Of a stretch of 64,000 bases of DNA, positions 1 to 64,000 are shown in pieces (position 1 is the first letter of the stretch; each line of letters starts with the position of its first letter). Source of the DNA: Flavobacteriaceae bacterium. Lineage in GTDB: Bacteria > Bacteroidota > Bacteroidia > Flavobacteriales > Flavobacteriaceae. The notes under the pieces were generated by a model. That model worked only from the letters and a program-made list of their open reading frames with translations. It made no database searches and was not told where the DNA came from. The position numbers and the translations under genes are program-made. Location: positions 124,001 to 188,000 of the forward strand of contig JAQWIL010000005.1 of assembly GCA_029248885.1 (NCBI GenBank). The letters run 5' to 3'.

Positions 1-15
1 ATTTGGGGCACGCCT

Positions 16-399
16 CTACTCTATCACTTCACCTTCCCACTCCAAAATACCTCCTAGTAAATTATAGGCTTCGGCAAAGCCCAAGTCGCGCATCAATTGT
101 ACGGCTTGCGCGCTCCTCGCCCCCGAACGACAATATACATAGTACGATTTGTTCTTGTCCAGGCTGTTGATTTCGTCGATAAAACCAGGACCCATTCGCA
201 GGTCGATGTTTTTTGCGTTGGGAATGTATCCGCTTTCAAATTCTTCTTCTGTGCGTACATCCAACACAACTGATTCGGGTTGATCGATTAAGGCCTGAGC
301 CCATTCATTTTGTGATAGATCTGACATGCTATTTTGTTTGGGCCCAAGATACATACAGCCCGTTAATAATAAAACAATAAACAAATAGTTTTTCCACAT
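16..399 (-). CDS. Rhodanese-like domain lipoprotein
   Basis: A 127-residue single-domain rhodanese. The N-terminus is a hydrophobic signal ending in LLLTGC, so Cys15 looks like a lipobox cysteine and the protein is probably lipid-anchored in the envelope. The rhodanese fold is recognisable from LDVRTEEEFESGYIPNA (about residues 46-62) and the active-site loop YCRSGARSAQA with the persulfide-forming Cys90. Family knowledge: such proteins move sulfane sulfur or act as redox/sulfur carriers; the substrate cannot be read from the sequence. It stands alone and diverges from the marR gene. The family call is firm, the physiological role open. Confidence 0.9.
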   Translation of the reverse strand: MWKNYLFIVLLLTGCMYLGPKQNSMSDLSQNEWAQALIDQPESVVLDVRTEEEFESGYIPNAKNIDLRMGPGFIDEINSLDKNKSYYVYCRSGARSAQAVQLMRDLGFAEAYNLLGGILEWEGEVIE

Positions 400-442
400 C
401 CATTAAATGTATAAAAAATTTTAGTGAATTAAAAATTAGTAC

Positions 443-476
443 TATATTTGTATATACAACAATTGTAAATACAATT
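443..476 (+). promoter_or_regulatory. marR promoter -7 box with two palindromic operator candidates
   Basis: TATATTTG at 443-450 matches the Bacteroidetes -7 consensus TAnnTTTG; no good -33 TTG is visible. It overlaps a perfect 12-bp palindrome TTGTATATACAA (448-459), followed by AATTGTAAATACAATT (461-476, arms AATTGTA/TACAATT). Both contain TTGTA-N2-TACAA and their centres lie 15 bp apart. The placement over the -7 box and the presumed start of transcription is what an autorepressing MarR dimer would need. The promoter is seen directly; the operator role is inference. Confidence 0.6.
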
Positions 477-480
477 CAAT

Positions 481-900
481 ATGTTAGCAAGATCATTAGT
501 CATTCAGAGTATGCGTTTAGGCCAATTTATGAGTGATGAAATCAGTTGTGCTTTACACCCTTATGGGTTGAGTATTCAGCAGTTTAATGTATTGCGAATT
601 TTACGGGGATGTCAGGAAAAACCAGCATCACTGCAATACATCACCTCTCGAATGATTCACAAAACGAGTAATACAACGCGGATTGTGGATCGATTATTGG
701 AGAAAAAACTGGTCGATCGGAAGCCCTGTGCTGAAAACCGAAGGATGGTTGAAATCAACATCACCGAAGCGGGGCTTAAACTCCTGAACAGCATTGATCC
801 TGTGATTGATAAAAAAGAAAATGAAGTCGCAAGCAGACTGTCCGAAAAAGAATTGACAACCCTGTTAGACAACTATAAAAAACTATTCGTTACACTTTAA
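481..900 (+). CDS. MarR family transcriptional regulator
   Basis: A 139-residue winged-helix protein with the MarR layout: a dimerising N-terminal helix, a helix-turn-helix around residues 55-78 (PASLQYITSRMIHKTSNTTR), the wing near KKLVDRKPCAENRRMVEINIT (about 75-96) and a C-terminal dimerisation helix. MarR proteins are usually local repressors released by a ligand or by oxidation. It lies 15 bp upstream of a yceI gene and 26 bp downstream of the boundary sequences containing two palindromes, so it probably represses itself and the yceI/CDGSH genes. Its inducer is unknown. A Cys near position 81 could be redox-sensitive, which is speculation. Confidence 0.9.
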   Translation: MLARSLVIQSMRLGQFMSDEISCALHPYGLSIQQFNVLRILRGCQEKPASLQYITSRMIHKTSNTTRIVDRLLEKKLVDRKPCAENRRMVEINITEAGLKLLNSIDPVIDKKENEVASRLSEKELTTLLDNYKKLFVTL

Positions 901-915
901 TCTAAATTCTATATT

Positions 916-1473
916 ATGAAAATCAAATCCTATTTTTTACTTACGTTATTGCTAATGACGACTGTCGCATTTGGCAGTATTAAGCCGATTCCCATTACCG
1001 CTGCCACGATTGAGTGGAAGGCCTATAAAATTGCCTATGAGCGTTGGGGTACAATTGAACTGGAAAGTGGTGAGCTCGATTTTGAAGAAGGCACACTGAC
1101 AGGAGGAAACTTTGTGGTAGACATGACGAGCATACAAGTGACCAGCCTTGAGGGGAAAAAGAAAGCGAACTTGGAAAAACACCTTCGCTCTGCTGATTTC
1201 TTTGGCGTAGATCAATTTGCAAGTGCCACCATGGTGATCACTGCAGTCGAACAAACTGCTGATGGATATTCGGTAACTGGAGATTTTACAATCAAAGGGC
1301 AAACCCATCCCGTGATTTTTCCCATGACTGTTGATGGCAATACAGCTACAGCCAAAGTCAAAATCGATCGCTCCAAATACAATGTTCGATATGGTTCTGA
1401 CAGTTTTTTTGACAACCTCGGAGACCGTGTCATCTACAATGAGTTTGACCTCAATGTTACATTAACATTTTAA
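916..1473 (+). CDS. YceI family periplasmic protein
   Basis: A 185-residue secreted protein of the YceI lipocalin-like family. It has a signal peptide (about residues 1-20, ending VAFG), then the YceI core: conversion of an ITAATIEWKAYKI strand, the LEGKKKANLEKHLRSADFF segment typical of the family, GDFTIKGQTHPVIFP and a terminal RVIYNEFDLNVTLTF strand. Family members form a beta-barrel that binds polyisoprenoid or fatty amide ligands, and often appear in stress or quinone-linked contexts. It is 15 bp downstream of marR and 12 bp upstream of the mini-CDGSH gene, implying one transcript. Confidence 0.92.
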   Translation: MKIKSYFLLTLLLMTTVAFGSIKPIPITAATIEWKAYKIAYERWGTIELESGELDFEEGTLTGGNFVVDMTSIQVTSLEGKKKANLEKHLRSADFFGVDQFASATMVITAVEQTADGYSVTGDFTIKGQTHPVIFPMTVDGNTATAKVKIDRSKYNVRYGSDSFFDNLGDRVIYNEFDLNVTLTF

Positions 1474-1485
1474 AAATTGAAAGCT

Positions 1486-1569
1486 ATGAAAATCGATCGT
1501 CCAAAATGCGGATGTGGAAACACACAAAACCCCAACGGGTATTGTGATGGATCGCACAACAATAAATAA
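1486..1569 (+). CDS. Mini CDGSH iron-sulfur protein (27 aa)
   Basis: A 27-codon ORF starting 12 bp after yceI. The whole protein is essentially a CDGSH cluster-binding motif: Cys8, Cys10, then Cys20-Asp-Gly-Ser-His24, in the sequence PKCGCGNTQNPNGYCDGSH. These three Cys plus one His are the ligands of the [2Fe-2S] cluster in mitoNEET-type proteins. Spacing between Cys10 and Cys20 is one residue longer than the common form and the usual Pro is Gly. Normal CDGSH proteins are larger because beta-strands complete the dimer, so this would be a minimal version. It shares the marR-yceI operon. Function is not known; electron or cluster transfer is a guess. Confidence 0.7.
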   Translation: MKIDRPKCGCGNTQNPNGYCDGSHNNK

Positions 1570-1582
1570 TTTTTCATTTGAG

Positions 1583-1613
1583 TTGTCTAGTTGATACTTG
1601 ATTTATATATTTG
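1583..1613 (+). promoter_or_regulatory. trp operon promoter
   Basis: TTG at 1583-1585, a 20-bp spacer and TATATTTG at 1606-1613 fit the Bacteroidetes -33/-7 promoter (TTG, 17-23 bp, TAnnTTTG). Transcription would start a few bases after 1613, about 1617-1621, so the trp leader-peptide ATG at 1622 would lie at or almost at the 5' end of the mRNA. The match is read from sequence; the start site is inference. Confidence 0.7.
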
Positions 1614-1621
1614 ACTCGTAA

Positions 1622-1669
1622 ATGAAAAATATCAATACTTGGTGGTCTGCTTGTTACGCACAGTCGTGA
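1622..1669 (+). CDS. trpL: Trp leader peptide (attenuator peptide)
   Basis: A 15-residue ORF reading MKNINTWWSACYAQS with tandem Trp codons at 1640-1645 and a TGA stop at 1667-1669. It sits between the trp promoter and an intrinsic terminator just upstream of trpE, where a translated regulatory peptide is expected. Its Trp codons lie in the 5' arm of a hairpin (1641-1648 with 1669-1677), and its stop codon lies in the segment that also forms the antiterminator. Stalling at Trp codons when charged tRNA-Trp is scarce would favour read-through. No ribosome-binding site is visible. Confidence 0.85.
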   Translation: MKNINTWWSACYAQS

Positions 1670-1712
1670 GACACACCTCGTATATACATACCAAAGGGCT
1701 TGTCATCACGAC
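1663..1712 (+). promoter_or_regulatory. trp antiterminator hairpin (regions 2:3)
   Basis: GTCGTGAGACA (1663-1673) pairs with TGTC-a-TCACGAC (1701-1712), 11 base pairs with a single bulged A at 1705. The 5' arm overlaps the 3' arm of the pause hairpin (1641-1648 with 1669-1677), and the 3' arm overlaps both arms of the terminator, so the three structures are mutually exclusive in the usual 1:2, 2:3, 3:4 manner. Confidence 0.75.
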
Positions 1713-1727
1713 AGGCCTTTTTTTATT
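1693..1727 (+). terminator. trp attenuator terminator
   Basis: AAAGGGCTTGTC (1693-1704), loop ATCAC, GACAGGCCTTTT (1710-1721): a 12-bp stem including two G-U pairs, running into a T tract through 1724. It ends about 10 nt before the trpE start codon, so it can only serve to control entry into the operon. It is mutually exclusive with the antiterminator at 1663-1712. Confidence 0.85.
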
Positions 1728-1736
1728 GTGAAACCT

Positions 1737-3134
1737 ATGAAGTACGCACTACAGACACATCATCGCAAATTGCTCGTAGATACCATGACGCCTGTCAATA
1801 TGTATTTGAAAATCAGAGACAATTTCCCAAATAGTATTCTTTTGGAAAGCTCGGATTATGGGGTCAACGACAATAGTGTGGCCTATATCTGTTTTAATCC
1901 CATTGCGGATATCAAGCTCCAAAATCAGATGTTGTCCATGCGCTATCCCGATGGGAAATCCAAACAAATCCAACTGACAGATAACGAACGTGTGGCCAAG
2001 TATTGCAGTGATTTTGCCAAGCAGTTTTCAGGAAATTTTAAATCTGAGAGATTTGTATCCAACGGCTTGTTTGGCTTTACCTCCTATGATGCTGTCCAGC
2101 ATTTTGAAGACATTCAGTTTTCGGAAAAAGAGGAAGATGTTCATATTCCGCAATTGTATTATGCGCTTTTCCAAAACGTTATTGCAATCAATGTTTTTAA
2201 CAATGAGGCACATCTCTACGCGCATTGCTTTGATGCGGATAGCAATCTAGATGAGGTTGTTGCCGTTTTACAAGCACCAAATCCCACAACGCATTCTTTT
2301 TCACGCCAAGGAGAACCCCATTCCAATTTGACAGATGATGAGTTTGTCGAGCTTGTCAAAAAGGGAATTCATCATTGTTATCGTGGCGATGTATTTCAAA
2401 TTGTATTGTCAAGACGCTTTTCCCAACCATTTGTTGGGGACGACTTCACCCTATATCGTGTTCTTCGGTCGGTCAACCCGTCCCCCTATTTATTTTATTT
2501 TGATTTTGGGGAGTACCAAATTTTTGGCAGTTCACCCGAAGCACAATTGGTTGTTAAGGATGGAAAAGCAGAGATTCACCCAATTGCGGGTACCTTTCGC
2601 AGAACGGGCAATGACAAACAGGATGCCGAGCGTGCCAAGGAACTCGCAAAAGACCAAAAAGAAAATAGCGAGCATGTGATGCTCGTCGATTTGGCAAGAA
2701 ACGACCTCAGTCGAAACGGCAATCGTGTACAGGTCGAAAAAAACAGAGAGATTCAATTCTATTCTCACGTTATTCATCTTGTATCAAAGGTTACGGCCAT
2801 GAAAAAAGAAAACCGAGACACCATGGAAATTGTCGCTGACACCTTCCCTGCTGGAACGCTGAGCGGGGCCCCCAAGCATCGGGCGATGCAACTCATCGAC
2901 GAATACGAAAATCGAAGTCGTGCTTTTTATGGAGGTGCAATCGGATTTATGGACTTTGACGGCAATTACAATCATGCCATTATCATTCGCTCTTTTTTGA
3001 GCAAAAACAATGTCTTGCACTATCAAGCTGGTGCTGGGGTGGTGTCGGAGTCCAAACCTGAAAACGAATTACAAGAGGTCTATAACAAATTGGGAGCCCT
3101 CAACAAAGCCCTTGAAGAAGCTGAAAAACTATAA
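1737..3134 (+). CDS. trpE: Anthranilate synthase component I
   Basis: Converts chorismate plus ammonia (supplied by TrpG) to anthranilate, the first step of tryptophan synthesis. The protein has the N-terminal regulatory domain with the LLES signature (about residues 36-39) associated with Trp feedback binding, and the C-terminal chorismate-binding domain with the typical HCYRGDVFQIVLSRRF, PSPYLFYF, GSSPE, IAGTFRRTG, EHVMLVDLARND and GALSGAPK-like (AGTLSGAPKHRAM) motifs. I chose ATG 1737 over the in-frame GTG at 1728 because MKYALQTHH matches the usual flavobacterial start and the GTG abuts the terminator T tract. First gene of the attenuated operon; trpG follows after 2 bp. Confidence 0.96.
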   Translation: MKYALQTHHRKLLVDTMTPVNMYLKIRDNFPNSILLESSDYGVNDNSVAYICFNPIADIKLQNQMLSMRYPDGKSKQIQLTDNERVAKYCSDFAKQFSGNFKSERFVSNGLFGFTSYDAVQHFEDIQFSEKEEDVHIPQLYYALFQNVIAINVFNNEAHLYAHCFDADSNLDEVVAVLQAPNPTTHSFSRQGEPHSNLTDDEFVELVKKGIHHCYRGDVFQIVLSRRFSQPFVGDDFTLYRVLRSVNPSPYLFYFDFGEYQIFGSSPEAQLVVKDGKAEIHPIAGTFRRTGNDKQDAERAKELAKDQKENSEHVMLVDLARNDLSRNGNRVQVEKNREIQFYSHVIHLVSKVTAMKKENRDTMEIVADTFPAGTLSGAPKHRAMQLIDEYENRSRAFYGGAIGFMDFDGNYNHAIIIRSFLSKNNVLHYQAGAGVVSESKPENELQEVYNKLGALNKALEEAEKL

Positions 3135-3136
3135 CT

Positions 3137-3697
3137 ATGCACATACTTGTCATTGATAATTACGATTCCTTTACCTATAATTTGGTTCATTATCTCGAAG
3201 AGCTCGATTGTGTGGTAACCGTAAAGCGAAACGACCAACTCACCATCGAAGAGGTCGCAGATTATGATAAAATCGTATTGTCTCCTGGTCCTGGTATTCC
3301 AGACGAAGCGGGGCTGTTAAAACCCATCATTGATGCTTATGCCAAAACCAAACCCATATTGGGAGTCTGTTTGGGGCATCAAGCTATCGGCGAGGTTTTT
3401 GGCGGATCCCTGACCAACCTCGACAAAGTTTATCATGGCGTAGCAACCCCCATTCAAGTTCTTGTCGATGACCCACTTTTTGCGGGCTTGGGCAAGCAAT
3501 TTGAAGTTGGGCGTTATCACTCTTGGGTGGTCGAAAAGCCCTTACCTGATGAGCTTGTCCTTTTGGCAGAGGAAGACCATGGGCAAGTGATGGCAATGAA
3601 ACATAAGGTGTACGACATTTATGGCGTTCAATTTCATCCTGAGTCCATTTTAAGCCCTGAAGGAAAGCAATTGTTGAACAACTGGTTAAAGATGTAA
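3137..3697 (+). CDS. trpG: Anthranilate synthase component II (glutamine amidotransferase)
   Basis: A 186-residue class I glutamine amidotransferase that hydrolyses glutamine and channels ammonia to TrpE. The catalytic triad is visible: Cys78 in GVCLGHQAIG, His167 and Glu169 in VQFHPES; the oxyanion motif SPGPG lies at about 49-53. It could also serve p-aminobenzoate synthase (PabA), as many bacteria share one subunit, but its position between trpE and trpD makes TrpG the main role. Gene spacing is 2 bp to trpE and 1 bp to trpD, suggesting translational coupling. Confidence 0.95.
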   Translation: MHILVIDNYDSFTYNLVHYLEELDCVVTVKRNDQLTIEEVADYDKIVLSPGPGIPDEAGLLKPIIDAYAKTKPILGVCLGHQAIGEVFGGSLTNLDKVYHGVATPIQVLVDDPLFAGLGKQFEVGRYHSWVVEKPLPDELVLLAEEDHGQVMAMKHKVYDIYGVQFHPESILSPEGKQLLNNWLKM

Positions 3698-3698
3698 A

Positions 3699-4694
3699 AT
3701 GAAAGCGATATTAGAAAAACGAATCCAGAACCAAAGTTTGACAAAAGACGAGGCCAAGACCACCTTACTTGAAATTGGCCAAGGCAAATGCAATTCGCAT
3801 CAAGTAGCAGCATTTTTAACCACCTATATGATGCTCCCGATTACGGTCGATGAGCTTTCTGGTTTTCGTGCTGCTCTCCTAGATCTTTGTATTGCCATTG
3901 ACTTGTCGGACTATGACCCCATCGACCTATGTGGCACTGGCGGAGACGGGAAAGACACCTTTAATATCTCCACGCTTGCCTCTTTTGTAACGGCTGGTGC
4001 TGGAGTCGCTGTGGCAAAACACGGAAACTATGGTGTTTCTTCTTCCTGTGGATCGAGTAATGTGATGGAACACTTGGGTATTCGATTTTCGAATGAACAA
4101 GACTTTTTGCAACACTGCATCGAAAAGGCAGGAATTTGTGTTCTTCATGCTCCTTTATTTCACCCCGCAATGAAACATGTTGCCCCCATTCGACGTGATC
4201 TCGGACTGAAAACCTTTTTTAATATGCTCGGGCCTCTTGTAAATCCGTCTAAACCCAACAAACAAATGGTGGGCGTATTTAACCTTGAACTCCAACGAAT
4301 TTATCGCTATGTCTTGGAAGAGACCAACCAACAATACAGTGTACTCCATGCCTTAGACGGTTATGATGAAATCTCCCTCACAGGAGACACAAAAGTGGTA
4401 TCTAACAGTGGAACAGCCACGATCAACGCGGCCAGTTTTGGCTTGGAAAAACTAGAACCTTTACAAATCGGGGGTGGTGACTCGATAGATGCTGCTGCTG
4501 CTATTTTTATGGGTGTGCTAGAAGGCAAAAGCACAGAAGCGCAAAAACAAGTGGTTTGCGCCAACGCTGGTATTGCCATCGCCACTGCCAAAGCTTGTAG
4601 TAGTCAAGAGGGCTATGCCCATGCCGTAGAATCAATCGAATCGGGCAAAGCACTGCAAGCACTGCAAACCCTTCAACAACTCAGTGCAAAATGA
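3699..4694 (+). CDS. trpD: Anthranilate phosphoribosyltransferase
   Basis: Transfers phosphoribose from PRPP to anthranilate. A 331-residue protein of normal length with the glycine-rich PRPP loop GTGGDG (79-84), NIST (89-92), KHGN (107-110) and the SSSCGSSNVMEHLG region that binds substrate. No fusion to trpG is present. Its stop overlaps the trpC start by 4 bp (ATGA), typical for a tightly coupled operon. Confidence 0.96.
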   Translation: MKAILEKRIQNQSLTKDEAKTTLLEIGQGKCNSHQVAAFLTTYMMLPITVDELSGFRAALLDLCIAIDLSDYDPIDLCGTGGDGKDTFNISTLASFVTAGAGVAVAKHGNYGVSSSCGSSNVMEHLGIRFSNEQDFLQHCIEKAGICVLHAPLFHPAMKHVAPIRRDLGLKTFFNMLGPLVNPSKPNKQMVGVFNLELQRIYRYVLEETNQQYSVLHALDGYDEISLTGDTKVVSNSGTATINAASFGLEKLEPLQIGGGDSIDAAAAIFMGVLEGKSTEAQKQVVCANAGIAIATAKACSSQEGYAHAVESIESGKALQALQTLQQLSAK

Positions 4695-5473
4695 ACATCC
4701 TTCAACAGATTGTAAACGACATTCAAAAGGACTTGGTGCTTAAAAAGAAAATTGTTCCTATTGACCGTCTTGAGTCTAGTCCGCTATTTGAACGGCAGAC
4801 CAATTCTCTCCGTCAACGTATCGTCGAAACCCAAGGTATCATCGCAGAACACAAACGTCGATCCCCCTCGAAGCCAAACATCAATTTTGGTCTTCGCCTG
4901 ACGGATGTCGCACAGGGCTATGCGTCGGCAGGTGTGGCAGGAATGTCCGTGCTGACCAATAACCAGTACTTTGGTGGTTCGCTCGAAGACTTACTCCTCG
5001 CACGACAGGCCTGTTCACTTCCCCTGTTGCGAAAAGAATTTATGGTCGATGAATACCAAGTTTTGGAAGCCAAGGCCAATGGAGCGGATGCGATTTTGCT
5101 GATCGCAGCTTGTTTGCAAAGACACGATATTCAAACTCTTTCAGCACTTGCACAACAGCTCGGCATGGAGGTCTTATTGGAGATTCACAATGCAGATGAA
5201 TTGGAAAAGTCCATCATGCCATCTATCGATATGATCGGCGTAAACAACAGAGACCTCACGAGCTTTCGTGTCAGTCTGGAAACAAGTAAATCCTTGGTCG
5301 ATCAAATCCCTACCGAATTCGTCAAATTGTCGGAGAGTGGACTCTCCTCACCAGAAAGTGTTCTCGAACTGCGAGACTGTGGATACCAAGGGTTTTTGAT
5401 GGGGGAACACTTTATGAAAACAGCTGACCCTGGGGTATCGGCTAAAAACTTTATCAAATCACTCGCCAAATGA
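4691..5473 (+). CDS. trpC: Indole-3-glycerol phosphate synthase
   Basis: Closes the indole ring from CdRP (fourth pathway step). A 260-residue TIM barrel with the family's catalytic residues: Glu53 and Lys55 in AEHKRRSPSK, the Lys of LLRKEFMVDEYQV (about 115), the Glu of LLEIHNADEL (about 163) and IGVNNRDL near 180. The C-terminal phosphate site appears as SESGLSSPESV and GFLMGEHFM. It overlaps both trpD and trpF by 4 bp. Confidence 0.95.
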   Translation: MNILQQIVNDIQKDLVLKKKIVPIDRLESSPLFERQTNSLRQRIVETQGIIAEHKRRSPSKPNINFGLRLTDVAQGYASAGVAGMSVLTNNQYFGGSLEDLLLARQACSLPLLRKEFMVDEYQVLEAKANGADAILLIAACLQRHDIQTLSALAQQLGMEVLLEIHNADELEKSIMPSIDMIGVNNRDLTSFRVSLETSKSLVDQIPTEFVKLSESGLSSPESVLELRDCGYQGFLMGEHFMKTADPGVSAKNFIKSLAK

Positions 5474-6081
5474 AACTCAAAGTTTGTGGCATGCGGGAAA
5501 CCAAAAATATAACGGCTTTGGCGAGTCTCCAGCCCGATTATATGGGTTTTATCTTTTGGGAACCCTCCAAACGATATTGTGCAACGATTCCGTCTGATAT
5601 TCCCAAAGCGATCAAAAAAGTAGGGGTCTTTGTAAACGAAACAACAGAGCAGATCAAAAGAAAAGTTAAATTATTTGGACTTGATGCCGTTCAACTCCAT
5701 GGTGACGAAAGCCCGAAACAATGCGCTGCCTTGTTGGGCTTAGGTGAAGTGATTAAGGCCTTTCGGATTGGCCCTGATTTTGATTTTAACATCCTTGCCC
5801 CCTATCAAGACCATTGCACCTATTTTTTGTTTGACACCCAAGGTCCTCTCCCTGGAGGGAATGGTACCGCATTTGACTGGGAACTCCTGATGGGCTACTC
5901 CTTAGATACGCCTTTCTTTCTCAGCGGAGGCATCGGTCTAGGTCATGTGGATGCAATTGCCGAAATTCGCAAACGCAATCTACCAATTTATGCATTGGAC
6001 ATCAACAGCCAATTTGAAAGTGAACCAGGAGTAAAAAAAATTGAAGAGATTAAAGAATTTAAACGACGTGTACAGCTATGA
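5470..6081 (+). CDS. trpF: Phosphoribosylanthranilate isomerase
   Basis: Catalyses the Amadori rearrangement of PRA to CdRP, the third pathway step. A 203-residue TIM barrel with the catalytic Cys6 in LKVCGMRE, VQLHGDESP, LFDTQG-PLPGGNGTAFDW and the catalytic Asp in YALDINSQFESEPGVKK. It is a separate gene rather than a trpCF fusion. It overlaps trpC and trpB by 4 bp on each side. Confidence 0.95.
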   Translation: MKLKVCGMRETKNITALASLQPDYMGFIFWEPSKRYCATIPSDIPKAIKKVGVFVNETTEQIKRKVKLFGLDAVQLHGDESPKQCAALLGLGEVIKAFRIGPDFDFNILAPYQDHCTYFLFDTQGPLPGGNGTAFDWELLMGYSLDTPFFLSGGIGLGHVDAIAEIRKRNLPIYALDINSQFESEPGVKKIEEIKEFKRRVQL

Positions 6082-7259
6082 GTTATCATGTGAATGAAAA
6101 AGGGTATTATGGAGATTTTGGCGGGGCATACATTCCCGAAATGCTCTATCCCAATGTAGAGGAATTGAGACAAAATTATTTAGAAATTACAGCACAAGCG
6201 GATTTCAAATCTGAATTTGACCAGCTTCTCCGCGACTATGTCGGTCGGCCAACGCCCCTCTATTATGCCTCTCGACTATCGGAAAAATACAACACCAAAA
6301 TCTATCTCAAGCGAGAAGACCTTTGTCATACGGGAGCACATAAAATCAACAATACCATCGGTCAAATCTTGGTTGCAAAACGATTGGGAAAAAATCGCAT
6401 TATTGCCGAGACTGGTGCGGGTCAGCATGGTGTCGCCACAGCCACTGTTTGTGCGCTGATGGGAATTGAATGTGTGGTGTTTATGGGCGAATTGGACATC
6501 AAACGTCAAGCACCAAATGTGGCACGTATGAAAATGCTCGGGGCAGAAGTCCGCGCTGCACAATCGGGGAGTAAGACACTCAAGGATGCAACCAACGAAG
6601 CGATTCGCGATTGGATCAACAACCCTGTGAACACACACTATATCATCGGTTCTGTGGTGGGGCCGCACCCCTATCCCGATATGGTTGCGCGTTTTCAAGC
6701 TGTTATTAGTGAAGAATGTAAAGCCCAGCTTTTAGAAGTCGAAGGTCGTGACTATCCCGATCATGTGGTCGCTTGTGTTGGGGGTGGTAGCAATGCTGCT
6801 GGCTTATACTACCATTACCTCGATGACAAACGCGTGAATATAATCGCTGTTGAAGCAGCTGGTAAAGGAATCGACACTGGCGAAAGTGCAGCCACATCAG
6901 CCCTTGGAAAAGAAGGAATCATTCACGGGAGTAAAACCCTACTGATGCAAACCGAAGATGGGCAGATTACTGAACCCTACTCCATTTCCGCTGGACTCGA
7001 TTATCCAGGTGTTGGTCCCATGCATGCGCATCTGTTTCGATCCAAACGTGCGGAGTTTATCTCGATTCCCGATCAAGAAGCGATGGATTGGGGACTCACC
7101 CTATCCCAAACTGAGGGAATTATCCCTGCGATTGAAACCGCACATGCCTTTGCCGTTTTAGATGAAAGAGCCTTTAAACCCGATGAGATCGTATTGTTTA
7201 ATTGCTCGGGGCGAGGTGACAAAGATCTGGATACCTATATTGATTATTTTAAATTGTAA
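6078..7259 (+). CDS. trpB: Tryptophan synthase beta subunit
   Basis: PLP enzyme that joins indole and serine to give tryptophan. The 393-residue protein starts with YYGDFGGAYIPEML and carries the PLP lysine Lys89 in HTGAHKINNT, the substrate loop ETGAGQHG, the phosphate-binding CVGGGSNAAG and SAGLDYPGVGP. It is of the standard TrpB1 type, which works with TrpA. Stop and trpA start overlap by one base. Confidence 0.97.
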   Translation: MSYHVNEKGYYGDFGGAYIPEMLYPNVEELRQNYLEITAQADFKSEFDQLLRDYVGRPTPLYYASRLSEKYNTKIYLKREDLCHTGAHKINNTIGQILVAKRLGKNRIIAETGAGQHGVATATVCALMGIECVVFMGELDIKRQAPNVARMKMLGAEVRAAQSGSKTLKDATNEAIRDWINNPVNTHYIIGSVVGPHPYPDMVARFQAVISEECKAQLLEVEGRDYPDHVVACVGGGSNAAGLYYHYLDDKRVNIIAVEAAGKGIDTGESAATSALGKEGIIHGSKTLLMQTEDGQITEPYSISAGLDYPGVGPMHAHLFRSKRAEFISIPDQEAMDWGLTLSQTEGIIPAIETAHAFAVLDERAFKPDEIVLFNCSGRGDKDLDTYIDYFKL

Positions 7260-8020
7260 TGAATCGAATCAACAAAACGCTAAACCAAGACAAAAAACTT
7301 TTGTCCATCTACTTCACAGCGGGCTTTCCCGAACTCGAAGACACCGTTCCCATTTTGGAGCAACTCCAAGAGGCAGGAGTGGACATGATCGAATTGGGAC
7401 TCCCCTTTTCCGATCCGCTTGCCGATGGACCAACCATACAGGAAAGTTCCACACAAGCCCTGCGCAATGGGATGACCACCGATAAACTCTTTTCCCAACT
7501 CGAAGGCATTCGCAATCGCATTCATGTTCCTTTGATTGTAATGGGCTACTACAACCCCATGATGCAATATGGCGTTGAGCGCTTTTGCAAACGCTGTCAA
7601 CAGGTGGGTATCGACGGGCTTATCATCCCAGATCTACCCGCTGATGTCTTTCAGGAGCAACACCAAAAACTTTTTCAACAATATGGGCTACTCAATATGT
7701 TTTTGATTACCCCCCAAACTCCGGACCAACGTATTCGCTATATCGACGATCTGTCTGAGGGCTTTATCTATATGGTGAGTAGTGCAGCAACCACTGGCGC
7801 ACAAGGTAGTTTTGGAGATACCCAACAGCACTATTTTCAACGAATCGCCGATATGAAACTCCAATCCAAACTCCTTGTCGGATTTGGAATCAGCAATGCA
7901 GAAACCTATCAAGCGGCTGTAGCCCATAGCCAAGGCGCCATTATTGGATCGGCCTTTATCAAGCACCTGGAAGCAAATGGCAACCAAAGTGTGCATGAGT
8001 TTGTCAAGACCATTCGATAG
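7259..8020 (+). CDS. trpA: Tryptophan synthase alpha subunit
   Basis: Cleaves indole-3-glycerol phosphate and passes indole to TrpB. The 253-residue TIM barrel shows the catalytic Glu45 and Asp56 in DMIELGLPFSDPLADGP, MGYYNPM, a GLIIPDLP segment and the phosphate-binding GFGISNAE. Last gene of the trp operon; followed by a hairpin-rich spacer and a convergent gene. Confidence 0.96.
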   Translation: MNRINKTLNQDKKLLSIYFTAGFPELEDTVPILEQLQEAGVDMIELGLPFSDPLADGPTIQESSTQALRNGMTTDKLFSQLEGIRNRIHVPLIVMGYYNPMMQYGVERFCKRCQQVGIDGLIIPDLPADVFQEQHQKLFQQYGLLNMFLITPQTPDQRIRYIDDLSEGFIYMVSSAATTGAQGSFGDTQQHYFQRIADMKLQSKLLVGFGISNAETYQAAVAHSQGAIIGSAFIKHLEANGNQSVHEFVKTIR

Positions 8021-8277
8021 ACCCCGTTCTCAGGGAACAGAAGTGATTGGTTATCTGTGAGCAGGCGTTATTTGTTAATCGGGAATAGGGGTTTTGTTAC
8101 TCCTGTTTGCCGAAGGCAGGTCTCCACGAGTGGGTTTATCTACCGGCGGTAGGAGTCCATTTTTTCCATAGCCTACAATACGTAAATTTAGTGATGCATG
8201 CCGTGTCAAGCACGGCATGACATAACGTTTCAATTCACGATTCATTGTTAACGATTAACTAACAACGATTCACTTTC
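8021..8277. repeat. Hairpin-rich spacer after the trp operon
   Basis: A 257-bp gene-free convergent spacer carrying a series of short inverted repeats: GTTC-tcagg-GAAC (8026-8038), TGCC-gaa-GGCA (8108-8118), CTACC-ggc-GGTAG (8140-8152) and the strongest, ATGCCGTG-tcaag-CACGGCAT (8198-8218). None is followed by a good T tract. They could terminate both convergent transcripts or be REP-like intergenic repeats; a genome-wide count would tell. No convincing ORF was seen. Confidence 0.5.
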
Positions 8278-10014
8278 CTACTCTTTTACAAAACGGTGTA
8301 CCAGGTTTTGGTTGCCGAGTTTTGCGGTGAGCAGATATACGCCTTTGGACAAGTCACTAACGTTGATGCGGTGTGCTGTGCCACTTTGGTGATCTGTCAG
8401 CAAACGCTTACCTCCCAGATCATAAACGGTATATGTTACCGTTCTGGCTTGGGGGCTGTCGATATGTAAAAGCTGTTGCGCGGGGTTGGGATAGACCGAA
8501 ACGCCCTGTTTTGCAAATTCGCTAATGCTTGCCGTAGCAGTCTGGTAGGCAATGCTGATGGCTTCGTCTGCGAAAATCGATAACGAACCATCGTCCTCAA
8601 CCGTTGAGTGGATATAGACCGTCAAAGGAAAAGCGGCCTCCCTTATGGCATCGGCAACGGCCTGGGCATCGGCATCAGCACCGACAACCACCGAACTCCG
8701 AACTCCCGTAGCCGTTTGTATCACCGTCAGTGGAGTATTGCTTTCGCTAATGCTTGTGAGTTCAGCTGCCGTAAAAGAAACTGCGGTACCTGTGGTGCCA
8801 GTGCTAGCCTCACGAAAGGTCGTGTTAAATCCTGAAACTTGGACTGTTGTTGAACGTTCCTCTCCACCAACAATTTTGGCTCCAAAATAGGCTGTTATGG
8901 GATTATCGTGTTGTGCCATCACAAAGGGATCGAGAGAAAAGGTCCATACGGGGTTATCGGCAAGCAAAACGATATCGTTTTCATACAGGCGGACTGGGGT
9001 GGTCTGGACATCGCTGACATAATATAGCGGATGAGCAGCAGTATATACAGATCTCTCATCCGTGATCACCCCTGTTTCATCAGCCGTTAGGGTTAGATTG
9101 TAAATTCTCTCGCTACGTGGATTTGAAAAATTACCACAAAGAATCGTTTCTTCTCCCGCAGGCCAAGTAAAGCTAGCACTGGGATTTGTTCCCGGGTCAT
9201 CTATGGTTTTGCTGTTAGACAAGGAGGTTGCTTCCCGAATTTCGAGGGCTTCATCGGCATAGACCAATAAAGAACCGTCTTCTTGTACTACCCCTTCGGC
9301 ATAGATTTCAAAATGAATGGCTGCATCTTGAATGGCATCGGCAATGGTCTGGGCTTCGGCACCGGCAGGAATGTCAAAATCAACCGATAGCTCGGGTGAA
9401 ACCCCCGTTTGTACCAAACGTAAGCTATGCCCGTCTGTGTCTCCCAACACACCCACCTCCGCAGTGGAAAAAGAAATCGGGGTGCCAATTGTTCCATCAG
9501 GCGATATAACTTCATCTGTGCTGTCAATTCCTGTTATTTCTAATGTTGGAACTTTAATTTCATTATCCTCTAATATAGCGTTAAAAAATGGAGTTAATGG
9601 GTTTTCGAATTGTGCCATCAAAAAGGCATCTATGGAAAAGGTAAATACTGGGTTATCGGCAAGCAAGACCGAATCGTTATCATAAATCCGAACTGGTGTG
9701 AGCTGGGTGTCACTCACATAAGTGAAGGGGTAAGCAGCCGCATAATCCGATCGTTTACTCAAAATGACGTGAGTATCGTTATCATTTAAAAATAAATTAT
9801 ATATCCTTGTTGTATCTTCAAGTGAAGTATCTGTGAAAAGCAATGCGGTGCTTTCCTCATCTGGCCAAGAAATGGTGGCACTTGCGCTAACTCCCGGGTC
9901 GTCTAGGGTTTTGGGTAGGTCGAGCTGTGCCTGGGCAAAGCCAAACGCAAAAAACGCAAAGAACGTAAAGAGTAAACGAGTGAGTTGGTCGTTGATTAAA
10001 GTAAATGGTTTCAT
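8278..10014 (-). CDS. Modular T9SS-secreted surface protein A
   Basis: A 578-residue secreted protein. It has an N-terminal signal peptide (to about residue 30, FAQAQ), two homologous modules of about 220 residues each, and a C-terminal T9SS type A sorting domain (about 505-578) with the SVYPNPA start, VYDLGGK, INVSDLSKGVYLLTAKLG and HRFVKE end. Each module begins KTLDDPG/KTIDDPG...W, contains YVSDxQxTPVR and LADNPVxTFS, and ends in a segment with ADAIxxAA and EDGSLxxxADEAxxI. I do not recognise the module; an adhesin-like beta fold is likely. The tail is nearly identical to that of the next gene, so the two arose by duplication and recombination. Final location should be the cell surface or medium. 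Confidence 0.85.
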   Translation of the reverse strand: MKPFTLINDQLTRLLFTFFAFFAFGFAQAQLDLPKTLDDPGVSASATISWPDEESTALLFTDTSLEDTTRIYNLFLNDNDTHVILSKRSDYAAAYPFTYVSDTQLTPVRIYDNDSVLLADNPVFTFSIDAFLMAQFENPLTPFFNAILEDNEIKVPTLEITGIDSTDEVISPDGTIGTPISFSTAEVGVLGDTDGHSLRLVQTGVSPELSVDFDIPAGAEAQTIADAIQDAAIHFEIYAEGVVQEDGSLLVYADEALEIREATSLSNSKTIDDPGTNPSASFTWPAGEETILCGNFSNPRSERIYNLTLTADETGVITDERSVYTAAHPLYYVSDVQTTPVRLYENDIVLLADNPVWTFSLDPFVMAQHDNPITAYFGAKIVGGEERSTTVQVSGFNTTFREASTGTTGTAVSFTAAELTSISESNTPLTVIQTATGVRSSVVVGADADAQAVADAIREAAFPLTVYIHSTVEDDGSLSIFADEAISIAYQTATASISEFAKQGVSVYPNPAQQLLHIDSPQARTVTYTVYDLGGKRLLTDHQSGTAHRINVSDLSKGVYLLTAKLGNQNLVHRFVKE

Positions 10015-10045
10015 AAGAAATGGATTATTGTTATTAAAAAATGGG

Positions 10046-12397
10046 TTATTCCTTCACAAAACGGTGTGTCAGATTTTGGTTGCCGAGTTTTGCGGTGAGC
10101 AAATACACCCCTTTGGACAAGTCACTAACGTTGATGCGGTGGGTTTGTCCACTGGCACTTTGTGTCGCCAACTCCTTTCCGGAGAGGTCAAAGACCGTGT
10201 ATTGCACATTGGTTGCACTTTGATATGCGATGTGCAAGAATAAGTCAACAGGGTTTGGGTAGATCCAAAGAGTTTGTGCTTTTAAATGATCTACATGCGT
10301 TGTAGCATAAACAATAACTGTTCTGGTCACCTCGTCTGCGTTGTTCCCTGCAGCATCACTTACATTATAGGTTATCGTATAGGTTCCCGCTGTGCTAGTA
10401 TCGACAGGGTTGACCGTAACAATGCTCTCCGTCAAATCTCCATCGAATGAATCTGTGGCTGTGGCGCCAGCATCAGTATAATCTTCGTCAACATCAAGAT
10501 TCACATCTGACGGGCGGACATTTGTTATCGGCTCATTATCATAGATATAGCGCACATAGGCCGTTTCTGTTTCTGCGATAGATTGCGCACCGCCGTTTGC
10601 GTGCCCAGCGTTTCCTGTATCTACCCATCTCTCACCGGGACTACTCCCAACCGTTTGTGTCCAAAGCAAATTTGCGTCATAACCACAACCTGTTCCCTTA
10701 GTCGCATCGTCTTGCAACTCTAGAAGGGTTGGTAAGCGAGCACCTGCCGCTTCGACGAGTTCCAACGCTTGGGCATAGGTTACTGCACCAGAACAAGCCA
10801 CATCACTGGGCTGGGAAAAGCCCGTCACTCCAGTACTTGTCGATCTAGCAGACCCTGTGTGAGCATCTGGCCGATCAACAGAAGACCCACTTTCGATCAG
10901 CTCATCAAACTGAGAAAAGTAATCCACATTACCAAGTGGGGTAATCACAGGTGGGCTAAGGTCGGCTACGTGTACTGTTCTGCTCACCTCATTTGCGGCA
11001 TTGCCGGCAGAATCAGTCACATTGTAGGTTACCGTATAGGTCCCTATTTTGTTTGGATTCACAGGATTGACTGTAACGATACTCGCCGTCAAATCTCCAT
11101 CTGCATCATCTATGGCCGTGGCACCTACATCTGTATATGGCTTTCCATAATCGTGGTACACATCTGACGGAAGGGTGTTTGTTATCGGCTCATTGTCATA
11201 GATATAACGCACATAGGCCGTTGCTGTTTCTGCGATTGATTTGGGAGCTGAAGATGAATATCTTCCTTTATCAACCATGCGTTCTCCTGGATTACTCCCA
11301 ACCGTTTGTGTCCATAGAAAATTTACGTCATAGTTACAACCCGTTCCCCTAGTCGCATCGTCTTGCAACTCTAGAAGGGTTGGTAAGCGAGCACCTGCCG
11401 CTTCGACGAGTTCCAACGCTTGGGCATAGGTTACTGCACCAGAACAAGCCACACCATTGGGCTGGGAAAAGCCCGTCACACCAGTACTTGTCGATCTAGC
11501 AGACCCTGTGTGAGCATCTGGCCGATCAGCGGAAGACCCGCTTTCGATCAGCTCATCAAACTGAGAAAAATAGTCCAACTCACCAAGTGGGATAATGACC
11601 GGGGGATTGTCAGTAATTTCGATAGCTTCATCAGCATAGACCGATAAGGAACCGTCTTCTTGTACCACCCCTTTGGCATAAATTTCAATTTGGGCTGCTG
11701 CATCTTGAATGGCATCGGCAATGGCCTGGGTATTGGCATTGGCAGAAATGGTAATATTAGCCGATCGCACTGTAGAAACGCCCTTTTGTGACAAGAGTAA
11801 CGTATGCCCATCTGTATCCCCCAACAGGCTCAGTTCTGCAGTGGAAAAGGTCAGTGGAGTACCCCAAGTTCCGACTACGTCAGGGGGATCTTGCGTGTCA
11901 GCAGCATAAAGACTCAATTTGGCTTGATCCCCAAAATAGGGGGTGATCGGTTGATTCTCATTGGGATGGTTTCGCTCTTGTTGGAGTGCCACAAAGGGGT
12001 CTAGGGTAAACTGGAATTGCAGATTGGCAGATATGGGAATGGTGTCCAATGTAGCAATAGTAAATGGCGTCAGGTGATTATCATCTGTATAGGTGAATCG
12101 ATAGTGATTTGTACTATAGCCTGTCGATGATCGCCTGTGAATATGGATTTTGGATGAAGGGGTGTGGCGATTGCCAACTATCAAAGTAATGGATTCATTA
12201 TTAGGAAGAATTTGAGAAAAGGTAAAAGTATAAGACCCAGAATAATCATTCCAGTTGATGGTATAAGCAGGACTCGTTCCTGGGTCTTCTAGGGTTTTGG
12301 GTAGGTTGAGCTGTGCCTGGGCAAAGCCAAGACCAATGAGAAAAAAAACAATCGAAAATAAACGAGTGGATAAACCACAGGTTATAGATAAATTCAT
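10046..12397 (-). CDS. Modular T9SS-secreted surface protein B
   Basis: A 783-residue paralogue of its neighbour. Order: signal peptide (MNLSITCGL...FAQAQ), one copy of the KTLEDPG...ADEAIEI module, then two tandem repeats each made of a DUF1566/Lcl-like domain (CSGAVTYAQALELVEAAGARLPTLLELQDD cut here into its key GARLPT and LWTQT parts) plus a DUF5011-type Ig-like domain (TYTVTYNVTDSAGN, TYTITYNVSDAAGN), and a T9SS type A C-terminal domain starting IYPNPV. I chose ATG 12397 because the signal peptide begins there; upstream codons read as non-signal sequence. DUF5011 domains are common in bacterial surface proteins, and Lcl folds are C-type-lectin-like, so ligand binding is possible. No SusC/D partner is nearby. 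Confidence 0.83.
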   Translation of the reverse strand: MNLSITCGLSTRLFSIVFFLIGLGFAQAQLNLPKTLEDPGTSPAYTINWNDYSGSYTFTFSQILPNNESITLIVGNRHTPSSKIHIHRRSSTGYSTNHYRFTYTDDNHLTPFTIATLDTIPISANLQFQFTLDPFVALQQERNHPNENQPITPYFGDQAKLSLYAADTQDPPDVVGTWGTPLTFSTAELSLLGDTDGHTLLLSQKGVSTVRSANITISANANTQAIADAIQDAAAQIEIYAKGVVQEDGSLSVYADEAIEITDNPPVIIPLGELDYFSQFDELIESGSSADRPDAHTGSARSTSTGVTGFSQPNGVACSGAVTYAQALELVEAAGARLPTLLELQDDATRGTGCNYDVNFLWTQTVGSNPGERMVDKGRYSSSAPKSIAETATAYVRYIYDNEPITNTLPSDVYHDYGKPYTDVGATAIDDADGDLTASIVTVNPVNPNKIGTYTVTYNVTDSAGNAANEVSRTVHVADLSPPVITPLGNVDYFSQFDELIESGSSVDRPDAHTGSARSTSTGVTGFSQPSDVACSGAVTYAQALELVEAAGARLPTLLELQDDATKGTGCGYDANLLWTQTVGSSPGERWVDTGNAGHANGGAQSIAETETAYVRYIYDNEPITNVRPSDVNLDVDEDYTDAGATATDSFDGDLTESIVTVNPVDTSTAGTYTITYNVSDAAGNNADEVTRTVIVYATTHVDHLKAQTLWIYPNPVDLFLHIAYQSATNVQYTVFDLSGKELATQSASGQTHRINVSDLSKGVYLLTAKLGNQNLTHRFVKE
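10505..11613 (-). repeat. Tandem intragenic duplication, 651-bp period
   Basis: Within protein B, sequence around 10505-10955 recurs at about 11159-11613 with a constant offset of 651 bp (217 codons). For example CGCATCGTCTTGCAACTC occurs at 10703 and 11354. Long stretches are nearly identical at DNA level, including synonymous positions, which suggests a recent duplication or ongoing gene conversion. Confidence 0.8.
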
Positions 12398-12484
12398 GAT
12401 AGGTAAGATTTGTGATGTTAAAGAAACAAAATGTTTTGGAAACAATCAAATTCTTGCTATTGAATTCAAATTGAAAACGTGGGG

Positions 12485-12601
12485 ATGACAAAGGTCAATT
12501 GGCATGCAGTGGAATTATCGCCAGAAGGCAACACAGACAAAGCATTTTGGAAAACGATGATTGATCCCCAACCCATCATTGGGCTGACCTTTGGGTGGTA
12601 A
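12485..12601 (+). CDS. Possible small ORF or gene remnant (38 aa)
   Basis: An ATG-started ORF reading MTKVNWHAVELSPEGNTDKA and ending PQPIIGLTFGW, with an in-frame stop 24 bp upstream of its ATG. It lies between protein B and yaaA, the stop 15 bp from the yaaA stop. The composition looks protein-like but I recognise no family and see no promoter box. It could be the tail of a lost gene. Confidence 0.22.
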   Translation: MTKVNWHAVELSPEGNTDKAFWKTMIDPQPIIGLTFGW

Positions 12602-12616
12602 ACTTACTCAAGTGGA

Positions 12617-13378
12617 TTAGCGCACAAACACAGGTGCAGCAGGGTCGGTGGTATGTTCTTCACTGTAGCGGTAGCCGTCGCGGTCAAAGCCCAATATATC
12701 ATCAGCAGTTTGGGCATTGGTATCGATGAGGTAGCGCGCCATCAATCCTCTGGCTTTTTTGGCATAAAAAGAAATGATTTTTAGCGTACCGTTTTTGTAA
12801 TCTTTAAATACAGGTTCAATGACATTTGCATTTAAATCCCCAAAAGAAACAGCAGAGGCATATTCCTTACTCGCAAGGTTCACGACACACTCATCGGGTT
12901 GGAGTTCACGATTGAGTTGGGCAGTGATTTTATCTTGCCAAAAACCGTACAAATTCTTGCTGCCATTCACTGCAAAAGAAGTGCCCATTTCCAAGCGGTA
13001 GGGCTGCATGAGATCAAAAGGTTTGAGTACGCCATAAAGACCTGAAAGGATACGTAAGCTATTGTTGAGCGTATCCCATTTGCCTTCCTCGATCGTATAG
13101 GCGTCGAGGCCAGTATAGACATCTCCATCAAAAGCATACACCGCAGGGCGTGCATTATCGGCTGTAAAGGGAACCGAAAAGCTTTGGTTTCGAGTCCAAT
13201 TGAGCTCGGCGAGTTTGTCAGAAATTCCCATGATTGCCTTTAGCTCGGCAGGAGATTTTTTTCGCAAAGCCGTATTGAGGGTAGCCGCTTGCTGAACAAA
13301 AACGGGTTGACTGCAAGTGGCATGCGGCAAAGGGCTTTCGTAATTCAAAGACTTGGCAGGGGATACTAAGAGTTTCAT
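12617..13378 (-). CDS. yaaA: YaaA family peroxide stress protein
   Basis: A 253-residue DUF328/UPF0246 protein, full length, beginning MKLLVSPAKSLNYE as in the E. coli YaaA family and keeping the family's YDGDVYTGLDA-like (AFDGDVYTGLDAYT), SGLYGVLKPFDLMQPYRLEMG, NLASKEY and ISFYAKKARGLMARY segments. In E. coli YaaA lowers free iron and limits oxidative DNA damage; DNA-binding activity has also been ascribed. It seems to be a single gene with its own promoter (TATTTTTG box at 13395-13402). Confidence 0.93.
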   Translation of the reverse strand: MKLLVSPAKSLNYESPLPHATCSQPVFVQQAATLNTALRKKSPAELKAIMGISDKLAELNWTRNQSFSVPFTADNARPAVYAFDGDVYTGLDAYTIEEGKWDTLNNSLRILSGLYGVLKPFDLMQPYRLEMGTSFAVNGSKNLYGFWQDKITAQLNRELQPDECVVNLASKEYASAVSFGDLNANVIEPVFKDYKNGTLKIISFYAKKARGLMARYLIDTNAQTADDILGFDRDGYRYSEEHTTDPAAPVFVR

Positions 13379-13394
13379 ATCGACAGCTTTTTGT

Positions 13395-13425
13395 CAAAAA
13401 TAACAAGGGTTTTTGGGATAGGCAA
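13395..13425 (-). promoter_or_regulatory. yaaA promoter
   Basis: On the minus strand TATTTTTG (13402-13395) is a consensus -7 box and TTG at 13425-13423 lies 20 bp upstream as a -33 element. The ATG is 16 nt downstream of the box. Confidence 0.55.
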
Positions 13426-13463
13426 GTTCCAGATATTCAAAGTGTTGATTATAAAATAAACCC

Positions 13464-14483
13464 TCAATCCAATCTGTGCTTCGCATAGTGTCGCCATTTG
13501 TCCAGGGCGGTCAGCATATCGTCGGGCAGGGGTGCTTCAAATGACATCGGTTTGCCAGTGACGGGATGTTCAAAGCCAAGGGTTTGGGCGTGAAGTGCTT
13601 GGCGTGGGAGTAGCTTGAAGCAATTGTCCACAAACTGTTTGTATTTTGTAAACATGGTGCCTTTTAAAATGCGATCCCCTCCATAACGCGCATCACTAAA
13701 AAGGGTGTGCCCTATCGACTTCAGATGCGCTCGGATCTGATGGGTACGTCCCGTTTCGAGTTGGCAGCGAAGTAAAGTGGTGTAGCCATAACGTTCGGCC
13801 ACCTCATAGTGGGTGATGGCTTCTTTGCCTTGGTCCCCGTCGGGAAACACGGTCATCAACAATCTGTTTTTGGGATCTCTACCAATATTTCCTTCAATAG
13901 TGCCTTTGTCATCCAGAACATCGCCCCAGACCAATGCGAGATAGCTACGCTCGGAAGTTTTGTCAAAAAACTGTTTGGCTAAGTGTGTCATGGCCTGTTC
14001 TGTTTTGGCAATAACGAGCAAGCCGCTGGTGTCTTTATCAATCCGATGAACCAAGCCAGGTCGCTCATTGGCGTTTAAGGGTAAAGACTCCAAATGGTGT
14101 AGCAGAGCATTGAGCAGCGTGCCACTGTAATTTCCATGGCCAGGATGAACAACCATGCCTGCGACTTTATTGACCACAACCAAGGCATCATCTTCATAGA
14201 CGATGTCGAGGGGAATTTCTTCTCCGACGAGTAAGTTTTCATACGGAGGATGGGCAAACAAAACTTGCACTTTATCTCCCCCTTTGACCTTATAGTTGGA
14301 TTTGACAGCTAGGTCGTTGACATGGACACTCCCGGCTTTGGCTGCTCGTTGGATTTTGTTGCGGGTGGCATTTTCAATACGATTCATCAAAAACTTATCG
14401 ACGCGCAAGGCTTGTTGCCCACTGTCGGCCGTAAAGGCATAATGCTCATAGAGTGTATCGTCTTGGTCTTGTGTTTCCATCAT
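13464..14483 (-). CDS. rluD: RluA/RluD family rRNA pseudouridine synthase
   Basis: A 339-residue pseudouridine synthase: an N-terminal S4 RNA-binding domain (about residues 25-75, LRVDKFLMNRI...GSVHVNDLAVKSNYKVKGGD) and the catalytic domain with HRIDKDTSGLLVIAKT, where Asp149 is the nucleophile. Length and S4 domain fit RluD, which modifies helix 69 of 23S rRNA, but RluC-type specificity cannot be excluded. It overlaps the upstream PASTA gene by 4 bp and is probably co-transcribed with it. Confidence 0.9.
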   Translation of the reverse strand: MMETQDQDDTLYEHYAFTADSGQQALRVDKFLMNRIENATRNKIQRAAKAGSVHVNDLAVKSNYKVKGGDKVQVLFAHPPYENLLVGEEIPLDIVYEDDALVVVNKVAGMVVHPGHGNYSGTLLNALLHHLESLPLNANERPGLVHRIDKDTSGLLVIAKTEQAMTHLAKQFFDKTSERSYLALVWGDVLDDKGTIEGNIGRDPKNRLLMTVFPDGDQGKEAITHYEVAERYGYTTLLRCQLETGRTHQIRAHLKSIGHTLFSDARYGGDRILKGTMFTKYKQFVDNCFKLLPRQALHAQTLGFEHPVTGKPMSFEAPLPDDMLTALDKWRHYAKHRLD

Positions 14484-15037
14484 CGCCCTCGCCTTCCATT
14501 TCCAAGAACCAAATCGACTGTGGACGATTTTGGGATTTTAGCACCCGGTTCAATCTCGTCCCCGTCGAAGCGCATAGCCAAGACCATGTCTTTACCGATA
14601 TTGTTGCGATAGCTAATGTTTCCAACCTCCAATCCGACAGCACGCAAAGAAGAGACTGCATTGCGATAGGTCACTTGCACCACGTTGGGTATGGATACTT
14701 TTCGATAGGTAGATGGGTTGAGTGTAAGGTAAATTTTGCGTCCTCGCTTGACTTCATCATGGGCGCGCGGTTGGTGTTCGATAATTGAAAACGGAGGGAT
14801 TTCGGGATTGAATTGGGTGGAGTCCATCACTTCAAAATTGAGTCGCAAATCGGAAAGCAACGCTTCGGCCTCTGTCAAAGGCATTTGGTAAAGATTCGGC
14901 ACCTCGATCAAACGGTTTTGGCGGGTGTGAAAACGCAATACCAAAAACAATAAAAAAATCAAACCTACCCCAACAACCCCTGCTTGAAGGAGTGACAAGA
15001 AAAAGGTTTTACTGATAAAAAATCGAAGTTGTCGCAT
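14480..15037 (-). CDS. Single-pass membrane protein with PASTA domains
   Basis: A 185-residue protein with one N-terminal transmembrane helix (about residues 14-38, LLQAGVVGVGLIFLLFLVL) and two to three PASTA repeats outside (IEVPNLYQMPLTEAEALL, VSIPNVVQVTYRNAVSSL, IPKSSTVDLVLG). PASTA domains bind peptidoglycan-like or beta-lactam ligands in kinases and PBPs; here no kinase or transpeptidase is attached. I chose ATG 15037 rather than the in-frame ATG at 15076, which would lie inside ddl. It diverges from ddl, another peptidoglycan gene, and precedes rluD with a 4-bp overlap. Confidence 0.88.
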   Translation of the reverse strand: MRQLRFFISKTFFLSLLQAGVVGVGLIFLLFLVLRFHTRQNRLIEVPNLYQMPLTEAEALLSDLRLNFEVMDSTQFNPEIPPFSIIEHQPRAHDEVKRGRKIYLTLNPSTYRKVSIPNVVQVTYRNAVSSLRAVGLEVGNISYRNNIGKDMVLAMRFDGDEIEPGAKIPKSSTVDLVLGNGRRGR

Positions 15038-15042
15038 TCGGC

Positions 15043-15050
15043 CAAAATTA
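15043..15050 (-). promoter_or_regulatory. -7 box of the PASTA-rluD unit
   Basis: TAATTTTG on the minus strand, a full match to TAnnTTTG, ends 5 nt before the ATG at 15037. It lies only 4 bp from the oppositely oriented ddl box. No -33 TTG was found, so strength is uncertain. Confidence 0.5.
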
Positions 15051-15054
15051 ATGA

Positions 15055-15062
15055 TATTTTTG
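15055..15062 (+). promoter_or_regulatory. ddl -7 box
   Basis: TATTTTTG ends 4 nt (TCAA) before the ddl ATG at 15067; TTG at 15029-15031 is a -33 candidate with a 23-bp spacer, placed within the divergent gene's first codons. Transcription would start at or next to the ATG. Confidence 0.6.
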
Positions 15063-15066
15063 TCAA

Positions 15067-16029
15067 ATGAAGCCACGAGTAGCCGTTATCATGGGTGGGT
15101 ACACCTCCGAGCACAACATTTCATTGAAAAGTGGCGCTGTCGTGATGGCGCATATCAACAGGGAGGTTTATGATCTTTATGCCGTCCGCGTCGACAAAGA
15201 TGCCTGGCTTGTTGAGGTTGATGGTAGATGGAAACCGATTGACATTGCTGATTTTAGCAGCGGTGATCTTCGTTTTGATGTTGTGTTTAATGCTGTGCAT
15301 GGTACGCCGGGTGAAAATGGAGAGATACAGGCCTATTTTGATAGTTTGCAGATCCCCTATACTGGCTGTGCAGCAGAAGTCTCTTCCCTCACCTACAACA
15401 AGACAAAAACCTTAGCGTACTTAGCACCCCATGGGATTGCCATGGCAAAGCGAATTGTCCTTTCGGCTGGGGACGTAATTGATACGCAAGAGATTGTCGC
15501 AAAAGTGGGGCTACCCTGCTTTGTTAAAGCCAACCAAGCGGGAAGTAGCTTTGGCGTGTCAAAGGTGTACCAAGAGAACAACTTGCGTGCGGCGATTGAG
15601 GTTGCCCAAAGAGAAGATAGCGAGGTGTTGATCGAGTCGTTTTTGGAGGGAACCGAAGTGTCTATTGGCGTCATCACCTATCAGGGCAAAGTACTTGTTT
15701 TGGCACCAACAGAAATCGTCACAGATGAGGATTTTTTTGATTTTAGTGCCAAATACGAAGGGAAATCGGAAGAAATTACGCCTGCTCGATTGGGTGAATC
15801 GCAATATCAAGCATTGCGAATTGCAGCGGAAAAAGTATATACCGCTCTGGGTATGAAAGGCATGAGCCGAAGTGATTTTATATTTGTTGGAGACGTCCCC
15901 CACTTTTTGGAAATCAATACCGTTCCAGGGCTAACAGAAGAGAGTTTACTACCCCAGCAAGCCAAACACGCTGGCATATCGCTGAGAGATCTATTTGGCA
16001 ACGCGCTGGTCGAAGCCATGGAAAAATAA
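15067..16029 (+). CDS. ddl: D-alanine--D-alanine ligase
   Basis: ATP-grasp enzyme making the D-Ala-D-Ala dipeptide of peptidoglycan. The 320-residue protein opens with VAVIMGGYTSEHNISLKSG (the D-Ala binding region), continues with VFNAVHGTPGENGEIQAYF, the ATP-grasp LPCFVKANQAGSSFGVSKV, EVLIESFLEGTEVS, and ends with the Mg-binding FLEINTVPGL. Length and motifs are standard. It diverges from the PASTA gene and its end is followed after 13 bp by coaD. Confidence 0.96.
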   Translation: MKPRVAVIMGGYTSEHNISLKSGAVVMAHINREVYDLYAVRVDKDAWLVEVDGRWKPIDIADFSSGDLRFDVVFNAVHGTPGENGEIQAYFDSLQIPYTGCAAEVSSLTYNKTKTLAYLAPHGIAMAKRIVLSAGDVIDTQEIVAKVGLPCFVKANQAGSSFGVSKVYQENNLRAAIEVAQREDSEVLIESFLEGTEVSIGVITYQGKVLVLAPTEIVTDEDFFDFSAKYEGKSEEITPARLGESQYQALRIAAEKVYTALGMKGMSRSDFIFVGDVPHFLEINTVPGLTEESLLPQQAKHAGISLRDLFGNALVEAMEK

Positions 16030-16030
16030 A

Positions 16031-16038
16031 TACCTTTG
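16031..16038 (+). promoter_or_regulatory. coaD -7 box
   Basis: TACCTTTG lies 1 bp past the ddl stop and 4 nt (CACT) before the coaD ATG. No TTG at the correct -33 spacing; read-through from ddl is also possible. Confidence 0.5.
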
Positions 16039-16042
16039 CACT

Positions 16043-16495
16043 ATGAAACGAGCTGTTTTTCCTGGGTCTTTTGATCCCCTTACCTTGGGTCACCAAGACA
16101 TCGTAGAACGAGGGGCGACCATTTTTGATGAGATTATCGTCGGCATCGGGCACAACGCTGAGAAAAAGCATATGTTCACAGTCGAGCAGCGCAAACGATT
16201 TATTGCGCAATGCTTTCATGACAACCCCAGAGTGAAAGTGATGGATTACCAAGGGCTTACCATTGATTTCTGTAAATCAGTAGGTGCCAAATACCTTCTT
16301 CGTGGTGTTCGGAACCACGGTGATTTTGAGTTTGAAAAAGCCATTGCCCGAACCAACCGTGAGTTGTCAAATATTGAAACGGTCTTTTTATTGACCTCAA
16401 TACAAACTTCATTTATCAGCAGTAGCATCGTTAGAGAAATCATCCGCAACAAAGGAGACTACAAACGATTTGTGCCAGATTGTGTTCGGATTTAA
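16043..16495 (+). CDS. coaD: Phosphopantetheine adenylyltransferase
   Basis: Catalyses the fourth step of coenzyme A synthesis, adenylating 4'-phosphopantetheine. The 150-residue protein starts with KRAVFPGSFDPLTLGHQDI, including the nucleotidyltransferase T-x-G-H motif (residues 14-17), and has YLLRGVRNHGDFEFE and the ISSSIVREI motif. ATG 16043 was chosen since the longer frame begins inside ddl and adds a non-homologous extension. Its end overlaps the convergent NUDIX gene by 4 bp. Confidence 0.95.
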   Translation: MKRAVFPGSFDPLTLGHQDIVERGATIFDEIIVGIGHNAEKKHMFTVEQRKRFIAQCFHDNPRVKVMDYQGLTIDFCKSVGAKYLLRGVRNHGDFEFEKAIARTNRELSNIETVFLLTSIQTSFISSSIVREIIRNKGDYKRFVPDCVRI

Positions 16496-17100
16496 CCGAT
16501 CTTCAAATCTTTCAGTAAATGCTTGATATTGCCATATGAATTTTCTAAGGCTTTGGCCGTTTTCTTCGGACCTTTCCATTTGGCTTTTGTGATGTCTTCC
16601 TGAAGCTCAGGTTTGAGTTTGCCATTGTAGGTTGTCGTCATATGAAACCAATGGGTTTCTTTGAGTTGGTATTTGTCGTTCCGTTTAAAGACATGATAAG
16701 TCACTCCAGCCAACCCATTAAGCTGAAGTTTTTTGACCCCTGTTTCTTCTTTGACCTCACGCTTTGCTCCTTTTTCAAGGGTCTCGCCCTTGTCAATTTT
16801 ACCTTTGGGCAAATCCCATTTCCCTTTTCGAAAAATAAAAAGCATCTTCCCGCTTTGGTTTAGAACCAATCCTCCCCCTGCTTGAACAACTGGTAATTTG
16901 GATTTGAAAGTCTCTAAAAGTGTTGCGGGATCATCACCAATCAAATATATTTTCTTTGTCTTAGACTCCTTTAAGGCTTGTAAAATGGACTGAAAAGATG
17001 TAGCTGCAAGAGGTAACACCAAGGCAAATTTAGATTTTGGGAGTGAAGTCGTTAAGATCATCAATTTTGTATTGATAAAAACTTTATACTTTTGTCCCAT
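16492..17100 (-). CDS. NUDIX hydrolase
   Basis: A 202-residue protein with a perfect Nudix box GKIDKGETLEKGAKREVKEE followed by TGV (pattern G-x5-E-x7-REVxEExG) about residues 111-133. The N-terminal extension MGQKYKVFINTKLMILTT is typical of a Bacteroidetes NUDIX subgroup that starts YKVFxN. Substrate (a nucleoside diphosphate derivative) is not identifiable. I chose ATG 17100, whose codon interlocks with the pyrE ATG on the other strand; ATG 17061 would remove the conserved beginning. Convergent with coaD. Confidence 0.88.
   Translation of the reverse strand: MGQKYKVFINTKLMILTTSLPKSKFALVLPLAATSFQSILQALKESKTKKIYLIGDDPATLLETFKSKLPVVQAGGGLVLNQSGKMLFIFRKGKWDLPKGKIDKGETLEKGAKREVKEETGVKKLQLNGLAGVTYHVFKRNDKYQLKETHWFHMTTTYNGKLKPELQEDITKAKWKGPKKTAKALENSYGNIKHLLKDLKIG
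17067..17094 (+). promoter_or_regulatory. pyrE promoter
   Basis: TTG at 17067-17069, a 17-bp spacer and TACTTTTG at 17087-17094 form one of the best promoters in the window. The ATG of pyrE follows after TCCC, so the mRNA should start at or next to the start codon. The promoter lies inside the first codons of the divergent NUDIX gene if that starts at 17100. Confidence 0.7.
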
Positions 17101-17740
17101 GATCCACGATGCCTTCACAGCCAAAAAAGTTGCTGAGTTATTGATACAAATTAATGCAATAAAGTTGGAACCTAAAAATCCATTTATTTGGGCCAGTGGG
17201 TGGAAATCTCCAATTTATTGTGACAATCGCATCGCATTGTCCTATCCAACCGTTCGGACATACATCCGCGAACAATTTGCAAAGCAAATTGAAGCCATAT
17301 ATGGCAAGCCCGACGTGATTGCTGGCGTGGCAACTGGCGCCATTGGGATTGGGGCTTTGGTTGCCGAGGAACTCAACTTGCCTTTTGTTTACATCCGTCC
17401 CAAGCCCAAAGGACACGGACGAAAAAATCAGATTGAAGGGATCTTGCCAAAAAACAGTCAAGTCGTTGTGATTGAAGACCTCATCAGCACTGGAAAAAGC
17501 AGCATGGATGCCATCAAAGCATTGCAGGAAAGCGATGCATCGATCAAGTGCTTGCTTTCGATTTTTGATTACAATTTTCAGGTTGCCGAAAATCGATTTA
17601 AAAAAGAGGGAATCAGTGTTTATTCATTGAGCGATTACGAGCATTTGATTGCACTCGCCACCGAAAACCGCTTTATCCTCAAAAGCGAAGAAGAAATGTT
17701 GCGCAAATGGCGTTTGGCACCAGAAAAATGGAAACCATAA
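17099..17740 (+). CDS. pyrE: Orotate phosphoribosyltransferase
   Basis: Converts orotate and PRPP to OMP in pyrimidine synthesis. The 213-residue protein has FIWASGWKSPIYCDNR near the N-terminus, the flexible-loop RPKPKGHGRKNQIEG and the PRPP-binding VVVIEDLISTGKSSMDAI. ATG 17099 was chosen because the longer frame starts upstream of the promoter. Its downstream partner 4 bp later is an SRPBCC protein. Confidence 0.95.
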   Translation: MIHDAFTAKKVAELLIQINAIKLEPKNPFIWASGWKSPIYCDNRIALSYPTVRTYIREQFAKQIEAIYGKPDVIAGVATGAIGIGALVAEELNLPFVYIRPKPKGHGRKNQIEGILPKNSQVVVIEDLISTGKSSMDAIKALQESDASIKCLLSIFDYNFQVAENRFKKEGISVYSLSDYEHLIALATENRFILKSEEEMLRKWRLAPEKWKP

Positions 17741-17744
17741 CACT

Positions 17745-18134
17745 ATGGAAATCAATAGCTCGACCGCCCGTGTTGACCACTCAACCGAACAACTTTTTTC
17801 TCAACTGTCCAGTGTTGAAACCTATGAGGGCCTGATGCCAGAAGGTGTAGCGTTTACAAAAATTGACGACAGTAGGTTTCGATTTAAACTTGGTGGAATG
17901 CCAGAAATCGGACTGACAATCGGCGATAAACAGCCCAGCGAATCAATCGTATTGACATCTTCCAGTGACAAAATCTCTTTTTCACTGCGTGGGCAGTTGA
18001 CAAAAATTTCGGAAACGCAAACCGATGTACAGCTGCACTTTAAAGGGGATTTTAACCCCATGATGGCAATGATGGTCAAAAAGCCACTGACGCAATTTAT
18101 GGAGTCATTGGTCAGCAACATGCACAAACTGTAA
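17745..18134 (+). CDS. SRPBCC family protein
   Basis: A 129-residue protein starting MEINSSTARVDHSTEQLFSQL, the pattern of START/Bet v1-like (SRPBCC) proteins seen after pyrE in flavobacteria. The fold gives a deep hydrophobic pocket for lipids or other ligands; nothing in the sequence identifies the ligand. No signal peptide. It follows pyrE by 4 bp and its end overlaps the convergent birA by 30 bp. The reading start was moved to 17745 because the longer frame overlaps pyrE. Confidence 0.8.
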   Translation: MEINSSTARVDHSTEQLFSQLSSVETYEGLMPEGVAFTKIDDSRFRFKLGGMPEIGLTIGDKQPSESIVLTSSSDKISFSLRGQLTKISETQTDVQLHFKGDFNPMMAMMVKKPLTQFMESLVSNMHKL

Positions 18135-18830
18135 TTCCTTTAGGTCAAACAGCTGCTCACCAATTTCGGTTTCAAGTACAAGTTTTCCCTCTGAAGTAAC
18201 CGATCGGATAATCCCTTCAAACTCATGTTTGCCACTTACAAACCGCCTGTTTTGGTTCAACCCATAGAGAGATTGATGATAAGCAGTTTCCCAATCTTTC
18301 CTAGGGTGAGTTAATCCTTCTATCAGTTTGGGCACTACAGACAAAAGGAGGGGTTCCAAATCATAGGTCTTTGCTGTACGTAACCGCATAGAAGTGGCAT
18401 GGGGGAGTTGTGGAAACTGAATTTGATTGACATTGATTCCCATCCCAATAATGATCGACTTTATCGTTGACTTGTGCATACTACTTTCCACTAAAATTCC
18501 AGCCAATTTTTTATCGCCTGACAAAATGTCGTTTGGCCATTTCACAGATATATTTGGGATTTGGAGAGACAAAAGCCAGTCTGCCAAACAAACAGAAACA
18601 ATTTTATGGATTGAAATAAGTTGATCTGCACTTCGGGTAAGATTTGGGATATACAGAGAAAACATCAAGTTTTTACCTGCTTGACTTGTCCAGACTTGCC
18701 CTCGCTGACCCTTTCCTTTTTTTTGAAACAAACTCCAAACCACAGTGGGTGTTGTCAACTTGTTATTCAATAGCATCTGACGCAAGTAATCATTGGTGGA
18801 GTCGGTGGCATCAAGTTTGATTATATGCAT
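18105..18830 (-). CDS. birA: Biotin--[acetyl-CoA-carboxylase] ligase
   Basis: A 241-residue monofunctional biotin protein ligase attaching biotin to carboxylase carrier proteins. It has no N-terminal helix-turn-helix, so it should not act as the Bir repressor. The biotin/ATP loop is seen in QKKGKGQRGQVWTSQAGKNL (about residues 37-56), and VKWPNDILSGDKKLAGILVE holds the catalytic Lys region. Start ATG 18830 is supported by a TAGCTTTG box 4 nt upstream. Its 3' end overlaps the SRPBCC gene. Confidence 0.92.
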   Translation of the reverse strand: MHIIKLDATDSTNDYLRQMLLNNKLTTPTVVWSLFQKKGKGQRGQVWTSQAGKNLMFSLYIPNLTRSADQLISIHKIVSVCLADWLLSLQIPNISVKWPNDILSGDKKLAGILVESSMHKSTIKSIIIGMGINVNQIQFPQLPHATSMRLRTAKTYDLEPLLLSVVPKLIEGLTHPRKDWETAYHQSLYGLNQNRRFVSGKHEFEGIIRSVTSEGKLVLETEIGEQLFDLKELQFVHVADQ

Positions 18831-18834
18831 GCAA

Positions 18835-18842
18835 CAAAGCTA
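18835..18842 (-). promoter_or_regulatory. birA -7 box
   Basis: TAGCTTTG on the minus strand matches TAnnTTTG and ends 4 nt (TTGC) before the birA ATG. No -33 TTG at the usual distance. Confidence 0.5.
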
Positions 18843-18874
18843 GCAATATCACATCGTATTACACGAATTTGTAA

Positions 18875-18882
18875 TAAATTTG
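18875..18882 (+). promoter_or_regulatory. rsfS-ftsH operon -7 box
   Basis: TAAATTTG, a full match to TAnnTTTG, ends 15 nt before the rsfS ATG at 18898. No clear -33 element. Confidence 0.45.
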
Positions 18883-18897
18883 CTTTATCTAGATTCT

Positions 18898-19266
18898 ATG
18901 AGTAAACTCGAAAACACGGATCAACTCATCGCAGCGATTGTCGATGCTCTTGAAAACATAAAAGGAGAAGATATCCGTTTATTGGATTTGAGGGATATTG
19001 AAAACGCTGTTTGTAAATATTTTATCATCTGTTCAGGAAGCTCAAATACGCAGGTAAATGCCTTGGCTGGATCTGTTCAAAAACAGGTGAGTAAATCCCT
19101 TCGGGAAAAGCCTTTTCAGGTTGAAGGAACTGAAACGGCAGAATGGGTACTCATGGATTATATTGACATTGTCGTTCATATTTTCCAAAAATCTGTTCGT
19201 GAATACTATGACATCGAATCATTGTGGGGCGATGCAAAATTGACTGAAATTGCTTCTAACTATTAA
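18898..19266 (+). CDS. rsfS: Ribosome silencing factor RsfS
   Basis: A 122-residue Iojap/RsfS protein that binds ribosomal protein uL14 and blocks subunit joining when nutrients are scarce. Key segments: DIRLLDLRDIENAVCKYFIICSGSS cut to its ICSGSSNTQV core, GTETAEWVLMDYIDIVVHIF and REYYDIESLWGDAK, the usual C-terminal end. ATG 18898 is used; the longer frame starts at a TTG inside the -7 box. Two bp separate it from ftsH, a common flavobacterial arrangement. Confidence 0.94.
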   Translation: MSKLENTDQLIAAIVDALENIKGEDIRLLDLRDIENAVCKYFIICSGSSNTQVNALAGSVQKQVSKSLREKPFQVEGTETAEWVLMDYIDIVVHIFQKSVREYYDIESLWGDAKLTEIASNY

Positions 19267-19268
19267 AA

Positions 19269-21239
19269 ATGGCAAAAAAAGAAAAGACTCCGAATAAAAA
19301 ATCCAATGTAAGCGCCTATTGGTTATATGGGTTGATTGCTGTGTTTTTTATCAGCATGTCCTACTTCAATAACGATGGGATGACCAACGATCAGCGCATC
19401 AACATTTCTACTTTTGAACGATTTTTGAATGAAGATGAGGTGGAGCGTGTGTTGGTGATCAATAAAAGCTTGGCGCAAGTCACAATCAAAGACGATGCCT
19501 TACAAACTTCAAAGCACAAATCTGCTCGATCGACCGATTTTTTGGGGCGCTCAAATGCCAAAGGACCCCACTACCAGTTTGAAGTAGGAAACCTGGAGAT
19601 TTTCCAAAACAAATTAGAAGAAGCCAAAAGCAAAGGGGTTGAATTTGACTATGACTTCAAAACCGTTGAAAATCGCTGGCTCGATGTGATGCTAAGTTTT
19701 CTCCCCCTCATTCTCATCATCGGCGTTTGGATTTTCCTCATGCGCAGAATGTCTGGCGGAGGAGGTGGCGGAGGAGGCCAAATTTTTAACATCGGAAAGT
19801 CAAAAGCAAAACTCTTTGACGAGAAATCAAACGTGAAAGTAACCTTTAAAGATGTTGCTGGACTTGAAGGTGCCAAAGAAGAGGTACAAGAAATTGTGGA
19901 TTTTTTAAAAAACCCAAGCAAATACACCTTTTTGGGTGGTAAAATTCCAAAAGGCGCCTTGCTTGTTGGCCCGCCAGGAACAGGAAAAACACTTTTGGCC
20001 AAAGCAGTTGCTGGGGAAGCAAAAGTTCCATTTTTCTCCCTTTCGGGATCGGACTTTGTAGAAATGTTTGTGGGGGTTGGTGCCTCGCGAGTACGCGACT
20101 TGTTTAAGCAAGCGAAAGACAAATCGCCAGCCATCATTTTTATCGATGAAATTGATGCCGTCGGACGTGCACGTGGAAAAAGCAATATGACGGGTTCGAA
20201 TGATGAGCGCGAAAATACACTCAACCAGCTACTGACCGAAATGGATGGCTTTGGAACCGATACCAATGTAATTGTGTTGGCAGCAACCAACCGGTCGGAT
20301 GTATTGGACAAAGCCCTAATGCGAGCGGGGCGTTTTGATCGACAGATTTATGTGGATTTACCCGACTTGCGTGAGCGCGAAGAAATTTTTAAAGTGCATT
20401 TAAAACCCCTTAAAGTTGACAAACAACTCGACATCAGCTTTTTGGCCAAACAAACCCCCGGGTTTTCAGGGGCAGATATTGCAAATGTCTGTAATGAATC
20501 GGCTCTTATCGCTGCCCGAAAAACCAAGAAAAAAGTCGATCGACAAGACTTCCTTGATGCTGTTGATCGAATTGTTGGTGGCTTGGAGAAAAAGAGTAAG
20601 ATCATAACACCATCAGAAAAGAAAACCATAGCCTTTCATGAAGCAGGTCACGCTACGGTAAGTTGGATGCTAGAACATGCTTCGCCACTTGTCAAAGTAA
20701 CCATTGTACCCCGTGGGCAATCACTTGGTGCTGCATGGTATCTGCCAGAAGAACGGCAGATTGTGCGGACAGAACAAATGCTTGACGAAATGTGTGCAAC
20801 CTTAGGCGGTCGAGCTGCCGAGCAAATCATTTTTGGTAAAATCTCGACGGGTGCCCTGAGTGATCTCGTAAAGGTGACCAGGCAAGCTCGTGCAATTGTT
20901 ACGGTATATGGGTTGAATGATAAAATTGGAAATATCACTTATTACGATGCCGATGGGCAAAATGAATTCGGGTTTACCAAACCGTACAGCGAAGATACCG
21001 CAAGGCAAATTGATGAAGAAATTTCAAAAATTGTAGAACGGGAATATAAAAGAGCACTGGCACTATTGCGAAAACACAAAAAGAAACTCACTGAGTTGGC
21101 AGAGCATCTTCTCGAAAAAGAGGTGATTTTCAAAGATGATCTCGTCACTATTTTTGGGAATCGCCCATTTGAAAAAGAAGAAATCGTTGAGGAAGAATCC
21201 AAATCATCTTCCGCAAAGAAGACAGCGAAGTCCACATAG
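19269..21239 (+). CDS. ftsH: ATP-dependent zinc metalloprotease FtsH
   Basis: A 656-residue membrane AAA+ protease degrading misfolded and regulatory membrane proteins. It has a transmembrane helix at about 16-33, a periplasmic part, a second helix at about 139-158, a glycine run (163-170), Walker A GPPGTGKT (234-241), Walker B IIFIDEID (289-296), the SRH at about 338-360 and the zinc motif HEAGH (457-461). The C-terminus is rich in Glu, Lys and Ser. It precedes LUD and lipid-synthesis genes, so FtsH control of envelope lipid synthesis is a reasonable context. Confidence 0.97.
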
Positions 21240-21273
21240 TTTGTTATCTTTATCGTTATCAAACAATAAAGTC

Positions 21274-21888
21274 TTGAAACGTCTCTTTTCCTCTCTTTTT
21301 AGAGGGGCTTCAAAAACTGAAAAACAAGAAGACACAGTCCGCAGTAAATACATGCCTGCTGAAGAGACGCCTATCGAAGAAGCCTTTACTTTAAAGTTCA
21401 CCGAACAAGGTGGAAAATTTATTTATTGCGAAGACAAAAAAGAATCCGTCAACGTATTTAAAAATATTCTTGCCGAAAATGGATGGAGCGATTGTGAAAT
21501 GCTTTGTTTCCGACCCAAACTGCAAGAGCATTATATCAGGCCATCCATCACCCCGACCAAAACCAATTTAAACGCTCGGTTCTTTTTGACGGATTGTGAA
21601 TTTTTAGTCGCCCATGATGGGAGTATTATCATTTGTGCCGAGCAAATTGCCAATCATAAACTGATTGACCTGCCAGAAAATTTTGTGATTGTCGCTGGAA
21701 CAAAACAACTTACAGACACCTTAAGCGAGGGCTTGAAGGGGATCAAACACAAATACAAAAAAAATATCCCAATCAATATTACCTCCATTAAGCATTTTAA
21801 GAAAAACATCTCTGATGGTGATGACACCTTTTTAACTTATGGGTTACCGATTAAGCATGTGTATCTGGTCCTTATAGAAGATTTTTAA
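21274..21888 (+). CDS. LUD domain-containing protein (LutC/YkgG-like)
   Basis: A 204-residue protein of the LUD (lactate utilisation) family. There is no suitable ATG; a TTG at 21274 gives the expected beginning KRLFSSLFRG, while the only upstream ATG lies deep within ftsH. Recognisable parts include a charged N-terminal helix, IEEAFTLKFTEQGGKFIYCED, CEFLVAHDGSIIICAEQ and the C-terminal PIKHVYLVLIEDF. The LutB/LutA partners of lactate oxidation are absent, so the role is open; in flavobacteria this gene usually stands alone beside ftsH. It touches cdsA by one base. Confidence 0.8.
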   Translation: MKRLFSSLFRGASKTEKQEDTVRSKYMPAEETPIEEAFTLKFTEQGGKFIYCEDKKESVNVFKNILAENGWSDCEMLCFRPKLQEHYIRPSITPTKTNLNARFFLTDCEFLVAHDGSIIICAEQIANHKLIDLPENFVIVAGTKQLTDTLSEGLKGIKHKYKKNIPINITSIKHFKKNISDGDDTFLTYGLPIKHVYLVLIEDF

Positions 21889-22691
21889 TGTATAGTTTCA
21901 TCGAACGGTCTCTTGTTGGTATCGCTTATGCTGCTACATGGATTATCACCTTGTTGTATAGTCCCACTATGGGCTATCCCATTCTTGTATTTATCGTCGC
22001 TCTTGTGGCTGCATTTGAAATGTTAAAACTCTATCAAATCCGATCACTCGCTCTCACCGCCCTGCTTTGCTTTGGCACGGCAAGTCTGTTGGTTTTCAAT
22101 GTACCCCTGCTGCATATTGCTGTCTTATCGTTTGTGTGTCAAATGGGATTGGCAGTGCTGTTGTTTCGGCGGAAGACCATACAGGCACATCCCCTATTGG
22201 CCAGTCTACTATGCATTGCGCATTTGCTATTTCCGCTGTTGATAATTAGCGAAGTCTCTGTCGTAGAATCGCCTGTTTTCACTATCGAGCTCACCTTTGG
22301 ACTTTTGTTTTTCATCTGGGGAGCAGATGCAACGGCCTACAGCTTTGGAACTCTTTTTGGAAAAACGCCACTTTTCCGAGTTGTTTCGCCAAAAAAATCC
22401 ATTGAAGGCGCCCTTTCGGCAATCCTTTTTAGCCCAGTTATTGCCCTAGTAAATCATCAGATTTTTCCCAATTATAATTTTTCCTTTTGGCTTTTGATGG
22501 GCATTGTCATTAGCATGACCTCCATTGTTGGTGACCTAGTACAAAGTCAATCCAAACGCACTGCTGGCGTGAAAGACAGTGGCACCATATTGATGGGGCA
22601 TGGAGGTGTATATGACCGTATCGATAGTTTGATTTTCACTACACCTTTTTTGTATATCTATTTATTTTTATTCAATTGTTATGTTTCATAA
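21888..22691 (+). CDS. cdsA: Phosphatidate cytidylyltransferase
   Basis: A 267-residue multi-helix membrane enzyme making CDP-diacylglycerol from phosphatidate and CTP, the entry point to phospholipid synthesis. The CDS signature is clear: SQSKRTAGVKDSGTIL followed by MGHGGVYDRIDSL near residues 222-250. Around seven to eight hydrophobic helices are visible. It overlaps psd by 11 bp, and together they supply phosphatidylethanolamine (the phosphatidylserine synthase is not in the window). Confidence 0.94.
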   Translation: MYSFIERSLVGIAYAATWIITLLYSPTMGYPILVFIVALVAAFEMLKLYQIRSLALTALLCFGTASLLVFNVPLLHIAVLSFVCQMGLAVLLFRRKTIQAHPLLASLLCIAHLLFPLLIISEVSVVESPVFTIELTFGLLFFIWGADATAYSFGTLFGKTPLFRVVSPKKSIEGALSAILFSPVIALVNHQIFPNYNFSFWLLMGIVISMTSIVGDLVQSQSKRTAGVKDSGTILMGHGGVYDRIDSLIFTTPFLYIYLFLFNCYVS

Positions 22692-23331
22692 AGAAGGGTT
22701 TCGAATCATTACCATTACATTTTTGTTTGCTGTGGCAGTTGTAATCTCTGCCGATCACTACATCTCTTCGCTTTGGATGTCAAAAGGAATCCAAATTGTG
22801 GCTTTGGTATTTCTTATTTTGGTGCTTCAATTTTTTCGAAATCCCAAAAGAATAGCCCTCGAGAGTGAAACCCAAATTATTGCACCAGCTGACGGGAAAA
22901 TTGTGATTATTCAAGAAGTCGAAGAGCCAGAATTTTTTAAGGACAAACGTCTTCAAGTTTCGATTTTTATGTCCCCACTCAACGTACATGTTACTCGATA
23001 TCCAGCGACTGGCAAAGTCATTTACAGCAAATATCACCCAGGAAAATACCTCGTTGCCTGGCATCCAAAATCGTCGGAATTAAATGAGAGAACGACGATT
23101 GTTGTTGATAATGCAAATTATGGCTTTATACTCTATCGGCAAATCGCTGGCGCTGTAGCACGAAGGATCGTAAATTATGCGAAGGTAGGTGACAAGGCTG
23201 TTCAAGGTCACGATGCTGGCTTTATCAAATTTGGCTCTCGTATCGATCTGTTTCTTCCGCTAGGCACGCCACTAAGCGTTGGGTTGAATGACCGAGTAAA
23301 AGGTGGGTTAACCAGAATCTGTGGATCATGA
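22681..23331 (+). CDS. psd: Phosphatidylserine decarboxylase family protein
   Basis: A 216-residue short-form decarboxylase converting phosphatidylserine to phosphatidylethanolamine. Two N-terminal hydrophobic helices, then IAPADGKIV (about 66), IFMSPLNVHVTRYPATGKV, and the self-cleavage site in FIKFGSRIDLFLP: short bacterial enzymes use FGS where the long type has LGS, and the Ser becomes the pyruvoyl group. Its 5' end overlaps cdsA and its 3' end overlaps the ACBP gene by 4 bp. Confidence 0.93.
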   Translation: MFHKEGFRIITITFLFAVAVVISADHYISSLWMSKGIQIVALVFLILVLQFFRNPKRIALESETQIIAPADGKIVIIQEVEEPEFFKDKRLQVSIFMSPLNVHVTRYPATGKVIYSKYHPGKYLVAWHPKSSELNERTTIVVDNANYGFILYRQIAGAVARRIVNYAKVGDKAVQGHDAGFIKFGSRIDLFLPLGTPLSVGLNDRVKGGLTRICGS

Positions 23332-23594
23332 GCTTTATCGTCGTTCACAAGACTGCGTTTGATGAAGCTGTGGAGTGGGTAAATGAAAATTTTACCGAAA
23401 TCCCCAAGGATGATTTATTGCGCCTTTATGCCTATTATAAAATTGCAAATGGAATGCAACATGGGTCAAATAACAAGCAACCCATTGTGAGCGCATTTAA
23501 AGCCAATGCCATTATGCAGGTGTCGCATTTGTCGATTGACACAGCGCAAAAACGCTACAGCGCTTTAGTTGAGAAATTAAAACAAATGGATTAG
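23328..23594 (+). CDS. Acyl-CoA-binding protein
   Basis: An 88-residue helical protein of the ACBP family, recognised from FDEAVEWVNENF, the KDDLLRLYAYYKIANG helix (the family's LKLYALYKQAT), the AFKANAIMQV position where family members carry AKWDAW, and the DTAQKRYSALVEKL end. ACBPs carry long-chain acyl-CoA esters; bacterial copies are uncommon. The 4-bp overlap with psd and position behind cdsA suggest work in phospholipid supply. Convergent with valS, overlapping it by 4 bp. Confidence 0.82.
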   Translation: MSFIVVHKTAFDEAVEWVNENFTEIPKDDLLRLYAYYKIANGMQHGSNNKQPIVSAFKANAIMQVSHLSIDTAQKRYSALVEKLKQMD

Positions 23595-26215
23595 CCCTGC
23601 AATTGAGCAATTTGTTGCTCGATATGCTTGATTTTTTCTAAGGCGTCTCTTTCTTTTTTTCTTTCGATTTCAACAACCTGAGCAGGAGCATGATCTACAA
23701 AACGTGTGTTGCTCAATTTTTTTTGTACCCCAGTTAAAAATCCTTTTTGATAATTCAAATCTTCATTGAGTTTGGCAATCTCCTCTTCTGGATTTTCGAC
23801 TGAAAACGGAAGATAATAGGCAGCAGTCCCAACTCGGAATGAGAGTATTTGCTCGGGCAAATCCTTGACCACTTCGCAGCTTTCGATATTTGCCAGTTTA
23901 AAAATCACCTCTTTATAATAAACCATTTGGGAAGAGGTCTCGAGCAATTGCATGGGAACTTTCATGGATATATTTTTCTGTTTGCGAATCGCACGAATAG
24001 AAGTCACCATTTCCATGGTGTGTGAAAATATCGAAAGTACTGTATTGTCGATTTTTGTTTCTGTTGGCCAAGAGGACACCACAAGAGCTTCCTCTTTTTT
24101 GCGGTCTGCAATATCGTGCCAAAGCTCTTCACTCAAAAACGGCATAAACGGGTGGAGTAATCGCAAGTTATTTTCAAAAATCTCAATCACTTCAGCATGG
24201 GTTTTCACATCAATTGGACTGCCGTAGGCAGGTTTGATCAACTCCAACAACCAGGAGCAAAAGTCATCCCATACCAGTTTATAAATACACATTAGGGCAT
24301 CTGAAATCCTGAATTTTGTAAAATGATCATTGATTAAAGTGAGCTCGTTTTGAAATTTACTCTTATACCAATCCAAACTCTGTTTGGCGGTTTGATCTTG
24401 TGGTATGGAATCATCGACATCCCAACTTTGAATCAAGCGATGTGCATTCCAAATTTTATTGGCGAAATTCTTTCCTTGTTGGCAAAGCGCTTCATCGAAA
24501 AGCAAATCATTTCCAGCTGCTGAACTCAATAGTAAGCCAACGCGTACGCTATCCGCACCATATTTTTCGATGAGCCCCAGTGCATCAGGAGAATTGCCCA
24601 ACTGTTTGGACATCTTTCGGCCTTGGCTGTCTCGAACCAGGCCTGTCAGATATACGTTTTGAAAAGGTTGCTGATCGCGAAAGGTATAGCCCGACATGAT
24701 CATTCGGGCGACCCAGAAAAACAAAATATCAGGTCCTGTGACAAGGTCTTGTGTGGGATAATAATATTGAATTTCGTCGTTTTCAGGGAATCGAATTCCA
24801 TCAAAGACAGAGATTGGCCATAGCCAAGACGAAAACCAAGTATCGAGCACGTCTGAATCCTGCGTTAGATCTGTTGCATTGAGAGAAGGGTTATTGGTTT
24901 TTTCACGTGCTTTCTCCAGGGCCTCTTCGGGGGTCAAGGCAACCACAAAATCTTGTTTGCTCGATCCGTAATAATAGGCAGGGATTTGCTGACCCCACCA
25001 CAACTGACGCGAGATATTCCAATCGCGAATGTTATTCATCCAATGGCGATAAGTGTTCATGAATTTTTTGGGAAACAATTGAATTGTTCCGTCTTCAACT
25101 GCAGTCAGTGCTGGTTTTGCCAAATCCTCCATTTTCAAAAACCATTGATCGGAGAGTCTCGGTTCTACAACTGCCTTTGTTCTTTCAGATAGGCCAACTT
25201 TATGCATGTGCGGCTTGGTTTGCAATAGCATTTTTGAGGACTTGAGCTCCTGAACAATTAGTTTTCGAACATCAAATCGGTCTTTGCCTTCAAAGTGTAA
25301 ACCTTCTGCATTAAGGGTTCCATCAGGATTAAAAATATCAACAAATGCCAGCTTGTGTTTGTCGCCCAATGCTTTATCATTTTCGTCGTGAGCAGGCGTT
25401 ACTTTTAGGCAACCAGTACCAAAATCCATATCCACATAGCTGTCTGTGATAATGGGTACTTCTCGGTTGACAATCGGAACCACAACTTTTTTGCCATGCA
25501 GATGGGTAAAGCGTTCGTCTTCGGGATGAACTGCTACAGCCGTATCCCCCATCAAGGTTTCCGGGCGAGTCGTTGCAATGGTAACTGTCTCCTCGCTATC
25601 AACTACTCGATAAGCAATATGGTATAAATTGCCTTGCTTTTCTTCATAAACCACTTCTTCATCGGAAAGGGTGGTTTGGGCTTCTGGATCCCAATTCACC
25701 ATTCGGAACCCACGGTAGATCAAACCACGCTCAAAAAGGTCGACAAAAATCCGAAGAACGGATTCGGTCATGGGCTCGTCGAGAGTGAATTTGGTACGGT
25801 CCCAATCGCAAGAACATCCCAGTTTTTTGAGCTGTTCCAAAATAATCCCGCCATGTTCATCGGTCCATTCCCAGGCATGCTTGAGAAATTCCTCCCGAGT
25901 CAAATCTTCTTTCTTCACACCCTGATCTGCTAATTTCTGAACCACTTTCGCTTCAGTAGCAATGGACGCATGGTCAGTTCCCGGAACCCAACAGGCATTC
26001 AACCCAAGCATACGCGCACGCCGTACAAGCACATCTTGCAACGTATTATTCATCATATGCCCCATATGCAAAACGCCTGTTACGTTCGGAGGAGGAATCA
26101 CAATCGTATAAGGCGTTCGGGAATCGGGCTCGGAATAAAAATAGCGATTTGCTAGCCAATAAGCATACCACTTTTCAGCAATTTTATTGGAATTGAATGT
26201 ATTGGGAGAACCCAT
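23591..26215 (-). CDS. valS: Valine--tRNA ligase
   Basis: An 874-residue class I aminoacyl-tRNA synthetase. The HIGH-type motif appears in PPPNVTGVLHMGHMMNN, the KMSKS motif in GRKMSKQLGNSPD, with the CP1 editing domain between (for example TTRPETLMGDTAVAVHPED). The C-terminal coiled coil is present (EIAKLNEDLNYQKGF...). I prefer ATG 26215, since the longer frame starts at a TTG within the -7 box at 26243-26250. Confidence 0.96.
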   Translation of the reverse strand: MGSPNTFNSNKIAEKWYAYWLANRYFYSEPDSRTPYTIVIPPPNVTGVLHMGHMMNNTLQDVLVRRARMLGLNACWVPGTDHASIATEAKVVQKLADQGVKKEDLTREEFLKHAWEWTDEHGGIILEQLKKLGCSCDWDRTKFTLDEPMTESVLRIFVDLFERGLIYRGFRMVNWDPEAQTTLSDEEVVYEEKQGNLYHIAYRVVDSEETVTIATTRPETLMGDTAVAVHPEDERFTHLHGKKVVVPIVNREVPIITDSYVDMDFGTGCLKVTPAHDENDKALGDKHKLAFVDIFNPDGTLNAEGLHFEGKDRFDVRKLIVQELKSSKMLLQTKPHMHKVGLSERTKAVVEPRLSDQWFLKMEDLAKPALTAVEDGTIQLFPKKFMNTYRHWMNNIRDWNISRQLWWGQQIPAYYYGSSKQDFVVALTPEEALEKAREKTNNPSLNATDLTQDSDVLDTWFSSWLWPISVFDGIRFPENDEIQYYYPTQDLVTGPDILFFWVARMIMSGYTFRDQQPFQNVYLTGLVRDSQGRKMSKQLGNSPDALGLIEKYGADSVRVGLLLSSAAGNDLLFDEALCQQGKNFANKIWNAHRLIQSWDVDDSIPQDQTAKQSLDWYKSKFQNELTLINDHFTKFRISDALMCIYKLVWDDFCSWLLELIKPAYGSPIDVKTHAEVIEIFENNLRLLHPFMPFLSEELWHDIADRKKEEALVVSSWPTETKIDNTVLSIFSHTMEMVTSIRAIRKQKNISMKVPMQLLETSSQMVYYKEVIFKLANIESCEVVKDLPEQILSFRVGTAAYYLPFSVENPEEEIAKLNEDLNYQKGFLTGVQKKLSNTRFVDHAPAQVVEIERKKERDALEKIKHIEQQIAQLQG

Positions 26216-26242
26216 GAAAAGGTGCGTTATTTTATTGAATGA

Positions 26243-26250
26243 CAAAAGTA
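26243..26250 (-). promoter_or_regulatory. valS -7 box
   Basis: TACTTTTG on the minus strand, full consensus, 27 nt upstream of the ATG at 26215. This supports the shorter valS start. No -33 TTG at standard spacing. Confidence 0.5.
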
Positions 26251-26325
26251 GCTAAGAACACTTGATAAAAAAAGCCATTGATAATCTGAAATAGATTTTT
26301 GTATATTTAACCAAAACATAAAACC

Positions 26326-26712
26326 ATGAAGTTCGCCAAATTTTTTATCGCAATTCTATTGTGTTTTTTCTATACCAATGGATTTACGCAAGCTGAAATC
26401 ACTTTCGAGTCGGAGGTGGTTGACTACGGCACGATCGAAAAAGGAGATGATGGGGTTCGTGAATTCAAGTTTACGAACACGGGCTCATCCCCTTTGTATA
26501 TTACTCAGGTTCGATCGTCCTGTGGTTGTACAATCCCCAAAAAACCGACTGATTCCATCATGCCTGGAGTTGAAGAGGTGATTGAAGTGAAATACGACAC
26601 CAATCGAGTCGGGCCAATCCGCAAAACCATCACGGTTAGTTCCAACGCTGTAACGCCAGTGGTGGCCTTGCAAATCAAAGGCATGATTGAGGAACCAGAG
26701 GAAGAGGAATAG
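26326..26712 (+). CDS. DUF1573 domain-containing secreted protein
   Basis: A 128-residue protein with a signal peptide (about residues 1-22, ending GFTQA) and one DUF1573 Ig-like domain: ITFESEVVDYGTIEKGDDG, FKFTNTGSSPLYI, SSCGCTIP and VEVKYDTN-like segments are typical. The domain resembles MSP/ASPM-type folds and is widespread in Bacteroidetes; function unknown. The tail is acidic (EEPEEEE). A stand-alone gene between divergent valS and the aminotransferase. Confidence 0.9.
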   Translation: MKFAKFFIAILLCFFYTNGFTQAEITFESEVVDYGTIEKGDDGVREFKFTNTGSSPLYITQVRSSCGCTIPKKPTDSIMPGVEEVIEVKYDTNRVGPIRKTITVSSNAVTPVVALQIKGMIEEPEEEE

Positions 26713-26763
26713 ATTTTCACCGCTTTTCAGCTTGACATCCCAGACGATTCGGGCTAAATTTTG

Positions 26764-26787
26764 CATCTTTGCTGTCAAAACTGACAG
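26764..26787 (+). promoter_or_regulatory. Aminotransferase promoter and palindrome
   Basis: CATCTTTG (26764-26771, one mismatch to TAnnTTTG) is followed at once by the inverted repeat CTGTCA-aaac-TGACAG (26772-26787), whose last base touches the ATG at 26788. The palindrome could be an operator over the transcription start or a small hairpin at the very 5' end of the mRNA. Confidence 0.4.
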
Positions 26788-28002
26788 ATGCCTAAAATTT
26801 CGTTAAAAGGGATGAACCTCCCCACCTCACCCATTCGAAAACTATCGAAACATGCCGAGGAAGCCAAAGCGAAAGGAATTGAGGTGATCCACCTCAATAT
26901 TGGTCAACCTGATATCCAAACGCCCACTAAAGCTTTAGATGCAATCAAATCGTTTGACCAAAAGGTGTTGGCTTATGGTCCATCTGAAGGTTCTTTGGCG
27001 TATCGTCAGAAAATGTGTTCCTACTATGCCAAGCACAATATTGAGATTCAGCCAGAGGATATTTTAGTGACAACAGGTGCAAGCGAAGCGATTATCATGA
27101 CTTTGGACTGCATTACAAACGAGGGTGATGAACTCATTATTCCAGAGCCTTTTTATGCCAATTATGACACCTTTGCAGCTGCTTGTGGCGTCAAGGTTAT
27201 TCCAGTATCATCCACCATTGACACCCATTTTTCGTTGCCTTCAATCGATGAAATTGAAGGAAAAATCAATGACAAAACAAGGGCGATTTTCATTTGCAAT
27301 CCAAACAATCCAACTGGGTATGTCTATACCCACAAAGAACTCAATGATCTGGCTGATCTTGTTAAAAAACACGATCTCTTTTTAATTGTCGATGAAGTCT
27401 ACCGCGAGTTTGTTTATGATGGGGCAATCCACCATTCGGTACTCACGATTCCAGGACTTGAAGAGCATGCGATCCTTGTGGACTCCATGTCAAAACGATA
27501 CAGTATGTGTGGGGCAAGAATCGGGTGTTTGGTGTCCAAAAACAAAGCCGTTATGGAAGCTGCGCTTAAGTTTGCGCAATCTCGTCTGTCTCCCCCGACT
27601 TTAGGTCTTCATGCTTCTGAAGCTGCTATGGATGAGCCACTTCGTTATCTTCAAGAAGTCACAGCCACCTACCTCGATCGAAGAAATACATTGGTCCAAG
27701 CCTTACAACAAGTGCCAGGAATCACGGTCAGCAAGCCACGCGGTGCGTTTTACTGCTTGGTACAACTCCCTGTTGAGGATACAGATGAATTTGCAAAATG
27801 GTTATTGAGTTCTTACAACCACAACGGAAAAACAGTCATGGTAGCTCCCGCATCAGGATTTTATGGAGATCGTCATCTCGGTAAATCTTTGATTCGAATT
27901 GCTTTTGTGCTCGACAAACAAAAGCTCAAAGAAAGTGCCCTTATCCTTGAAGGTGCCTTGCATGCCTACCCACACACCCTGACATCAAAATTGAGCCAAT
28001 GA
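26788..28002 (+). CDS. PLP-dependent class I/II aminotransferase
   Basis: A 404-residue fold-type I aminotransferase of the aspartate aminotransferase family. The PLP lysine lies in VDSMSKRYSMCGARIG; other PLP contacts are in TTGASEAI, PEPFYANYD, CNPNNPTGYVYT and IVDEVYREFVYDG; the substrate carboxylate Arg is in SLIRIAFV. Aspartate, aromatic or alanine substrates are all possible for this Bacteroidetes group. It overlaps murB by 4 bp and heads a co-directional run ending with lipA. Confidence 0.9.
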   Translation: MPKISLKGMNLPTSPIRKLSKHAEEAKAKGIEVIHLNIGQPDIQTPTKALDAIKSFDQKVLAYGPSEGSLAYRQKMCSYYAKHNIEIQPEDILVTTGASEAIIMTLDCITNEGDELIIPEPFYANYDTFAAACGVKVIPVSSTIDTHFSLPSIDEIEGKINDKTRAIFICNPNNPTGYVYTHKELNDLADLVKKHDLFLIVDEVYREFVYDGAIHHSVLTIPGLEEHAILVDSMSKRYSMCGARIGCLVSKNKAVMEAALKFAQSRLSPPTLGLHASEAAMDEPLRYLQEVTATYLDRRNTLVQALQQVPGITVSKPRGAFYCLVQLPVEDTDEFAKWLLSSYNHNGKTVMVAPASGFYGDRHLGKSLIRIAFVLDKQKLKESALILEGALHAYPHTLTSKLSQ

Positions 28003-29012
28003 TCAAACAAGGCGTTTCACTCAAAACCTATAACAGTTTTGGAGTAGCCGCAGAAGCTGCCTTATTTGCCGTTGCAAAAACTATCGAAGACTTACAATTT
28101 ATACTCAAAGATCAGCGCTTTGCCTCTGCCTGGATTTTAGGTGGCGGTAGCAATACATTGTTTTGCGAAACCCCCAAAACCCCAATCATTCAGCTTGCGA
28201 TATCTGGCATCGAAATCACAGAAGAACAAGGGGATGAGGTCGTCATCAAGGCAGGTGCAGGAGTAAACTGGCACGAATTGGTATTATGGTCTCTTGAAAA
28301 GGGATTTGGCGGACTTGAAAATCTGGCTTTAATCCCAGGAAATGTTGGCGCAGCTCCAATTCAAAATATTGGTGCTTATGGGGTGGAGTTGCAAGATGTT
28401 TTTGAATCCTGTACGCTGGTCAATAGAAACGATCAAAGTGTAGAAACTTATGACAAGGTCGCTTGCCAGTTTGGATATAGAGACTCTATTTTTAAACGAG
28501 AATTAAAACACAAAGCGGTGATTACGGATGTCTGTTTACGGCTGAAAAAAGAGAATTACCGACTCAACACCTCTTATGGTGCCATTGCGCAGTTGTTCAC
28601 GTCCAAAGGAATTAGCACGCCAAGCCCAAAAGAGATTGCAGATGTTGTCATCGATATTCGAACAACAAAGTTGCCTGACCCCAAACAGTTGGGTAATGCT
28701 GGAAGTTTTTTTAAAAACCCGATTGTGGATCACGATCAGTTTGAGCAACTCAAATCGTCATTTCCCGACATTCCGCATTACGCTCAATCAAATCAGAACT
28801 ATAAAATTCCTGCGGCTTGGCTCATCGAGCAAGTCGGGTTGAAAGGAACCCGAAAGGGGGATGTGGGCACACACAAACACCATGCGCTTGTATTGGTGAA
28901 TTTTGGCAATGCCAGTGGAGATGACATCAAGGTCTTTAGCCAGATGGTTCAACAGGCGGTTGAAGAGCGTTTTGACATTCGTTTACAACCTGAAGTCAAT
29001 TTCTGCTGTTAA
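27999..29012 (+). CDS. murB: UDP-N-acetylmuramate dehydrogenase
   Basis: FAD enzyme reducing UDP-GlcNAc-enolpyruvate to UDP-MurNAc. The 337-residue protein is the long, E. coli-like type: LKTYNSFGVAAEA at the start, FAD-binding ILGGGSNTLF, LALIPGNVGAAPIQNIGAYGVE, the YRDSIF tyrosine region, AGSFFKNP with the catalytic Ser, and a C-terminal Glu in LQPEVNF. Its start overlaps the aminotransferase stop. Confidence 0.96.
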   Translation: MIKQGVSLKTYNSFGVAAEAALFAVAKTIEDLQFILKDQRFASAWILGGGSNTLFCETPKTPIIQLAISGIEITEEQGDEVVIKAGAGVNWHELVLWSLEKGFGGLENLALIPGNVGAAPIQNIGAYGVELQDVFESCTLVNRNDQSVETYDKVACQFGYRDSIFKRELKHKAVITDVCLRLKKENYRLNTSYGAIAQLFTSKGISTPSPKEIADVVIDIRTTKLPDPKQLGNAGSFFKNPIVDHDQFEQLKSSFPDIPHYAQSNQNYKIPAAWLIEQVGLKGTRKGDVGTHKHHALVLVNFGNASGDDIKVFSQMVQQAVEERFDIRLQPEVNFCC

Positions 29013-29015
29013 TCG

Positions 29016-29023
29016 TATCTTTG
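29016..29023 (+). promoter_or_regulatory. -7 box before the small Cys-rich membrane protein
   Basis: TATCTTTG, full consensus, 4 bp after the murB stop and 4 nt (TCTA) before the next ATG. It may give an internal promoter for the following genes. Confidence 0.45.
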
Positions 29024-29027
29024 TCTA

Positions 29028-29237
29028 ATGAAACTCTTTTTGCTTAGTGTCATACTTATCGGGCTTGCATTTGCGGGAATTGCCATTAAAATTTGGGCAA
29101 AAAAAGATGGGGAGTTTGCAGGAACTTGCGCCAGTCAAAGTCCGTTTTTAAACAAAGACGGTGAGCCCTGTGGATTGTGTGGTAAAATACCCGAGCAGCA
29201 AACAGATTGCGACCTACCACATCCACAGCACAATTAA
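29028..29237 (+). CDS. Small conserved Cys-rich membrane protein
   Basis: A 69-residue protein with one N-terminal transmembrane helix (about residues 2-21) then a soluble tail with four cysteines, Cys34, Cys48, Cys51 and Cys61, in GTCASQSPF, EPCGLCGK and TDC. The CGLC pair resembles a metal or redox motif. I recall similar small proteins in flavobacteria but no function. It lies between murB and a sigma factor, 15 bp after murB. Confidence 0.7.
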   Translation: MKLFLLSVILIGLAFAGIAIKIWAKKDGEFAGTCASQSPFLNKDGEPCGLCGKIPEQQTDCDLPHPQHN

Positions 29238-29269
29238 GAGTCCGTTTAGATTTCTTATTTTTAGCTTCT

Positions 29270-29827
29270 GTGAAAAACCAAGAACAAACGATTTCTAATC
29301 TTGTTTATGCTGCAAAGCAAGAAGACCAACATGCTTTTCGTCAGTTACTTGATCTGCATTGGAATGAGTTGTATGGGTTTATGATTAAGCGAACAGAAAA
29401 TGAAAACGATGCTGAAGACCTCTGTCTTCAGGCCTTTTCAAAAGCGTTTGATAAAATCGATACGTATAATGATGAGTTTACCTTTTCGACATGGCTTACC
29501 TCAATCGCTAAAAACTTGCATGTCGATTTGATCCGAAAGGAAAAAACGCGATTACATCAATCGACAGATGTTGACGAGGTGGGTCGTGACGTAATTGACG
29601 ATACTTTAGGTCCCGAGGATCAACTGATACGATCTCAAAACCTAGACAAACTTCTACAACAAGTTCGATCACTCAAACCCATTTATCGGGACGTTATTCA
29701 ACTGCGTTTTTTTCAGGAACTCAGTCATAAGGAAATGGCAACACAGCTCGGACTATCGTTGAGCAATGTAAAAGTCCGCTTGCTTCGCGCCAAAAAGTTG
29801 TTGGCTGAAATCATCAATGACAAATGA
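29270..29827 (+). CDS. ECF-type RNA polymerase sigma factor
   Basis: A 185-residue sigma-70 family protein with region 2 (DQHAFRQLLDLHWNELYGFMIK, NDAEDLCLQAFSKAFDKI, FSTWLTSIAKNLHVD) and region 4.2 helix-turn-helix (YRDVIQLRFFQELSHKEMAT, LGLSLSNVKVRLLRAK). I prefer the GTG at 29270, giving VKNQEQTISNLVYAAKQED; the longer frame overlaps the previous gene. No anti-sigma gene is adjacent, since the next gene is an Nramp-like transporter overlapping by 4 bp, so it may regulate metal homeostasis, a context inference. Confidence 0.88.
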   Translation: MKNQEQTISNLVYAAKQEDQHAFRQLLDLHWNELYGFMIKRTENENDAEDLCLQAFSKAFDKIDTYNDEFTFSTWLTSIAKNLHVDLIRKEKTRLHQSTDVDEVGRDVIDDTLGPEDQLIRSQNLDKLLQQVRSLKPIYRDVIQLRFFQELSHKEMATQLGLSLSNVKVRLLRAKKLLAEIINDK

Positions 29828-31041
29828 AAAGCAGCATACAAAAACTCGGCCCTGGATTGTTGTTTGCAGGAGCTGCTATCGGGGTTTCTCATTTGGTACA
29901 ATCCACTCGTGCAGGTGCTGACTATGGCCTTGGCTTGCTTTGGGCATTGTTGCTGGTCAACTTCTTTAAATACCCATTTTTTCAATTCGGCCCCCGCTAT
30001 GCCTTAGCTACTGGAGAAAGTCTACTTTCTGGCTATGCCAAACTTGGGCGAGGAGTGATTGTCTCCTATTTTATCCTCTCCCTCCTAACCATGTTTACCA
30101 TACAAACTGCGGTAACGATCGTAACTGCGGGACTGGCAGTAGAACTATTTGGCATTTCATCCAATATTGTGTACTGGGGTGTTGTGATCACTTTGCTATG
30201 TGCAACGCTTCTGTCATTTGGTCGGTATGGATTACTGGACCGAGGGATGAAGGTCATTGTCATCGTCCTAAGCATTAGCACCCTTATTGCTGCTTTTCTG
30301 GCATTTGGACAGTCCAAAGAGATCGAGTGGACGCAAGTCCTTCCTACGTCAACGACTGGCTTTGCATTTTTGATCGCCTTTATGGGCTGGATGCCGGGAC
30401 CGTTAGACATCTCGGTATGGCATTCCCTATGGTCGCTAGAGAAGAAAAAAAGAATGCAAAACCTAACCGTCAAACAAAGTCTCTTCGATTTTAATGTGGG
30501 TTTTTTGACCACGATTGTTCTTGGGGTATGCTTTGTGTTGCTCGGCGCTTTGGTGATGTTTGACACTGGAGTCGGGTTTTCCAGTAGCGGCGGAGCCTTT
30601 GCACAGCAACTCATTGCCTTATACACCAGTAGTTTGGGGAATGGCGCATATTGGGTAATTGGGATTGCCGCATTTACCACCATGTTTAGCACCACACTCA
30701 CCACCCTAGATGCATCCCCTAGGGCGATGGCAAAAACCGCTCAAATTTTACAATTGCCAATCGTGATGTCTTCCTATTTGTTTTGGATTTTGATTTTGGT
30801 AATGGGGACATGCGCTGTATTCTTTTTCCTGCTTTCCAACATGGCAGCACTTGTTCAAGTGGCAACCATTCTTTCTTTTATTACCGCCCCATTTTATGGG
30901 TTGATGAATTTTTTACTTGTCTCTGGAAAGCATATGCCAGAAAGCCATCGGCCAAATAGCGTGATGAAAGCTTGGTCAATCGCTGGATTGGTCTTTTTGA
31001 CAGGATTTACAATTTGGTACTTGAGTACTTTTTTGATTTAA
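29824..31041 (+). CDS. Nramp-like transporter lacking canonical metal motifs
   Basis: A 405-residue membrane protein with about eleven helices in the Nramp/SLC11 fold: GPGLLFAGAAIGVSHLVQ in helix 1, the RAGADYG after it, and GWMPGPLDISVWHS in helix 6. In classical Nramp proteins helix 1 carries DPGN and helix 6 MPH, both binding Mn/Fe. Here helix 1 reads GVSH and helix 6 MPG, so the Asp and Asn ligands are missing. It may carry another ion (Nramp-related magnesium transporters also lack these) or be an unrelated-substrate branch. It overlaps the sigma factor gene by 4 bp. Confidence 0.8.
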   Translation: MKSSIQKLGPGLLFAGAAIGVSHLVQSTRAGADYGLGLLWALLLVNFFKYPFFQFGPRYALATGESLLSGYAKLGRGVIVSYFILSLLTMFTIQTAVTIVTAGLAVELFGISSNIVYWGVVITLLCATLLSFGRYGLLDRGMKVIVIVLSISTLIAAFLAFGQSKEIEWTQVLPTSTTGFAFLIAFMGWMPGPLDISVWHSLWSLEKKKRMQNLTVKQSLFDFNVGFLTTIVLGVCFVLLGALVMFDTGVGFSSSGGAFAQQLIALYTSSLGNGAYWVIGIAAFTTMFSTTLTTLDASPRAMAKTAQILQLPIVMSSYLFWILILVMGTCAVFFFLLSNMAALVQVATILSFITAPFYGLMNFLLVSGKHMPESHRPNSVMKAWSIAGLVFLTGFTIWYLSTFLI

Positions 31042-31051
31042 TGTATCTTTG
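31021..31051 (+). promoter_or_regulatory. lipA promoter
   Basis: TTG at 31021-31023, a 20-bp spacer and TATCTTTG at 31044-31051. The box ends 8 nt before the lipA ATG. The -33 lies within the end of the transporter gene. Confidence 0.6.
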
Positions 31052-31059
31052 TCAAGTCT

Positions 31060-31935
31060 ATGAAAACAGAAATCCTAGAATCGAAAACAACCCATACGCC
31101 CAAGCCAAAATGGCTCCGTGTAAAACTCCCAACGGGAAAAAAATACACTGAACTCAGAGGTCTTGTCGATAAATATAACCTCCACACGATTTGTACATCG
31201 GGTAGCTGCCCGAATATGGGTGAGTGCTGGGGCGAGGGAACTGCAACATTTATGATTTTAGGAAACATCTGTACGCGGTCTTGCGGATTTTGTGGTGTGC
31301 AAACGGGTCGTCCCGAAACGGTGGATTGGGCCGAACCTGAAAAAGTTGCACGATCCATCAAAATTATGAAGATCAAGCATGCGGTACTCACTTCTGTTGA
31401 CCGGGATGACTTGCCCGACATGGGATCTATCCTTTGGGCAGAAACGGTGCAAGCAGTCCGCAGATTGAATCTGGATACCACGATGGAAACATTGATTCCT
31501 GATTTTCAAGGGATTGAAAAACATATCGATCGTATCGTCAATGTGATGCCCGAGGTCGTCTCACACAATATGGAAACCGTTCGCAGATTGACACGCGAGG
31601 TGCGAATCCAAGCCAAATACGATCAAAGTTTAGGAGTATTGCGCTACCTCAAACAAGCTGGGGTTCGTCGTACCAAATCTGGGATTATGCTCGGTTTGGG
31701 TGAGACTGAGGAAGAAGTCAAGCAAACCATGCTCGACTTACGAGAAGCGGATGTTGATATCGTCACCATCGGACAATATCTCCAACCCTCAAAAAAACAC
31801 CTCCCTGTGAAAGAATTTATCACACCTGACCAGTTTAAAGTTTATGAGGATTTTGGAAAAGAAATCGGCTTTAGGCACGTCGAAAGTGGGGCGCTCGTGC
31901 GTTCCTCCTATAAGGCACATAAGCATATCGCCTAG
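31060..31935 (+). CDS. lipA: Lipoyl synthase
   Basis: Radical SAM enzyme inserting two sulfurs into octanoyl groups on lipoyl domains. The 291-residue protein has the auxiliary cluster cysteines Cys45, Cys50 and Cys56 (CTSGSCPNMGEC), the radical SAM CxxxCxxC at Cys71, Cys75 and Cys78 (CTRSCGFC), and the C-terminal RSSYKA whose Ser ligates the auxiliary cluster. lipB, which supplies the octanoyl substrate, is elsewhere in this window (53655-54353). Confidence 0.97.
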   Translation: MKTEILESKTTHTPKPKWLRVKLPTGKKYTELRGLVDKYNLHTICTSGSCPNMGECWGEGTATFMILGNICTRSCGFCGVQTGRPETVDWAEPEKVARSIKIMKIKHAVLTSVDRDDLPDMGSILWAETVQAVRRLNLDTTMETLIPDFQGIEKHIDRIVNVMPEVVSHNMETVRRLTREVRIQAKYDQSLGVLRYLKQAGVRRTKSGIMLGLGETEEEVKQTMLDLREADVDIVTIGQYLQPSKKHLPVKEFITPDQFKVYEDFGKEIGFRHVESGALVRSSYKAHKHIA

Positions 31936-32095
31936 TCCCAATTGATCTGTTTTCGAAACAATCGCTTACTTTTTTGAATAAGCTAAATTATTTTCTTTTT
32001 GATTAGTTGACTGATTTTGGTCTTCAATAATAATATTGCTTCCTTTGGCCTCACAACAGTCTAAGGTTTGATATAAGATGTAAAATCGTAACTTC

Positions 32096-32584
32096 CTATT
32101 TGCGCAAAGATGATATTATTTGAAGTGTATGTCTGGTCCGTCGTTCAATTTCAGTGTAGTCAAAAGAGCCATCGGCTTGTTTAGCCATAAGTTTTGAACC
32201 CATCCCAACGCAATAAACGCCAGCTTCAACCCATCCTTTTAGATTTTCTTCTGTTGGCGATACCCCACCCGTTGGCATAATACTGGTCCATGGTTGTGGT
32301 GCCAAAATCCCTTTTACAAAGCCTGGTCCATAGGTGCTTCCTGGAAAAAGTTTGACAATTTCTGCACCCAACTCTTCTGCCTTGGTAATCTCAGTGAGTG
32401 AGCCGCACCCTGGTGACCATAATACCTTTCTGCGATTACACACCACAGCAATGTCTTCTCTGAGCACGGGTGTTACCACAAAGTTTGCCCCGTTTTGCAC
32501 AAAATAGCCCATTTTAACAGCGTAAATCAAACAATAAAAAAAGGATAAATCTAAAAGAGATGATTTACACCAGTGTGTAAACAT
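32096..32584 (-). pseudogene. Truncated KDPG/KHG aldolase (eda remnant)
   Basis: The ORF matches only the C-terminal two thirds of a 2-dehydro-3-deoxy-phosphogluconate aldolase. Homology begins near NGANFVVTPVLREDIAVVC and continues with VKLFPGSTYGPGFVKGI (Schiff-base Lys) and MPTGGVSPTEENLKGW to the end. The first 70-80 residues, which hold the catalytic Glu and the first barrel strands, are missing; instead about 24 codons of unrelated sequence follow a start only 9 bp from the lpxK stop. This looks like a deletion between lpxK and eda, leaving a non-functional remnant. No kdgK neighbour is present. Confidence 0.75.
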
Positions 32585-32593
32585 TCTTTTATC

Positions 32594-33592
32594 TTATCGT
32601 ATCTGATGCATAATGATTTCCTTGAATCGGTCTTCATCTGACAAAAAACGGACTGATATCGGCAAGTAATGCACTTCCTTTAAGTAAGGATCCAAACGGA
32701 CATAGTCCTTTTCAGTGGTAAGGATCGGCAGTCCCGAAGATAATATGATTTGACAATCCGAAGCTGAAAAGGAATGGTGATCTCCAAACTCCAGATGCTT
32801 ATACTTTGTGCCGAGTTGATCGAGATAGCTTGTTAATGGTTTGGCACTGGCAATTCCAGTGACCAATACGAATGGATTTTGAACAAAAGATTTAAGTTCC
32901 ATTTGGGAAGCACCATATACATTCGTATCATATTGAATGCTTGTAAAAAAGAGATTTTGATTGGGATCCAACGCCAACTGATCGGTGTAATCTTCTCGCT
33001 CTTTTTTGGAGAGTGATTCTGGGCATTTGGTAACCACCACGAGATCTGCACGTTTTTTACCATGAGCGGATTCTCGCAAATTTCCAGCGGGTAAAACACA
33101 ATCCCGAAACCAAGGCGTTTCAAAGGGTGTCAAAAGAATTTGAAAAGACGGTTTAAGCTGTCGGTGCTGAAAGCCATCATCAAGAAAAATGGCATCCAGT
33201 TGAGGTGACTTTTGCAGTAAACCTCGAATGCCTTCTGGGCGGTTTTTGCAAACCGCAAATTGAACCTTCGGAAACTTTTGAAACAACAGAAAGGATTCGT
33301 CGCCCAAACTTTCGATTGACAAGGATGCATCCGCAATCAAAAAACCAGATGATTTGCGTTTGTATCCACGACTTAATACGGCCAATGAAAAACGATCTGA
33401 AAAATGATGGAGCAAATACGCAATCATCGGCGTTTTACCGCTACCCCCAGTGATGAGATTCCCAACTACGATAGTTGGAACATCAAACTGACTCTGACGC
33501 AACCATTGCTTGTCAAAAGCTGCATTGCGAACACGCGTCACAACGTCATATAGTAAACTGAGCGGAAACAAAGACTTCCTCAGAAGATTCAT
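32594..33592 (-). CDS. lpxK: Tetraacyldisaccharide 4'-kinase
   Basis: Membrane-associated kinase phosphorylating the lipid A precursor at the 4' position. The 332-residue protein carries the Walker A NLITGGSGKTPMIAYLL (about residues 42-58), ILSRGYKRKSSGF-like (VLSRGYKRKSSGF), IFLDDGFQHRQL with the catalytic Asp-Asp pair, and LPAGNLRES. It implies lipopolysaccharide synthesis in this organism. A TAATTTTG box lies 4 nt upstream of the ATG. Diverges from the Nif3-like gene. Confidence 0.95.
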   Translation of the reverse strand: MNLLRKSLFPLSLLYDVVTRVRNAAFDKQWLRQSQFDVPTIVVGNLITGGSGKTPMIAYLLHHFSDRFSLAVLSRGYKRKSSGFLIADASLSIESLGDESFLLFQKFPKVQFAVCKNRPEGIRGLLQKSPQLDAIFLDDGFQHRQLKPSFQILLTPFETPWFRDCVLPAGNLRESAHGKKRADLVVVTKCPESLSKKEREDYTDQLALDPNQNLFFTSIQYDTNVYGASQMELKSFVQNPFVLVTGIASAKPLTSYLDQLGTKYKHLEFGDHHSFSASDCQIILSSGLPILTTEKDYVRLDPYLKEVHYLPISVRFLSDEDRFKEIIMHQIR

Positions 33593-33596
33593 AAAA

Positions 33597-33604
33597 CAAA
33601 ATTA
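33597..33604 (-). promoter_or_regulatory. lpxK -7 box
   Basis: TAATTTTG on the minus strand, full consensus, ends 4 nt (TTTT) before the lpxK ATG; the opposite nif3 box lies 7 bp away. Confidence 0.5.
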
Positions 33605-33611
33605 TAACATT

Positions 33612-33619
33612 TATATTTG
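33612..33619 (+). promoter_or_regulatory. Nif3-like gene -7 box
   Basis: TATATTTG, full consensus, ending 8 nt before the ATG at 33628. Confidence 0.5.
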
Positions 33620-33627
33620 GGTTCGAT

Positions 33628-34722
33628 ATGAAGATTCATCAGATTACACAGATTCTTGAAACATGGGCACCCCTCCACTATGCTGAGGATTTTGACAATG
33701 TGGGGTTACTTGTTGGAAATCCAAATGATGAGGCCAGTGGTGTTCTCGTAACCCATGATTGTTTGGAAGAAGTGGTTGATGAAGCCATTGAGAGAAATTG
33801 CAATCTCATTGTTTGTTTTCATCCGATTCTATTTAAAGGAATCAAAAGATTTACGGGAAACTCTCACGTGGTGAGAGCTGTTCGAAAAGCAATCAAAAAC
33901 GATGTGGCCATCTACGCCATTCATACCGCTTTGGACAATCAGGCGCATGGCGTTAGCTTTGGGTTGAGCCAAGCATTGGGACTCATCAACACCTCTATAC
34001 TTTTGCCAAAAGAGAATACGCTAAAGAAATTGAATTTTTATGTTCCCCAAGCACAAGCAGAGCAAGTTCGAAATGCCCTGTTTGCTGCTGGTGCCGGAAA
34101 GCTGGGTAATTACGATGAGTGTAGTTTTTCTTCGGACGGGCAAGGGAGTTTTCGTCCATCGCAAAACAGTACGCCTTATGTCGGTAAAAAAGGGGAACGA
34201 CATATCGAGGACGAGCTACAAATTCAAATGGTATTTCAAAAACACCTAACGTCCCAAATCATCGAAGCACTACTGTCGAGCCATCCTTATGAGGAAGTTG
34301 CTTACGAAATCTCTTCCTTAGCAAATTCCAATCAAAATTTGGGAATGGGAATGATCGGGTTTTTACCGAAAAGTATGAAGCCTGATGGTTTTTTGGATTT
34401 TGTCAAAAAAACCCTCGGAACCCCTACGCTACGCCATAGTCATTTGGGAACAAACACCATAGATCGCGTGGCTGTACTCGGAGGATCTGGGAGCTTTGCG
34501 ATTCAAGCTGCGAAAAGTAAAAAAGCAGATGCCTATATCACCGCAGATCTGAAATATCACGATTTTTATGAAGGAAATCAAAGTTTCTTACTTGTGGACG
34601 CTGGGCATTATGAAACAGAGCAGCACACAAAAAAAATAATCCTTAACTATCTTACAGAAAAAATGCCTAATTTTGCCATTCTTTTATCGGAAGTAGATAC
34701 GAATCCAATAAAATATCTGTAA
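33628..34722 (+). CDS. Nif3-like dinuclear metal centre protein
   Basis: A 364-residue YbgI/NIF3 family protein. The two halves of the metal site are seen: an N-terminal part with WAPLHYAEDFDNVGLLVG, VCFHPILFKGIK and YAIHTALDNQAHGV, and a C-terminal part with YITADLKYHDFYEG and LVDAGHYETEQ. Between them lies the extra PII-like domain (about residues 130-230) of the longer, bacterial form. Family members form hexameric rings and may hydrolyse GTP cyclohydrolase-like or folate substrates; function unsettled. The next gene starts 2 bp later. Confidence 0.92.
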   Translation: MKIHQITQILETWAPLHYAEDFDNVGLLVGNPNDEASGVLVTHDCLEEVVDEAIERNCNLIVCFHPILFKGIKRFTGNSHVVRAVRKAIKNDVAIYAIHTALDNQAHGVSFGLSQALGLINTSILLPKENTLKKLNFYVPQAQAEQVRNALFAAGAGKLGNYDECSFSSDGQGSFRPSQNSTPYVGKKGERHIEDELQIQMVFQKHLTSQIIEALLSSHPYEEVAYEISSLANSNQNLGMGMIGFLPKSMKPDGFLDFVKKTLGTPTLRHSHLGTNTIDRVAVLGGSGSFAIQAAKSKKADAYITADLKYHDFYEGNQSFLLVDAGHYETEQHTKKIILNYLTEKMPNFAILLSEVDTNPIKYL

Positions 34723-34724
34723 GC

Positions 34725-35501
34725 ATGGCAAAAAAAACTGAGATTTCTGTAGAAGAGCGTCTGCGGGCGCTATATGATTTACAACTTATCGACGCACAAA
34801 TTGACAAAATTCGAAGCGTTCGTGGTGAACTCCCTCTTGAAGTAGAGGATTTAGAAGACGATGTCGCTGGACTAACCAAACGTGTTGAAAATACCAATAC
34901 AGAAATCAAGGCCTATGACGATGAGATAAAGGTCAAAAAAAATGCCATTGAAACCTCAAAAGGGTTGATCAAAAAATACGGTGAGCAACAAGAGAATGTT
35001 CGCAACAACCGCGCTTATGAATCTTTAAATAAGGAAATTGAGTATCAACAGCTGGAAATTCAACTTGCCGATAAGCACATTAATCAACTCAAAGAATTGA
35101 TCGAAAAAAAGAAAGAAGAGTTGGCACAAGCAGAGGAGAAACTCGGAGAAAGAGAAAACCACCTCAAACACAAAAAAGAAGAACTCGACACCATCTTAGC
35201 AGAAACCCAAAAAGAAGAGGACTTGCTTCTCAAAAAATCAACAGAATTTGAAAAGAAAGTAGAAGAGCGTTTGGTCGCTGCCTACAAAAGAATACGCTCT
35301 TCCGTTCGAAACGGTTTGGCCGTAGTACCCATTGAGCGCGGTGCTTCAGCGGGTTCTTTCTTTACCATTCCACCACAGGTGCAGCTTGAAATCGCCTCTC
35401 GGAAAAAAATCATTACCGATGAGCATAGCGGACGTATCCTTGTCGATGCAGAGCTTGCCCAAGAAGAGCAAGAAAAAATACAAGCATTATTTAGCTCGTA
35501 A
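34725..35501 (+). CDS. Coiled-coil 'zinc ribbon' protein without zinc cysteines
   Basis: A 258-residue protein of the C4-type zinc-ribbon/CT398 family: a long antiparallel coiled coil (about residues 30-185, rich in E, K, L) followed by a C-terminal SFFTIPPQVQLEIASRKKII...SGRILVD ribbon. In the family the ribbon reads CxxC...CxxCGRILVD; here the four positions are Ser, Ser, Asp and Ser (ASAGSFFT, TDEHSGRI), so zinc cannot bind. Many related proteins are thought to act in envelope or secretion assembly. Tightly linked (2 bp) to the Nif3-like gene. Confidence 0.85.
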   Translation: MAKKTEISVEERLRALYDLQLIDAQIDKIRSVRGELPLEVEDLEDDVAGLTKRVENTNTEIKAYDDEIKVKKNAIETSKGLIKKYGEQQENVRNNRAYESLNKEIEYQQLEIQLADKHINQLKELIEKKKEELAQAEEKLGERENHLKHKKEELDTILAETQKEEDLLLKKSTEFEKKVEERLVAAYKRIRSSVRNGLAVVPIERGASAGSFFTIPPQVQLEIASRKKIITDEHSGRILVDAELAQEEQEKIQALFSS

Positions 35502-35520
35502 ATCAATTTCGTTTATTGTT

Positions 35521-35554
35521 TTTGTAACAAAACCCAAGGTTTTTGTTAATTTTG
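35521..35554 (+). promoter_or_regulatory. pckA promoter
   Basis: TTTG at 35521-35524, a 22-bp spacer and TAATTTTG at 35547-35554. A hairpin AACAAAACC-caa-GGTTTTTGTT lies in the spacer (35526-35547) and may end the upstream operon. The start codon follows 35 nt later. Confidence 0.55.
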
Positions 35555-35589
35555 ATAGTTCAATCATTGTCTAGCTATGTTAGACTAAA

Positions 35590-37200
35590 ATGCTTTATAT
35601 GTCAACCCCCCAACCTTTACAGATTTGGCCAAACCACGACCAAATCATATCAGCTTATTATCAATTAAGTGCTGATGAACTCACCAAAAAAACAGTCGAA
35701 AACAAACAAGGGACAATCAGTGATACGGGTGCGCTCGTTGTGCATACAGGGAAATTCACAGGCCGTTCTCCAAAAGATCGGTATCTGGTCAAAGACAAAA
35801 TGACCTCTGATCGGGTTTGGTGGGGAGATATCAATATTCCATTCTCACCCCAAGACTTTGACTCTCTGTATAAAAAAATGATGACATCGCTGGCAAACAA
35901 AATACTGTATGCAAGAGATGTGTTTGTAGGAGCCGACAAACGATACCGTATTGGCGTACGAATCTTCAATGAGAGCCCTTGGGCCAATCTTTTTGTGCGC
36001 AATATGTTTATTCAACCCAACGCTGAGGAATTGAAAAATATTCAGCACGACTGGCTTGTACTCAACATTCCCAGTTTTCAGGCCGAACCAAAAATTGACC
36101 ACACAAGACAGTCCAACTTTACCATTGTCAACTTTTCCAAAAAGGTCATCCTTATTGGTGGTAGTGGATATACTGGGGAAATCAAAAAGTCTATTTTTTC
36201 TGTGCTGAATTTCACTTTGCCCACGACAGAAAATGTATTGCCCATGCACTGCTCTGCCAATGTGGACGCTGATGGAACTACTGCTTTATTTTTTGGGCTT
36301 TCTGGAACCGGAAAAACAACCCTTTCCGCAGATGCAAAGCGACGATTGATTGGGGACGATGAGCACGGTTGGACTCCAGACAACAAGGTTTTTAATTTTG
36401 AAGGAGGTTGCTATGCCAAGGTCGTCGATTTATCACGACAAAAAGAGCCCGATATTTTTGATGCGATCAAAAAAGGTGCTTTACTTGAAAATGTCATCAT
36501 AGACCAAGACGGGGGTGTTGATTATCGCGATACCACCATCACACAAAACACACGAGTTAGTTATCCCTTACATCATATTCGCAATACCGCAACTCCATCT
36601 ATCGGAGAGCAAACCAAGCATATCTTTTTCTTAACGGCTGATGCCTTTGGCGTACTTCCTCCGATTACCATGCTAAATCCCGATCAAGCCGCCTATCATT
36701 TTATCTCTGGGTACACCGCTAAAATTGGCGGAACAGAAGAGGGGATTCAAAAACCACAACCCTCTTTTTCCGCTTGCTTTGGCGCACCATTTATGCCCCT
36801 TCACCCTGGCACTTATGCGAGTCTTTTGGCAAAAAAAATTGAAGAAAACGAGATTTCTGTTTGGCTCATCAATACGGGATGGACTGGTGGTCCGTATGGC
36901 GTTGGGCATCGCATTCTTTTGCAACATACCCGAGCGATGATTGAGGCTGCCCGAACAGGTCTTCTCAATCCAAACTACAACTATACAGACTATCATGTCC
37001 ACTCTGTTTTTGGCATTGCTCAACCCAGGTCATGCCCTGGAGTCCCTGATTCGATTTTAAGTCCTCGCCAGACTTGGAATGACGATGAGGCATTTTACAA
37101 GCAAGCGCATAAGCTCGCAAGAGCTTTTCACAGCAATTTTAAGCAATTTGAAGACAATGTATCAAAGGAGATTTTAAGTGGTGCTCCTCACTTTAGGTAA
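35590..37200 (+). CDS. pckA: Phosphoenolpyruvate carboxykinase (ATP)
   Basis: Converts oxaloacetate to PEP with ATP for gluconeogenesis. The 536-residue protein shows the substrate Arg motif FTGRSPKDRYLVKD, the kinase-1a GLSGTGKTTLS, the metal/kinase-2 motif IGDDEHGW, NFEGGCYAKVVDL and the C-terminal adenine site around ENTRVSYPL. ATG 35590 is used; an ATG at 35599 is equally possible. Its stop overlaps the convergent acetoacetyl-CoA ligase stop by 8 bp. Confidence 0.96.
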   Translation: MLYMSTPQPLQIWPNHDQIISAYYQLSADELTKKTVENKQGTISDTGALVVHTGKFTGRSPKDRYLVKDKMTSDRVWWGDINIPFSPQDFDSLYKKMMTSLANKILYARDVFVGADKRYRIGVRIFNESPWANLFVRNMFIQPNAEELKNIQHDWLVLNIPSFQAEPKIDHTRQSNFTIVNFSKKVILIGGSGYTGEIKKSIFSVLNFTLPTTENVLPMHCSANVDADGTTALFFGLSGTGKTTLSADAKRRLIGDDEHGWTPDNKVFNFEGGCYAKVVDLSRQKEPDIFDAIKKGALLENVIIDQDGGVDYRDTTITQNTRVSYPLHHIRNTATPSIGEQTKHIFFLTADAFGVLPPITMLNPDQAAYHFISGYTAKIGGTEEGIQKPQPSFSACFGAPFMPLHPGTYASLLAKKIEENEISVWLINTGWTGGPYGVGHRILLQHTRAMIEAARTGLLNPNYNYTDYHVHSVFGIAQPRSCPGVPDSILSPRQTWNDDEAFYKQAHKLARAFHSNFKQFEDNVSKEILSGAPHFR

Positions 37201-39076
37201 AAGGGTTGCTTTTCGCATAGTCAACAAACCACTTTATCGAATCGGGGTTTCGTAAAGAATCTGTGCGCAATGCATCGGACTGCGATACACCCATCAATAA
37301 TCGTTTGATGGGAATTTCAACTTTTTTTCCGCTCAAAGTATATGGGATATCCGGAACACGAATGATGTGGTCAGGTACGTGTCGCGGAGAGCATAGCTCC
37401 CTGAGTTGAGCCCTGATTTCTTTTTCATTGATTTCTGCCTGTGCCACAACAAACAAAAGTAAATAATCCTGTTTGTCGTTGGTGAGATGAATTACAAGAC
37501 TGTCTTTAAGATTTTCGCAGGTATTTAGCGTATTGTAGATCTCTGCCGTTCCGATACGAACACCCTGTCGGTTTAGGGTGGCATCGGAGCGTCCATGAAT
37601 GACAAAGCTCCCTGTATCGTTTTCGGTCGCCCAATCACCGTGATTCCAAACTTGTGGATATACCCCATAGTAGCTTTCTTGCATCAAACGATTGTCTGAA
37701 TCCCCCCATAACCCAATCGGCATGGATAAAAATGGTTTTGACAGTACCAATTCACCCGCTTGATTGAGAATTTTATTACCATGTGTGTTCCATACTTCGA
37801 CTGGAGCGCCGAGCATTTTACATTGGATTTCTCCAGGTATGACTTTCATTTCAGGGTGACCTCCAACAAAAGCGGTACAAACGTCTGTTCCGCCACTTAA
37901 GGAAATCACCTGCGCATTGGGAAAGCGATGTTGTAATGATCGGCAAGTGTCGGCTGACATTGGAGAGCCAGTTGAACCAATCGTTTTGAGATCTTGAAAA
38001 TCGAGTGTTTCAATCCCTGAAAAAGTTCGGTCTGCATGGTACTGAAAATAAACTGCACCATGTCCAAAATGATTGATGTTTGCCGCATAGGCAAAATCCC
38101 ACAGTACAGAATCCTTAGGAGAGTTTGGTGCGCCATTGTAGAGGCAAAGCGTGGCACCACACAACAAACTCGACAAAGCATAATTCCACATCATCCATCC
38201 CGTGGTGGAATTCCAAAAATATCGATCCCCTTCGCAGACGTTTTGATGAATCGAGAGGGCCTTTTGATGCTCCAGAATCATCGCGCCTGTACCATGAACA
38301 ATCGCTTTTGGTTTTCCTGTTGTACCTGACGAAAACAAGACCCAAATCGGATCAGAAAATGATACTGGAGTAAGATGAAGTTCGTTGCCATTTGAATCGG
38401 TATCGTCAAAAGAATTGGATTCGCAGAGATCTATAAAACCACAGTTTTCCAGGCCCTCTTGCAAGGCAGCAACTCTTTTACTGATATCGAATTGTTTTTC
38501 TTTATACGTATATCGGGAGTGCACAAAAAGAACTTTGGGCTGTAATTGTGAAAAGCGATCATGGACGGCATCAAACCCGAAATCGGGAGAACAAGAAGAC
38601 CAAACTGCACCCAAACCATTGACAGCCAAAAAGGCAGCAATCGTTTCGGGAGCATTGACACAATAGGCAACAACACAATCTCCTTTTTGAACACCTAAGG
38701 CAAGAAGCTGTTGCTGGATGTGAACTGTTTTGTTTTGCAGAGCTTGCCAACTGATTTCAGTCAATGGATTGGATTCGCTTTGATAAATTAGAGCTGGTCG
38801 ATCATTTGAAAAATGACAAAAAACATGCTTTGCATAACTGATCTCTGCCCCCATAAACCAAGTGGTTTCCCAAGGGTTTTCAGAAAGATTCATTACTGAT
38901 GAACAGGGCTTGTCAAAAGAAATGGAAAAAAATCGGCAAATCGATTCCCAAAACGCAGCTTGATGGATTACACTCCAAGTGTGAAGTTCTTGATAATCGG
39001 AAAAAGAAAGTTGATTCTCCTCTTGTAGGAAGTGCAAGTATCGTTGGTAATTCGATAATTTGATTTTGGACATCAT
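37193..39076 (-). CDS. Acetoacetate--CoA ligase
   Basis: A 627-residue ANL-family adenylating enzyme, closest to acetoacetyl-CoA synthetases: an N-terminal AACS-type lead (WAVIHQAAFWESICRFF), the P-loop FSSGTTGKPKAIVHGTG, GWMMWNYAL, LSGGTDVC, YGVYPQVWNHGDW, GRSDATLNRQGVRIGTAEIY and the catalytic Lys in the PYTLSGKKVEIPIK end. Activates acetoacetate for sterol/PHB-like or ketone-body use. The start is taken at 39076 (ATG ATG, MMSKIKLSNYQ); the longer frame adds a non-conserved stretch. Confidence 0.9.
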   Translation of the reverse strand: MMSKIKLSNYQRYLHFLQEENQLSFSDYQELHTWSVIHQAAFWESICRFFSISFDKPCSSVMNLSENPWETTWFMGAEISYAKHVFCHFSNDRPALIYQSESNPLTEISWQALQNKTVHIQQQLLALGVQKGDCVVAYCVNAPETIAAFLAVNGLGAVWSSCSPDFGFDAVHDRFSQLQPKVLFVHSRYTYKEKQFDISKRVAALQEGLENCGFIDLCESNSFDDTDSNGNELHLTPVSFSDPIWVLFSSGTTGKPKAIVHGTGAMILEHQKALSIHQNVCEGDRYFWNSTTGWMMWNYALSSLLCGATLCLYNGAPNSPKDSVLWDFAYAANINHFGHGAVYFQYHADRTFSGIETLDFQDLKTIGSTGSPMSADTCRSLQHRFPNAQVISLSGGTDVCTAFVGGHPEMKVIPGEIQCKMLGAPVEVWNTHGNKILNQAGELVLSKPFLSMPIGLWGDSDNRLMQESYYGVYPQVWNHGDWATENDTGSFVIHGRSDATLNRQGVRIGTAEIYNTLNTCENLKDSLVIHLTNDKQDYLLLFVVAQAEINEKEIRAQLRELCSPRHVPDHIIRVPDIPYTLSGKKVEIPIKRLLMGVSQSDALRTDSLRNPDSIKWFVDYAKSNPFT

Positions 39077-39124
39077 GATGCCAATGTAAGAAAACATTTC
39101 TTTCTTCAAAACAAAGAAGTCCAA

Positions 39125-39361
39125 TGACTCTCACACAATCCTAGGTCCTCCACACCAGTTCAAAAAAGACTTTGCATTTGTGAACGTAGTCTTGGAATCG
39201 AAAATCGATAAATAGCACTCTCATCATCGTAACGTATAGGGGTTGTTTGTGTAAATATACAATAAATTTACATTAAGTTAACGTTAAATTAACATTTAAG
39301 ATTCGCTTACCTGAGGTTATTTCAGAGTTTGATACTTTGATTTTTGGAAGTTTATAAAAAT
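39125..39361. other. Gene-free AT-rich spacer before the acetoacetyl-CoA ligase
   Basis: No convincing gene or -7 box toward the ligase was found. It holds an inverted repeat TGTAAAT-n9-ATTTACA (39250-39272) and directly after it a run of TTAA units at 39273-39300 that includes the palindrome TTAACGTTAA (39278-39287). These might be regulator sites. Confidence 0.4.
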
Positions 39362-39369
39362 TTGGTAAG

Positions 39370-39394
39370 AAAAAACCCAATACGATGCATTGGG
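39370..39394 (-). terminator. Intrinsic terminator (minus strand)
   Basis: On the minus strand CCCAAT-gcatcgt-ATTGGG (39394-39376) followed by TTTTTT (39375-39370). It is the likely end of a transcript that comes from the tRNA-Val side. Confidence 0.65.
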
Positions 39395-39403
39395 ATGTGA
39401 TTG

Positions 39404-39456
39404 ATGTGGAAGCGAAGGGATTGATCTTCCCGTTTCGACCGCTCCTGCAAATGTAA
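39404..39456 (-). repeat. Hairpin with an echo of the tRNA-Val 3' end
   Basis: On the plus strand 39404-39422 reads ATGTGGAAGCGAAGGGATT, matching the tRNA-Val 3' region at 39558-39576 (ATGTGGGCGCGAAGGGATT) at 17 of 19 positions. The segment folds as GGAGCG...GGGA-agatcaa-TCCC-tt-CGCTTCC on the minus strand. It may be a partial tRNA duplicate, an old attachment-site half, or a small structured RNA ended by the terminator at 39370-39394. Not a full tRNA. Confidence 0.4.
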
Positions 39457-39491
39457 CTTCCTGTCCTTGCAGTCCAGTTGTTTTAAACAAC

Positions 39492-39523
39492 AAAGCGCAA
39501 TCAAGTAAAACTTGTTGCGCTTT
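39492..39523. terminator. Strong hairpin downstream of tRNA-Val
   Basis: AAAGCGCAA-t-CAAG (39492-39505), loop TAAAA, CTTGTTGCGCTTT (39511-39523): 13 pairs with one bulge. On the plus strand it runs into TTTTTTT; on the minus strand into TTTGTTGTTT. Likely bidirectional, ending the tRNA-Val transcript. Confidence 0.65.
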
Positions 39524-39561
39524 TTTTGTGTTAAAAACGTAACGAAGTTACGCTTGAATGT

Positions 39562-39635
39562 GGGCGCGAAGGGATTCGAACCCCTGACCCCTTGGGTGTA
39601 AACCAAGTGCTCTGAACCAACTGAGCTACGCGCCC
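39562..39635 (-). tRNA. tRNA-Val (anticodon TAC)
   Basis: A 74-nt cloverleaf on the minus strand. Acceptor GGGCGCG/CGCGCCC pairs fully, D-arm GCTC...GAGC is present, the anticodon arm is CTTGG-TTTACAC-CCAAG giving anticodon TAC, and the T-arm is AGGGG-TTCGAAT-CCCTT. CCA is not encoded (the genome continues CACA). It reads GUA codons and, by wobble, others. A good promoter lies immediately upstream. Confidence 0.95.
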
Positions 39636-39644
39636 TAGCGGTTG

Positions 39645-39674
39645 CAAATATAGTCTCTTTTTTTGAACAGCAAA
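39645..39674 (-). promoter_or_regulatory. tRNA-Val promoter
   Basis: Minus strand TTTG (39674-39671), an 18-bp spacer and TATATTTG (39652-39645), full -33/-7 consensus; the tRNA's first G lies 9 nt after the box. Confidence 0.75.
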
Positions 39675-39679
39675 GGGAT

Positions 39680-40885
39680 TTATATCACTTCTGCAACGAC
39701 AAATAAACTCCCACAAATAAGGATAATATCTGAGGGGGATGCCATCGTTTTTGCAGCATCTAAAGCATCTGAAACCGACCCATAGGGTTTGCCGTTAAAT
39801 CCCAAACGATTGGCTTCTGCAAACAACTGGTCAACTGCCTTCGCACGAACTACCTTGGGGCTACAAAAATAATATGTCGCATCCTTGGATAGGTGTTGTT
39901 GAACTTGTTCAAAGTCTTTATCCTCAACCATGCCAAAAACAATATGAAGTTGGGCATAGGTCATTGATTTCAGTTGATTCATAACAGCTGCAATTCCCGC
40001 TTCGTTATGCGCAACATCAGCAATCACCGTAGGAGAATCCGCTAAGATCTGCCACCGTCCCTGAAGACCTGTATTTTTTGCAACCGATAGTAAGCCTTCC
40101 TGCCTGTTTCTATCATCGATATCAAATTCTGAAAGGACTTGGAGAGCCATGCTTGCAGTGGCAAGATTTTCCTTCTGATAATCCCCGAGTAAATCTGTGG
40201 TGTAAACATTGGTTTGTTTTGCGAAATACACAGGAGAACCTAAAGATTTGGCTTTGTCAAGAATCACTTTTTGTACCGATTTTTCATTCTGACCCAGGAC
40301 AACAGGCACATTCTCTTTGATAATGCCTGCCTTTTCCCCAGCAATTGCTTCAATGGTGTTTCCCAAAAACTGTTGGTGATCCTTGCTAATATTGGTAATG
40401 ATAGATAAAATGGGGGTAATGATATTGGTGGCATCAAGTCGTCCGCCCAAGCCGACTTCAATAACAGCCATATCCACCTGCTCCTTGGCAAAAGAAGAAA
40501 ACGCCATGCCAACTGTCGCTTCAAAAAACGAATAGTTCCCAGCTTCAAGTGTATCTAAATGTTGATTGACAAAATCAACAACAATGTCTTTATCTATGGG
40601 TTGCCCATTGATTTTGATTCGCTCTCGAAAATCCTTTAAATGGGGAGAGGTATAAAGTCCGACTGTATATCCAGCAGTCTGAAGAACCGAAGCCAACATA
40701 TGCGCAGTAGAACCCTTGCCATTGGTGCCAGCAATATGGATGCACTTGAAGCTGCGATGGGGATTTCCCAACGCAGCACTCAAGCGATTCATTTGATCCA
40801 ATCCTAAACGCATGGCTGGCGCACCAACCCGTTGATACATGGGAAAGCGTTTGAACAACCAAGCGAGGGTTTGGTTGTAATTCAT
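39680..40885 (-). CDS. folC: Bifunctional folylpolyglutamate/dihydrofolate synthase
   Basis: A 401-residue Mur-ligase-type enzyme adding glutamate to folates (and to dihydropteroate). The ATP loop HIAGTNGKGSTAHML (about residues 50-64) is clear, with LYTSPHLKDFRERI, VIEVGLGGRLDATNI and the C-terminal ADVAHNEAGI. Starts with MNYNQTLAWLFKRFPMYQRVG as usual for the family. It directly follows nhaD (no gap between stop and start), so both are probably on one transcript. Confidence 0.94.
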   Translation of the reverse strand: MNYNQTLAWLFKRFPMYQRVGAPAMRLGLDQMNRLSAALGNPHRSFKCIHIAGTNGKGSTAHMLASVLQTAGYTVGLYTSPHLKDFRERIKINGQPIDKDIVVDFVNQHLDTLEAGNYSFFEATVGMAFSSFAKEQVDMAVIEVGLGGRLDATNIITPILSIITNISKDHQQFLGNTIEAIAGEKAGIIKENVPVVLGQNEKSVQKVILDKAKSLGSPVYFAKQTNVYTTDLLGDYQKENLATASMALQVLSEFDIDDRNRQEGLLSVAKNTGLQGRWQILADSPTVIADVAHNEAGIAAVMNQLKSMTYAQLHIVFGMVEDKDFEQVQQHLSKDATYYFCSPKVVRAKAVDQLFAEANRLGFNGKPYGSVSDALDAAKTMASPSDIILICGSLFVVAEVI

Positions 40886-42208
40886 TTACACCAAGATGTA
40901 ATCTCTAAACAGCATAAAGGTTAGGTAACCAGAAACAGAACCAACAAGTGCCAAGAATGAAATATTTTTTAAGTACCAGAAAAAGTTGATTTTCTCCATT
41001 CCCATGGCAACAACACCCGCTGCTGATCCAAAAATAATCATACTCCCACCTGTTCCGGCAGCAAAAGCAATGGCATGCCAAAGTGGATGATCAATCGGTT
41101 CTGAAAACATTCCCATACTGGCAGCGACCAAAGGAACATTGTCGATAATAGCAGAGATAAATCCAAAGATTGCAACCACGATATCGGAGTTGGGAATTGC
41201 GGCATTCAAGTCTTGTGCAAATCCAAACAACAACCCAAGGGATTCAAGAGCAGCAACAGCCATCAAAATCCCTAAGAAAAACAGGATACTCGGCATCTCA
41301 ATTTTTGTCAATGCCACGTGTACTGGATTATGATGCGTGTACGCACCAGAGTTTGACTTGGATTCAACAAACGCTTTGGAACGGCTATACACTTCTGCAA
41401 AAACAGAGACAACGGCTAAGGACAACATCATCCCGACGTAAGGAGGCAAGTGAGTTACCGTTTTAAACACAGGAACAAACAAAATGGCACTGAGTCCCAA
41501 GTACAGCATCGTTGGCCCCTTTGGCGTCAATTCGATTTTATCGTCCATCTTATCAATTTCACCTTTAAAGACCTTATAACGGCTGGCGATAAGCGTGGGC
41601 ACCACCATACAAACCAAAGAGGGTACAATAAGGTATTTGATCAATTCGGGAGTAGATACTTTTTTACCAATCCACAGCATTGTGGTGGTGACATCTCCGA
41701 TCGGTGACCATGCGCCACCAGCGTTAGCAGTTACAATAATCAGACCCGCAAACCAAAGTCTGAGGTTGCGTTCGTGAATGACCTTTTGCAGAATGGTAAT
41801 TAATACAATGGTAGCGGTAAGGTTATCGATGATTGCAGAAAGTACGAATGCCAAACTCGCAAATATCCAGAGCAAGCGAACCTTATTCCGCGTACGGATA
41901 AATTGTTTGATTGTCGCAAAACCATTAAAATAATCAATGATTTCAACAATCGTCATCGCGCCTAAAAGAAAGACAAGAATCTCTGCTGTTTTACCCAGAT
42001 GGTGCAAAAGGGCTTCTTCAATGTGCGTCGGCAATAATTGTTTATTGACTGTATCGATGTCAAACACATCCAAGTGACCCAAGGCAATCATCGCCCATAA
42101 AATGGCCATCATGGCAAGTGCAGGAATAAGTTTGTCGATATGAAGGTTATGCTCAAGCGTGATTGCGAGGTAACCGAGTACAAATACTATAATAATGATC
42201 GTTTCCAT
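40886..42208 (-). CDS. nhaD: Sodium/proton antiporter NhaD
   Basis: A 440-residue membrane protein of the ion transporter superfamily with about 11-12 helices. It includes the NhaD-like sequences LLGAMTIVEIIDYFNGF, NLTATIVLITI, NAGGAWSPIGDVTTTMLWIGKK and IIDNVPLVAASMGM. NhaD exports Na+ or Li+ in exchange for H+, usual in marine and halophilic species. It shares a divergent 337-bp spacer with gltB. Confidence 0.92.
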   Translation of the reverse strand: METIIIIVFVLGYLAITLEHNLHIDKLIPALAMMAILWAMIALGHLDVFDIDTVNKQLLPTHIEEALLHHLGKTAEILVFLLGAMTIVEIIDYFNGFATIKQFIRTRNKVRLLWIFASLAFVLSAIIDNLTATIVLITILQKVIHERNLRLWFAGLIIVTANAGGAWSPIGDVTTTMLWIGKKVSTPELIKYLIVPSLVCMVVPTLIASRYKVFKGEIDKMDDKIELTPKGPTMLYLGLSAILFVPVFKTVTHLPPYVGMMLSLAVVSVFAEVYSRSKAFVESKSNSGAYTHHNPVHVALTKIEMPSILFFLGILMAVAALESLGLLFGFAQDLNAAIPNSDIVVAIFGFISAIIDNVPLVAASMGMFSEPIDHPLWHAIAFAAGTGGSMIIFGSAAGVVAMGMEKINFFWYLKNISFLALVGSVSGYLTFMLFRDYILV

Positions 42209-42226
42209 ATATCAATTTTGTTAAAT

Positions 42227-42258
42227 CAAATATACTACCTCGTTTTAGTTTTTGCCAA
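42227..42258 (-). promoter_or_regulatory. nhaD promoter
   Basis: Minus strand TTG (42258-42256), 21-bp spacer, TATATTTG (42234-42227). The ATG at 42208 follows after 18 nt. Confidence 0.65.
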
Positions 42259-42306
42259 AAAACTTATGTTAGTTTTAAGTAGATCATATTGAGCGGTTTT
42301 GCAAAA

Positions 42307-42381
42307 CAACCCCTCATTTTATATAGGTATAAAAATCAATGTTTTTACAGTTTTGTTTGCAACCCCTCAATTTTAGGGGTT
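42307..42381. repeat. Direct repeat and hairpin in the nhaD/gltB spacer
   Basis: CAACCCCTCATTTTA at 42307-42321 recurs as CAACCCCTCAATTTTA at 42360-42375, 53 bp apart. The second copy is the 5' half of a hairpin AACCCCT-caatttt-AGGGGTT (42361-42381). The rest of the 42209-42545 spacer shows nothing apart from the two promoters. It may bind a nitrogen or salt-responsive regulator. Confidence 0.45.
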
Positions 42382-42504
42382 TTAAATTTCGAATTTTCCA
42401 TTTTTTGATGATTTCACAATATCAACTATAGATAGTACGAAATAAGTATTTATTTTCGCCTTTCCTTAAAAATATTGTATTTCTTCATTCCATCAGAAAC
42501 AATG

Positions 42505-42538
42505 TTGTTAGAATATCACAAACAGATGGATATATTTG
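42505..42538 (+). promoter_or_regulatory. gltBD promoter
   Basis: TTG at 42505-42507, a 23-bp spacer and TATATTTG at 42531-42538; the first ATG of gltB is 7 nt downstream. Confidence 0.65.
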
Positions 42539-42545
42539 AGACGCT

Positions 42546-45500
42546 ATGATGATAAAACAAGGACTTTACGACCCCCAATTTGAGCATGACAACTGTGGTG
42601 CAGGTTTCATTTGCAGCTTAGGAGGTAAGCGCACAAACGATATCATCCACAAAGCACTTGATATTCTCGTCAAACTTGAGCATCGAGGTGCGGTGAGTGC
42701 AGATGGTAAGACAGGAGATGGCGCTGGTATTCTGATTGATATTCCACACGACTTTCTACAGCAAATCTGTGATTTTGATTTGCCAGATCCATCGACCTAT
42801 TCCCTTGGCATGGTGTTTTTACCTACCAAAGAAAATCAACGACAGTTTTGTATAAACACCCTCAATGAGGAGTTCGAAAAACAGGGACTTGAAGTCATTG
42901 GATGGAGAGAAGTTCCAACAAATCAAATGGTTGTTGGAGAAATCGCTGGACGCACGCTACCCCACATTGAGCAAGTCTTTGTTCGTCCTGCGGAAGGCGT
43001 AACGCTCACCGAAAAAGAACTCAACACCAAGACCTTTATTGCGCGAAAAATTGCAGAACACAAGGTTCATGCAACCAAAATGTCGCAAGCCAGTTATTTT
43101 TATTTGCCGAGTTTGTCAACGCGAACGCTGATTTACAAAGGCCTGCTGGTTCCAGAAGACATTGAACGATTTTATACAGACTTGGCCGATAAGCGCGTGG
43201 TAACACGACTCGCATTAGTCCATCAGCGTTTTTCTACCAACACCTTTCCCACTTGGGATTTGGCGCAGCCCTTCCGCTATATGTGTCACAATGGGGAAAT
43301 TAATACCTATCGTGGGAATCTCAACCGAATGAAAGCACGTGAGGAACTTCTGAAAAGTGACTTTTTTGGTGATGATATCCAGTCCATTCTTCCCATCGTT
43401 TTAAACGGAAAGTCTGACTCTGCATCTATGGACATGGTCGTTGAACTGTTACTGCACACAGGTCGATCGCTGCCCGAAGTTATGATGATGATGGTTCCTG
43501 AGGCATGGGAAAAGCACAAAAGCATGGACCCCTTAAAAAAAGCATTTTACTCTTTTAATTCCTGTATCATGGAGCCCTGGGATGGCCCTGCGTCTATTCC
43601 GTTTACGGATGGGAATTATATCGGAGCCCTACTCGACCGAAACGGCTTGAGACCCTCCAGATACACCGTGACAAAAGACGGATATGTCGTGATGTCTTCT
43701 GAGACTGGCGTTACGGAAATCGAACCCAAAAATGTAGCCACTCACGGAAGACTAGAACCAGGCCGTATGTTTCTTGTCGATATGAATGAAGGGCGCATTG
43801 TCGAAGATAAAGAAATTAAAGACATTATATCTTCAAAACAACCCTATCAAAAATGGTTGGACGAGAATCTATTGGCTTTAAAAGACGTTCCTTACACTGG
43901 TAACAATACGCCGCAAGAGCAAACGAGCTATTTGCAGAGACTTAAAGGATTTGGATATACTGAAGAGGATATCAAAACCTTGATTACCCCGATGATGTCA
44001 GCAGGCAAAGAAGCCATTGGGTCAATGGGAACAGATACCCCACTCGCTGTACTTTCCCACAAACCACAACTGCTTTACAACTATTTCAAGCAACTTTTTG
44101 CACAAGTCACCAATCCTCCACTTGATGGAATTCGGGAAGAGATTGTAACCGATACCTCGCTTTCCATTGGCAGTGATTACAATTTGTTTTCGGTTGACCC
44201 CATACACGCCAAAAAACTACGTATCCAAAATCCGATTATTTCTAACGAAGATTTGGATAAAATCAAATTTATCAAACACCAAGACTTTCAAGCTGCGTCT
44301 GTCTCTGTTTTATACGATGTCGAAAAAGGACACAACGGACTGCAGCAAGCCATTGAAAATGTTATCAGTCAAGTCAAGGAAAAAGTTAGTGAAGGAGCAA
44401 ACATCATCATTTTATCAGATCGTGGAGTAAATCGCGACCAGGCGCCTATCCCGATGCTATTGGCTTGCTCTGCCGTTCATCACGGATTGACCAAGCATGG
44501 TATGCGTTCGAAGTTTGGGATTGTGATTGAATCTGCAGAACCTCGTGAACCTCATCATTTTGCGACATTATTTGGGTATGGTGCAAGCGCAATCAACCCA
44601 TATATGGTCAATGAAATTATTGACAATCTAGTCCGTTCACAAGATCGCATTCAAATCACAACCGATCAAGCTATTGAGAATTTCAATAAGGCCATCGCTA
44701 AGGGATTGGTCAAAATCATGAATAAAATTGGAATTTCCACACTTCACTCCTATCGAGGTGCGCAGATTTTTGAAGCACTTGGGTTGAATCAGAAATTCAT
44801 CGATGAATTCTTTTGCAATACGCCGACACGTATTGAAGGAATTGGGTTGTTTGAAGTCGAAAAGGAAATCTCTCTTCGTCATCACCAGGCCTTTGCAAAC
44901 GAAGAAGCTGCTGAGATTCAGGATTTGGAAATTGGCGGAAGCTATCGCTGGAGACGGAATGGAGAAGCACATATGCTCAATCCTGCCACGATCGCAAAGT
45001 TGCAAGTGGCAACCCAACAAAATAAGTTTGATAGCTATGAAGAATTTGCCAAATTGGTCAATGACCAATCAAGGCAATTGATGACCATCCGTGGTATGTT
45101 TTCTTTTGACGACCTTGATCCCATTCCGATTGAGGAAGTCGAACCTTGGACAGCAATTGCGAAACGCTTTAAAACAGGTGCGATGTCACTGGGTTCTATC
45201 AGTGAAGAAGCTCATGAAACCTTGGCAAAAGCGATGAACCGCATTGGTGGGAAAAGCAATTCTGGTGAAGGTGGAGAAGACCCACGACGATTTAAAAGAG
45301 ATGAAGATGGGGATTGGCGCAACAGTGCGATCAAGCAAGTTGCATCTGGTCGTTTTGGCGTTTCCTCACATTATTTGGCCAATGCACAAGAGATTCAAAT
45401 CAAAATGGCGCAAGGTGCTAAACCCGGTGAAGGCGGGCAACTTCCAGGCCCAAAAGTCAATCCATATATTGCGTCTGTGCGAAACTCAACTCCTTATGTT

Positions 45501-47054
45501 GGGTTGATCTCACCACCGCCACACCACGATATTTACTCCATTGAAGATTTGGCGCAACTCATTTACGATTTAAAAAACGCCAATCGGGAAGCCCGCGTGA
45601 ATGTAAAGTTGGTTTCTGAAGTAGGCGTTGGAACCATTGCTGCTGGTGTTGCAAAGGCCAAAGCAGATGTGATTTTGATTTCGGGATATGACGGCGGAAC
45701 TGGCGCATCACCACTCACATCATTAAAGCATGCTGGGTTACCATGGGAACTGGGGATCGCCGAGGCACAACAAACGCTTGTCTTAAATGACTTACGCGGT
45801 CGCATTGTATTGGAATGTGACGGTCAGATGAAAACGGGTCGAGACGTGGCAATTGCTTGTCTTCTCGGAGCTGAGGAATTTGGTTTTTCAACTGCACCAC
45901 TCGTCGCAACAGGATGTATTATGATGCGTGCATGTCACCTTAACACCTGTCCAGTTGGAATCGCAACACAAGACCCAGAGCTTCGTAAAAACTATAAAGG
46001 AAAACCCGAGCATGTTGTGAATTACATGCACTTTGTCGCTGAGGAGTTGAGAAGCATCATGGCACAACTTGGATTTAAAACCATTGATGAAATGGTCGGT
46101 CAAAGCCAAAAGTTGAATATGAGCGATGCGATTGACCACTTTAAGGCCAAGGGCATTGATCTATCGAGCATCTTACACAAGCCCGATGTGGAAAAGGGAA
46201 CTCCCGAAAGAAATGTTGAAAAGCAAGATCACAAGCTGGATAACGTTCTTGACTTTACGTTGATTTCTCAGGCAAGCAAAGCCATTGAAAAATTAGAGCC
46301 ACAAACCCTAGCGTTTCCCATTCGCAACACCGATCGAAGTGTAGGGGCGATCTTAAGTAACGAAATCTCCAAAAAATATGGGGCTGATGGTCTTCCTGAA
46401 GACACCTTGACCATACATTTTACGGGTTCTGCAGGACAAAGTTTCGGTTGTTTTGCCACCAAAGGACTCCATTTGGAAACGATTGGAAACTGCAATGATT
46501 ACTTTGGCAAAGGCCTTTCGGGTGCTCGGCTTGTTGCTCGAATCCCTGACGGCGTTTCTTATAAAGCCGAAGAGAACGTCATTATCGGTAATGTCGCCCT
46601 CTATGGTGCAACTGCTGGTGAGGCCTACATCAATGGAATTGCTGGTGAGCGTTTTTGTGTTCGTAATTCTGGTTCAACAGCAGTTGTTGAAGGCATCGGG
46701 GATCACGGTTGTGAATATATGACTGGCGGTATTGCCGTTATCCTTGGCGAGTTTGGACGTAATTTTGCTGCAGGAATGAGTGGTGGAATCGCTTATTTAT
46801 ATTCTCCTGATGGTACTTTTGATGAGCGAAACTTTAATATGGAAATGATTGGATTAGAAGACCCTTCATCAGATGATCTCACCCATTTAGAAGAGCTGAT
46901 CAACAAGCATGTCAAATACACCGCGAGTAACAAAGCAACTGCAATTCTCAGCAATTGGGAAGCAGAGAAAAAGAATTTTATCAAGGTCATGCCAACGGAC
47001 TACAAAAAAGCGCTTGCTCGCTTGGCAGAAGAGGCTAAACAAGAAGTAAACTGA
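42546..47054 (+). CDS. gltB: Glutamate synthase (NADPH) large subunit
   Basis: Makes two glutamates from glutamine and 2-oxoglutarate. The 1502-residue protein has the N-terminal class II glutaminase domain, whose Cys17 (HDNCGAGF) becomes the N-terminus after removal of a 16-residue propeptide, a central domain, the FMN-binding synthase domain with KSNSGEGGEDP, the [3Fe-4S] cysteines in CHLNTCPVGIATQ and a C-terminal GXGXG helix domain (GIAGERFCVRNSGS, GCEYMTGG). gltD follows by one base. Length and domain order are complete. Confidence 0.98.
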   Translation: MMIKQGLYDPQFEHDNCGAGFICSLGGKRTNDIIHKALDILVKLEHRGAVSADGKTGDGAGILIDIPHDFLQQICDFDLPDPSTYSLGMVFLPTKENQRQFCINTLNEEFEKQGLEVIGWREVPTNQMVVGEIAGRTLPHIEQVFVRPAEGVTLTEKELNTKTFIARKIAEHKVHATKMSQASYFYLPSLSTRTLIYKGLLVPEDIERFYTDLADKRVVTRLALVHQRFSTNTFPTWDLAQPFRYMCHNGEINTYRGNLNRMKAREELLKSDFFGDDIQSILPIVLNGKSDSASMDMVVELLLHTGRSLPEVMMMMVPEAWEKHKSMDPLKKAFYSFNSCIMEPWDGPASIPFTDGNYIGALLDRNGLRPSRYTVTKDGYVVMSSETGVTEIEPKNVATHGRLEPGRMFLVDMNEGRIVEDKEIKDIISSKQPYQKWLDENLLALKDVPYTGNNTPQEQTSYLQRLKGFGYTEEDIKTLITPMMSAGKEAIGSMGTDTPLAVLSHKPQLLYNYFKQLFAQVTNPPLDGIREEIVTDTSLSIGSDYNLFSVDPIHAKKLRIQNPIISNEDLDKIKFIKHQDFQAASVSVLYDVEKGHNGLQQAIENVISQVKEKVSEGANIIILSDRGVNRDQAPIPMLLACSAVHHGLTKHGMRSKFGIVIESAEPREPHHFATLFGYGASAINPYMVNEIIDNLVRSQDRIQITTDQAIENFNKAIAKGLVKIMNKIGISTLHSYRGAQIFEALGLNQKFIDEFFCNTPTRIEGIGLFEVEKEISLRHHQAFANEEAAEIQDLEIGGSYRWRRNGEAHMLNPATIAKLQVATQQNKFDSYEEFAKLVNDQSRQLMTIRGMFSFDDLDPIPIEEVEPWTAIAKRFKTGAMSLGSISEEAHETLAKAMNRIGGKSNSGEGGEDPRRFKRDEDGDWRNSAIKQVASGRFGVSSHYLANAQEIQIKMAQGAKPGEGGQLPGPKVNPYIASVRNSTPYVGLISPPPHHDIYSIEDLAQLIYDLKNANREARVNVKLVSEVGVGTIAAGVAKAKADVILISGYDGGTGASPLTSLKHAGLPWELGIAEAQQTLVLNDLRGRIVLECDGQMKTGRDVAIACLLGAEEFGFSTAPLVATGCIMMRACHLNTCPVGIATQDPELRKNYKGKPEHVVNYMHFVAEELRSIMAQLGFKTIDEMVGQSQKLNMSDAIDHFKAKGIDLSSILHKPDVEKGTPERNVEKQDHKLDNVLDFTLISQASKAIEKLEPQTLAFPIRNTDRSVGAILSNEISKKYGADGLPEDTLTIHFTGSAGQSFGCFATKGLHLETIGNCNDYFGKGLSGARLVARIPDGVSYKAEENVIIGNVALYGATAGEAYINGIAGERFCVRNSGSTAVVEGIGDHGCEYMTGGIAVILGEFGRNFAAGMSGGIAYLYSPDGTFDERNFNMEMIGLEDPSSDDLTHLEELINKHVKYTASNKATAILSNWEAEKKNFIKVMPTDYKKALARLAEEAKQEVN

Positions 47055-47055
47055 T

Positions 47056-48522
47056 ATGGGAAAGCTAAGAGGATTTTTAGAGTACGACCGGATTGACGAG
47101 GCAAATATAGCTGTCGCTGACCGAGTCAAGAACTACAAGGAATTTACGGTTCATCCTGGTGAAGAAAAGTTACAAGACCAAGGAGCTCGTTGTATGGATT
47201 GCGGGGTTCCATTTTGTCACAGTGGCTGTCCTCTTGGCAATATGATCCCTGACTTTAACGATGCTGTTTATCAAAATGATTGGCAAAAAGCGCTTCGAAT
47301 TCTACATTCTACAAACAATTTTCCAGAGTTTACAGGCCGACTATGCCCAGCGCCATGTGAGGCAGCCTGTGTTTTGGGGATTATCAATCCGCCTGTTTCG
47401 ATTGAAATGATCGAAAAATACATCGTTGAACGTGGATTTAAAGAGGGATGGATTCAGGCAAACCCACCCAAAAACAGAACGGGAAAAACCATTGCCGTTG
47501 TCGGATCGGGGCCAGCCGGATTGGCTGCTGCCCAACAACTCAACAGAGCAGGACACACCGTAACGGTTTTTGAACGAGATGAAAAAGTAGGTGGATTGCT
47601 GCGATATGGAATCCCTGACTTCAAAATGGAAAAACACATCATCGAACGTCGTGTATCTATTTTGGAAGAGGAAGGCATACTCTTTAAAACAGGGGTTGAG
47701 GTTGGTAAAAACTACAGTGTAGAAAAACTCAAGAATTTTGATGCTGTTGTCCTTTGTGGTGGTGCAACCATTCGCAGAAGGTTACCCATTCCTGGGGCAG
47801 ATGCCAAAGGGGTTGTACAGGCGATGGACTTTTTACCAAAAAGCAACCGATGGGTTGATGGACTGACAGATATCGATCCTGAACTTCACGCACAAGGCAA
47901 AAACGTCATTGTGATTGGTGGTGGAGATACAGGTTCAGACTGTATTGGCACCTCAAACCGTCAAGGAGCAGCGAGTGTGACCAATTTTGAAATCATGCCA
48001 CAACCTGCTGATGACCGAACAGCTGAACACCCTTGGCCCTACTGGCCGTTTAAGCACAAAACCTCCTCCTCGCATGAAGAAGGAAGTGAGCGTGAGTTTA
48101 GCGTCATGACCAAAGAGTTTGTATCGGATCACGATGGCAGACTATCTGGTCTTAAAACCGTACAAGTACGTTGGGAGAAACAAGAAGGGGAAAGACCAAA
48201 GCTTGTAGAAGAGCCCAACTCTGAAAAAGAATGGCCGTGCGACCTTGCCTTACTCGCCCTTGGTTTCACGGGACCTGAGCCAACTTTGGCTGAGCAACTC
48301 GGCATTCAACTTGACGAACGCTCAAATATCAATGCAGACACCAAGTCATATCAAACCAATGTTCCCCACATCTTTGCTGCAGGGGATATGCGACGTGGTC
48401 AGTCTTTGATTGTTTGGGCAATTTCTGAAGGTAGGGAAGCTGCCTATCAAGTCGATCAATTTTTGATGGGTACTACACAACTCCCGACAAAAACACACGG
48501 AGATTTACCGAGTCATCCGTAA
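47056..48522 (+). CDS. gltD: Glutamate synthase small subunit
   Basis: A 488-residue NADPH-dependent flavoprotein that supplies electrons to GltB. N-terminal double [4Fe-4S] ligands CMDCGVPFCHSGCPLGN and GRLCPAPCEAACVLGI, an FAD motif VVGSGPAGLAAAQQL (about residues 150-165), NADPH motif VIVIGGGDTGSDCIG and C-terminal HIFAAGDMRRGQSLIVWAI. It lies one base after gltB. Ends 4 bp from the convergent porin stop. Confidence 0.97.
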   Translation: MGKLRGFLEYDRIDEANIAVADRVKNYKEFTVHPGEEKLQDQGARCMDCGVPFCHSGCPLGNMIPDFNDAVYQNDWQKALRILHSTNNFPEFTGRLCPAPCEAACVLGIINPPVSIEMIEKYIVERGFKEGWIQANPPKNRTGKTIAVVGSGPAGLAAAQQLNRAGHTVTVFERDEKVGGLLRYGIPDFKMEKHIIERRVSILEEEGILFKTGVEVGKNYSVEKLKNFDAVVLCGGATIRRRLPIPGADAKGVVQAMDFLPKSNRWVDGLTDIDPELHAQGKNVIVIGGGDTGSDCIGTSNRQGAASVTNFEIMPQPADDRTAEHPWPYWPFKHKTSSSHEEGSEREFSVMTKEFVSDHDGRLSGLKTVQVRWEKQEGERPKLVEEPNSEKEWPCDLALLALGFTGPEPTLAEQLGIQLDERSNINADTKSYQTNVPHIFAAGDMRRGQSLIVWAISEGREAAYQVDQFLMGTTQLPTKTHGDLPSHP

Positions 48523-48526
48523 AATT

Positions 48527-50515
48527 TTATTGAAAAAAGTTCCAGACAATCCCAAATCGTAAAATAAAATCCCGATACGGATAATCTGGTGCCGCCAATC
48601 TGTTGTTTCCGTTCCACGCAGCACCTAAGTTTTCAGCATTAAAATACAGTCGTGTTTGCTGGATTTTCGCGTTAAAAAAGGCACTTAACAAAGGTTCTCC
48701 CCCAATTTTAACAGCATCTTGTACCACATAATCGGAAAGTATGGGGCTATAGGCATCTACATAAAATGACGAATAGTATTTGACTGTCGCTCCAATCTGT
48801 ACAAAGGCCGCTTTGCGAAACCACTCATCAGCATAGGAAATGGTTGATCTACCCAAGAAATCTGGAAGATGAACCGGAGCGTTATCGTCCACTTGCTGAT
48901 ACTGAATATTTGTGTCTAATGAAAACACCCCTAAGGACAAGCGATTGTCCCAACGCGCTTTTAACAGGTGTATCGTTTCATTCCATTGTTCAGGGCTTGC
49001 AAACAAAGAACCTTTTTCCAAGTCTTGCTGAAAATAGGCATAGTTGTCGAGCGTTGTCAAAGACACTGAAAATAAACCAATTTTTGGTACATCCAAACTC
49101 GAGAAAAGGGTGGATCGGTTGGTCTTTAGCATACTTTTCTGCCAGATAAAAGACGAATAGCTACTGTGGTAATTGAGCAAGGTAAATCGAGGGGAATAGG
49201 TCTCCCAGCGAAAACCGCCTTGTAAACGAACTTTTACAATCTTTGGGAAAGAAGCGGTTAGCTGCGCAAAACTCCCCAACTGATTATCGTCTGCTGACTG
49301 CTCAAAATGAAAATTTAACTGACTATCTTGTAATGAAAATCCGAGCTTTGCACCCACGGCAATACCAGACTCATTGACCTCACGGTCAAGGGTCGTGTGT
49401 ACATTGTTGTAGCTGTATTGCAAAGCCGATCCATAGGCCTCGATTTGACCCCATTTTGATTGTTCAAAAAGTGCATACACATCGTGTCGTGTACTTGTGT
49501 AGTGCACCATGTCTTTTGGACTTGTAAAGCCCTCTGCAAGGGAACCAAACCCCTCCACTGCCGATAGCTGATCAAAGGTGTGTCGTTGCGAATCGGTTTG
49601 TATGCGGTGGCCTAGGCGAAGTGCAGGTATTGGAATCGAGTCGGATGTCATGATCAGCGCATAGTCCTGCTCTAGCAAATAACGTTTTCCTGTAAAAAAA
49701 TGAGTTGCATTTTGAAACTTAACCGATAGACGAGCTCGATCTTCAAATTCTGTGATTTTGTCCGTATAGTTCTGAAGAGATACATCGTCTAGCCCGCCAT
49801 TTTCTTGTTGTTCGATTTTTTGGTTTGCCATTTGAAGTCGCAATCGATACCTGCGATTTGGATTTTCATACCAGGTGGAAAAACGAAGCTGACTCACCCC
49901 AGACAAGTTGTGTTGGTAATGGCCAAGGGAGCGATGACCCCGATAGGCAATCGCATAATTCATGCGTGGGCTGAGGTTTGCAGTGATCAGCACATCGGTA
50001 GATTGACCTTGTTGAAATGCCGTTTTAAAATACATTTCGGTCAGTGGCGTTGGCACATGGTAGTAGTTCACCTCATGGGGCTGAAACATTTGATGGGATT
50101 TTGCATGAAAGCCAGGCATTGGCATAATCGACTGCGGACCCGATTGCATTGACAGATAATTGACGGTTTGACCTGAGTTGGCAAACGCCAAGTGTTCAAA
50201 ATCGTCCTTTCGGCGAAAGTTAAACTTATATTGCTTTGCAACACTTAGGGTTGTATCCACAAAAGTCGTGTCTCGGTCCTGTGAGATGATTAGATAGTCT
50301 GTTATCGGTTTCTTTTCCGTAAACTTTTGTTTGGACCGTTTGCCAAACAAACTGTCTTGGTCTTGGAAAGACCCTTGAAATTGATTGTTTGGCGAGAAGT
50401 TTCCTTGAAGTCCGTTTGTCGGAAGTGGTGTCTTTATATTTGGTCGACCTTGAGATTGGACAGCAAAAGCAGCGAGCAAGCAACATCCCACAAAAATAGA
50501 CCTGATCGATTTCAT
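48527..50515 (-). CDS. Putative outer-membrane porin (Porin_10-like)
   Basis: A 662-residue secreted protein with a signal peptide (about residues 1-21, ending AVQSQ), a Gly/Asn/Gln-rich linker, then many alternating amphipathic strands (for example SGVSQLRFSTWYENPN, VKVRLQGGFRWE, AFVQIGATVKYYSSF) ending in an aromatic terminus WNFFQ. This fits a beta-barrel of the flavobacterial putative-porin group PF14121. No plug, TonB box or substrate clue. The gene stands alone, convergent with gltD and divergent from rnhB. Confidence 0.8.
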   Translation of the reverse strand: MKSIRSIFVGCCLLAAFAVQSQGRPNIKTPLPTNGLQGNFSPNNQFQGSFQDQDSLFGKRSKQKFTEKKPITDYLIISQDRDTTFVDTTLSVAKQYKFNFRRKDDFEHLAFANSGQTVNYLSMQSGPQSIMPMPGFHAKSHQMFQPHEVNYYHVPTPLTEMYFKTAFQQGQSTDVLITANLSPRMNYAIAYRGHRSLGHYQHNLSGVSQLRFSTWYENPNRRYRLRLQMANQKIEQQENGGLDDVSLQNYTDKITEFEDRARLSVKFQNATHFFTGKRYLLEQDYALIMTSDSIPIPALRLGHRIQTDSQRHTFDQLSAVEGFGSLAEGFTSPKDMVHYTSTRHDVYALFEQSKWGQIEAYGSALQYSYNNVHTTLDREVNESGIAVGAKLGFSLQDSQLNFHFEQSADDNQLGSFAQLTASFPKIVKVRLQGGFRWETYSPRFTLLNYHSSYSSFIWQKSMLKTNRSTLFSSLDVPKIGLFSVSLTTLDNYAYFQQDLEKGSLFASPEQWNETIHLLKARWDNRLSLGVFSLDTNIQYQQVDDNAPVHLPDFLGRSTISYADEWFRKAAFVQIGATVKYYSSFYVDAYSPILSDYVVQDAVKIGGEPLLSAFFNAKIQQTRLYFNAENLGAAWNGNNRLAAPDYPYRDFILRFGIVWNFFQ

Positions 50516-50520
50516 TTATG

Positions 50521-50528
50521 CAAAGGTA
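50521..50528 (-). promoter_or_regulatory. Porin gene -7 box
   Basis: TACCTTTG on the minus strand, full consensus, 5 nt before the ATG at 50515. No -33 TTG at standard spacing. Confidence 0.45.
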
Positions 50529-50629
50529 TAGAATTCGGGTGGACAGTGATAAAAATCGTTTGTACCTGTATACAAATACGTATTGAAAAATAAGAACACG
50601 GTATCAAACAATATCGTATTTTAGTTGTA

Positions 50630-51223
50630 ATGCAAACCCAACACACCAAGTTTATTGAATGTGGGACCGATGAGGCCGGTCGGGGTTGCTTGGCAGGGCC
50701 TGTCACAGCTGCTGCTGTGATCCTTCCCCCCTCCTATTCGCATGCTTCGCTTACCGATTCCAAAAAACTGACTGCCAAACAACGAACCGAATTGCGAAAA
50801 GAAATCGAGCAGGTTGCCATCTCCTATGGCATTGCACATGTACTCCCCGAAAGAATCGATGAAATCAATATCCTCAATGCCTCTATCGAAGCCATGCATC
50901 TCGCCATTCAAAAGCTCAAGCCAACTCCCGAATACATCCTTGTCGATGGCAACCGCTTTACGCCCTATCTCGACATCCCACACAAATGCATGATCAAAGG
51001 AGATGCCCGCTTTCTCAATATTGCAGCCGCATCGGTACTGGCAAAAACCGAACGAGATGATTTTATGAAGAGACTTCACAGTAAATCCCCAGACTATGGA
51101 TGGGATACAAACAAGGGATATCCAACCAAAAAACACCGTAAAGGCATCCAGTCTGTTGGTGTATCCCAATGGCATAGAAAAAGTTTTACATTATTGCCCA
51201 CACAAACGCAATTCGATTTTTAA
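50630..51223 (+). CDS. rnhB: Ribonuclease HII
   Basis: Cleaves RNA-DNA hybrids and single ribonucleotides in DNA. The 197-residue protein has GTDEAGRGCLAGPV with the metal ligands Asp14 and Glu15, LTDSKKLTAKQR, ILVDGNRF, KGDARFLNIAAASVLAKTERD and the GWDTNKGYPTKKH region. Length is typical of flavobacterial RNase HII. The neighbouring lipoprotein starts 18 bp later with its own promoter box. Confidence 0.96.
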   Translation: MQTQHTKFIECGTDEAGRGCLAGPVTAAAVILPPSYSHASLTDSKKLTAKQRTELRKEIEQVAISYGIAHVLPERIDEINILNASIEAMHLAIQKLKPTPEYILVDGNRFTPYLDIPHKCMIKGDARFLNIAAASVLAKTERDDFMKRLHSKSPDYGWDTNKGYPTKKHRKGIQSVGVSQWHRKSFTLLPTQTQFDF

Positions 51224-51229
51224 CTTTAT

Positions 51230-51237
51230 TACCTTTG
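51230..51237 (+). promoter_or_regulatory. -7 box of the large lipoprotein gene
   Basis: TACCTTTG, full consensus, ends 4 nt (TCTC) before the ATG at 51242. No clear -33 TTG. Confidence 0.5.
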
Positions 51238-51241
51238 TCTC

Positions 51242-53644
51242 ATGCGCTACTTGCTCGTTTGCTTTGTGCTTTTTGCCTTGACGCAATGCTCAACTCCTCC
51301 GCAAAACGCGGTTAACCTTCTTGGCTTTATCCCTGCAAAGCCCGTTGCAATTCTTCATACCGAGGATATGGAATCCTTAGTTGGTTTTTCAAACAGTCAG
51401 ACTCAACTCAGTCGTTTCCTCCATCCGCTTGTATCTGCAAAAGAACATTGGTTATCCTTTCAAGAGTGTATCGTCAGTTATCATAAAGAGGGTGTCGAAG
51501 AATACAAATACCTTTTGATTCGCCCTTTGGCTCCGCTCGATAGCCTTCCCCAACTTGTTGGAGATACGCTGCGCTATGAAAACTTACCTGTCATTCGGTT
51601 TGAAAAACAAAGCATCGACCGCTATGCTGTTGTTTTTCAGAATACCTATTTTGAATCTGACTCGAAAATTTTACTCGAAAACAGTATCCGACTTCACAGT
51701 ACGCCAAACCTCCCAGATGAAAATCTTCAAAAACTATACAACTCAAAAGCAGGGCCTTTCCAACTTTTTATCAATGAGAGATCTCAAACCCTATTGGCTG
51801 AGAAATTTAAGACTACGATTCCCTTTAACCTCTCCGATTTTTCGTCTTGGGTGTCCCTCCAGCCAGAAATCGAAAATGGAAATACCATTTTGAACACCGT
51901 CGGTTTGCTCTCCTCAGAAGAATTGACAAAAATGAGTCTGCTTTCCAATCAGACACACGATCTATCAAAGTTACTCTCAAATCTACCCCTCACAATGATC
52001 GGTGCATCTCTATATGGATTTGACGCTGATCGATTCTCTGTTGTTCGGGATCGCTATAACGCACAACAAAATTTACCAAGTCCGCCTATCGACAGTCTTT
52101 TGATGCAAGCGCAGGCAATTGCTAAAGTGCACACGCTCCAAAGCCAAATTGCAGTGCTAGACATGACTGGAGTTGAAGGCGTTATCGACATACTGGAAAA
52201 AAATGCAGAAGCAACTCGTAAGTTAAGAGATGTCATGACCTATCAGTTCTCAAAAGAAAAATCGATTAAAGGCCTCGGCGCACCTTTGTTAAATCTGCCA
52301 ACGCTCACAAATGCGTCTCTATTGAATAATCTATTGTTTTTAGCACCATCCGAGATATCTCTTACTGAAATACTTACGCAAATCTTCAATGGGTATACCC
52401 TAGGCAGCGACGAGCAGTTTGCTGGACTTTTGGAAGAAGTGCCAAATGAATCATCTTTGCTCTATGTTGGCGTGGAGGAGTTCTTTTTAAAACAACTCAA
52501 TTCTCTATTGATTGACGATCTACCCATGGATTCCACTAGCGAATTCCCCTTTTGGCTTGGGGCTGGATTGGTCGAAAGTGGCGTTGCTCAAATCCAATTT
52601 AAGCGGGTCTCCAAGCAAGAAAAAATCAAAAATAAACGACCCAAACTCTTGTTTTCAACGCCAATTGAAAGCGCCATATCGCAAGGTCCAAACGCTGTAC
52701 TGAATCATCTCAATGGATCAATGGAATGGGTCGTTCAAGATGAAAAGCACAATTTGATGTTGATCAGCAATAGTGGAAAAAGCACTTGGACAAGGCCCAT
52801 CGGGAGTCCGATTCAGTTTCCCATTCGTCAAGTTGATTTGTATAAAAACAGTCGACTTCAAATGGCTTACACCACAAAAAATGGCTTTGAAGTCATCGAT
52901 CGAAATGCAAAGCCTGTACCTCCCTTTTCTTCGACACTCAACAATCCTTTGCCTCTCGCTGTTTTTGATTATGAAAACTCCCGAGACTATCGACTCGTTC
53001 TGATCGACCAAAACAAGTTAGCATTTCGCGATCGACAGTTTACGAAAGTAAGCGGATTCAACCGTACAAAAGCCAATCTTAAGTATGCGCCCAAACATAT
53101 TCGAATTGGCACAAGAGACTATATCACAATGGTCGAAAAAAGTGGAAAATTACTTTTACTCGATCGCAGGGGGAATGTTCGTATCAAAACACCAAATGAT
53201 TTGGTGATGTCCTCCGATGTGTATCTGCATCAAAATGGTTTTGTTGGTCTGGACAATAAAAACCGACTGCTTCGCATTGAAATCAACGGTAAAATAAGCT
53301 ATCGCACACTCCCCTTTGAAACCCCATATCAAGTCCGTGCAAGAGGAAAAAACCTTGTGTTGCTCACCGAAAATAAACTCGAAATCAATGGGCGACTGTT
53401 AGAACTCGATTTTGGATTATACGGAGAACCCTCAATTCATGTGGTCAACAACCGCACCATGATCAGCTTGGTTGATGAACAAGAGGAAAAGGTGTATGTT
53501 TTTGACCGAAAAGGAAACCTGCTTCCACATTTCCCGATTTATGGTGCTGGTCCAATCACGATTGACAGCGATCGAAAAGGGAAAGTGTTTTTGGCAACGA
53601 CTGGCGAGAATAACAGCTTGGTTGTTTATCAAATTCCGCAATAA
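51242..53644 (+). CDS. Large predicted lipoprotein, unknown function
   Basis: An 800-residue lipoprotein with signal and lipobox LFALTQC (Cys16). The N-terminal half is mixed, with a helix-rich portion around residues 270-350; it vaguely resembles bacterial DUF3352 proteins. The C-terminal third (about 480-800) has recurrent beta segments with short hairpins such as LLLDRRGNVRIKTPNDLV, LLRIEINGKISYRTLPF and YVFDRKGNLLPHFPIYG, suggesting a beta-propeller. I do not know its function. It is close behind rnhB but has its own box; the next gene lipB is convergent. Confidence 0.75.
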   Translation: MRYLLVCFVLFALTQCSTPPQNAVNLLGFIPAKPVAILHTEDMESLVGFSNSQTQLSRFLHPLVSAKEHWLSFQECIVSYHKEGVEEYKYLLIRPLAPLDSLPQLVGDTLRYENLPVIRFEKQSIDRYAVVFQNTYFESDSKILLENSIRLHSTPNLPDENLQKLYNSKAGPFQLFINERSQTLLAEKFKTTIPFNLSDFSSWVSLQPEIENGNTILNTVGLLSSEELTKMSLLSNQTHDLSKLLSNLPLTMIGASLYGFDADRFSVVRDRYNAQQNLPSPPIDSLLMQAQAIAKVHTLQSQIAVLDMTGVEGVIDILEKNAEATRKLRDVMTYQFSKEKSIKGLGAPLLNLPTLTNASLLNNLLFLAPSEISLTEILTQIFNGYTLGSDEQFAGLLEEVPNESSLLYVGVEEFFLKQLNSLLIDDLPMDSTSEFPFWLGAGLVESGVAQIQFKRVSKQEKIKNKRPKLLFSTPIESAISQGPNAVLNHLNGSMEWVVQDEKHNLMLISNSGKSTWTRPIGSPIQFPIRQVDLYKNSRLQMAYTTKNGFEVIDRNAKPVPPFSSTLNNPLPLAVFDYENSRDYRLVLIDQNKLAFRDRQFTKVSGFNRTKANLKYAPKHIRIGTRDYITMVEKSGKLLLLDRRGNVRIKTPNDLVMSSDVYLHQNGFVGLDNKNRLLRIEINGKISYRTLPFETPYQVRARGKNLVLLTENKLEINGRLLELDFGLYGEPSIHVVNNRTMISLVDEQEEKVYVFDRKGNLLPHFPIYGAGPITIDSDRKGKVFLATTGENNSLVVYQIPQ

Positions 53645-53654
53645 GATTTGTTGC

Positions 53655-54353
53655 CTAACGTACCACAGTGGCGTCAAACTGCTTCTGAAAGTGGTGTATG
53701 ATTCGTTTTTTCACTTCCGAAATTGAGACTTCTTTGGTTAACTCTTGCGCCATAGAAGTGACTTGCTTGCCTTGAATCCCGCAGGGAACGATGTGGTCGA
53801 AATGAGAGAGTTCCGTGTTGACATTTAAAGAAAACCCATGCATGGTGACCCAACGGCTTGCTCGAATCCCCATGGCGCATATCTTTCTCGCAAAGGGCGT
53901 GTTGACATCTAACCAAACGCCAGTCTCTCCCTGACTCCGTGTCGCCATGATCTCAAAATCGGCCATGGTATCGATAATGACTTGCTCCAACAAACGCAAA
54001 TACTTGTGGATATCGGTAAAAAAATGATCCAGATCAAGAATGGGATAGCCAACGATTTGGCCGGGACCATGATAGGTAATATCCCCGCCTCTATCAATTT
54101 TAAAAAACGAAATTCCCTGGGCTTCCAACTCCGCTTTGCTTGTGAGGAGATGATCCGCCGAACCACTCTTTCCCAAGGTGATAACGGGGTTGTGCTCAAC
54201 CAGCAAAAAGTGGTTTGTGGTGGGGGTTTTAGTTTGGTTTCGACGGTTGTGAATTTTGGTGTCTATCGTTTGCTGAAACAAATCGTGTTGCAAATCCCAA
54301 ACGGTTTGATAATCCAAAACACCAAGGTCGCGAAAATGAACTTCCCTCTTCAT
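53655..54353 (-). CDS. lipB: Octanoyltransferase LipB
   Basis: Transfers octanoyl groups from acyl carrier protein to lipoyl domains, the step before LipA. The 232-residue protein has LLVEHNPVITLGKSG, RGGDITYHGPGQIVGYPILD, RKICAMGIRASRWVTMHGFSLNV with the catalytic Lys, and IVPCGIQGKQVTS with the catalytic Cys. Standard length. A TATCTTTG box lies 8 nt upstream. It converges with the large lipoprotein gene. Confidence 0.95.
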   Translation of the reverse strand: MKREVHFRDLGVLDYQTVWDLQHDLFQQTIDTKIHNRRNQTKTPTTNHFLLVEHNPVITLGKSGSADHLLTSKAELEAQGISFFKIDRGGDITYHGPGQIVGYPILDLDHFFTDIHKYLRLLEQVIIDTMADFEIMATRSQGETGVWLDVNTPFARKICAMGIRASRWVTMHGFSLNVNTELSHFDHIVPCGIQGKQVTSMAQELTKEVSISEVKKRIIHHFQKQFDATVVR

Positions 54354-54361
54354 ATCGTTTA

Positions 54362-54369
54362 CAAAGATA
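54362..54369 (-). promoter_or_regulatory. lipB -7 box
   Basis: TATCTTTG on the minus strand, ending 8 nt before the ATG at 54353. Confidence 0.5.
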
Positions 54370-54503
54370 GACTTGATTTAAACAACGGAACCGTTTTGGC
54401 TTACAAATTAGGAAATCACGACAAAGGGTTTCGATTTGAGGTAAATTATTGACTGCATCGTTACAAAACCCTCCGCAAAGTCACACAATTGATTTCGCAT
54501 GAT

Positions 54504-54511
54504 TATCTTTG
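54504..54511 (+). promoter_or_regulatory. lysS -7 box
   Basis: TATCTTTG, full consensus. Because it lies inside the longer lysS reading frame it argues for the later start at 54529. A TTG at 54489-54491 is too near to act as -33. Confidence 0.45.
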
Positions 54512-54528
54512 TGCAAAACAATTTCAAT

Positions 54529-56220
54529 TTGGAACGCTCTGAGCAAGAACTCGTCAGACGAGAGAAATTAAAGCAACTTCGTGCATTGGGGATCGACCCT
54601 TACCCGGCTGCTGCTTTTTCTGCAGATGCAAATAGTGAAACCATCCGCAATGAATTTGTTGAAGGAAAACAAGTTACGATTGCAGGTCGGTTGATGTCTC
54701 GTCGTATTCAAGGCAAAGCGAGTTTTGCAGAACTTCAAGATTCACAAGGACGCGTACAAATCTACTTCAACAGAGATGTTCTTTGTCCAACCGATGATAA
54801 AAGCATGTACAATGATGTGTACAAAAAACTCTTAGACATCGGAGATATCATCGGGGTCAGCGGTACCCTATTTACCACACAAGTGGATGAGAAAACGGTA
54901 CAAGTAGAGTCCCTGCATGTGTTGAGTAAGTCCCTTCGTCCATTGCCGTTGCCAAAAACAGATGCTGATGGAAATACCCACGATTCATTTTCAGATCCTG
55001 AGCAGCGTTATCGCATGCGCTATGTTGACCTGATTGTAAACCCACAAGTCAAGGATACCTTTTTGAAACGAACGAAAATCACAAATACCATTCGGTCTTT
55101 TTTCAATGACAAGGGGTATTTGGAAGTGGAAACGCCAATCCTTCAGCCCATTCCGGGTGGAGCCGCAGCGCGCCCTTTTGTCACTCACCACAACGCATTG
55201 AACATTCCACTCTACTTGCGTATCGCCAACGAACTGTACCTCAAACGTCTGATTGTTGGGGGACTGGACGGCGTTTATGAGTTTGCCAAAGACTTTCGAA
55301 ATGAAGGGATGGACAGAACCCACAACCCAGAGTTTACGGTTATGGAGCTTTATGTCGCCTATAAAGACTATCACTGGATGATGGAAACGACCGAAACACT
55401 TCTCGAGAAGGTTGCTGTTGACACCCATGGCAGTACTGCATTGAAAGTCGGCGAGAAAACGATTGATTTTAAAGCCCCCTACCCTCGGGTGCCAATCCTT
55501 GAAGCCATCAAAAAACATACGAGTATCGATGTCAGTAGTATGAATGAGGAAGCGTTGCGAATAACTGCTCGCTCTCTTGAAATCGAAGTTGATGACAGTA
55601 TGGGTGTTGGAAAACTCATCGACGAGATATTTGGCAGCTGTTGTGAGCATCATTACGTCCAACCAACTTTTATTACCGATTATCCCAAAGAAATGAGCCC
55701 GTTGACCAAAATCCATCGTGATAAACCCGGACTAACAGAGCGTTTTGAACTCCTTGTGAATGGAAAAGAATTAGCCAATGCCTATTCTGAGCTCAATGAT
55801 CCGATCGATCAGTTGGAGCGTTTTGAAGACCAACTCGCTTTGTCGGAAAAAGGCGACGACGAGGCCATGTTTATCGATCAAGATTTTGTTCGGGCACTTG
55901 AGTACGGAATGCCCCCAACATCGGGGATTGGGATTGGGATTGATCGGCTTGTTATGCTGATGACAGATAATAGCTCAATCCAAGAAGTGCTGTTTTTTCC
56001 GCAAATGCGACCAGAAATCCAAGGCCCAGCATTGACAGATGAAGAAGAAATTGTGTTGAATCTCCTCAAGAAAAACCATCCTGTTTTACTGTCTGAATTA
56101 AAAGAAAATGCTGGACTGAGCAACAAGAAATGGGATAAAGCCATCAAAGGGCTGGGTGCTCATAAATTGGCCAAAGTGACCAAATCAGAAGATGGTCTTT
56201 TTGTACATCTGTCAGGGTAA
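54529..56220 (+). CDS. lysS: Lysine--tRNA ligase (class II)
   Basis: A 563-residue class II synthetase. Domains: an N-terminal OB-fold (VTIAGRLMSRRIQGKASFAEL), then motif 1 around FFNDKGYLEVETPIL, motif 2 KDFRNEGMDRTHNPEFTVM-type FRNEGMDRTHNPEFT, and motif 3 GIGIGIDRLVMLM. The C-terminal extension (about 505-563, LLKKNHPVLLSELKENA) is longer than in E. coli. I start at TTG 54529, matching the family's MxxSEQELVRREKL beginning and the promoter position; ATG 54499 and GTG 54511 are alternatives but lie in the promoter. Confidence 0.94.
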   Translation: MERSEQELVRREKLKQLRALGIDPYPAAAFSADANSETIRNEFVEGKQVTIAGRLMSRRIQGKASFAELQDSQGRVQIYFNRDVLCPTDDKSMYNDVYKKLLDIGDIIGVSGTLFTTQVDEKTVQVESLHVLSKSLRPLPLPKTDADGNTHDSFSDPEQRYRMRYVDLIVNPQVKDTFLKRTKITNTIRSFFNDKGYLEVETPILQPIPGGAAARPFVTHHNALNIPLYLRIANELYLKRLIVGGLDGVYEFAKDFRNEGMDRTHNPEFTVMELYVAYKDYHWMMETTETLLEKVAVDTHGSTALKVGEKTIDFKAPYPRVPILEAIKKHTSIDVSSMNEEALRITARSLEIEVDDSMGVGKLIDEIFGSCCEHHYVQPTFITDYPKEMSPLTKIHRDKPGLTERFELLVNGKELANAYSELNDPIDQLERFEDQLALSEKGDDEAMFIDQDFVRALEYGMPPTSGIGIGIDRLVMLMTDNSSIQEVLFFPQMRPEIQGPALTDEEEIVLNLLKKNHPVLLSELKENAGLSNKKWDKAIKGLGAHKLAKVTKSEDGLFVHLSG

Positions 56221-56303
56221 GACTTCGGTTTCATTCTAGCAATACTTTATTGTTCCCTATCCAAGACTGAGCCCGAATTGATCGCATCTTACACGAAACC
56301 TAA

Positions 56304-57590
56304 TCAGAGTTCTTTAAGGGTTTCTGAAAAGGCCTCAAGCGTTGTGTCAAGGTCTTTATACGAAGTGGCGTCGTTTAAAAAATAACTTTCAAATGCACTG
56401 GGAGGCAAGTACACCCCACGTTTGAGCATTCCGTGAAAGTATTTCTTAAAGGTCTGGTTGTCCCCCTTTGCTGCAGAAGCAAAGTCCTTCACTGGTGTAT
56501 CGGTAAAATGTAACGATATCATAGAGCCAAATCGATTGATTTGATAATCAATTCGACTTTTCGCAAGTATGTCTTCAATGCCTTGGTGTAGATAGGCCGT
56601 TTTATCTGCTAGCCGATGAAAGACTTCTTGTTGCTCATGTAAAGCTGTGAGCATAGCAAGTCCAGACGCCATCGCAAGTGGATTTCCACTTAAAGTACCC
56701 GCTTGATAGACTGGTCCTACAGGGGCTAACACATCCATGATTTCATCTCTTGCCGCAAAGGCCCCAACGGGAAGTCCACCCCCAATTACCTTTCCATAGG
56801 TAACAATATCCGCATCGACGCCCAGCAGCTGTTGTGCGCCACCAGCAGCGAGACGAAAGCCAGTCATGACCTCATCAAAAATCAATACCGCACCGTTTTG
56901 ATCACACAAATAACGAAGACTTTCCAAAAAGCCTGGTTCTGGTGGAATGCAACCCATATTTCCCGCAACGGGCTCGATAATAATAGCTGCAATCTCATCA
57001 GGGTTTGCTTTGAATAGTTGTGCCACACTATCCACATTGTTATATGTCGCCAATAAGGTGTCCTTTGCAGTACCTTGGGTTACACCCGGGGAATTCGGGC
57101 TCCCAAAAGTTACCGCTCCACTCCCCGCCTGAATGAGAAACGCATCAGAATGGCCATGATAACAACCGGAAAACTTGATGATTTTTTCACGATCCGTAAA
57201 CCCGCGAGCAAGTCGAACAGCACTCATACAAGCTTCCGTCCCCGAGTTTACAAATCGAATTTTATCAATATTGGGTGCCATCGTAATGGCGAGTTCAGCA
57301 ATCTTGGTTTCGAGTTCGGTAGGGATTCCATATGACGTACCTTTCTCCGCTTGATCTTGCACGGCTTGCACGACGGGCTGATAACCATGCCCCAAAATCA
57401 AAGGTCCCCACGAGGATATAAAATCAATGTATTGATTCCCATCTTCATCAAACAAATATGCCCCTTTTGCCTCTTGAATAAAGATTGGCGTGCCCCCAAC
57501 CGCCTTGAATGCACGAACAGGGGAATTGACCCCTCCTGGAATCACTCGTTTTGCTTGCGCAAACAAAGCACTACTGCGTTCATATCTCAT
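56304..57590 (-). CDS. hemL: Glutamate-1-semialdehyde 2,1-aminomutase
   Basis: PLP enzyme forming 5-aminolevulinate for tetrapyrrole synthesis. The 428-residue protein has [13 protein letters not shown], the [14 protein letters not shown] motif, [11 protein letters not shown] and the PLP lysine Lys267 in [15 protein letters not shown]. Length is standard. Its ATG overlaps the stop of the glucosaminidase gene upstream by 4 bp, giving a co-transcribed set with the next two genes. Confidence 0.96.
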
Positions 57591-58447
57591 TTTTCTACAC
57601 GTATATGTTGACCAATCTGAATCTCAGAAGAGGTTAATCGATTGATTTTTTTAAGTTTTTCCACCGAAATCTTATAGCGTTTGGACAGCCCGTATAAGGT
57701 GTCTCCCTTTTGTACAATGTGAACATCCCGATCTCTAACACTAAAATCTGGTGATACTTTTGGATTGTCATATTTCCATAGACCCAATCGTTCGATAAGC
57801 CCAATTAGTTTGTCTGCATAGGCAGGGTCTGTGGCATATCCCGCTCTTTTAAGGCCTTTTGCCCATGCTTTATAATCGGTTTTTTTGAATCGAAACAAGC
57901 TTGCGTAACGCTCCCGTTCTACCAAAAACAGCGAATGGTCACGATAGGACTCTTTGGGGTCTTGATACGCCCGAAAACACTCGCCTGGAGCATCATCGTC
58001 ATGATATACCTTCTTTCCCTTCCACTCACGCTTGCATTTGATTCCAAAATGATTATTTGATTTTTGAGCAAGCACGCCTTGTCCCAATTGAGATTCGAGC
58101 AGTCCTTGTGCCAAGGTGATACTCGCTGGAATCTTGTAGCGACGCATTTCTTCTTGTGCAATGGCGGCATACTGTTGGATATATCGAGTCGTTGGATCGG
58201 AAGAATATACGACCTCCTTGTCTTTTTTCTTTTGATCTTGTTTTTGATCTTTATCCTTAGCAGTGATGGTTTGTTCATTCATCGCTGCATCTGCATAGTA
58301 AACCTGCTTTTTGCTTCCGCATGATGCCAAAAGCACTAGCATGGCCAGCGCAACGAACTGCCTTGCTGCGCCAAACGCTGATTGACCCCTTTGATCGATT
58401 GATGACCCCCGGTGTGTATCATCAGCAAACGATTTCCAAAATTCCAT
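57587..58447 (-). CDS. Glucosaminidase/LysM lipoprotein
   Basis: A peptidoglycan hydrolase of the flagellar-FlgJ/LytB-like glucosaminidase family: the catalytic domain spans [53 protein letters not shown] and YAKDL-like [17 protein letters not shown], followed by one LysM domain near the end ([21 protein letters not shown]). A lipobox LVLLASC predicts an outer-membrane lipoprotein, followed by an Asp/Lys/Gln-rich linker. The start is uncertain: ATG 58447 gives a long leader and 112 bp overlap with the upstream gene; ATG 58342 leaves too short a signal. Confidence 0.85.
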
Positions 58448-59247
58448 GTGTTTTCTTTCCAATTTTTTATCAAATGCCATAACATCGGAGCGGTATATAG
58501 CGGGTCGAGAATCACGCCCGTTTGATCTGCTACGCAATGGGCAAAATCAATTAATGATTTTGGTGTTTTGGCATAACCCACCTCATCGTAAGTTGGTACC
58601 AATGACCATCTGTCATTGCTGACAAAGGTACGAATCCGACTGGGGATTTCGATATCTTTTACCACCTGAAATCCAACAACATGCTGGTGATCGTATGTCG
58701 ATTGGATTAAACCCGCCATGGTACCCCCTGTTCCCACAGCGACTGCTATCGTATCGAATTCCTTATCAGCAGAAGTCAGGATTTCCGCACACCCATTTAC
58801 CGCCAACTCATTGGTACCCCCTTCTGGAATGACATAAGGATATTTATCATCAATAATCACGCTCGCTAAAGCATGTTTTTTGATTTTGTACAACGATCGG
58901 CTGACAAAATGCAACACCATGCCCTTTTTTGTGCAATACTCCAATGTTGGGTTAAGGTTTTGGGTCTCCAATTCCTCACCACGTACAATACCGTGGGTTT
59001 GAAAACCGTATTGGTGTCCAGCAGCAGCGACAGCTGCTAAATGATTGGAAAAAGCACCGCCAAAAGTCAAAACGCTTTGGTGCCCATTTTGTTTAGCGTG
59101 TTGAAAATTGTATTTGAGTTTTCTCCACTTGTTTCCTGAGATATCAGGGTGAATCTGGTCTTCTCTTTTCAAAATAATTTCCAATTCTCCTTCAATCTCT
59201 TGTAACCTAAGGGTTTGGTTTACAGATGGTCGTGGATGGTTAAACAT
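58336..59247 (-). CDS. 1-aminocyclopropane-1-carboxylate deaminase / D-cysteine desulfhydrase-like
   Basis: A 303-residue PLP-dependent enzyme of the ACC deaminase/D-cysteine desulfhydrase family (fold type II). The PLP lysine is in HPDISGNKWRKLKYN, with TFGGAFSNHLAAVAAAG and AVGTGGTMAGL as the phosphate-binding parts. The precise substrate, D-cysteine, ACC or another amino acid, is not decided by the sequence. It is the first gene of a minus-strand set with the glucosaminidase and hemL. Overlaps the glucosaminidase reading frame. Confidence 0.88.
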   Translation of the reverse strand: MFNHPRPSVNQTLRLQEIEGELEIILKREDQIHPDISGNKWRKLKYNFQHAKQNGHQSVLTFGGAFSNHLAAVAAAGHQYGFQTHGIVRGEELETQNLNPTLEYCTKKGMVLHFVSRSLYKIKKHALASVIIDDKYPYVIPEGGTNELAVNGCAEILTSADKEFDTIAVAVGTGGTMAGLIQSTYDHQHVVGFQVVKDIEIPSRIRTFVSNDRWSLVPTYDEVGYAKTPKSLIDFAHCVADQTGVILDPLYTAPMLWHLIKNWKENTWNFGNRLLMIHTGGHQSIKGVNQRLAQQGSSLRWPC

Positions 59248-59287
59248 ACGTAAAAGTACAGCTTGTCAAAAAAACGACTACTTTTAG

Positions 59288-62046
<2,759 letters not shown>

Positions 62047-62092
62047 AGAACTCCTTTAATTTGCAAATACAACGAGATGAAACAACATTTTT

Positions 62093-62100
62093 TATATTTG
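62093..62100 (+). promoter_or_regulatory. M23 peptidase gene -7 box
   Basis: TATATTTG, full consensus, 46 nt before the ATG at 62147, so this gene would have a normal 5' leader. No -33 TTG at standard spacing. Confidence 0.4.
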
Positions 62101-62146
62101 CAAAGATTTACGTGTAACTGTTTGTAAAATTAGCACATTTTAACGA

Positions 62147-63124
62147 ATGCCAAAGTATAAGTTTTATTACGATCAAGAGACTCTTTCTTATAAAAGAATT
62201 GAAGTCAATAACAGTGTTCGTTTCCGCAATTTTTTTGTGTTTATCACCGTTTCTGCGCTTTTTGGACTGATCATGTTGTTGGCGTTATTATCCTCACCTG
62301 TGATTGAAACCCCTAAAGAGATTAGCCAAGCTAGAGAAATTGAGAATTACCAACTGCAATATGAGCAGCTCAATCGCAAAATGAAGCAAATAGAAAGCGT
62401 GCTTGACAACCTTCAAGACCGGGACAATCAGATATATCGGGTCATTTTTGAGGCAAACCCCATTTCGGACGATGTTCGAAAAGCGGGTTTTGGAGGCGTC
62501 AATCGATATGCTGATCTGGAAGGGTTTGAAAATTCTGAATTGATTGTTAATACAACAAAACAAATGGAAATCCTATCCAAACAGATTGTGGTTCAGTCCA
62601 AATCTCTCGACGAAATCCAAAGAATGGCTCTGGACAAAGAAGTCCTACTATCTGCTATTCCCTCCATTCAGCCGATCAATAATGACGACCTGCGACGAAT
62701 GGCATCTGGCTACGGATGGCGTACCGATCCTTTTACCAAAACACGTCGCAAGCACAAAGGGATGGATTTTTCAGCCCCCACAGGCACACCAATTTATGCG
62801 ACAAGTAACGGTAGAGTCATTCGTGTTGACGGTCGTGCACCTGGTTATGGTAAACACATTCGCATCGATCATGGCTTTGGTTATGTTACCCTATATGCGC
62901 ATTTGAGTGAGTACAATGTTCGTCGGGGTCAGCAAGTCAAACGTGGGGATGTGATTGGTTTTGTCGGGAACACAGGTCGCTCTGTGGCTCCTCACCTTCA
63001 TTATGAGATTCGAAAGGATGGAAAACATTTAAATCCCATTAATTTCTACTACGGTGACCTGAACACCGAAGAGTTTAATGCCTTGCTTGAAGCAGCCAAC
63101 CGCGAAAATCAATCCCTTGACTAA
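62147..63124 (+). CDS. M23 family metallopeptidase
   Basis: A 325-residue membrane-anchored peptidoglycan endopeptidase: cytoplasmic start, one transmembrane helix (about residues 30-50), a coiled coil around 65-95 and 125-165, then the LytM/M23 domain with SGYGWRTDPFTKTRRKHKGMDFSAPTG parts HKGMDFSAPTGTPI and zinc ligands in HLHYEIRKDG. Like many flavobacterial members it lies beside alaS and a MerR gene. No active-site residues are lost. Confidence 0.93.
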   Translation: MPKYKFYYDQETLSYKRIEVNNSVRFRNFFVFITVSALFGLIMLLALLSSPVIETPKEISQAREIENYQLQYEQLNRKMKQIESVLDNLQDRDNQIYRVIFEANPISDDVRKAGFGGVNRYADLEGFENSELIVNTTKQMEILSKQIVVQSKSLDEIQRMALDKEVLLSAIPSIQPINNDDLRRMASGYGWRTDPFTKTRRKHKGMDFSAPTGTPIYATSNGRVIRVDGRAPGYGKHIRIDHGFGYVTLYAHLSEYNVRRGQQVKRGDVIGFVGNTGRSVAPHLHYEIRKDGKHLNPINFYYGDLNTEEFNALLEAANRENQSLD

Positions 63125-63445
63125 ATGCGTACCAAGCTGCCAGAAAAACTTTATTACAGCATAGGTGAAATCGCTGAGGCCTTTGACGTAAATCCGTCAT
63201 TGATTCGGTTTTGGGAAAAGGAATTCGAGATTTTAACCCCAAAGAAAAACACCAAAGGAACACGAAAATTCACAGCGCAGGATATCGATAAAATCGAGCT
63301 GATCCATTTTTTGGTCAAAGAAAGAGGGTTTACCTTGGAAGGGGCAAAAAAAGAAATCCATTCGCAAAACAGCAGTCAACACCAAATCGTTCGACGACTC
63401 AAATCCATTCGTGAGGAACTGCTCCGAATTCGAGAAAACCTCTAG
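63125..63445 (+). CDS. MerR family transcriptional regulator
   Basis: A 106-residue MerR-type protein with a winged helix-turn-helix (YYSIGEIAEAFDVNPSLIRFW, KEFEILTPKKNTKGTRKFTAQD) and a C-terminal dimerisation coil. It has no Cys metal site. It starts at the base after the M23 stop and ends at the base before the der stop, so expression with M23 is likely. Its target genes are unknown; in this clade it always flanks M23 and alaS. Confidence 0.92.
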   Translation: MRTKLPEKLYYSIGEIAEAFDVNPSLIRFWEKEFEILTPKKNTKGTRKFTAQDIDKIELIHFLVKERGFTLEGAKKEIHSQNSSQHQIVRRLKSIREELLRIRENL

Positions 63446-64000
63446 TTATTTTTTGCGGATAAATACATCAATGGTAGATCCCTTAAAGTCGTAATGTTCT
63501 CTTAATTTATTCTCTAAGAACCGTTTATATGGCTCTTTAACATATTGCGGTAGATTGCAGAAAAATGCAAACTGGGGATGGTCACTGTGTAGCTGTACGC
63601 AAAATTTGATTTTTACATACTTTCCCTTAATCGCTGGCGGTGGATATTTCTGAATGATTGGGAGCATAAAGTCATTGAGTTCGCGAGTGACGATTCGTTT
63701 GCTTCTTTTTTGGTAAACCTCTACAGCCGTTTCGATGGCTTTAAAGACGCGTTGTTTGGTGAGACTTGAAATAAAAACAATGGGAACATCTACAAAAGGA
63801 GCGATTTCCTCACGGATGGTTTCTGAAAACGCCTTGGTTGCTTGGGTATCTTTTTCAACCAAATCCCATTTGTTGACCAAAATCACAATCCCCTTATGGT
63901 TGCGAGCTGCCAACCAAAAGATATTTTTAACTTGACTGTCAAAGGTTCTTGTAGCATCAAATAACACTAAACAGACGTCTGAAAATTCGATGGAGCGCAA
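63446..64000 (-). CDS. der: Ribosome biogenesis GTPase Der (C-terminal part)
   Basis: The last 184 residues of EngA/Der, cut by the window edge. Visible are the end of the second GTPase domain (VLFDATRTFDSQVKNIFWL, the NKWDLVEKD G4 motif, FISSLTKQRV G5) and the KH-like domain (PPPAIKGKYVKIKFCVQL, FKGSTIDVFIRKK). Der is needed for 50S subunit assembly. The first GTPase domain lies beyond base 64000. It converges with the MerR gene without a gap. Confidence 0.93.
   Translation of the reverse strand: MRSIEFSDVCLVLFDATRTFDSQVKNIFWLAARNHKGIVILVNKWDLVEKDTQATKAFSETIREEIAPFVDVPIVFISSLTKQRVFKAIETAVEVYQKRSKRIVTRELNDFMLPIIQKYPPPAIKGKYVKIKFCVQLHSDHPQFAFFCNLPQYVKEPYKRFLENKLREHYDFKGSTIDVFIRKK

Follow-up and report, generated by a model that had tools for sequence, protein, structure and literature searches.

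Modular cargo of the type IX secretion system (T9SS) is exemplified by the gingipain/HagA proteins of Porphyromonas gingivalis, which share a conserved C-terminal domain and carry modular adhesin domains in combinations that vary by protein and strain (PMC5266723). A second point of reference is the secreted multidomain adhesin GbpA, which is exported by type 2 secretion and carries a CBM33 domain; PMC3257281 describes its domain 2 as distantly flagellin p5-like, contacting the bacterial surface and projecting the binding domain.

We analysed a window of 64,000 nucleotides from a Flavobacteriaceae bacterium, whose genus has small assembled genomes (1.0-1.7 Mb, incomplete). The window encodes two proteins, A and B (Table 1), that are modular T9SS cargo like gingipain/HagA but with other domains and in another bacterial group; neither A nor B matched a protease family. 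Sequence comparison shows T9SS tails, Ig repeats and a module present in several copies, and it reveals that at least four cargo genes form a DNA mosaic.

Table 1. Features of proteins A and B, with coordinates in the window.
Feature	Position	Strand	Description or basis
Protein B	10046-12397	minus	783 aa from ATG; a single module and two (Lcl-like + Ig) repeats between a putative signal peptide and the T9SS tail
Putative signal peptide of B	12314..12397	minus	aa 1-28, assigned by eye
Module copy B1, N-terminal part	11873..12310	minus	alignment
Module copy B1, C-terminal part	11612..11872	minus	fold search: flagellin/FliD-like
Lcl-like repeat 1 of B	11201..11611	minus	sequence repeat
Ig-like repeat 1 of B (PF16403)	10961..11200	minus	family profile
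Lcl-like repeat 2 of B	10544..10960	minus	sequence repeat
Ig-like repeat 2 of B (PF16403)	10310..10543	minus	family profile
T9SS type A sorting tail of B, stop codon included	10046..10264	minus	family profiles
Protein A	8278-10014	minus	578 aa; two modules between a putative signal peptide and a T9SS type A tail
Putative signal peptide of A	9928..10014	minus	aa 1-29; cleavage between FAQA and Q assigned by eye
Module copy A1, N-terminal part	9496..9924	minus	alignment and structure model
Module copy A1, C-terminal part	9238..9495	minus	fold search: flagellin/FliD-like
Module copy A2, N-terminal part	8800..9219	minus	alignment
Module copy A2, C-terminal part	8545..8799	minus	alignment with A1 and B1 counterparts only
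T9SS type A sorting tail of A, stop codon included	8278..8496	minus	family profiles

Composition of the two cargo proteins

TIGR04183 matches the very C-terminus of both A (53.6 bits) and B (56.4 bits) above its cut-off of 23, PF18962 is also present on both, and the two leaders were judged by eye to end in FAQA followed by Q. The genome holds 31 places with a T9SS tail above cut-off, as well as SprA (TIGR04189, 2616 bits, C6:46386-53534). A and B can be regarded as paralogous T9SS cargo, as originally predicted.

PF16403 (Bact_surface_Ig-like), which we take to be the family formerly named DUF5011, matches two stretches of B with 118.6 bits against a curated cut-off of 27 (E 1.2e-34), bearing out the DUF5011 repeats of the original prediction. 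Both copies cover the Ig part only; the adjoining Lcl-like part matches no family over cut-off. Lcl/DUF1566 (PF07603) had also been assigned to B. This assignment was not supported, as a Pfam scan with E allowed up to 10, in which HMMER filters discard most matches above ~0.1, returned nothing for either repeat. The Lcl/DUF1566 fold is C-type-lectin/FGE-like, and the nearest sequence hint is the FGE-sulfatase match (E 0.01, below cut-off) of a G005 relative. In the model of B, the Lcl-like region has a pLDDT of only 22-45 per ten residues. A BURRH match of the Lcl-like profile (E 2e-7) was rejected as a likely repeat artefact, no single stretch passing alone.

Copies and spread of the repeated module

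The module spans ~225 residues, with copies at residues 31-260 (A1) and 266-490 (A2) of A and 30-262 of B (B1). Within a five-sequence BLASTP set, A1 and A2 are 45% identical (E 1e-60), A1 and B1 43% (E 1e-52), and A2 and B1 30% (E 2e-20), while a whole-genome BLASTP with A1 recovered A2 at E 4e-54 and B1 at 7e-44. Judged from these alignments, the likeness among the three copies far exceeds chance, confirming the claim of two copies in A and one in B. Of the motifs ascribed to the module, the KT(L/I)xDPG...W start and the ADAIxxAA...EDGSL...ADEAxxI end occur in all three copies; YVSDxQxTPVR is exact in A1 and A2 but degenerate in B1. Over five copies, 18 columns are invariant.

No Pfam or NCBIfam model matches the module at family cut-offs, and a PHROGs search gave nothing below E 0.04. 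The module had been called unrecognised, which is correct for sequence families, though perhaps not for the fold of its C-terminal part (below). Sub-cut-off profile matches disagree between copies: SIMPL scores ahead of Flagellin_IN in B1 (E 0.00045), while in the same scan the A2 and C copies match unrelated families and A1 none. The best sub-threshold family of protein D is Big_6 (E 0.00012).

Structure prediction and a genome-wide look for further copies, both proposed at the outset, yielded the C-terminal model described below and a fourth copy, in protein C on another contig (C6). Of 12 other genomes in the genus, one holds a fifth, and a sample of 397 family genomes contributed only one further match, weak and doubtful. 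In these searches the module is rare. Weak matches (E 0.03-0.41) were seen in six genomes of the genome search, and a G272 match (E 6e-4) was discarded, its protein being PKD/Ig-like by eye. Among the collected genome contigs, a set that may omit the window's own genome, no relative was recovered with a profile built from the first four copies, and protein D as query found one locus, its own record only. The D2-like C-terminal part alone found nothing outside its own genome at E 0.01 among 395 genomes of the order. A phage origin was rejected, as protein A had no match among 50,697 phage records or in viral contigs, and the module profiles had none in viral contigs.

Fold of the module parts and a possible role

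The module consists of an N-terminal part of ~140 residues and a C-terminal part of ~86 residues. The former (module residues 1-140) is poorly modelled in A1, with a pLDDT of 25-61 per ten residues; the latter is modelled well, reaching 82-94 per ten residues over most of its length in B1. Both C-terminal models (A1 and B1) have the predicted order strand-helix-strand-strand-helix-strand-strand-strand, which would match the D2 domain of flagellin and FliD (Flagellin_IN, PF07196; PDB 4nx9, 5h5v, 2zbi).

A flagellin or FliD chain came first in all four PDB fold searches, with Foldseek E of at least 0.0096 and Z of at most 7.3. In Foldseek, flagellar entries occupy ranks 1, 3 and 5 for the A1 model and all of ranks 1-12 (chains of 10 entries) by title for the B1 model, 9gnz and 9u4r being counted as flagellar by our reading of their titles. 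With VIA-align, flagellin/FliD accounts for 22 of the 25 top entries for A1 and phage tail proteins for 3 (top Z 7.1 over 79 residues), and 16 of the 18 top entries for B1 are flagellar (top Z 7.3 over 81), a Z of ~7 being usual for models without a true match. The first three rows of both VIA lists align 76-82 residues at 2.3-3.1 A, and the aligned flagellin/FliD stretches are presumably the D2 domain; some titles name D2-D3. The A1 and B1 models share most alignment rows and are not independent; no Foldseek match of either reaches E 0.001, and TM-scores are low. GbpA (PDB 2xwx, 8gum) appears in both VIA lists, at Z 4.9 for A1 and 5.4-5.7 for B1, but here no CBM33 family was found in A or B.

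With these modest fold scores, the modelled C-terminal part perhaps resembles the flagellin/FliD D2 domain. Its sequence falls below the family cut-off, Flagellin_IN scoring 15.8 bits in B1 against 22.7 (E 0.017) over most of the profile. Unlike in flagellin or FliD, the part rides in T9SS cargo, and neither A nor B matches a D0/D1 family (flagellin N or C) at E 1 or lower. Among 299 family genomes, 0 have a Flagellin_IN match over cut-off and three have one beneath it (E 0.006-0.008), none of these in G000; of 14 control genomes, 3 do match. A viral fold library gave no match at E 0.001 or better, and PDB sequences gave none that was convincing for the D2-like part (best E 0.018, a ribokinase). 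A thin literature search, over titles and abstract openings, found no mention of T9SS cargo with a flagellin-like domain.

Convergence, in which the C-terminal part and D2 would have reached a widespread small alpha/beta arrangement with no shared ancestry, is given chances just short of even. The low Z and weak Foldseek values favour it, as does the lack of Flagellin_IN over cut-off in the sampled family genomes; against it, a flagellar chain tops all four PDB lists, and the sub-threshold Flagellin_IN match extends over most of the profile. Were the D2 likeness true, the flagellar filament/cap fold would also be a building block for the cargo of an unrelated secretion system, and in a family whose sampled genomes show that lack.

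We consider A and B to be multidomain proteins of the surface or secreted, and probably adhesins, with confidence a little above even. They would be exported by Sec and then by the type IX system, and in each module a small D2-like spacer would bear an N-terminal head that varies. The heads would engage a polysaccharide, other cells or particles as ligand, held at a distance from the cell by the D2-like and Ig domains. Diversification would come from recombination that exchanges blocks by way of homologous stretches, namely the leader, the D2-like part, the Big-like domain and the tail. We infer the adhesin role, and ligand contact is a prediction. Among A1, B1 and C, identity is 18-33% in the N-terminal parts and 39-67% in the D2-like parts. 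The comparison of A1 with A2 reverses this trend (47% for N-terminal and 41% for D2-like parts); a faster-changing head is therefore not general, and our confidence in the adhesin explanation was lowered slightly, to its present level.

It is very improbable, in our estimate, that the module is instead an enzyme, or a processed propeptide-enzyme unit. The N-terminal part, to which no fold could be assigned, may hold a catalytic domain, but no family or PDB sequence matches the module, the invariant columns form no recognised catalytic set in our judgement, and tandem modules with Ig partners are, as general knowledge, commoner in adhesins.

Mosaic conservation among cargo genes

A and B had been described as having almost the same C-terminus. 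This stands for the last 31 codons, which are 97% identical at the amino acid level, but not for the 42 codons before them (48%). In comparisons chosen after the blocks had been seen, and with uncorrected p-values, A and B agree at 10/13 four-fold sites in the last 31 tail codons vs 1/10 in the preceding 42 (p 0.003), A and C at 32/36 in the tail vs 8/27 in the module (p 3e-6), and C and the T9SS gene in L084 at 36/41 in the Big-like domain vs 5/21 in the tail (p 9e-7); for A1 and B1, D2-like vs N-terminal part is not significant (p 0.16). The L084 gene, whose architecture differs, shares 306 nt with C at 93.8% DNA identity. The C-terminal parts of A1 and B1 form a 258-nt direct repeat, 77% identical (9238..9495 vs 11615-11872), and the tail of A is ~97% DNA identical to that of C. 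A 172-nt stretch that begins ~50 nt upstream of the ATG and runs into the start of the module is 87% identical between B and C, and across the end of its putative signal peptide A is 94% identical in DNA to both B and C. The longest reading frame of B starts at a TTG, at 12445.

Ordinary paralogy would posit a duplicated T9SS cargo family with leader and tail under purifying selection, drifting middles and no block exchange. It agrees with the leader end and tail being conserved ends with export functions, yet we regard it as improbable: that four-fold sites are conserved in some blocks but diverged in adjoining blocks counts against export-driven purifying selection alone, and C and the L084 gene share their near-identical stretch while their tails mostly disagree at such sites. 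The sharply different divergence of four-fold sites in neighbouring A, B and C blocks supports, on sequence grounds, the suggested domain shuffling of T9SS cargo, here among A, B, C and the L084 gene.

A broader and rather unlikely reading is lineage-specific surface diversification, in which promoter/leader and tail would stay constant, middle blocks would be exchanged by recombination at a few insertion sites (next to ruvB and trpA), and a D2-like spacer with variable heads would have been recruited into non-flagellar cargo. The four-fold-site mosaic itself provides a specific example of surface proteins exchanging blocks in uncultured flavobacteria, and such variable proteins may matter for particle attachment or for escape from phages or grazers. 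In the readable relatives, the place corresponding to that of A, B or C never holds the gene, and sigma-70-like and terminator-like counts were below shuffled means. Among 23 distinct tails compared (26 entries minus two spurious and one duplicate, with ten of 33 tail places outside the comparison), the near-identical match for the tail of A belongs to a third gene on another contig, B being close only in the last 31 codons.

A module shared by T9SS cargo proteins

Proteins A and B are encoded by a gene pair lying between trpA and a yaaA-like gene (both names assigned by eye; see table). Protein A carries two copies (A1 and A2) and protein B one copy (B1) of a ~225-residue unit composed of an N part (~140 residues) and a C-terminal, D2-like part (~86 residues). 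The original prediction that these are copies of the same module is borne out by clear pairwise homology: within the five-sequence set, A1 is 45% identical to A2 (E 1e-60) and 43% to B1 (E 1e-52), and A2 shares 30% identity with B1 (E 2e-20). A whole-genome search with A1 recovered A2 at E 4e-54 and B1 at 7e-44. The fourth copy is protein C (475 aa, contig C6 of the same genome, G000), and the fifth is protein D (380 aa), found in G003, one of 12 other genus genomes.

It had also been proposed that the module falls outside known Pfam domains, a clear Pfam match being what would refute this. All Pfam and NCBIfam models remained below their cut-off inside the module, so that this claim stands. 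PHROGs gave nothing under E 0.04 for proteins A and B, and profile searches of PDB sequences yielded no useful match to the module.

Coordinates of cargo genes and associated features
Feature	Sequence	Position	Strand	Length	Organisation or remark
trpA	window	7259-8020
Protein A	window	8278-10014	minus	578 aa	leader, A1 (aa 31-260), A2 (aa 266-490), T9SS type A tail (aa 507-578)
Protein B	window	10046-12397	minus	783 aa	leader, B1 (aa 30-262), two [Lcl-like + PF16403 Ig] repeats, tail (aa 712-783)
Lcl-like repeat of B	window	10612-10911
Lcl-like repeat of B	window	11263-11562
yaaA-like gene	window	12617-13378
ORF	window	51242-53644		800 aa	no Pfam match at E 1e-8 or better
Protein C	L012, G000:C6	856-2283		475 aa	upstream of ruvB
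T9SS-type gene	L064, G003:C12	4704-5834			between coxA and ruvB; short repeats (VVIGENTYAL...), in-frame stop
Cargo gene frame	L031, G005:C131	1024-2001			adjoins ruvB
Cargo gene frame	L031, G005:C131	1899-2516			overlaps preceding frame

Predicted fold and proposed working

An AlphaFold2 model of A1, with A2, B1 and D supplied as further copies, has a mean pLDDT of 57, with values per ten-residue block of 72-90 over module residues 151-230 and 25-61 over residues 1-140. In a second model (B aa 172-492) the corresponding part of B1, model residues 11-90, reaches 82-94 per block, and the Lcl-like part (the unassigned repeats that accompany the Ig domains of B) 22-45. The order of strands and helices in the D2-like part agrees between the two models, which have alignment rows in common. 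Foldseek placed flagellin or FliD at ranks 1, 3 and 5 for the A1 model and flagellar proteins throughout ranks 1-12 (chains of 10 entries) for the B1 model, with a best E of 0.0096; no match to either model reached E 0.001. VIA-align returned 22 flagellin/FliD entries and 3 phage tail proteins among the top 25 for A1, and 16 flagellar entries among the top 18 for B1 (best Z 7.3 over 81 residues, 2.5 A), a Z of ~7 lying within the range for models lacking a true match. Sub-threshold sequence matches of the module copies included SIMPL, Big_6 and others besides Flagellin_IN, a family over cut-off in 0/299 family genomes and 3/14 control genomes. The modest E and Z values, the alignment rows common to both models and the mixed sub-threshold matches count against a flagellar assignment; on balance the D2-like part likely resembles flagellin/FliD at the level of predicted fold.

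Judging from their domains, A and B would be exported by Sec and then moved by the T9SS to the surface or outside. The D2-like and Ig domains would serve as spacers, and binding would fall to the N parts, the putative heads. Comparison of A1, B1 and C gives 18-33% identity for the N parts and 39-67% for the D2-like parts, but A1 and A2 reverse the trend (47% and 41%, respectively); hence a faster-changing head is a tendency at best. GbpA is a secreted adhesin with a domain 2 distantly like flagellin p5 (PMC3257281), providing a precedent for a D2-like spacer if A and B are read as adhesins, and P. gingivalis is reported to rearrange domains among its T9SS-exported adhesins (PMC5266723). In view of these precedents the kind of system is already known; as far as the literature surveyed goes, the module, the occurrence of its D2-like part within T9SS cargo, and the mosaic of this genus are new.

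DNA mosaic among cargo genes

DNA blocks common to the cargo genes are unevenly distributed. For A and C they are 54 nt where the leader ends (94% identity) and 233 nt of tail (96.6%), yet the protein identities between A1 and C are 18% in the N part and 40% in the D2-like part. B and C share 172 nt at 87%, spanning from upstream of the ATG into the beginning of the module. In A and B the matching stretches are 234 nt of the D2-like part at 79% and the last 95 nt at 91%. A 306-nt block (93.8%) links C to the L084 cargo gene on contig C16, which is of beta-propeller type by eye.

Four-fold degenerate sites (agreeing/compared) are likewise uneven, in comparisons picked after the blocks had been seen and with uncorrected p-values: 32/36 in the tail versus 8/27 in the module for A/C (p 3e-6), 36/41 in the Big-like block versus 5/21 in the tail for C/L084 (p 9e-7), and 10/13 in the last 31 tail codons versus 1/10 in the preceding 42 for A/B (p 0.003). 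This argues against protein-level selection as the only cause. For A1/B1, no significant contrast was found between the D2-like part (17/30) and the N part (3/11; p 0.16). In its C copy, the Big-like domain that C and the L084 gene have in common matches no Pfam family above cut-off, the best being DUF1918 (E 0.035).

Within B, the Lcl-like repeats are 92% identical in DNA and the adjacent Ig parts 77% (four-fold sites, uncorrected p 0.011), a further sign of uneven divergence. An Lcl-like repeat also lies 3' of a MAM domain in two further cargo genes, one in G000 (PF00629) and one in G005 (MAM-like by similarity to the former). In the G005 gene, one frame holds the MAM-like part and the other the Lcl-like, Ig and tail parts, reflecting either a frameshift or sequencing error.

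Distribution and insertion sites

The window's genome comprises 1.5 Mb in 38 contigs and is 78% complete. A five-copy profile matched 2/13 genus genomes; across 397 sampled family genomes it found G000 and one weak, seemingly unrelated match elsewhere. The other genus genomes are 58-86% complete, so that absence of the module from any single one carries little weight. All 380 residues of protein D are the same as in a record of Flavobacteriaceae bacterium isolate cluster1_bin.125.

Gene names at both insertion sites were assigned by eye. A TrpA match is present in ten genomes of the genus. Among these, trpA is directly followed by the yaaA-like gene in six, a single methyltransferase-like gene intervenes in two, both the yaaA-like gene and A/B are missing within the stretch read in one (G009), and G000 alone carries A and B. 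At the ruvB site (twelve genomes with a RuvB match), coxA adjoins ruvB in seven, and in one (G006) an ORF without a recognised tail lies between them. Other T9SS-type genes occupy the site in G005 (tail by PF18962) and G003 (tail by similarity to other tails); the G012 contig ends there. In G000 the site is occupied by protein C, ~3 kb from sprA, which places T9SS cargo close to a core gene of the secretion system.
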